Of a stretch of DNA of 22,875 nucleotides, positions 1 through 22,875 are shown one piece after another; position 1 is the first letter of the stretch; each line of letters begins with the position of its first letter. Origin of the DNA: a virus; IMG/VR virus record IMGVR_UViG_3300006846_000058, positions 1 through 22,875 of that record; one strand, written 5' to 3'. Made by a program: the position numbers and the translations under genes. Below the pieces are notes generated by a model. That model was given only the letters and a program-made list of their open reading frames with translations. It had not been told where the DNA came from and did no database searches.

Positions 1-9
1 CGGTGCCAT
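1..9 (-). CDS. Start of next late gene (only three codons in window)
   Basis: On the minus strand an ATG lies at 9-7, preceded by AGGAG six bases upstream, in the short gap after the 96-aa gene. This is probably the first codons of the next gene of the leftward operon. Nothing about its product can be said. Confidence 0.4.
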
Positions 10-22
10 AGCGATCTCCTGG

Positions 23-313
23 TTAGGCCGCCGTCGTCCAGTTGGCAGCGCGTGAAGCAGCGTTCACGAGAATGGGCCATCCCGTTGAGTCATAAGCCAC
101 GGTGTCGCCGGGCTTCAGAAGCAAGAACAACCGGTTCGGAATGACGAGGCGCCCCTGTGCGAAGGCGCCCGGCACAATGGGGTGTGCCGGGTTGATGTCG
201 TCGAGGATGTGCGCCGCGATCGCGGCAATGTCCGCGATCGCCGTTTCAGGGTTCCAAGCCGGCAAGCATGTCAGCGTGGTCGTGGCATTGGTGCCGAACG
301 CTTTCAGAGCCAT
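23..313 (-). CDS. Small capsid-region protein, unknown function
   Basis: This 96-aa protein follows the major capsid gene with three bases between stop and ATG, so it is probably made by translational coupling. It has no clear signal peptide or membrane segment. The first half is helical and hydrophobic (an AIADIAAIAAHILDDINP stretch at about residues 24-42). The second half reads like short beta strands (about 51-85). Genes at this place in tailed phages often encode head completion, decoration or head-tail connector proteins, and that is the likeliest role here. The assignment rests on position only; I do not recognise the family. Confidence 0.75.
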   Translation of the reverse strand: MALKAFGTNATTTLTCLPAWNPETAIADIAAIAAHILDDINPAHPIVPGAFAQGRLVIPNRLFLLLKPGDTVAYDSTGWPILVNAASRAANWTTAA

Positions 314-316
314 GGA

Positions 317-1660
317 TCACCCGAAGGTCGAGTTGAAGGCCGACGTCGATTCGATCCGCATGAAGAACGTCTGGTTCTCGATCAGCGTGCCGTAGTAGCA
401 CTTCCACCCGACCACGCGGAGCTGATTGAGCGGATCGGACTTGTCGGCTTCCTTCAGGTACGTGAACTTCACGTTGTCCAGCATGACCTGCCCGTAAGCG
501 CCACGACCGAAGACGAACGTGGGGTAGACGGTAACGCCGTTGGCCGGCGCCGCCGGCGGCACCTGCGCCGTACCCAGCGCCGTGATCGTCACGGTCTGGC
601 CACCCGTGAGCTGCGTAGCCTGCCCCTGCATCGGCCCCGACGTCGGCCCTGCCGTGGAAAGACCGAGGTTGGCCGGCGTGGTATCGGTCGAGAGGTAAAC
701 GTTGAAAGTGTAGCCGGACACGCTGGGCAGGATCACGTCAACGGAACCGTTCGGGCCGGTAACCGAGATGCCGGACGATACGCCGTAGATGCGCGTCTCG
801 TACTGATTCTGCGTGTCGGAAGCGGTGACCTGAATGTAGTAAGTGCCGGTTGCGAGTGAGCCCGCGGTGGTCGCAGAGCCCTCGATCGCGGTAACGCCGA
901 CGAACGCCGGCACCATGTTCGAAGCGCAGAACCGGATGCTGTTCCACTCCCCGACTTCCGAGTTGTAGAGCCGGTTGATATCGGAGCGGCTCCAAGCCGT
1001 CGCGATCGTGTTGTTCTCCTGCAAGTCGCTGGAGACGAAGGGGTGGAGCACCGCAACGTAGTGCGGCTGGGTGCGCGGGTTGGACGACGCCTTGGCGCCG
1101 CCGGCGGACGCCGCCAGCTTGGTGTCCGTCATCTCGTCGCCCATGTAGCGAGGCGCGCCGAGCGTCACGAGCTGGGAGAAGGCCCGTGTAACCTCGTGTG
1201 GGTTCATGACGTCGCCAGCAATCAGCGCGCCGCGCGAACCGCGCGAGTTCACGTAATTGACTTGCGTTCCGCCAAGCAAGTTGTTGAAAGTATTGCGTTC
1301 CAAGGTTTCCGCCACCTGCAGGCCGACAAGCTCCGTGGCCTTCTTGAAGAGCGGATGCTTGATCGTGAGCTCGGCGACGTCGGTGATTGTCACCTTGTCA
1401 CCCCACTGCAGCGCAGTGGCCGACACCTGCTCCAGCGTCATCGTCTCGCCGACTGGCGGGACGCCTTCGCTCAGGGGTGCGAAGGGTAGCGGGATACGCT
1501 GATACCGCGATGCGGTATAAGTGGTGCCGCGGCCTTTGGGAAGCTCGAGAGGATCGCCAAACTGGTATACCACCAGCTGCCGACGGGCCAGGGGGAGGGT
1601 CTGGTCCGCAATATATGCTTCAATATCGGCAGAAAACTGGGACGCCTGATTGACGGCCAT
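317..1660 (-). CDS. N4-gp56 family major capsid protein with inserted Ig-like domain
   Basis: The product builds the icosahedral head shell. The 447-aa sequence has the N4-gp56 family hallmarks: an N-terminal segment with LARRQLVVYQFGDP (about 25-38), a conserved TYTASRYQRIPLPFAPLSEG region (48-66), then WGDKVTITDVAELTIKHPLF (86-105) and VGLQVAETLERNTFNNLLGG (112-131). The C-terminal part of the fold resumes at about 375 (VYPTFVFGRGAYG) and ends near LIENQTFFMRIEST. Between about 254 and 372 lies a Thr/Ser/Gly-rich beta-sandwich-like segment resembling an Ig or FN3 surface domain. I chose the ATG at 1660 because AAGGAG lies nine bases upstream; an ATG at 1669 directly abuts the same Shine-Dalgarno site and is less likely. 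The scaffold gene is immediately upstream, as usual for capsid modules. Family call is confident; the domain boundary is approximate. Confidence 0.93.
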   Translation of the reverse strand: MAVNQASQFSADIEAYIADQTLPLARRQLVVYQFGDPLELPKGRGTTYTASRYQRIPLPFAPLSEGVPPVGETMTLEQVSATALQWGDKVTITDVAELTIKHPLFKKATELVGLQVAETLERNTFNNLLGGTQVNYVNSRGSRGALIAGDVMNPHEVTRAFSQLVTLGAPRYMGDEMTDTKLAASAGGAKASSNPRTQPHYVAVLHPFVSSDLQENNTIATAWSRSDINRLYNSEVGEWNSIRFCASNMVPAFVGVTAIEGSATTAGSLATGTYYIQVTASDTQNQYETRIYGVSSGISVTGPNGSVDVILPSVSGYTFNVYLSTDTTPANLGLSTAGPTSGPMQGQATQLTGGQTVTITALGTAQVPPAAPANGVTVYPTFVFGRGAYGQVMLDNVKFTYLKEADKSDPLNQLRVVGWKCYYGTLIENQTFFMRIESTSAFNSTFG

Positions 1661-1684
1661 GCTCGTCATCTCCTTGTACGGGCA

Positions 1685-1699
1685 CGGCTTTTACGGCCG
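1685..1699 (-). other. Hairpin with CGTAA-type loop between scaffold and capsid genes
   Basis: On the minus strand, stem CGGC (1699-1696) pairs with GCCG (1688-1685) around the loop CGTAAAA. The loop begins with the same CGTAA as the three hairpins at 2513-2577. It lies in the 44-base gap ahead of the capsid ribosome binding site. It could be an RNA processing, stability or protein-binding element; that role is inference. Confidence 0.45.
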
Positions 1700-1704
1700 A
1701 CACC

Positions 1705-2499
1705 CTAGAGTGGAACCCCTTCCAGACGCTTCTCCGGCGAGTCCTGCTGCCGGCCGCGCTGCGAAGCCGCGTTACTCTTGGCCCCCGCGGGAGCCACCGT
1801 CTGCTGAGCGACCCGTGCCGCCCCCTTAGCCTTCGCCTTGGCGCCCGCGCCGGCTTGCGCCAGCGCCCGATCGCCAATAACCCACTTGAGCATCTCGATC
1901 CGCGGAATGTTCTGCGGAGGAATGCCCTTTGAAGGATTGCCCTGTCGCAGCTCCGCCAGTCTCCGCTCAACTTCCAACTCGTACTTCGCGAACACGGGGT
2001 TGCTTGACACTTTGGCCGAGAAAGCAACCTTATCCGCTTGATCCTGCGCCTGAAAATGCGCCATTCCCAGTTTCTGGTCGAACTCGCGCCGGGCCTTCTC
2101 CAGCTTGTAATCCGACCGCTCTTCCGGCGTCATCAGCGCGAGGCGCTCCGCCTCCTGCTGCTCCGTCAGCTGCTCATTCCGGGTCCGCGTCAGCTCCGCC
2201 AGCTGCCGCTCGACCCGCTCCGCCCGCTCTTCGGCGGCCTTGGTCCGCTCCGCAAGCGCCGCGATCCGCTGCGCGCCGCGGGTAGGCTTCGGCTCCGGCT
2301 CTTCGTCGGCGGCGTCTACGCCGTCCGCGCCGGGTCCGTCGACGTCTTCGGCGCCTTGTCCGTCAGGCTGTCCGGCGGCATCGCTGGACTCGTCGAGCTC
2401 TGTGCTGACTTCGTTTCCGTCCGTCCCGGTATCGTTTTGGGTTGTGGAATCGGGTTGCTCGACATCGGGCGCCTCTTCAGTTCCGTGCACGTCGCTCAT
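1705..2499 (-). CDS. Probable capsid scaffolding protein
   Basis: This 264-aa protein directly precedes the capsid gene, the usual place for the scaffold that guides procapsid assembly and then leaves. The first about 75 residues are very acidic and low-complexity (runs of D, E, G, T). Residues about 76-160 form a charged, heptad-like coiled coil (LAERTKAAEERAERVERQLAEL, then TRNEQLTEQQEAERLALMTPEERSDYKLEKA). The C-terminal part turns basic and Ala-rich (AGAGAKAKAKGAARVAQQ, about 214-231), as expected of a helix that docks on coat protein. Acidic N terminus, central coiled coil and basic C terminus together are typical of scaffolds. The ATG has GAAGGAG six bases upstream. Its own promoter and structured leader lie at 2513-2618. 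No enzymatic motif is seen. Confidence 0.8.
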   Translation of the reverse strand: MSDVHGTEEAPDVEQPDSTTQNDTGTDGNEVSTELDESSDAAGQPDGQGAEDVDGPGADGVDAADEEPEPKPTRGAQRIAALAERTKAAEERAERVERQLAELTRTRNEQLTEQQEAERLALMTPEERSDYKLEKARREFDQKLGMAHFQAQDQADKVAFSAKVSSNPVFAKYELEVERRLAELRQGNPSKGIPPQNIPRIEMLKWVIGDRALAQAGAGAKAKAKGAARVAQQTVAPAGAKSNAASQRGRQQDSPEKRLEGVPL

Positions 2500-2512
2500 G
2501 AACTTCTCCTTC

Positions 2513-2577
2513 GGGGCTTACGGCCACCAGGCGGGGACGACTTACGGTCGTCAATCGGATCAGTCGCTTACGGCGAC
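2513..2577 (-). other. Leader with three CGTAA-pentaloop hairpins ahead of scaffold gene
   Basis: Reading the minus strand from the promoter toward the scaffold ATG: GTCGC-CGTAA-GCGAC (2577-2563), then GACGAC-CGTAA-GTCGTC (2552-2536), then a weaker GGC-CGTAA-GCC (2525-2515). The five-base loop is identical while the stems differ and stay paired, which is a signature of selection on structure. A fourth related hairpin is at 1685-1699. The size (five-bp stem, five-base loop) resembles protein-binding RNA hairpins such as lambda boxB, although the loop is not a boxB loop. Function unknown. Confidence 0.6.
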
Positions 2578-2590
2578 AAGTCGATGTTCC

Positions 2591-2618
2591 AGTGTAGCGA
2601 AGGTGCGCAAAGTGTCAA
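2591..2618 (-). promoter_or_regulatory. Sigma70-like promoter for scaffold-capsid genes
   Basis: On the minus strand the -35 is a perfect TTGACA (2618-2613), followed by a 16-base spacer and TACACT (2596-2591) as -10. It lies in the 130-base gap between the beta-propeller gene stop and the scaffold ATG. Transcription would start near 2584, just upstream of the three hairpins. It would let capsid and scaffold be made in excess over the upstream genes. Host RNA polymerase use is inferred from the consensus match. Confidence 0.55.
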
Positions 2619-2629
2619 CTAGGCGGCCT

Positions 2630-4897
2630 TTACACGATATCACAGTACATAGAACCGTGACCTCTAAAGCCTATGTAGCACCGGCCATAAATGTCCTTAT
2701 CGCCTTCGATTACCGTTATAGAATCATTCATTCCGAGCGGCCAGGTATCGGTGTCAGCGCTCAGAAGCATTGTCGGTTCAGTAAACACCCCATTATCGAA
2801 CCGCCAGATCCCATAACGACGCTTCCACCAACCCGCCACAAAAATGGTTGGATAGCCCCCCACGACTTGGGCTTTGCCGATTCCAAACGCGACAACCGAC
2901 AGCATGTTCGCTATGCTGGTCCAAGTTACCCCGCCATTAACCGTTCGCGAAAATTCTGTTCCCAAAGCCGGATGATCCTCAGGCGTATTATGCCCAGGTG
3001 TTGCAAACAAATGGCCTTCATACCCAGGTACTGCTTTAGCTGAGCGAACCACTAGAGAAAAGTTTAACGGGTAGGGATCACCACCAAGAGCCCAGTCAAC
3101 ACCCCTGTTCGTTGTACGCCAGCACCCCCGACAATTAGGCGTCTGCCCCGACCTATAATTAAACATGTAAAAAGTATTAGGGTTTACTGTGTCCGCAGTA
3201 ATTGTTTTCTTCGGAGTTTGGATGCTGGTAGCCCATCCTGTTTCGCCGGTTGTTAGTGTGTTTGGAATACTAATTACGTCCCACTTAGCTCCATCGTTCG
3301 TAGATATGTACGGCCGCGGCCCCGAAGATGTTGAAGGTATCCAAATGTAAACCCCGTCGTTAATAGCGATCATGTCGTAATTCAGTGGCGTAAACGGATT
3401 GGAAGCGAACACATTAAATAAGTCACCGCCGTTATCCGAGTAGCCGCACCCGTTGGCAGAATTTCCGACGATCACCAACTTGTTTGCGTTTTGTGGGTCG
3501 CGCGCAATTGTGAAGCCGCGCGTCAAAGGCACAATGGTTGGCGCTCTGTATATCGAACTGGGTGCCGTATCGAGATCAGCCATCGGTCTGCGGTAAGCGT
3601 ACTCGTCCCACACCGCTATAAACAAATCTTGTCCAGCTTCGTGGTTCAAATCGTTCACAACTAATTCTTCAATTCCCTTCGAGTTGCACGTCCATGTCGG
3701 CGCCACGCCAACCGTATAAGTTGCTGACCACACGCCTTGCCCCAAACCAATCCATAGTTTGTTTGCAACAAGAGGGTCAAAAACCATCTCAGTAGAAGAT
3801 AGGGCAGCGCCCGCAAGATTTATGATGTCGTCAGCTTGCCAAGGTGAATCACCCGCGGCAAAAGTCTGCGAAGCTTTGCTATGTGTGCTCCAACTACTTC
3901 CACCGTTAGTGGTGAACTCAAAAACCATATCTGCGCGCATGGTGGCAACTTTGCCAACCGCGCTAACATCCACCGCAATTACGTATGTGCTGGTGCCAGT
4001 TCTAATATCCGACCACACTCCAGCTTCGCATTTTGAAACAAATCGGTTAGCCCCAATTAGGTGGGAGATGTAATAAGTACCGGCGCTATCAATTCCAGAA
4101 TTTCTGACTGGTGCAACGACAGTGCCTGACGACAGTACCCACGTAACGCCAGCGTTGGTAGACTTGTAAACACCAACGCCGTAAATGCAAACCCATATGA
4201 CATTAGTACGTCCGTTCGTAGTACCAGAATTTACATCGAACTGCCACTCGCATGCACCGATGCCAGTTCCGGTCGACGGCAAACCTGTTACGTCAGTCCA
4301 ACTTAGTCCTCCGTTGAAAGAAACCTTGGGGAATGAGCCGGGATTGGGAGCGTAGATGACATCAGCGTTGTTTGGGTCGATGCCTATTTTTGGCAACAAT
4401 CGAGTGCCGCCATTAGGACCTGATTGGTCATTAGGATCGAAGTTATCATTGCTCGTCAGCGGGTAGTTCGTAATTCGCGAGCTAACGCCTTTGTCGGTTG
4501 AACGCCAGATCGAATTGTTTCCCTCTACATTTCGATTAGTAAAAACTAATTTATCGCTGTCATCCCAAGCAATACGAGCATCAGCAACGCCGCTATCGTT
4601 GCCAGCATATCCCTCATGCACTGAAATAGCCATTCGCGGCTGAGTACAAATCTGCTCCCAGCTCGATGTGGCATCAACATAGATATAAGCGCCACCAACG
4701 TCAGTACCGGCAAACTTAGAGCCGTCAGAACTGATGCTTAAGTGTGTGACAAAACCGCCGCCGTTGATGGTGACAGGCTTCCACAAAACGGTTTGGAACC
4801 ATTTCTTTTGTGCAAACCAAGCTGCTTCAGCGGACCACAAACTGCTTAAGGTTAGTACTGAAATAGCGGCCAGTAATTTACGTCGTGTGAGTCGCAT
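2630..4897 (-). CDS. Exported BNR/GH74-like beta-propeller protein
   Basis: The 755-aa protein starts with a signal peptide: LTRRKLLA (residues 3-10) followed by a hydrophobic core and an AEA-like cleavage site near 23-26; the TRRKLL pattern is also compatible with the Tat route. The mature part opens with WKPVTINGGGFVTHLSIS and TDVGGAYIY (about 39-73), matching the start of GH74 xyloglucanases and sortilin-like propellers, including the conserved Asp of TDVGG (D66). At least seven Asp-box (BNR) turns follow, e.g. STNAGVTW, TTNGGSSW, STNDGAKW, TTNRGVDW, TVNGGVTW. I do not see the second GH74 catalytic motif (GDIGGF-like), so activity is doubtful. It could be a secreted glycan-binding protein or enzyme, or a tailspike-like receptor-binding protein. 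Its DNA is AT-richer than the terminase and portal genes, suggesting separate origin. Its ATG shares one base with the upstream stop (TGATG). Confidence 0.8.
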   Translation of the reverse strand: MRLTRRKLLAAISVLTLSSLWSAEAAWFAQKKWFQTVLWKPVTINGGGFVTHLSISSDGSKFAGTDVGGAYIYVDATSSWEQICTQPRMAISVHEGYAGNDSGVADARIAWDDSDKLVFTNRNVEGNNSIWRSTDKGVSSRITNYPLTSNDNFDPNDQSGPNGGTRLLPKIGIDPNNADVIYAPNPGSFPKVSFNGGLSWTDVTGLPSTGTGIGACEWQFDVNSGTTNGRTNVIWVCIYGVGVYKSTNAGVTWVLSSGTVVAPVRNSGIDSAGTYYISHLIGANRFVSKCEAGVWSDIRTGTSTYVIAVDVSAVGKVATMRADMVFEFTTNGGSSWSTHSKASQTFAAGDSPWQADDIINLAGAALSSTEMVFDPLVANKLWIGLGQGVWSATYTVGVAPTWTCNSKGIEELVVNDLNHEAGQDLFIAVWDEYAYRRPMADLDTAPSSIYRAPTIVPLTRGFTIARDPQNANKLVIVGNSANGCGYSDNGGDLFNVFASNPFTPLNYDMIAINDGVYIWIPSTSSGPRPYISTNDGAKWDVISIPNTLTTGETGWATSIQTPKKTITADTVNPNTFYMFNYRSGQTPNCRGCWRTTNRGVDWALGGDPYPLNFSLVVRSAKAVPGYEGHLFATPGHNTPEDHPALGTEFSRTVNGGVTWTSIANMLSVVAFGIGKAQVVGGYPTIFVAGWWKRRYGIWRFDNGVFTEPTMLLSADTDTWPLGMNDSITVIEGDKDIYGRCYIGFRGHGSMYCDIV

Positions 4898-5823
4898 CAG
4901 CCACCGATTATCCGACCGCCGCCAGAAGAGGGAGGCGTGATGGTGACGCCGGTGTTTCCGCCCAAATCTAAAGAATTTGTCGCGGTGAAGGTGGCGCCGC
5001 CCGTAAAGGTAACATGGCTAACAGCGGCCCAACTCATCGTTGGTGCGCCAGAAGCAACGCTGATTGTGCCGACTGCTCCGCTCGTCAAAGATGAAGAAGG
5101 CCCTACCCAAATCGGGGCCGAAGACGAACCCGCCCACGTAAAAGCGTTGGTTATGGTCTGTGTTGCTGCGGAAGAAATAACAATCAGGTTTGGCCCGGTG
5201 ACATTCAAATTAGCGAAAGTGTTAGCCCCCGAGATGGAAGTCGGACCGCCACCGGCGTTAGCCGCGATCGTAACTGTGTTGTAAGTCAGACCGCCGCCCT
5301 GAAAATTCTTCACGCCCGCAGATGAGCCTGAAATAACTATCGTAGAAGAATTGGCGTTAAACGTTAAACCTGTTGTTGTGGCAACGTTCCATGGATTGCA
5401 AGAATTTCCGGCAGTGGCTGTAACGGTCAGCGTCCAAGTGCCATTACCCATATTAAGGGTGCGCGTACCTGAGCCTGTCCCACTAAAAGATACACCGCCG
5501 CTTCCCGATAAAGTAACATTGTTGTTGTTGGCTGAAAAATCGAGCGTGCCAGTGAAAGCACCCATCGTAATAGACTGGACCGTAACCGTAGTATTAACGG
5601 TAACAGTGCCCCCGCCCGAACTTCCATCAAACGTAACTGTGTCAGCAGAACCAGGAACAGTCTGCCCACCGGCGCCGCCGGACGTAGCTGCCCAATGTGT
5701 GGTGTCAGCTGCGTCCCAAGTGCCGGTGCCTCCAACCCAAAAGCGTGACGCAGCATTAGCGTCTACGATCAACGCCAACGTGAGAAGCAGCCAACTGGCT
5801 ACACCTAAAATTTTCGTGTTCAT
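4897..5823 (-). CDS. Secreted Gly/Thr/Ser-rich beta-repeat protein
   Basis: This 308-aa protein begins with a clear Sec signal peptide (MNTKILGVASWLLLTLALIV, cleavage near ANA-AS at residue 24-25). The mature protein opens with RFWVGGTGTWDAADTTHW, a motif found at the start of repetitive phage surface proteins, and continues as short repeated beta strands rich in G, T, S, N and V, suggesting a beta-helix or beta-roll. No catalytic motif is seen. I chose the ATG at 5823 because it overlaps the upstream stop as ATGA and begins the signal peptide; an earlier in-frame start (5880) would add 19 residues and lies inside the preceding gene. It is probably a virion-associated or cell-surface protein. 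Family name unknown. Confidence 0.8.
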   Translation of the reverse strand: MNTKILGVASWLLLTLALIVDANAASRFWVGGTGTWDAADTTHWAATSGGAGGQTVPGSADTVTFDGSSGGGTVTVNTTVTVQSITMGAFTGTLDFSANNNNVTLSGSGGVSFSGTGSGTRTLNMGNGTWTLTVTATAGNSCNPWNVATTTGLTFNANSSTIVISGSSAGVKNFQGGGLTYNTVTIAANAGGGPTSISGANTFANLNVTGPNLIVISSAATQTITNAFTWAGSSSAPIWVGPSSSLTSGAVGTISVASGAPTMSWAAVSHVTFTGGATFTATNSLDLGGNTGVTITPPSSGGGRIIGG

Positions 5824-6731
5824 TGCTGCACCCACGCGATGACACCAGCAAGTGGTGTAGCTGCTGACGTGATCAAGCAAAGATCGACGTTAGTGCCCGC
5901 AGTAGCAGCCACAGCTGCAGCGCCGTTGCCGATCGAAAATCCGCCATTTGCTGCGAAATTTGGACCGTTAGCAGCAGTCGTGCCACCGATCACGCCTGCC
6001 GTACCGCTTCCGCATGTGCCGCCCGTGCCTTCGACGATCGCAACGTTGTCCGCCGCAGCCGAAGTCAAAAGCATGTAGCAGATATAAGTTCTTTTTGCAG
6101 CTGTTGGTGCGACGATGCGCGTTGTCGTGGCCGTGGTTATGCTGATGGGCGTATAAGTCTTAGCAACATTTTGACACGGCTCGCTGACTGGATTTTGTAC
6201 GCTCAACACCGCAGCAGCAGGAACGCCAGCCGTACCAGTCGCGAGAGTGCCCGACGTCAAGTTTTGATTATTGCGCTTAGTCAGAGCTACGAGAGTGCAA
6301 GTGCCGTTGTCGGTTGCACATGCAGCATCAGTCGTTGCACCTAATGCGACGTCAGCGCCGTTCGCTATCGTGGTTGCCCCACCAAACGACGTGATCTGGT
6401 TGCCCGAAGCGTCAACAATCGCCACCGTCTGGGAAAACGTCGAACCCAGCGAAAGGCCGGTCACACCACGAAGTGTGCCTCCGACGTTAATTCCATTGTA
6501 GATGCCAGTCGCGGGCACCGCAGCGCCGATCGTTGGGAACGTCAGCGTCGCCGCAATCGTGCCGCTGATACAGAGACTGCCCGTCGTATCGACGCCGATC
6601 GTCGCTGGCGATCCCACGGGGAGCGTACGTGGGGGCGTGCCGCAAGTCGCGAACTGGATCCAGGATTGTGCCTGCGCCGGCTGTGCAAGCCCGATGAAAA
6701 GCAACGCTGCCGCAATCGCCGCACGAATCAT
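5820..6731 (-). CDS. Secreted structural-like protein, unknown function
   Basis: The 303-aa product starts with a signal peptide (MIRAAIAAALLFIGLAQPAQAQS, predicted cleavage after AQA near residue 21). The mature protein is rich in T, A, G and V. It carries scattered cysteines (CGT, SLCIS, DAACATDNGTC, EPCQN, TYICY, GTCGSG, VDLCL), compatible with disulfides in the periplasm or outside the cell. The last about 110 residues (from TYTPISITTATTTRIV) look like a beta-sandwich ending in GVIAWVQQ, a layout I associate with phage-encoded surface proteins. It overlaps both neighbours by ATGA junctions, so it belongs to the same operon as the other two exported proteins. It could be a tail fibre-like or an exported host-modifying protein. 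Confidence 0.75.
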   Translation of the reverse strand: MIRAAIAAALLFIGLAQPAQAQSWIQFATCGTPPRTLPVGSPATIGVDTTGSLCISGTIAATLTFPTIGAAVPATGIYNGINVGGTLRGVTGLSLGSTFSQTVAIVDASGNQITSFGGATTIANGADVALGATTDAACATDNGTCTLVALTKRNNQNLTSGTLATGTAGVPAAAVLSVQNPVSEPCQNVAKTYTPISITTATTTRIVAPTAAKRTYICYMLLTSAAADNVAIVEGTGGTCGSGTAGVIGGTTAANGPNFAANGGFSIGNGAAAVAATAGTNVDLCLITSAATPLAGVIAWVQQ

Positions 6732-6970
6732 GGCCGTTCTCCATACTGCCGGGCTTGCTTCACGAAGTCCTGCCGAAGCGGGAAGACCCGTGCCGCCTGC
6801 TCGAAGTTAAAACGCGCGTCTGCGTACTGCTCCGAACGCCGCGCTGCCCGTTCGAACAGGATCTCGGCGAATATCGACGTGATCGCGTAAAGCGTCCCGA
6901 GCGTGACAAAGCACCCCCGCCATAACAGCGAGAAGAAAGCCTGTGGTCGGGAGATGGAGCGGGAATCCAA
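6728..6970 (-). CDS. Small membrane protein overlapping the O-antigen ligase-like gene
   Basis: This 80-aa frame starts at TTG (6970-6968) with a strong GGAGGG seven bases upstream, and ends in an ATGA overlap with the next gene, which argues that it is real. It has one membrane helix (about 11-37, FFSLLWRGCFVTLGTLYAITSIFAEILF region) and then a charged helical tail with NFEQAARVFPLRQDFVKQARQYGER, resembling a single TPR-like helix pair. It overlaps the 3' end of the ligase-like gene by 164 bases in another frame, a long overlap. It may act with that membrane protein. Function unknown. The alternative is that the ligase-like gene is frameshifted and these are its true C-terminal residues. Confidence 0.6.
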   Translation of the reverse strand: MDSRSISRPQAFFSLLWRGCFVTLGTLYAITSIFAEILFERAARRSEQYADARFNFEQAARVFPLRQDFVKQARQYGERP

Positions 6971-7817
6971 AGCAACCCTCCACGAGAATCGTCAGTAGAA
7001 CAAGACGTTCCGTGTGCATCTTCGCTTGGAAAGCTATCACTATAACCGCAAAAAAAGCAATGGAGCCTATTCCGAGCTCATAAATCAGTTCGAGCGCATC
7101 GTTGTGCAAATGGTTCGTCCCCGGAAAGTCCGTATAGACGGAGCCGAGCCCGTGACCAAAAAACGTGAGCGCGCCGAGCGCATCGCGCCACACCGCGATC
7201 CGGATCGCAACGGACTCGAGCCGATAACCCGTCGCGAGCATGGCTAGCACCGCAGCTGCGATCGCAAGAAGCAGCAACACCGCCGCGGCGCGCGAACGGC
7301 CCCAGAGCCATGCAAACGCGGCTGCCGACACCGCCAGGAGCGGCCCGCGCGCGCCGGTGAGGGCGAGGCACGCTGCCGGTGCGCACGCCAACAGGTACTG
7401 CCGCAGGCACAGCAACCCAACGAGAACCGGCGCCGCGGCTTCAGCGAGGAAATTGGGATTGATGAAAGTCGACCCCGAGCCAAACATCTGAAAGCCTAAT
7501 ACCAAAGCATTAAAGGCTAAGCCCCAGCCCATTCCAGCTAGTACTTTTGGGCTATCCTCCGTGCGCACCAGCGCGAAAACGCCAGCAAGCAGCGAAAACT
7601 TAAAAAGTATGTCTAACCCATTGAAAACATTTGAAGTCCACAACAACGAGACAGCAGCGATCGCCAACACGGCGACAGCGCCCCATCGGTGTTCACGGGG
7701 GCGAATCATCAACAAAGCTGGAACGACGATCGCGAGCAGCGCCCAGCGCGGAGCGGTCGCCGCGCTGTAGAACGGTGGCCACACCAGCACCGTCAGCGCG
7801 AACGCCAAAATGCTCAC
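6807..7817 (-). CDS. O-antigen ligase/polymerase-like (Wzy_C) membrane protein
   Basis: This 336-aa integral membrane protein has about ten hydrophobic segments and a Wzy_C-type region at about 205-255: VAIRIAVWRDALGALTFFGHGLGS followed by TNHLHNDALELIYELGIGS. The R..W..A, GhGlGs and H-HND-E motifs are the family hallmarks of WaaL ligases and Wzy polymerases, which join or polymerise O-antigen on the periplasmic face of the inner membrane. It starts at GTG three bases after the portal stop, with the Shine-Dalgarno in the portal 3' end. The final about 30 residues after the last helix are unlike the family and overlap the 80-aa gene. In phage D3 a Wzy gene changes the host O-antigen and blocks superinfection; a similar role is inferred here. 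Exact substrate unknown. Confidence 0.8.
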   Translation of the reverse strand: MSILAFALTVLVWPPFYSAATAPRWALLAIVVPALLMIRPREHRWGAVAVLAIAAVSLLWTSNVFNGLDILFKFSLLAGVFALVRTEDSPKVLAGMGWGLAFNALVLGFQMFGSGSTFINPNFLAEAAAPVLVGLLCLRQYLLACAPAACLALTGARGPLLAVSAAAFAWLWGRSRAAAVLLLLAIAAAVLAMLATGYRLESVAIRIAVWRDALGALTFFGHGLGSVYTDFPGTNHLHNDALELIYELGIGSIAFFAVIVIAFQAKMHTERLVLLTILVEGCFGFPLHLPTTGFLLAVMAGVLCHARDALRDHVDIRRDPVRTGSAAFGAVRRRAF

Positions 7818-7820
7818 GGA

Positions 7821-10040
7821 TCACCCCGTCTTGCGAGGAAACACCGCGGGATCTTGCAACGAATCCTGAGAAATCATGCCAGGAGGCCCCTGAGTCCGAG
7901 GAGAACCGGGCTGCGCGCCAATCCGAGGGCTGCCGGCAACCCCCGGCGCGGGACCGCCGCCGGGCTCCATTCCACCTGGGACGCCAGGCGCACCCTGCAT
8001 CATCGGCACCTGTGCCTGCATCGCCGCCATCTGCTTACGCTGTGCCTGCTGGATATGTTCGAAGATGTGGGCCTGGAATTTCTTCTGATTCTTGCCCTCT
8101 CCCGTCGCCTGCAGCTGCTGAAGCGCCTGCATGTGGGTCTGCAGGTGCATCTGATCGTCGTCCATGGCATGGGTCGGGACTTCGAAGCCCATCGCCATGA
8201 GCTGGTCTTCTTGCTGCGCCGGCACCGGCATCTGCTTCTCCGGCGAAACGAAGATCAGCGGCGCCAGCCGCGGCCCGAACGTGTTCTCCACGAGCTGCGT
8301 AATGATCGGGACCAGATTGACCTGGTAGCCATTGAGCTGCTGCGGCGGAATGCCCCGGATCACGTTCATCCCGGCGATCTGCTGCTGGATCGCCTGCGCG
8401 TTTTTCGCGCTCTCAACGCCGAGCCAACGGAATTGGTATTTAGTATCAAATTGAACAGGTTCCACTTCCTGCATCTGCGCCTGAACGCCCATCTCGCCGA
8501 ACTGCCGGATGGTGATCGTCTCGTCCCGGTGCTGATGGTCCAATTCAATGAACATCTCCAGCATTGGCGTCAGGATGGCTTCCTCGATCACGGTAACGGC
8601 GTCGGCCGTCGTCAGCAAGTCGACCTGCTGCTCGCGCGCGACGTCGGCCTGGTTCGGCCGGGAGCCCTTGGCCGCCGCCGGCGCCGGTCCCTGCGTGATC
8701 GCCGCCGGTGAGACAGACAGGGTTTGCCCGATCTCAGCCTTGCATTCCCCCACCAACGCAAAACCATCTTTCCACATGTCAGGAAATTTGGCGAACTGGG
8801 TATCCTTCGGCGATGTCTCCCACACCGCGGCGAGGGACAGGATCATTGACCCAACCCGGGGGTTCTTCTCCGGGTCCGTCATCACGATCGGCATCAAAGC
8901 GTAAGCAGCGCTGTCCCATGCTTCATTTACAGCGTCGTTGGCGGCATACTGCATGTCGGCACAAGGCTTTACCTTGCTGATCCCCTTGAAGGATCCCGCC
9001 ACTTTCTCCACCGGCGACGACAGCAGGGGGCAGCGATCCGACCAGTTTGGATTGCGCCGCGCGCCGAGGATCGAGTCCTCTCCGCCGAAGAACACCTGGC
9101 ACAGCCGGCGCTCGCCCTGCACCTTGAGCAAAGTCCAGGTTTCGTAGACCTGGGCGTAGGTTGAACCGCCTGTTTCAGTCTTTATGCCAGCCGCGTCCAC
9201 CATCTTCTTGTTTTTGTTGATTTCTCCGGGCTTGGAGACGCTGCGCATCTCCTGCAGCAGCTTCTCGCCGTCGTCCTTCCGGATCACCTTATCCGCGATC
9301 ATTTGTCGGATCTTGCCCGCGGTCCAGCGCCGGATGATCGTCACGCTGCCGCCGGCAGCGATCGCCTCCTCGAGATCGTCAACGGTCTGGGGCAGCACCA
9401 GCACGTCGCTGTCCGAGATCAGTTCGACCGAGGGAAAGCCCTGCTTGAACTCCTCGTGCTCGATATCTTCGACGGGCTCCGCCGCGGGGTTGGGGATACC
9501 ATCCTCCAGCTCGGGCTCTGCCTTGGTCTTGAACGTGACGTGGCGCGTGCGCTTAACCCACGACACATACACGTTATATTGCCCCTCGACGTCCCCGTTG
9601 CGAACGAGCGCGGGCATGATCTTGGTCCGCAGCTTGGTCTTGCGGACGTAGTGCTCGAGCAGAGCAACCTGCGAATAGGGCACGGTGCCGTCGATCGAGG
9701 TTACCTCGACGTAGCGGCCAGACTGAGGGAAAATCTGGTTGGTGAAACGGGTCTTGCGCGCGTTGATCGCGTTGTGGACGATCGGGACGAAGATTTTGGC
9801 GTTGCCGGAATAGAACTGCTTCGGGCCGAGCTTGCAGTTGTAGACGTCCCAGTAGTCCATCTGCTCGTTGGCACGTTCCCACTGCTCCGTATAGCCGAGC
9901 TCAACTTCGGCGTAGATCTCTTTCAGCTGGTCGCGCACCCCTGCGCGCCGTGAAATGTCGTCGCCACGCGCCGGCTCCCGTCGCTCGTCTTCCTCTTCGG
10001 CGTCGAGCTCGTCGACTTCCTTGGCGTCGTCTTCAGCCAT
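7821..10040 (-). CDS. Portal protein
   Basis: This 739-aa protein would form the dodecameric portal through which DNA is packaged. It directly follows the large terminase gene with an eight-base overlap, the standard order. The N terminus is acidic (about 1-35). Residues about 36-130 contain YTEQWERANEQMDYWDVY and then AKIFVPIVHNAINARKTRFT and FPQSGRYVEVTS, typical of the long portal proteins seen with N4-gp56 capsids. The middle (about 220-420) is the clip/stem region. The last about 120 residues are Met/Gln/Pro/Gly-rich (QAQRKQMAAMQAQVPMMQG, then PG-rich repeats), probably a flexible tunnel or barrel tail. No protease domain is seen, and it is not fused to a capsid protein. Confidence 0.9.
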   Translation of the reverse strand: MAEDDAKEVDELDAEEEDERREPARGDDISRRAGVRDQLKEIYAEVELGYTEQWERANEQMDYWDVYNCKLGPKQFYSGNAKIFVPIVHNAINARKTRFTNQIFPQSGRYVEVTSIDGTVPYSQVALLEHYVRKTKLRTKIMPALVRNGDVEGQYNVYVSWVKRTRHVTFKTKAEPELEDGIPNPAAEPVEDIEHEEFKQGFPSVELISDSDVLVLPQTVDDLEEAIAAGGSVTIIRRWTAGKIRQMIADKVIRKDDGEKLLQEMRSVSKPGEINKNKKMVDAAGIKTETGGSTYAQVYETWTLLKVQGERRLCQVFFGGEDSILGARRNPNWSDRCPLLSSPVEKVAGSFKGISKVKPCADMQYAANDAVNEAWDSAAYALMPIVMTDPEKNPRVGSMILSLAAVWETSPKDTQFAKFPDMWKDGFALVGECKAEIGQTLSVSPAAITQGPAPAAAKGSRPNQADVAREQQVDLLTTADAVTVIEEAILTPMLEMFIELDHQHRDETITIRQFGEMGVQAQMQEVEPVQFDTKYQFRWLGVESAKNAQAIQQQIAGMNVIRGIPPQQLNGYQVNLVPIITQLVENTFGPRLAPLIFVSPEKQMPVPAQQEDQLMAMGFEVPTHAMDDDQMHLQTHMQALQQLQATGEGKNQKKFQAHIFEHIQQAQRKQMAAMQAQVPMMQGAPGVPGGMEPGGGPAPGVAGSPRIGAQPGSPRTQGPPGMISQDSLQDPAVFPRKTG

Positions 10041-12003
10041 GCTTCACCAGCGCTGAAATGTACCGCCGGCCGTCCGGCGTATAGGCGTAGTTCGGTGGGT
10101 TGTCCTCGTCCAAGTTAGCGGCTTTCAGCAAAGAAGCAAATGCTTCAATGCCTTCCATCAAAGTCTTGTACTGACCCTCGACCGCGAACTCCGTCAGCAT
10201 CCCGCTCTTCTCTACCTCTTTTGCATACCCCCCGCTGAGCGCGTTGAGCGTCCAGCGCGCTTCCGTGCTGACTTTTACTGCGGGTGCGCCGCGGATCAGT
10301 CGTCGCAACAAGGACCGAATTTCATCCCGTCCAGCAAGCTCGGACCCGCCTCGACGCAGCTCAACAGGAATTTTACGGGCTGCCCCCCGCATTCCCACTG
10401 TGTCGTGATTAGAGAAATGGGCCAACCCTGCAACGACCCGAGGGGCTCGTCCGGCGTCAAGCCGAGCACTGGCCACAATGTCGGACAGCATCGCACCGGG
10501 ATCGCCCTCACGTACCCAATCGGAGAAGACATGGAGAGCTCCATCTACGATCTGAAGCAACGCACCGGTAGTGTAGAGCGCTGTGCCGTTCACCGCCAGC
10601 CAGACTGGCAGCCTGTCCACAGGCTTTAGATCCTCAACGATGTTCTGGACGTTGAAGCCTTCGTACATGGGCTGACCCGGCCTAAGCCTTAAGGCGTAAG
10701 CGAGCGCGTTCGGAATATCTATTCGACCCGTGGGAAAGGAAAGAAACTGCGCGCGTGCTTCCGTCAGCTCCTTCGCGAAAATTATTTCTCCGGCTTTGGC
10801 GAAGGGCTGGAGTCCCCGGATGAAATCCATCTTACCCTTTGGCGCGTTAAGGGCACGCACCGGTATAGCGTAGCCTCGTCGAAGCTGCTCTTGTCGAAGG
10901 GGCTGCATGATGAACTCGTGCAGTCCGGTTTGTTCGACGCCGATCGTGATAGGGTGATATTCATTCTCCACCCTAAAAATGTCAGAGATAATTTCATCGG
11001 GTTTCCACAAATGCCCGTAGGCATCCCACACCAACATCTTGTTGCCGAGCCAAGACCACACCGCGACACCCGTGGTCGCTGAAGTCGTCTTCACCGTGCG
11101 CGCGGGATCGTACATCGCGTACACGGCCTGCCACGCGCGCACCGTCGGCTCGATCCGGAACATCTCGGACGTGAAGGGCTTCTGCGAAGCGTCTTCCGCG
11201 ACGCACATGTATTCCTGATTGAACTCCGTGCCCATGCCGAGCCGGCGGTAGCTCTCGTACTCGCTATCAATCCACTCGAGCGAACGGCGCGAGGGCCACG
11301 TTGCCCGGCGTTCGCCGTTCTCGTCCTTGTACTCGATCGGATAGACGCGAACGATCCAGTCGCGATCGTCCTTCAGCTGCATGATCACGGCCTTGGGATG
11401 CAGCGGCGTGCCGTTGATGCGGATGCGGGCGCCGGGTGCAAGCGCGGGCTTGACCACCGACATGAGCCAGCGCATCGTCTTCTTTATCGCTTCTTCCGAC
11501 GCGCAGGACTCCTCGTCCTCGATATCGTCGCCGAAAGCAACATCGGGACGGTGATCCAAATGCTTGGACCCGCGAAGACTTTGCCCGCGGCCAAACGCCT
11601 GGATGATCACACCATTCGAGAGGACGATCTTTCCTTCCGTCCATGTCTCGCCGACGAGGTTGCCGAACAGTTCCTCAATGTAAGGATTAGTCTCGATCTC
11701 GTGCTTAATCGCGGTGAGCCTTTCAACTGCGCGGGCATATGTCTCTCCCAAAATGATCCCGTTATGAAACTCCCGGAAGCACGCCTGCAGCGTTATTGAT
11801 TCTTCCGCGAGCGTCGACTTCGCAGCGCCGCGGAACGCCATGATCAGCACCTGCGGTGCCGCCGAAGCCCAGAGATCGATGATCTCGTAGTGGAAGTCAG
11901 GCGTCTCCTGCGGGTGCCGGTGCCCGAACAGCGTGCGGTGCGCAAGCCTGCGGTTACGGCCGAGGCGCAGGATAGCGTCGCTACGTGCCTCGTCCGTGCT
12001 CAT
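10033..12003 (-). CDS. terL: Terminase large subunit with extended C terminus
   Basis: The 656-aa protein is the ATP-driven packaging motor and nuclease. Walker A is AFRGAAKST (56-64), Walker B with catalytic acid is VAFGDDIEDE (155-164), and the coupling motif region is RINGTPLH (195-202). The RNase H-like nuclease begins at AVYAMYDPA (293-301, Asp299), with GVEQTG (355-360) and IDIPNALAYALRL (428-440) as further acidic sites. The first about 445 residues account for a normal enzyme. The remaining about 200 are an extension that begins PVWLAVNGTALYTTGALL and might be a second, degenerate RNase H-like fold; this is inference. The ATG overlaps the upstream stop as ATGA. No small terminase subunit is recognised in the window. 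Confidence 0.93.
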   Translation of the reverse strand: MSTDEARSDAILRLGRNRRLAHRTLFGHRHPQETPDFHYEIIDLWASAAPQVLIMAFRGAAKSTLAEESITLQACFREFHNGIILGETYARAVERLTAIKHEIETNPYIEELFGNLVGETWTEGKIVLSNGVIIQAFGRGQSLRGSKHLDHRPDVAFGDDIEDEESCASEEAIKKTMRWLMSVVKPALAPGARIRINGTPLHPKAVIMQLKDDRDWIVRVYPIEYKDENGERRATWPSRRSLEWIDSEYESYRRLGMGTEFNQEYMCVAEDASQKPFTSEMFRIEPTVRAWQAVYAMYDPARTVKTTSATTGVAVWSWLGNKMLVWDAYGHLWKPDEIISDIFRVENEYHPITIGVEQTGLHEFIMQPLRQEQLRRGYAIPVRALNAPKGKMDFIRGLQPFAKAGEIIFAKELTEARAQFLSFPTGRIDIPNALAYALRLRPGQPMYEGFNVQNIVEDLKPVDRLPVWLAVNGTALYTTGALLQIVDGALHVFSDWVREGDPGAMLSDIVASARLDAGRAPRVVAGLAHFSNHDTVGMRGAARKIPVELRRGGSELAGRDEIRSLLRRLIRGAPAVKVSTEARWTLNALSGGYAKEVEKSGMLTEFAVEGQYKTLMEGIEAFASLLKAANLDEDNPPNYAYTPDGRRYISALVKHG

Positions 12004-12320
12004 GTCTCGTTTACGTGGTTGAAGTGCCGATTGAAGCGCTCCGTCAATGCGTCCAGCCGTATTGTCTGTTGTTGCATGCGCTGGTCCATCGATGACATTC
12101 TCTCGTCCTGCACCGCGACTTTTGTGAGTATGTCACGCATCGCACGCATCTCTATCTCGACATTGATCATGCGTCCCCCGAATGTCTCGAGGCGGTCAGC
12201 ATGTCGATCCAAATTCCCTTTGATGCCGAAATAAAGCCCAAACCCCCCGCCAGCGAAGCCGACCAGAGTGAAGCTGATCATTATCAACATGCCAACGTTG
12301 ACAGTCCAATCCACGGTCAT
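12000..12320 (-). CDS. Membrane-anchored coiled-coil protein
   Basis: This 106-aa protein has one N-terminal membrane helix (about 8-33, MLIMISFTLVGFAGGGFGLY) followed by a long charged coiled coil (about 36-104; LDRHADRLETFGGRMINVEIEM, MSSMDQRMQQQTIRLDALTERF). It sits between the spanin genes and the terminase, with ATGA overlaps on both sides. The layout resembles i-spanins, but a separate Rz/Rz1 pair is present, so it may have another envelope role. It is similar in plan to the protein encoded just upstream, suggesting that the two work together. Function unknown. Confidence 0.75.
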   Translation of the reverse strand: MTVDWTVNVGMLIMISFTLVGFAGGGFGLYFGIKGNLDRHADRLETFGGRMINVEIEMRAMRDILTKVAVQDERMSSMDQRMQQQTIRLDALTERFNRHFNHVNET

Positions 12321-12700
12321 TTGCGCTTGAGCCCCTGCAACGCCGCGATGCGACTCTCGATCTCCTTCACGTCGTTGTCGCTCTGTGCGATCAATGCCGT
12401 GAGGTCGTTCTGAGTCTGATGCTCCTTCGCCGCCTTGAGCCGAAGCAGTAGCCCGTCGCGAGTCCGCAGTATGCGCTCACGCTGGTCCTGCGCAAGATCG
12501 ATAACCGTGGTCACGAGCTCGCCCATGTCGGTGCGGGCGAGCCGCATTTCCTCCTTGACGAAGCTGCGCGTGGCGAGGAGGGGCAAGTCGAACATCGTCC
12601 ACAGCGTCACGACGCCGATGATGCCACCGGCGCAGGCGCCCACTCCGGCGCCGATGCGGGCAAACAGGGAGAACCTGTTCTCACTTGACTCGGCAGGCAT
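12317..12700 (-). CDS. Membrane-anchored coiled-coil protein
   Basis: The 127-aa product has an N-terminal membrane helix (about 13-38, IGAGVGACAGGIIGVVTLWT) and then helices rich in K, E, R and D (about 47-125), ending in a coiled coil (NDVKEIESRIAALQGLKRK). It overlaps the Rz1 gene by 20 bases and the next gene by ATGA. The pair with the 106-aa protein recalls phage membrane proteins placed next to lysis genes, possibly for lysis timing or envelope protection. No known family is recognised. Confidence 0.75.
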   Translation of the reverse strand: MPAESSENRFSLFARIGAGVGACAGGIIGVVTLWTMFDLPLLATRSFVKEEMRLARTDMGELVTTVIDLAQDQRERILRTRDGLLLRLKAAKEHQTQNDLTALIAQSDNDVKEIESRIAALQGLKRK

Positions 12701-12890
12701 CGCGGATCTTCCCGTAGTCGGTCACGAGCACGGCCACGGGCGAGGCCGGGGGCAATGCGCGAAGCTGCTGCGCCGCCCGCTTCTGGAACTCCGCGGAGTA
12801 CGTGGTTAGGGGCGGACAGCCGGAAACCGTGACGGTGCAGGCACCGAGCAGGATGCTAAAACACGCCGCGATCGAGAGCTTTGGCAGCAT
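12681..12890 (-). CDS. Rz1-like outer-membrane spanin lipoprotein
   Basis: This 69-aa protein starts MLPKLSIAACFSILLGACTV; LGAC (about 15-18) is a lipobox, so Cys18 would be lipidated after signal peptidase II and held in the outer membrane. The rest is short, with CPPL and then PPASPVAV, a Pro-containing segment typical of o-spanins. The gene begins inside the Rz-like gene (35-base overlap, different frame), the classic Rz/Rz1 arrangement. With Rz it would fuse inner and outer membranes at the end of lysis. I take the internal ATG at 12890: it starts the signal peptide, while the upstream extension is Arg/Ser-rich shadow sequence. Confidence 0.75.
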   Translation of the reverse strand: MLPKLSIAACFSILLGACTVTVSGCPPLTTYSAEFQKRAAQQLRALPPASPVAVLVTDYGKIRDACRVK

Positions 12891-13068
12891 CTTCCGGTGT
12901 CCTGTTCTCCGCGACGATCTCGCCCTGCTTCTTCGCGATCTCGGTCTGGCGCTCGAGCATCTCGACCTGGACCTTGGCAGCGCCGAGCTCGCGCTGCACG
13001 CGCCCAAACATGAACGCGACCAGCGCCAGCAGCGCCCAGGAGATGCCGAAGATGTAGAGCCAGGTCAT
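12856..13068 (-). CDS. Rz-like inner-membrane spanin
   Basis: A 70-aa protein with an N-terminal membrane helix (MTWLYIFGISWALLALVAFM) followed by a periplasmic coiled coil (about 24-52, VQRELGAAKVQVEMLERQTE, then IAKKQGEIVAENR). This is the i-spanin layout; the length is short compared with lambda Rz (153 aa) but similar to compact spanins. Its ATG overlaps the holin stop as ATGA, and Rz1 begins inside it. With Rz1 it bridges the periplasm and disrupts the outer membrane. Confidence 0.72.
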   Translation of the reverse strand: MTWLYIFGISWALLALVAFMFGRVQRELGAAKVQVEMLERQTEIAKKQGEIVAENRTPEDAAKALDRGVF

Positions 13069-13238
13069 GCCGGTGTCGACTTGTTCGGAAGCAACCAGAC
13101 CAGGAGCGGCGTGACCGCCACAATGATGGTGTTCACGGTGTCGGCGGAGATGCCGAGATTGAGCCCGAACACGCTGTTCAGGAGATAGATGACACCCATC
13201 ACGATGGCCGCCAATGCCTTGTCAAAAGAAGTGAACAT
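13065..13238 (-). CDS. Holin (57 aa)
   Basis: Reading the minus strand from the ATG at 13238 gives a 57-aa protein: MFTSFDKALAAIVMGVIYLL, then NSVFGLNLGISADTVNTIIV, then AVTPLLVWLLPNKSTPA. It has two membrane helices (about 8-25 and 36-51) joined by a short polar turn, the size and shape of small phage holins that open the inner membrane to release the endolysin. AGGGAG lies five bases before the ATG. It sits nine bases after the endolysin stop and overlaps the Rz-like ATG (ATGA). Confidence comes from position as much as from sequence. Confidence 0.75.
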   Translation of the reverse strand: MFTSFDKALAAIVMGVIYLLNSVFGLNLGISADTVNTIIVAVTPLLVWLLPNKSTPA

Positions 13239-13247
13239 GTCCGCTCC

Positions 13248-13799
13248 CTACTGTGCCACGACGAGATCAGCGTAGAACATCTTGGCGACGTTGGCAATTT
13301 CGTAAGCCTTGTCGAGCCCGTTGATGATCTTACGTGCGTTAACCCAGTCAGTCTTGGCATCGTTGAAGAAGTCCGACAATTTCTTCCCCGTGAACGTCCC
13401 CTTCAGCATGCCGTCGAACATGATGAAGGCTGCGGCGTTGGGGTCGAGGGCGTTGTCGGGCTCGGCCACGATATCGAGACCGGTAACTTCGAGCACGCCC
13501 GCGCGCATGGCCTCGTAATTGCGCTTCCACGTGAGCTGGACGTAGCCGCGTCCGATCCAGGGCCAATATTTCTTCGACATGAGATACCGCTTGCCGCCGA
13601 GCTCCGTGATCGGCTGCATCGTGTGCGCGGTCTCCCACTCCGTCGTGGCGAGGATGTAGGCGAGCCAGCGCAGATCCGTCCACTCCCGGCGCTCCCACTC
13701 GTCCAGGATGAAAGTGATCCCCTTCACCTGGCCGGCGGTCAGCTTGCCCGGGAACGGACCGGAACGGATGCCGTCGAAGAATATTTTGCGGGAGATCAT
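13248..13799 (-). CDS. Endolysin, GH19 chitinase-like muramidase
   Basis: This 183-aa enzyme would cleave the glycan backbone of peptidoglycan. The sequence has a GH19-like core: YILATTEWETAHTMQPITE (about 48-66 of the protein) carries the candidate catalytic Glu of the WET motif and a second Glu nearby, and YWPWIGRGYVQLTWKRNY (about 77-94) is the conserved substrate-cleft motif (GRGYVQLTW..NY). There is no signal peptide, so export depends on the holin. I take the ATG at 13799 because it overlaps the preceding stop as ATGA; an in-frame start ten codons earlier lies in the preceding gene. It is followed by holin, Rz and Rz1, forming a complete lysis cassette. C-terminal residues 110-183 are helical, without an obvious cell-wall-binding domain. 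Confidence 0.88.
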   Translation of the reverse strand: MISRKIFFDGIRSGPFPGKLTAGQVKGITFILDEWERREWTDLRWLAYILATTEWETAHTMQPITELGGKRYLMSKKYWPWIGRGYVQLTWKRNYEAMRAGVLEVTGLDIVAEPDNALDPNAAAFIMFDGMLKGTFTGKKLSDFFNDAKTDWVNARKIINGLDKAYEIANVAKMFYADLVVAQ

Positions 13800-14020
13800 C
13801 GGCTCGTCGTAGCCGCTTTGACCGCCCACATGGCGGCTTCCTCGTAAGCGGTCTGCGCCAGCGCGCAGAGGCGTGCAACTTCGCCATTGCCGGGATATCC
13901 GGCTTTGACCTTCTCCACGAAGTCGATCATCTCGGCGGAGTGGCGCTTGATATCGTAGACGACACCTTCGCCGGAGGGATTGAACTCGACGCGAACGCGG
14001 TTTTCTCCGAGCGTGCTCAC
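13796..14020 (-). CDS. Acb2/Tad1-hairpin (DUF7681)-like small protein, putative anti-CBASS
   Basis: This 74-aa protein reads NRVRVEFNPSGEGVVYDIKR at about 7-26, then a helix (AEMIDFVEKVKAGYPG) and ends ARLCALAQTAYEEAAMWAVK followed by AATTSR. The FNPSG start, the spacer helix and the final A-T-E-AaMWAVKAAT helix match, from memory, small phage proteins grouped with the Acb2/Tad1 hairpin family. Members of that group act as sponges for cyclic nucleotide signals of CBASS or Thoeris defence. It starts at GTG with GGGAGG five bases upstream and overlaps its neighbours by GTGA and ATGA. Being in the late arm just ahead of the lysis cassette fits a protein made in quantity. Family membership is moderately sure; the activity is inferred. 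Confidence 0.62.
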   Translation of the reverse strand: MSTLGENRVRVEFNPSGEGVVYDIKRHSAEMIDFVEKVKAGYPGNGEVARLCALAQTAYEEAAMWAVKAATTSR

Positions 14021-14172
14021 CGACCCCTCCCGCCCATGCGCTTCTGTCCGGCCTTGTCCATGCGCTTGTCGGCAGCCGTTTTCTCGAATTTCTTCACAGG
14101 CATGCCCATCTTCTTCGCCGCGGCCTTGTCCATGCGCTTGTCGGCGGGGGAACCTTCGAATTTCTTAGCCAC
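14017..14172 (-). CDS. Small basic repeat-containing protein (51 aa)
   Basis: The minus-strand GTG at 14172 opens a 51-codon frame made of two near-identical halves: KKFEGSPADKRMDKAAAKKM (about 3-22) and KKFEKTAADKRMDKAGQKRM (27-46), ending GGRGR. It is strongly basic with alternating acidic residues. Similar K/D/E repeat peptides occur in many phage genomes; their function is unknown to me, possibly binding nucleic acid or a coat protein. GGGAG lies eight bases before the GTG. The stop overlaps the next GTG start (GTGA). A 24-base segment is repeated exactly at 14050-14073 and 14122-14145, so the halves arose by duplication. Confidence 0.65.
   Translation of the reverse strand: MAKKFEGSPADKRMDKAAAKKMGMPVKKFEKTAADKRMDKAGQKRMGGRGR
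14050..14145. repeat. Exact 24-base direct repeat inside the basic-peptide gene
   Basis: Positions 14050-14073 and 14122-14145 are identical (starting GGCCTTGTCCATGCGC), 72 bases apart. They encode the shared ADKRMDKA segment of the two protein repeats, which reflects a recent internal duplication or strong conservation of both copies. Confidence 0.8.
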
Positions 14173-14468
14173 CTGGATATCTCCCTAAATGCGAGTGTAG
14201 CCCTCTTCGAAGGCTTTGGTCGGCGACCACGAAGCATAGCCGTCTTTGTAGACGACGTAGTAGCCGAGATCATCCCCGCCGCTAAACTTGGGACGGAAAT
14301 TCTCCCGCTTGATCGTAGCATAGCCGGGATCGGCCGGCGCGATAGTAGCGGTGCCGTCGGCATCGAACTCGATTGCCGCAATCTTCAACGCCCAGACCTT
14401 TTTATGGGACTGGTATCGCGGCATCTCCTTTGCAGGCCCCTGATCTTCAGCCACCTGGATATCTCCCT
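14167..14468 (-). repeat. Duplicated 20-base translation start signal
   Basis: The minus-strand sequence AGGGAGATATCCAGGTGGCT occurs exactly at 14186-14167 and 14468-14449. It spans the Shine-Dalgarno, spacer, GTG start and second codon (GCT) of both the 51-aa and the 89-aa genes. The copies are 282 bases apart. Confidence 0.85.
14185..14454 (-). CDS. Conserved phage protein, 89 aa, unknown function
   Basis: The protein contains MPRYQSHKKVWALKIAAIEF (about 11-30), a central AT/DPGYA region, and ends GYYVVYKDGYASWSPTKAFE plus EGYTRI. This start and end pattern (YQ.HK.VWALKI ... GGYYV.Y.DGY.S.SP..AFE.GY) recurs in many phage and phage-like small proteins that I recall but cannot name; no function is established. 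The GTG start at 14454 is chosen because it shares a duplicated Shine-Dalgarno and start block with the 51-aa gene; the ATG ten codons later has its purine run directly abutting it and is less likely. It overlaps the KTSC gene by eight bases. Confidence 0.75.
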   Translation of the reverse strand: MAEDQGPAKEMPRYQSHKKVWALKIAAIEFDADGTATIAPADPGYATIKRENFRPKFSGGDDLGYYVVYKDGYASWSPTKAFEEGYTRI

Positions 14469-14653
14469 TTGAGCTCGGAGTTGTAGTAGGCGCCGGGCGA
14501 GCTGGCGTCCCGGAGACCTTCGTAAGTTTCACGTGAAACGTTGCTGAGCTGGTAAGTGCGTCCGCTGTGGAAGCGGACATGCAATGTGCTGGTGGCGTCG
14601 TCGTAGGCGCAGGCCGCGATATTGGAGGATTGGAGGGGAGTCCAGTCAAGCAT
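14447..14653 (-). CDS. KTSC domain protein
   Basis: The 68-aa product matches the KTSC fold: LQSSNIAACAYDDATSTLHV (7-26), RFHSGRTYQLSNVS (27-40), then a helix and ASSPGAYYNSELKGRY (50-65). KTSC domains are small beta proteins found alone or fused to phage, nuclease or lysyl-tRNA synthetase-like proteins; their role is not settled. GGGGAG lies seven bases before the ATG. It overlaps both neighbours by eight bases. Confidence 0.85.
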   Translation of the reverse strand: MLDWTPLQSSNIAACAYDDATSTLHVRFHSGRTYQLSNVSRETYEGLRDASSPGAYYNSELKGRYPGG

Positions 14654-14885
14654 CGGGGGGCTCCCCAGCCAGCGCGGCCGCGAGGCGCGCCGCTCCGGAA
14701 TTTAAGTGGTGGTATTTGCCGTTATGGGCGGTGCGAATCCCCACGTTGCCGGCGGGGTGCACCGCGACTACGGCCAGGGCAATGATCTCCCCCGTCTTCA
14801 CCTGCTCCAGCACGTCTTCGGCCAGGCGCAGGACGCCTTCCTCCACCGGACGCTGCGCCACCTTGAGGGGAGTGGGATCGGCCAC
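14646..14885 (-). CDS. Conserved small protein, first gene of the late arm
   Basis: Starting at GTG 14885 (CGGAG six bases upstream) this gives 79 aa: ADPTPLKVAQRPVEEGVLRL, then LEQVKTGEIIALAVVAVHPA and GNVGIRTAHNGKYHHLNSGA. A helix followed by a TGEIxxLAVV strand and an xxHHLxxGA helix is a common plan in small phage and plasmid proteins of unknown function. An in-frame ATG at 14960 would add a Pro/Arg-rich N terminus read through a strong hairpin and is less likely. It is the promoter-proximal gene of the leftward operon. Confidence 0.65.
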   Translation of the reverse strand: MADPTPLKVAQRPVEEGVLRLAEDVLEQVKTGEIIALAVVAVHPAGNVGIRTAHNGKYHHLNSGAARLAAALAGEPPDA

Positions 14886-14903
14886 GGGGGCTCCGGAAAA
14901 GCA

Positions 14904-14940
14904 GGGGCGGGGTTGGTGTGCGTGGGGCTGTCCCCGCCCC
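14904..14940 (-). terminator. GC-rich hairpin in late leader (possible attenuator)
   Basis: GGGGCGGGG (14904-14912) is exactly complementary to CCCCGCCCC (14932-14940), giving a nine-bp stem with a 19-base loop. On the minus strand the stem is followed by TGCTTTTCC, a weak U-rich tail. It lies between the presumed late promoter region and the first late gene. It could be an intrinsic terminator overcome by antitermination, or only a structured leader. Confidence 0.4.
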
Positions 14941-14995
14941 CGAAGGATGCGCTTGTCCACTCACCCGAGGGGAACGCCTTCGTGCGAGCAGCGGG

Positions 14996-15024
14996 AGGAT
15001 GCACACGTAGCGGGGGAGTGTCAA
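14996..15024 (-). promoter_or_regulatory. Candidate late leftward promoter
   Basis: On the minus strand TTGACA (15024-15019) is followed after 17 bases by CATCCT (15001-14996), a poor -10. It is placed just upstream of the leader hairpin and the first late gene. The -35 is perfect but the -10 matches only three of six, so a phage activator might be needed if it is used. Confidence 0.25.
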
Positions 15025-15302
15025 GTTTGTGATTGTTTATGGCAAAGAAGGAGGGGTTATGGAGCCATGCGTTTTAGGTATGTTTCGTCGCTAAAAAGCC
15101 ATAATCACTTCTTTAAAAAGCCTTTAGTTTTGTGAGATTTTTTTCTTAATTCAAATAAATACAATAATACCATTTAATTTTGGACTGAAATTCGCGGTAT
15201 TTAAAAATCTGAATGATTTCAATCGAGATACTAGCTAGCTGGGAATTTAGGGGTGGGTGCTAGGTAGCTTATTAGAGGAGGCGAATTTTGAAAATTGAAG
15301 CG

Positions 15303-15444
15303 GCTAGGAATATATGGTCTAAAAATTTACGAAAACGGGGTCGGCACCCTCGATTTTCCCTGAGTTTCGAACTCTGCCACAATAATTAACGCGAATTACT
15401 GCCTCGCGCGGAGGTATCTAATTGACACACGCTAGGAATAAATG
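15303..15444 (+). repeat. Spaced direct repeat GCTAGGAATAWATG
   Basis: GCTAGGAATATATG (15303-15316) and GCTAGGAATAAATG (15431-15444) differ at one base and are 128 bases apart in the gene-free region. The first follows TTGAAA at 15288, 17 bases before TATATG, and the second follows TTGACA at 15422. They may be promoter or activator sites; the spacing differs between copies, so this is uncertain. Confidence 0.4.
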
Positions 15445-15547
15445 ACATTTAACGCAATTTCGGTGCACTAGGCTGTGCAGTGCGGCGCACAATCGCGGAG
15501 AATAATCTATTTTGCTGCGGTATTCAGGTGCGATACGTTTAGAATAA

Positions 15548-15572
15548 CATGCTATTAACCGATTTTAGCATG
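15548..15572. repeat. Inverted repeat CATGCTA / TAGCATG
   Basis: CATGCTA (15548-15554) and TAGCATG (15566-15572) form a seven-bp inverted repeat with an 11-base spacer, about one helical turn from arm to arm. A second small one follows: ATGCA-AGAA-TGCAT near 15587-15600. These look like candidate operators; no protein can be assigned. Confidence 0.35.
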
Positions 15573-15797
15573 GTTTAATCTTTCCCATGCAAGAATGCAT
15601 TGCCAGAAATATAGTATCCAACATCTTAGCCGGCGGCGCTAAGCCCATGGGATTGCAGAAGAATCCATCCAGGGACAGCCTATAATATTAATTTTCCAAA
15701 ACAATAGGTAATAGGTCTTGCTGGGCATGTGCCCAGTGGTTGGGCACATGCCCTCCGCTCTTATGGGGTATCCTTCCGGCGCTGCTAATAAGCTAGG

Positions 15798-15933
15798 CAT
15801 TGATATCATTGAACTTTTTACTAGCACGAAATCGGGCACACGAACTATTATTGCGCGACAATGGTACTATTGTATTTATTGTGCCCACACTGGGCACTGC
15901 GCCGGCGCAGTGCCCGCCATTGATATCATTGAA
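15798..15933 (+). repeat. Direct repeat CATTGATATCATTGAA
   Basis: The 16-base sequence occurs exactly at 15798-15813 and 15918-15933, 120 bases apart, interleaved with the GTGCCC sites. Each copy contains the palindrome TGATATCA, so it may bind a dimeric protein distinct from the one bound at GTGCCC. Confidence 0.6.
15851..15878 (+). promoter_or_regulatory. Candidate promoter of the XRE regulator gene
   Basis: TTGCGC (15851-15856), a 16-base spacer and TATTTA (15873-15878). The expected start point would fall inside the palindrome at 15881-15897, so a protein bound there would block transcription. The hexamers are only fair matches. Confidence 0.3.
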
Positions 15934-16014
15934 GAATTTGTGTGCCCATTTGGGCACTTGTGCCCGCAGCCTATTTTTGCTAATTACGTGTGCCCGCGAT
16001 TAAATAGGTGGAAA

Positions 16015-16503
16015 ATGGATGCAAAGACATTGAAATCAACACGTGAGCTCCTAAAACACACGCAAGCCAGCTTTGCCACCCTCCTGGGCATTGGCCGACG
16101 CGCCCTGATTCGCTACGAAAGCGGTGAGCGTCCCGTACCCGACAACGTGGCGCGGCGCCTCAAGACGCTCCCGCAGCCCAAGGCGGTATTGGCGCGCAAT
16201 GAGGGGCAAGTCACACCGGAGCGCTTCCCCCGGCTCTACACGCGCATTGGCAAAGGCGCGAAGCAAGACACTCCAGGCCAGTATCATCCCTTCAACCTGT
16301 TTCCGGAGCTGCCGTGGTCACGCGACGCCAGCGGCGCAATCGTAGCGGATTGCTGCCCTGCAGTTGTCTTGTTCACGGAACGCTACGCGCAAGCCTGCGA
16401 GGCGCGTTACGCGGCCGATGTCGCGAAATGGGGCTCTAACAGTAGGCTTCCGCCGCCCACCTTCACGCTCGAGCCCGACAATCCTGTGGATAACTCGAAA
16501 TAA
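16015..16503 (+). CDS. XRE-family helix-turn-helix regulator
   Basis: The 162-aa protein has an N-terminal HTH of the XRE/MqsA-like type: LKSTRELLKHTQASFATLLG (5-24) and IGRRALIRYESGERPVPDNV (25-44), with the recognition helix around GIGRRALIRYESG. The remaining about 100 residues include FPRLYTRIGKG and HPFNLFPELPW, and I cannot place them in a family; they may form a dimer or ligand domain. The ATG at 16015 has AGGTGG three bases upstream. The frame stays open upstream to 15718, but that stretch is the operator array and has no good start. It is the first gene of the rightward arm and probably controls the early/late switch through the GTGCCC sites. Confidence 0.8.
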   Translation: MDAKTLKSTRELLKHTQASFATLLGIGRRALIRYESGERPVPDNVARRLKTLPQPKAVLARNEGQVTPERFPRLYTRIGKGAKQDTPGQYHPFNLFPELPWSRDASGAIVADCCPAVVLFTERYAQACEARYAADVAKWGSNSRLPPPTFTLEPDNPVDNSK

Positions 16504-16539
16504 TTGTTCCTGCGTCACTCTGTCACACCCTCAAAACAG

Positions 16540-16569
16540 TTGACAGACTTACTAAGCGTATGAGATAAG
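16540..16569 (+). promoter_or_regulatory. Sigma70-like early promoter
   Basis: A perfect TTGACA (16540-16545) is followed after 18 bases by GATAAG (16564-16569), in the 109-base gap between the regulator and the next gene. Transcription would start near 16576, at the foot of the first leader hairpin. It would drive the run of small early genes and the polymerase. Confidence 0.45.
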
Positions 16570-16577
16570 GCTGTGTC

Positions 16578-16612
16578 GGCGCGGAAAGCGCCCTAAACAC
16601 TGGAGAGTGAAA
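16578..16612 (+). promoter_or_regulatory. Structured leader: hairpin plus Shine-Dalgarno in a loop
   Basis: GGCGC-GGAAA-GCGCC (16578-16592) is followed by AAACACTGGAGAGTG and AAA before the ATG. CACT and AGTG can pair, putting GGAG in the loop. The same plan precedes the gene at 17149, with a different hairpin stem. Confidence 0.5.
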
Positions 16613-17110
16613 ATGACCGAATACACCCCAAAGCATCTGAAGCGTTGGACAATGCCGCGCGACTATTTTGGCGCTGTATGGCCCAATTACTACGGTTCCG
16701 GCTGCGGGCAATCGCGCGATAGCGATTGCCTGGAGCGCTCTAACTTCCGGTGCATGCTGCAGGCCCTGGGCGGCGAGTCCGATACCGTCCAAATCGTGCG
16801 CGAATCGCATTGGGCCGTCGGTTGGGTCGAATGGATCGCGATTCATCAGGATGACGCCAAAGCGTTGGAGATCGCGGACAAGATCAAGGGCAAGCTCGCG
16901 GATTACCCCGTGGTCGATGAAGACGATTTGTCTGAGCTCGAATGTGAAGAGGCTGACGAAATCTGGGCGAATTGCTACAACGACGCGGGACGCCTCGCTT
17001 ATATCCGCAAATACCGGGAACAATTCGACTTCAACGACTACGCCGACTTAATCGGCTGCGTTCGCGGTCGATATTTCTGCGGGTATGCGTCCGAACTCGT
17101 TTATCGTTAA
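16613..17110 (+). CDS. Acidic conserved phage protein, 165 aa
   Basis: The protein reads LKRWTMPRDYFGAVWPNYYG (7-26), then SRDSDCLERSNFRCMLQALG (32-51) and SHWAVGWVEWIAIH (about 64-77). The second half is strongly acidic (VVDEDDLSELECEEADEIW). I recognise the DSD.LERSNF and GWVEWIAIH pattern from many Proteobacterial phage and plasmid early regions, but no function is known to me. The acidity and early position would suit a DNA-mimic or anti-restriction role; this is inference. I take the ATG at 16613 rather than the GTG two codons earlier because the Shine-Dalgarno GGAG is then eight bases away instead of two. Confidence 0.78.
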   Translation: MTEYTPKHLKRWTMPRDYFGAVWPNYYGSGCGQSRDSDCLERSNFRCMLQALGGESDTVQIVRESHWAVGWVEWIAIHQDDAKALEIADKIKGKLADYPVVDEDDLSELECEEADEIWANCYNDAGRLAYIRKYREQFDFNDYADLIGCVRGRYFCGYASELVYR

Positions 17111-17112
17111 CC

Positions 17113-17148
17113 GCCGCCGGATAGCGGCAAACACTTGGAGAAGTGAAA
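17113..17148 (+). promoter_or_regulatory. Second structured leader of the same type
   Basis: GCCGC-CGGATA-GCGGC (17113-17128) is followed by AAACACTTGGAGAAGTG and AAA before the ATG at 17149. CACTT pairs with AAGTG, with GGAG in the loop. It matches the leader at 16578-16612 in order, spacing and loop sequence, though the stem bases differ. Confidence 0.5.
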
Positions 17149-17484
17149 ATGTCTCAACATTACAGCAATCCAGACCGTGAATCCGATCCTTGGTCGTTGC
17201 CTGATCTCGAAGTCTTCGAGCTCACCGCGCGCGAGGTAGCGGAACGCGACGACGATATGATCCACGAATATATGAAGGAGCATCGATTCCGTTTGGCCAG
17301 CATAAATTCGCGGGTTCGCGATGCCATGTTCGATGAAATGATTCGAGATAATGGAATCGAAGGCGGATGGTTTTATTGGTATTGCTTTCCCGGTTGCATG
17401 CCGGACAGCGATGCCATGGGCCCATACGCCACGCGCCAAGAGGCGCTGAAAGCGGCGCAAGATGACGCAGCGGAGGGTTTCTAA
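17149..17484 (+). CDS. Acidic conserved phage protein, 111 aa
   Basis: The sequence begins SQHYSNPDRESDPWSLPDLE and contains VFELTAREVAERDDD, a helical EYMKEHRFRLASINSRVRDA region and then IEGGWFYWYCFPGCMPDSDA followed by a Thr-Arg-x-Glu-Ala helix. I recognise this SNP.RE.DP.LPD.EVF ... EGGWFYW.CFPGC.PDS family from many phages, always of unknown function. It is acidic and follows the 165-aa protein with the same leader, so the two are probably co-expressed. ATG at 17149 is chosen for Shine-Dalgarno spacing. Confidence 0.78.
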   Translation: MSQHYSNPDRESDPWSLPDLEVFELTAREVAERDDDMIHEYMKEHRFRLASINSRVRDAMFDEMIRDNGIEGGWFYWYCFPGCMPDSDAMGPYATRQEALKAAQDDAAEGF

Positions 17485-17571
17485 ATGAAAACCCTCATTC
17501 TCGCTTGCTTCGCCCTGCAGGCCACATCGGCTTGCGTCTTTTTCCTCTTAGCGTGGAGGGTAATCGAATGA
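17485..17571 (+). CDS. 28-aa single-span membrane peptide
   Basis: The ATG follows the previous stop directly (TAAATG) and has GGAGGG eight bases upstream. It encodes MKTLILACFALQATSACVFF then LLAWRVIE, essentially one membrane helix. The stop overlaps the next ATG (ATGA). Small hydrophobic peptides are common between early phage genes; function unknown. Confidence 0.5.
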   Translation: MKTLILACFALQATSACVFFLLAWRVIE

Positions 17572-17720
17572 ACGAATTGCTCGAGCTGGCCAGCGCTGCG
17601 CGCGCTGTGTTGATGTATCGCTATTGCGTCAAAGATGGCGCGGGGCGCGTCGAAACTAATGAGGGCATAGCCCGTGCTTTTGCGCGACTTGCTGAAGCAA
17701 TCCGGAGGCTTGAGAAATGA
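17568..17720 (+). CDS. Small helical protein, 50 aa
   Basis: The product starts MNELLELASAARAVLMYRYC and ends GIARAFARLAEAIRRLEK, two amphipathic helices around a short VKDGAGRVETNE turn. GGAGGG is placed eight bases before the ATG, and both ends are ATGA overlaps, so it belongs to the operon. I do not recognise the family; a helix-pair adaptor or small regulator is possible. Confidence 0.65.
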   Translation: MNELLELASAARAVLMYRYCVKDGAGRVETNEGIARAFARLAEAIRRLEK

Positions 17721-18049
17721 CTCTCAAAGACGCTGCCGAGCTCGCCCTCGTGCTCGCACGCAACGCCAAAGAGCCGGCGCCGCCGCTCCACTGCGTCGCG
17801 CAGGACGTCGCACGCTTGCGCCGCTGCGGCCGGCGCGCGCTGACGCGTGGCGTCAACTGGTGCAACGTGCCCGGCTACGACGCCGAGAAGTCTAAGGAGT
17901 CGATCCTACGCGGTGTGCAGGACGCAATCGAGGCGTACCGCGTGACTAAAATAGATATCGGTGGCGATCCGCGCGGCGGGTCGTGCCTCACGCTGCACTT
18001 CGCAGATGGCGCAACAAACCGGTTTGACCGGGAAGGATGGAGCATATGA
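17717..18049 (+). CDS. Conserved small phage protein with GDPRG motif, 110 aa
   Basis: An Arg/Ala-rich helical half (about 1-48, including DVARLRRCGRRALTRGVNWC) is followed by a helix and a beta part: GVQDAIEAYRVTKIDIGGDP (about 66-85), RGGSCLTLHFADGATN and a final EGWSI. The pattern of an Arg-rich helix, an N-C or N-W-C turn, then GDPRG..LxL.....N.....GW is one I have seen in phage and prophage small proteins of unknown function. ATGA overlaps on both sides. Confidence 0.7.
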   Translation: MTLKDAAELALVLARNAKEPAPPLHCVAQDVARLRRCGRRALTRGVNWCNVPGYDAEKSKESILRGVQDAIEAYRVTKIDIGGDPRGGSCLTLHFADGATNRFDREGWSI

Positions 18050-18417
18050 ACGTCAAGGCACGAGAAATCAGCAATTCAGACGACGTAATAGATTCCCGCG
18101 ACGTGATTGCGCGCATTGAAGAGTTAGAAGGCATGGGGATCGACAAAAACCTTGCCTTAAAAGACTTAGACGAACTCAACGCCCTGCGCGCATTGCAAGA
18201 AGAAGCGGAAGGCTATGCACCCGATTGGCAGCACGGCGCGACGCTGATTCGCGATTCCTATTTCGAGGACTATTGTGAAGAGCTCTGCAAAGATATCGGT
18301 GCTCTGCCCCAGGATATACCTAGTTATATAGAGATTGATTGGGCAGCTACCGCCGAAAACCTGAAAGTGGACTACACTAGCGCGGACTTCGACGGCGTTA
18401 CTTACTGGGTCCGTTGA
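18046..18417 (+). CDS. Conserved early phage protein, 123 aa
   Basis: A charged helical first half (SDDVIDSRDVIARIEELEGM, then LKDLDELNALRALQEEAEGY) leads to a conserved tail: HGATLIRDSYFEDYCEELCK (about 65-84), DIGALPQ and IDWAATAENLKVDY with FDGVTYWVR at the end. This G.TLIRDSYFE.Y...L..DIGA ... IDW..TA..L..DY ... FDG..Y..R pattern is very common in phage and plasmid early regions near anti-restriction genes; its activity is not known to me. ATG 18046 overlaps the previous stop (ATGA) and is preferred to the ATG three codons earlier. Confidence 0.78.
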   Translation: MNVKAREISNSDDVIDSRDVIARIEELEGMGIDKNLALKDLDELNALRALQEEAEGYAPDWQHGATLIRDSYFEDYCEELCKDIGALPQDIPSYIEIDWAATAENLKVDYTSADFDGVTYWVR

Positions 18418-18605
18418 TGGAAGCCTGGGCCCTTGTCTTCGCTGCAAACCTCGCTCTATCCCCCGAACGGGGGATAGACATGCAGTCGGAAGACGCGTGC
18501 GTTCTCGCTGCGAAGGCGATCACGCTTCGCCTCGCCGTCGACGCCATCTGCGTCAACTCGTTTGACGGGCGCGTGCTCTGGTTCAGCAAGGGGAGGCAGC
18601 TCTAA
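18417..18605 (+). CDS. Small protein of unknown function, 62 aa
   Basis: The ATG shares its A with the previous stop (TGATG). The product begins MEAWALVFAANLALSPERGI, has a helix (CVLAAKAITLRLAVDAICV) and ends with a beta-like SFDGRVLWFSKGRQL. Two cysteines (about 28 and 44) might pair. The N terminus is mildly hydrophobic but is not a convincing signal peptide. Its stop overlaps the next start (TAATG). Confidence 0.6.
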   Translation: MEAWALVFAANLALSPERGIDMQSEDACVLAAKAITLRLAVDAICVNSFDGRVLWFSKGRQL

Positions 18606-18796
18606 TGTTTACGCTCAAAGTGATCGTCGGCGGCGTTGTCCGTCTCGTGGAGCCCGGCGTGTCCTTCGACCGCTGGCGCCGGCTCGCCCCTACGATTGAG
18701 CCCTATATCCAGGATCTTGTGCCTGCTGGGCGCGTGGTTCTGCTTGCAGAACCCGCAGATGGCAACGTAACGCATATTTTAGGGGTGTGGCGATGA
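18605..18796 (+). CDS. Small protein of unknown function, 63 aa
   Basis: It reads as a beta-rich small domain: MFTLKVIVGGVVRLVEPGVS, DRWRRLAPTIEPYIQDLVPA, then GRVVLLAEPADGNVTHILG. GGGGAGG lies six to twelve bases upstream of the ATG. It overlaps both neighbours by one to four bases. No family recognised. Confidence 0.6.
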   Translation: MFTLKVIVGGVVRLVEPGVSFDRWRRLAPTIEPYIQDLVPAGRVVLLAEPADGNVTHILGVWR

Positions 18797-19170
18797 ACGA
18801 TTTAACGAAACAAATCGATGATATGCAGGTGGAGCTCGCGCAGTACCGCGAGCACGTCCCCCTGCTCAAACAAGCGCTCAACGCCGCGGAAGCGGAGATC
18901 GCCACCCTCACGCGCCGGCTCGACATATCGGAGCACCAGCGCGCCCTCAACGCGTCGCGCGTCGGCACGGCGCTGCGCGCCTTGCTCGACTGCAGTCTCA
19001 TTATCAACGATATCATCAACCGCACGCAGCAGCTCGGCTTCGTGGCGGACCCCGCGCAGACCCCCGTTATACCGCAACCCGCGAAACCGGAGCACGGCGG
19101 CGGTGCGAAGGACGACGGCGCCGAGATCCCCGCGTTTCTCAGCAACGGTAAGCCGGAGGAGGCACGATGA
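18793..19170 (+). CDS. Coiled-coil protein, 125 aa
   Basis: The first about 75 residues form a long coiled coil (IDDMQVELAQYREHVPLLKQ, ALNAAEAEIATLTRRLDISE). A helix with CSLIINDIINRTQQLGF and a Pro/Gly/Lys-rich disordered tail follow. The start at 18793 overlaps the previous stop by ATGA. Such proteins may be adaptors or structural helpers of the replication complex; that is a guess from its place before the polymerase. Confidence 0.68.
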   Translation: MNDLTKQIDDMQVELAQYREHVPLLKQALNAAEAEIATLTRRLDISEHQRALNASRVGTALRALLDCSLIINDIINRTQQLGFVADPAQTPVIPQPAKPEHGGGAKDDGAEIPAFLSNGKPEEAR

Positions 19171-19316
19171 CGCTTCTGCAAAAACTCGAGCGGGAAGTTA
19201 AGCGGCTGGATCGCGAAGTGCGGGCGTCGGTCTTATCCTACAGCTACGCTGACCGCAAAGCGGACCAGCGCGAGTTGCTGGAGCAGGCAATCGCGGCGCT
19301 CCGATGCAAATCGTAA
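19167..19316 (+). CDS. Short coiled-coil protein, 49 aa
   Basis: The ATG at 19167 overlaps the previous stop (ATGA) and GGAGG lies about eight bases upstream. The product is almost entirely helical and charged: TLLQKLEREVKRLDREVRAS, then DRKADQRELLEQAIAALRCK. It overlaps the polymerase start by 13 bases, which suggests coupling of the two. Confidence 0.62.
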   Translation: MTLLQKLEREVKRLDREVRASVLSYSYADRKADQRELLEQAIAALRCKS

Positions 19317-21130
19317 CCCTCGATTTCGAGACTTATTTCGACGACGAGTACACGCTTAAAAAATTAAGCACTGAAGCCTATATCCGTGACTCGCGCTTCG
19401 AGGCGCTAGGCTTGGGCGTGCGCTTCGTTAACGGCGAGCTGCGGTATTTTCCCGATCCTGACGAGTTTCTTCACCACATGCGGGAAGAGCCATCTAAGTT
19501 TGCCGTTCTCTGCCACCACGCCCACTTCGACGGTTTGATTCTCTCCCATCACTACGGAGTGAAGCCCCATGCGTGGCTGGACACGCTTTCAATGGCTCGC
19601 CTTCTCCTCGGCAATCACCTATCTGTCTCTCTGGATAGCCTTGCTCGCCATTTTGGGCTCAGCGCTAAATCTGTCCCTTACGACCTCTTTCGGGGCCGGC
19701 ATTGGGCTGACCTATCTCTTGCTGCGCAGCGCGAGGTAGCAAACGGCTGCCTCCACGACGTCGCCCTCACTTGGGACATCTTTAATAAACTGGCGCCGTC
19801 CTTCCCCGTGGAAGAGTATCCCGTGGTCGACGAAACGATTCGCATGTTCACGGAACCTCGCCTTGAGGCCGATATCGATCTCTTGGGCAAAGTATGGAGC
19901 GAAGAGAATGAGCGTCGTCGAGCGGGTCTGGCTGATCTCGGTGTCAGCGATAGCGATCTACAATCTAGCGATAAATTTGCTGATCTTCTCCGCGCTGCAG
20001 GAGTGGAGCCAGCGACTAAAGCTGGAAAAAACGGACCCATCTACGCCTTCGCCAAAACCGACGAGTTCATGAAGCAACTGCTCGAGCACGATGACGAACG
20101 CGTGGCGCTGCTCGCCGCTGCCCGGCTTGGGATCAAGAGCACGATCGACCAGACCCGGGCGGAACGTTTGGGCTGGATGTCCAGGCGTGGATCTACGATG
20201 CCGGTCTATCTCAGCTACGCAGCCGCGCATACCACACGCTGGGGCGGTGGGGATAAAGTGAACTGGCAGAACTTCAGGCGCGTCGATAAGAAATCGGGCA
20301 AGGCGTACATCCGCCAGGCGATCAAGGCGCCGGCGGAGCACGTGATAATCAAGGCGGACAAATCGCAAGTGGAATGCCGCTTTTTGAATATGGTGGCGGG
20401 CCAGTGGGACGTAATTGAGCGCTTCGCAAAAAAGGAGGATCCCTATGTCGGAATTGCAAGCAAGTTCTACGGACGGCCTATTACGCGAAGCGATGAAGCT
20501 GAGCGAGGGGTTGGTAAACAGCTTGAACTTTCATGCGGCTACGGTGCAGGCGCTAGTACCATTGTCCGCACGGCAGCGCGCGGGACTTATGGCCCTCCAG
20601 TCAAGCTTACTGAGAGTGAAGGACTGCTTGCACGAGATTTGTATCGCGACACACACCCCGCCGTCGTGCAGCTCTGGAAGCAAGCGGGAAGAATCATTGC
20701 AGGACTTGCGGGAACGACAAGCCCTATTAGGTGGGGAGTCCTGACCGTACATTCGAACGCAATTATTCTGCCTAACGGCTGTCCCCTCCACTACCCCGAG
20801 CTCGAGTACCACCGCGACGTCGAGACCGGTGACGAGTTCTGGCGCTACCGCACCCGCCACGGCTGGGCGAAGCTGTACGGCGGCAAGCTCGTGGAGAACG
20901 TAATCCAGGCGTTGTCGCGCGTAGACATGTCCCAAACCATTCTGCGATTGCGGGCACGGGGCTACCGCGTTAGCCTGATGGAGCACGATGCGCTCGCGAT
21001 CGTCGCCCGAAACGATTCGCAGCTTGACAAACATGTTGAAGTCGTTAAGGCTGAAATGAGCCGGTCGCCGACGTGGTTGCCTGGCATTCCGCTGGACTGT
21101 GAAGTAACCGTAGGAGAACGGTATGGCTAG
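19304..21130 (+). CDS. Family A DNA polymerase with 3'-5' exonuclease domain
   Basis: This 608-aa enzyme would replicate the phage genome. The exonuclease half shows Exo I TLDFETY (5-11), Exo II CHHAHFDGLIL (70-80) and Exo III CLHDVALTWDIF (149-160, Asp152); the usual Exo III Tyr four residues before the Asp is Gly here. The polymerase half shows TTRWGGGDKVNWQNFRR (310-326), motif A IIKADKSQVECRF (348-360, Asp352), motif B RGVGKQLELSCGYGAG (401-416, Lys405) and motif C SLMEHDALAIV (557-567). Motif C has HDA where most family A enzymes have HDE. The length suits compact phage polymerases without a 5' nuclease. It overlaps the preceding 49-aa gene by 13 bases and the next gene by eight. A candidate nested gene lies at 20445-20744. 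Confidence 0.93.
   Translation: MQIVTLDFETYFDDEYTLKKLSTEAYIRDSRFEALGLGVRFVNGELRYFPDPDEFLHHMREEPSKFAVLCHHAHFDGLILSHHYGVKPHAWLDTLSMARLLLGNHLSVSLDSLARHFGLSAKSVPYDLFRGRHWADLSLAAQREVANGCLHDVALTWDIFNKLAPSFPVEEYPVVDETIRMFTEPRLEADIDLLGKVWSEENERRRAGLADLGVSDSDLQSSDKFADLLRAAGVEPATKAGKNGPIYAFAKTDEFMKQLLEHDDERVALLAAARLGIKSTIDQTRAERLGWMSRRGSTMPVYLSYAAAHTTRWGGGDKVNWQNFRRVDKKSGKAYIRQAIKAPAEHVIIKADKSQVECRFLNMVAGQWDVIERFAKKEDPYVGIASKFYGRPITRSDEAERGVGKQLELSCGYGAGASTIVRTAARGTYGPPVKLTESEGLLARDLYRDTHPAVVQLWKQAGRIIAGLAGTTSPIRWGVLTVHSNAIILPNGCPLHYPELEYHRDVETGDEFWRYRTRHGWAKLYGGKLVENVIQALSRVDMSQTILRLRARGYRVSLMEHDALAIVARNDSQLDKHVEVVKAEMSRSPTWLPGIPLDCEVTVGERYG
20445..20744 (+). CDS. Candidate nested gene inside the DNA polymerase, 99 aa
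   Basis: In another forward frame within the polymerase, an ATG at 20445 has the strong Shine-Dalgarno AAGGAGG six bases upstream. It opens 99 codons: MSELQASSTDGLLREAMKLS, EGLVNSLNFHAATVQALVPL, a helical SARQRAGLMALQSSLLRVKD stretch, then a Cys/Ser-containing segment and a charged SLQDLRERQALL end. The composition looks like an ordinary helical protein. Over the same 300 bases the polymerase uses noticeably more A- or T-ending codons (GGA, ATT, GCA, CTT, GAA) than just before and after. No family is recognised. The polymerase residues KKEDPYV at this spot are common in related enzymes and by themselves create part of the purine run, so chance is possible. Confidence 0.42.
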   Translation: MSELQASSTDGLLREAMKLSEGLVNSLNFHAATVQALVPLSARQRAGLMALQSSLLRVKDCLHEICIATHTPPSCSSGSKREESLQDLRERQALLGGES

Positions 21131-21278
21131 CAAACGCAGGACCAAAGAAGCGAAAGTGATGGGCGAGTTCAAGCGCGGCACGCTCCACTCCGGATCGAAG
21201 ACCGGTCCGAAGGTGACGAGCCGGAAGCAGGCCGTCGCGATCGCGCTGAGCGAAGCGGGAAAGAGCAAAAAGAAATGA
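21123..21278 (+). CDS. DUF6496 family basic peptide, 51 aa
   Basis: The sequence ASKRRTKEAKVMGEFKRGTL then HSGSKTGPKVTSRKQAVAIA and LSEAGKSKKK matches the DUF6496 pattern (KVM.EFK.G.LHSGSK.GPKV..RKQA.AIALSEA). These are short, basic, conserved proteins of phage and bacterial origin, of unknown function; nucleic-acid binding is a reasonable guess from the charge. It overlaps the polymerase stop by eight bases and the nuclease start by ATGA, so it is part of the replication operon. An AGGAG site lies six bases before the ATG. Confidence 0.85.
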   Translation: MASKRRTKEAKVMGEFKRGTLHSGSKTGPKVTSRKQAVAIALSEAGKSKKK

Positions 21279-21934
21279 AACTTCCCGTAGTCTCATATAC
21301 GTTTTTGCGTAACTGGGAAAATTGTCCCCGGAAAGCGCATCATATTCACGTTTTAAAAGATTTGCCCAAGCAGCCTGATAGTGAACTTGTGGCTATGAAA
21401 CACGGAATAGCTGTGCACGATGCGATGGAAGCGCGCTTGAAGAAAAAGAAACCGTTACCCGAGACGATGCAGAAGTGGGAACGCTTCTGCGACTTCGGTG
21501 CGCACCCCATCGAAGTTGAGCTCAAAGTAGCGATCCGCTCCGATGGTAGCCCCTGCCAGTTCTTCGATTCCGACGTCTGGTGCCGGGGCAAGGTCGACGT
21601 CGCGGTGTTCCACGACCCCGCGCTCACCTGCGCCATCTTCGACTGGAAGACGGGCAAGAAGCGCGAGGATCCCGCCGAGCTCGAACTGCATGCGATGATG
21701 CTGCAGCGCCGACACCCGCAGTACAAAACCATCGTGGGCCATTACGTCTGGCTTGGTGACAACGAGATCGGTGCGCAGCACGATCTCAGCGACGGTGCGA
21801 GCGTACTCGCGAGCACGCAGCGTCAAATGGCCGAAATTCAGAAACACGCCGACGTCGGTTATTGGCCCCCGCGGGAAAACCCGCTCTGTGGCTGGTGTCC
21901 GGTGCGGAGCTGCGAGTTCAATCCGAAGAGATGA
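21275..21934 (+). CDS. Cas4/RecB-like PD-(D/E)XK nuclease with probable Fe-S cluster
   Basis: The 219-aa protein has the RecB-family plan: SYTFLRNWENCPRKAHH (7-23), AMKHGIAVHDAMEARL (40-55) with His48, then GKVDVAV (105-111, Asp108) and IFDWKTGK (121-128, Asp123 and Lys125), the active-site D...DxK. Cys17 and the C-terminal cluster CGWCPVRSC (205, 208, 213) give four cysteines, as in Cas4 and AddB nucleases that hold a 4Fe-4S cluster. It would be a DNA exonuclease acting in replication, recombination or host DNA breakdown. It lies directly after the polymerase and the DUF6496 peptide. No cas1, cas2 or CRISPR array is nearby, so it is a phage replication-type nuclease. Confidence 0.85.
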   Translation: MKLPVVSYTFLRNWENCPRKAHHIHVLKDLPKQPDSELVAMKHGIAVHDAMEARLKKKKPLPETMQKWERFCDFGAHPIEVELKVAIRSDGSPCQFFDSDVWCRGKVDVAVFHDPALTCAIFDWKTGKKREDPAELELHAMMLQRRHPQYKTIVGHYVWLGDNEIGAQHDLSDGASVLASTQRQMAEIQKHADVGYWPPRENPLCGWCPVRSCEFNPKR

Positions 21935-22014
21935 AGATGGACGTACTCGCGGTATTCGCTCTCCTGATTTTCCTTTACGGGCCGCCGGATCGAGATTGGT
22001 GGTTCGAGTGCTGA
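21931..22014 (+). CDS. 27-aa membrane peptide
   Basis: The ATG overlaps the nuclease stop (ATGA). It encodes MKMDVLAVFALLIFLYGPPD and RDWWFEC, a single short membrane helix with a Trp/Cys tail. It is in the right place for an operon member, but its size makes chance possible. Confidence 0.4.
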   Translation: MKMDVLAVFALLIFLYGPPDRDWWFEC

Positions 22015-22032
22015 CGAAAAGATAGGGATGGC

Positions 22033-22275
22033 ATGACACCAAGCAGTTTCCCACTTCGGATCGAAAACCAGCGGCGCATCGATCGCGCGTTGTGGCCGGT
22101 CGCCGCCTTCATTCTGGGGCTCGGCGGCCAGAATTGGTACTACGCGCGGCTGTCCGCCTACACGCCCTGCTACGAAGCGGGCTGGCAAATCTCGATGTGG
22201 ATTTACATGAGCATCCCGGTTGTCGTGCTTGTCGGGATTGGAATTGGGATCGGCTATTGGCTGGGAGCACGTTAA
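22033..22275 (+). CDS. Small two-helix membrane protein, 80 aa
   Basis: An N-terminal basic segment (about 1-18) is followed by helix one (ALWPVAAFILGLGGQNWYYA), a short loop with CYEAGWQ, and helix two (WIYMSIPVVVLVGIGIGIGY) with a short tail WLGAR. GGGAT precedes the ATG. It is encoded after the nuclease, in the early arm, so it is not the lysis holin (found at 13065-13238). It may be a superinfection-exclusion or membrane-anchoring protein; unknown. Confidence 0.68.
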   Translation: MTPSSFPLRIENQRRIDRALWPVAAFILGLGGQNWYYARLSAYTPCYEAGWQISMWIYMSIPVVVLVGIGIGIGYWLGAR

Positions 22276-22308
22276 CCCCATGACAAGGCCGTTACCCAGG
22301 AGCAACAC

Positions 22309-22776
22309 ATGAGCCGTTCTGGATACACCGACGACTTCGGCTGCGATGCCGAGTGGCAGCTCATCATGTATCGGGGCGCGGTCAAGAGCGCCATGCGCGG
22401 CGCCCGTGGCCAAGCCTTCCTCAAGGAATTGCTGGCCGCGCTCGACGCAATGCCGGAAAAGCGGCTGATCGCGAAGTCGTTTGAGGTCGAGGATGGGGCC
22501 GTATGCGCACTCGGCGCAGTGGGCGCGAAGCGCGGCCTCGATATGACCAAGCACAACACGGCTGACGAGGACGGCTACGACCAGGGCGACGGCGCGGAAT
22601 CGGCGGCCGGTGAGCTTGGCATCGCCACCGCCATGGCCCGCGAGATCATTTGGATCAACGACGAGGGTGGCCCCTCGTATCACGGCAAAGAAACCCCGGA
22701 GGAACGCTGGGCTCGCGTCCGCGCATGGGTCGCCAAGAAAATCCTGCCAGACGACTACGTGAGGGTGATCCGATGA
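22309..22776 (+). CDS. Conserved phage protein, 155 aa, unknown function
   Basis: The protein begins SRSGYTDDFGCDAEWQLIMY, then RGAVKSAMRGARGQAFLKEL and LLAALDAMPEKRLIAKSFEV. A GAVCALGAVGAKRG segment (about 63-76), a helix with FGIA-like ELGIATAMAREIIWINDEGG and an ETPEERWARVRAWV end follow. This exact order is one I recognise from many phages of Proteobacteria, with no assigned function. AGGAG is six bases before the ATG. The stop overlaps the next start (ATGA). Confidence 0.8.
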   Translation: MSRSGYTDDFGCDAEWQLIMYRGAVKSAMRGARGQAFLKELLAALDAMPEKRLIAKSFEVEDGAVCALGAVGAKRGLDMTKHNTADEDGYDQGDGAESAAGELGIATAMAREIIWINDEGGPSYHGKETPEERWARVRAWVAKKILPDDYVRVIR

Positions 22777-22875
22777 CCGCCATCGTTCCCGACACCATAG
22801 CGATGCCCAACAGCATGGCTCGGTGGTTGCGCCTCGAAGCGCAGCACTGGCCGCACCTAGGCCCGAAGCTCGTAG
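22773..22875 (+). CDS. Partial gene at window end
   Basis: An ATG at 22773 overlaps the preceding stop (ATGA) and stays open to the end: TAIVPDTIAMPNSMARWLRL then EAQHWPHLGPKLV. Only 34 codons are present; the product cannot be named. Confidence 0.6.
   Translation, partial: MTAIVPDTIAMPNSMARWLRLEAQHWPHLGPKLV

Follow-up and report, generated by a model that had tools for sequence, protein, structure and literature searches.

What does a phage gain from a dozen copies of one short sequence packed in front of a single small regulatory gene, and which protein reads them? Many relatives measure 40-47 kb, so the window examined here, a virus record of 22,875 bases, amounts to roughly half a genome. 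Its leftward genes, at 1-15 kb, include those for a major head protein, a scaffold-like protein, the large terminase and an endolysin; its rightward genes start at 16,015 and include those for an XRE regulator, a family A DNA polymerase and a PD-(D/E)XK nuclease. The intergenic region of about 1 kb that separates them has a G+C content of 0.434, against 0.50-0.64 elsewhere in the window, and the repeats, at 15723-15995, form its right end (Table 1).

Exact GTGCCC or GGGCAC hexamers occur 21 times in the 22,875 bases, and 10 of the 21 fall within 15729-15995. Two half-sites with one mismatch each, leftward at 15723 and rightward at 15748, bring the array to twelve. When its 273 bases were shuffled 5000 times on a dinucleotide basis, the mean was 0.31 half-sites and the maximum 3; the densest hexamer cluster in 60 block-shuffled windows reached at most 8 per 273 bases, compared with the 10 observed. 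The remaining 11 copies outside the array show no excess over the chance level.

A previous sequence-only reading of this DNA had described about twelve half-sites in 273 bases, two palindromes, a nested pair of inverted 13-mers, and spacers of 2, 3 and 5 with single sites in between. All of this was confirmed. The two palindromes lie at 15881-15897 (spacer CAC) and 15942-15957 (spacer TT); the 13-mers at 15723-15735 and 15741-15753 are 100% complementary, and their inner arms make a third dyad, GTGCCCA-GTGGT-TGGGCAC. That reading overlooked a perfect 24-bp palindrome at 15892-15915, with the halves GGGCACTGCGCC and GGCGCAGTGCCC, and two exact copies of a second element, CATTGATATCATTGAA, starting at 15798 and 15918. 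Half-site orientation is mixed, with most copies inverted, centre distances run from 6 to 86 bp, and several half-sites are unpaired. The excess of sites that had been proposed is supported to the extent that the array gathers more of them into one stretch than the three of a classical operator. The accompanying suggestion of filament-like binding is not established, because irregular spacing fits independent or cooperative dimers equally well.

Table 1. Positions of the control-region features, the neighbouring genes and two regulator genes from related phages
Feature	Location	Strand	Remarks
Divergent control region	15001..16014	.	AT-rich, largely noncoding, about 43% G+C; between leftward late and rightward early genes
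Distal cluster, four half-sites	15723..15753	.	GGGCAT GTGCCC AGTGGTT GGGCAC ATGCCC; nested inverted 13-mers
Second element, copy 1, CATTGATATCATTGAA	15798..15813	+	also in control regions of relatives with other operators
Lone half-site GGGCAC	15834..15839	-	between clusters
Dyad GTGCCCACACTGGGCAC fused to the 24-bp palindrome	15881..15915	.	three half-sites
Second element, copy 2, CATTGATATCATTGAAGAATTT	15918..15939	+	also in control regions of relatives with other operators
Dyad GTGCCCATTTGGGCAC plus half-site GTGCCC	15942..15965	.	half-site at 15960-15965
Final half-site	15990..15995	+	about 20 bases upstream of the XRE start codon
XRE/HTH_3 regulator, 162 aa, predicted operator binder	16015..16503	+	ATG at 16015; helix 3 GRRALIRY
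Family A DNA polymerase (PolA)	19304..21130	+	rightward early/replication module; query for finding relatives
XRE gene of L004	986-1549		natural helix-swap candidate, paired with L029
XRE gene of L029	2791-3378	-	natural helix-swap candidate, paired with L004

The gene downstream of the array, preceded by a ribosome-binding site (AGGTGG, 16006-16011), encodes the window's only match to Pfam HTH_3 (28.1 bits, cut-off 23). Its helix-turn-helix core is modelled at pLDDT 93-98, and in profile comparison P22 c2 and 434 Cro are among the closest proteins of solved structure. When the full model was used in a structure search, the HTH part alone matched and all hits fell short of E 0.001. Aligned by eye, three arginine positions of helix 3 presumably correspond to the 434 repressor contacts Gln28, Gln29 and Gln33, and arginine at these positions would fit a G-rich half-site.

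Counterpart arrays in related phages

No homologue of the XRE protein was found in the phage and viral-contig collections searched. We therefore sought relatives through the DNA polymerase and terminase, which yielded 101 distinct stretches including the window, most of them with PolA relatives; for the same reason the window's own pairing of regulator and array is argued by analogy. Several relatives contain dense dyad arrays in the same position upstream of an XRE gene, each with its own sequence: GTATCA in L062, GTAGCA in L108, GTACCA in L048, TGATAA in L058, TAAGCC-N3-GGCTTA in L049, GCTATA-N4-TATAGC in L004, and TGTAAS in L029 and L079. Dyad spacing is fixed in L049, unlike the variable spacers (2, 3, 5) of the window. 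The XRE gene stands directly behind the array in L062, L108, L049, L048, L004, L029 and L058, but not in L079, where, as in L127, it lies about 0.9 kb past the array.

An unbiased test gave the same picture for most loci. In 9 of 11, one hexamer was overrepresented in the 350 bp upstream of the XRE gene (p 0.001-0.004, 1000 shuffles), with 10 copies of the top hexamer in the window, 13 in L108, 11 in L062 and 9 in L049; L129 and L056 failed this hexamer test, at p 0.09 and 0.07. The arrays are patchily distributed. Scanned blind, the AT-rich regions that precede the polymerase yielded arrays in 15 of 56 loci, although one of the 15 (L113) is a low-complexity repeat. None occurs in L095, L039 and L042, the relatives closest in the polymerase (61-66%).

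The absence of the sites from homologous phages had been named in advance as a result that would speak against the proposal. The relatives do lack a GTGCCC array, so in the literal sense this is what we found; it misleads, however, because several of them hold equivalent arrays of other sequence at the same position. A search of viral contigs with GTGCCCAN{2,5}TGGGCAC gave mostly single dyads among the matches listed, of which only two, L188 and L196, were dense or informative. The GTGCCC sites of L196 precede an XRE gene with helix TTRNMLVKLERG; no phage combining the window's operator and helix was present among the matches listed. L188 has eleven GTGCCC half-sites at 2673-2962, in largely noncoding DNA, partly tandem (GTGCCCAGT per 9 bp) and with inverted copies as well. 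L247 contains five GTGCCCAAATGGGCAC-type palindromes spread over 9 kb (620-9890).

The second element behaves differently from the half-sites, in that ATTGAWATCATTGARSAATT is common to relatives with different operators. Its core, TTGAWATCATTG, has 13 matches in 1.6 Mb compared with 0-1 in shuffles, 11 of the 13 lying in AT-rich control regions (10 phages). The long form of the ATTGAWATCATTGARSAATT element occurs in 28 viral contigs of 30-62% G+C, mostly in noncoding DNA and often in unrelated phages, and near-copies are found in noncoding DNA of Rhizobium phage RHph_TM27A and its relatives. We considered whether ATTGATATCATTGAAGAATTT could encode a peptide, IDIIEEF; this was rejected, since an in-frame stop stands two codons ahead of several copies and most copies lie outside open reading frames. 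An iterative motif model of the ATTGATATCATTGAAGAATTT element was also dropped after it drifted to AT-rich sequence.

Array motif and recognition helix

When half-sites were counted across the control regions, the resulting matrix was near-diagonal, each region being rich mainly in its own half-site; the seven GCTATA in L062 lie largely inside a CTATA-rich stretch upstream of the L062 array. TGTAAS is the only array motif common to several loci, with 13 copies in L029 (enrichment p 0.0002), 10 in L127 (p 0.0002) and 4 in L129 (p 0.007), and in all three helix 3 reads SRQA[VI]I[NK]W. The C-terminus of the L129 XRE protein has no similarity to that of L029. Conversely, the L004 and L029 proteins are 70% identical in the C-terminus and 54% in the HTH region, yet L004 has helix SRLTVFNW, with eleven GCTATA and one TGTAAS. 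In these loci the site thus follows the helix rather than overall relatedness. This covariation was judged on eleven loci without phylogenetic correction, some starts (L127) being picked by eye.

The earlier proposal that the XRE protein is the binder is thus supported, by analogy, by covariation of site and helix in the relatives. Since the motif tracks the XRE recognition helix, the neighbouring XRE protein most likely uses the array as its set of operators. Recognition by a host regulator, or a structural role for the DNA as a cruciform or terminator, would leave the XRE protein out altogether. The perfect 24-bp palindrome might suggest this, as might single GTGCCCA-N2-5-TGGGCAC dyads, which are widespread in viral contigs among the matches listed. 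One would not expect a host protein, however, to require a site that changes from one related phage to the next, or to track the helix of a phage XRE protein; moreover, an Rfam search gave no match and no terminator-like sites were found inside the array. We therefore consider such a host-regulator or structural role very improbable.

Closely packed short repeats are also found in the replication control regions of P4 alpha and iteron origins, and an iteron-type origin had been suggested for this array. In such an origin the repeats would be bound by a DUF927 protein of about 950 amino acids, or by another early protein, and the AT-rich region would unwind. The AT-rich noncoding region does adjoin the replication module, and the ATTGAWATCATTGA element is common to relatives in the same control region. 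In L065 and L112, furthermore, an array lies beside a gene for a Prim-Pol/VapE-like primase-helicase, with no adjacent XRE gene, which recalls P4-alpha origins. The window's copies, by comparison, are mostly inverted and irregular rather than in-phase direct repeats of uniform spacing, and the motif tracks helix 3 of the XRE protein, not a primase. About 40 of these loci have the DUF927 gene downstream of the polymerase (L108 17629-20529 and relatives), whereas XRE genes and arrays are patchy; any DUF927 gene of the window's own would fall beyond the limits of the record. Even where phages have unrelated arrays, their DUF927 proteins can be aligned from end to end, the C-terminus as well; the last 150 residues show 0.29-0.41 identity in such comparisons, below the centre of the protein but with no clean switch. 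Given mostly inverted copies, irregular spacing and the lack of a clean specificity switch in the conserved replication protein, we do not favour an iteron origin and regard it as quite unlikely here.

The aligned flanks of L065 (5269-5567) and L112 (5370-5650) are 78-97% identical while their repeat arrays are unrelated (CCTTACAC versus TTGCACC). These two loci are possibly P4-alpha-type origins with switched specificity.

A candidate early switch and its known counterparts

The operator reading raises the question of which promoter would be controlled. The array had been said to overlap a candidate promoter, but this is weak at best: a sigma-70 scan found none inside the window's array, and a relaxed scan gave only poor sites at 15855-15882 (+) and 15897-15869 (-). 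Two relatives are clearer. L062 and L058 have 12-of-12 sigma-70 promoters (TTGACA-N16-TATAAT) directly upstream of the XRE gene, and the operator copies of L062 both abut the promoter and lie within it.

Overall, we think it probable, by analogy with the relatives, that the downstream XRE protein uses the array as its operators and is a Cro-like autorepressor, encoded at the head of the early operon. An XRE dimer would recognize GTGCCC(A) half-sites, chiefly as inverted pairs, in the distal (15723-15753) and proximal (15881-15995) clusters, which lie about 130 bp apart. With these clusters occupied, the rightward promoter ahead of the XRE gene and replication operon would be shut, and perhaps a leftward promoter too. 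Through cooperation or looping, the many sites could give a steep, graded or dose-dependent response. Binding, repression and cooperativity are what we infer from the arrangement, and autorepression of the early promoter is the most economical reading of it.

A related idea keeps the XRE protein as the binder but makes it a CI-like immunity repressor of a temperate phage, silencing the prophage. The diversity of operators does resemble heteroimmunity, and a tyrosine integrase was seen in 2 of 20 records (which may be incomplete) and a resolvase-type recombinase in 4 of 26. Most records, however, show no integrase gene; all that a scan of bacterial genomes brought up were MAG contigs of 11-83 kb, with no integrated prophage demonstrated among them; the XRE protein has no recognisable cleavage or oligomerisation domain of the CI type; and the gene heads a same-direction early operon, the position of Cro rather than of a divergent CI. 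Lysogenic repression by this protein is accordingly rather unlikely in our view, and we retain the Cro-like autorepressor.

Across related phages the cassette of XRE gene and operators is gained or lost and shifts in specificity, much as immunity cassettes do, and it might confer superinfection immunity. We offer as a tentative suggestion, which may well prove wrong, that these mostly non-integrating phages swap a cassette of an XRE gene and a private array of up to 14 half-sites, changing specificity faster than the rest of the genome, for phage-versus-phage exclusion or timing outside classical lysogeny. As most of these records show no integrase gene, operator diversification without lysogeny becomes testable. 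The relatives supply ready-made pairs of XRE helix and operator, including large site arrays, on which the evolution of XRE specificity and possible steep switching by many dyads can be tested directly. Through such pairs, too, the DNA target of an unstudied phage regulator could be read from the adjoining array.

That a recognition helix fits dyad operators at an early promoter belongs to the textbook account of phage regulation. Like the OR-OL systems of lambda, P22 and 434, and like N15 and phiKO2, the window combines an XRE-fold regulator with inverted half-sites whose sequence, judged by a few related loci, is tied to the recognition helix; published work on Cro proteins describes a correlation between helix and operator (Hall et al. 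2005, as cited in PMC4997575). In lambdoid and telomere-phage operators the half-sites sit over the early promoter. The dyads of the window end about 20 bases before the ATG; the promoter there is weak, and those of L062 and L058 are perfect. There are six operators in lambda and five in phiKO2/N15, divided between OR and OL (PMC4997575); the window instead has twelve half-sites in one 273-bp stretch upstream of one gene. Unlike lambdoid switches, it has variable half-site spacing and no divergent CI partner that we could see in the window. Because there is one HTH_3 gene and the leftward side consists of late genes, we do not class it as a lambdoid switch but only as resembling the Cro half of one.

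Two other systems invite comparison. The stoperators of Cluster A mycobacteriophages number up to about 30 and are spread genome-wide, predominantly in one orientation (PMC6550527). As here, sites are many per genome and the motif varies, in their case by immunity group, but stoperators are asymmetric 13-bp sequences, monomer-bound and distributed genome-wide, and the window has symmetric dyads in one region (PMC6550527, PMC9283540). TgrL of Caulobacter phage phiCbK is likewise a phage-encoded XRE transcription factor and is expressed early; it has been studied for direct repression of many host genes, whereas the sites of the window cluster in the phage's own control region (PMC10688885). What is distinct here is the packing of up to 14 half-sites into one stretch, with no divergent partner repressor in the window and a patchy, hypervariable distribution across this uncultured phage group.
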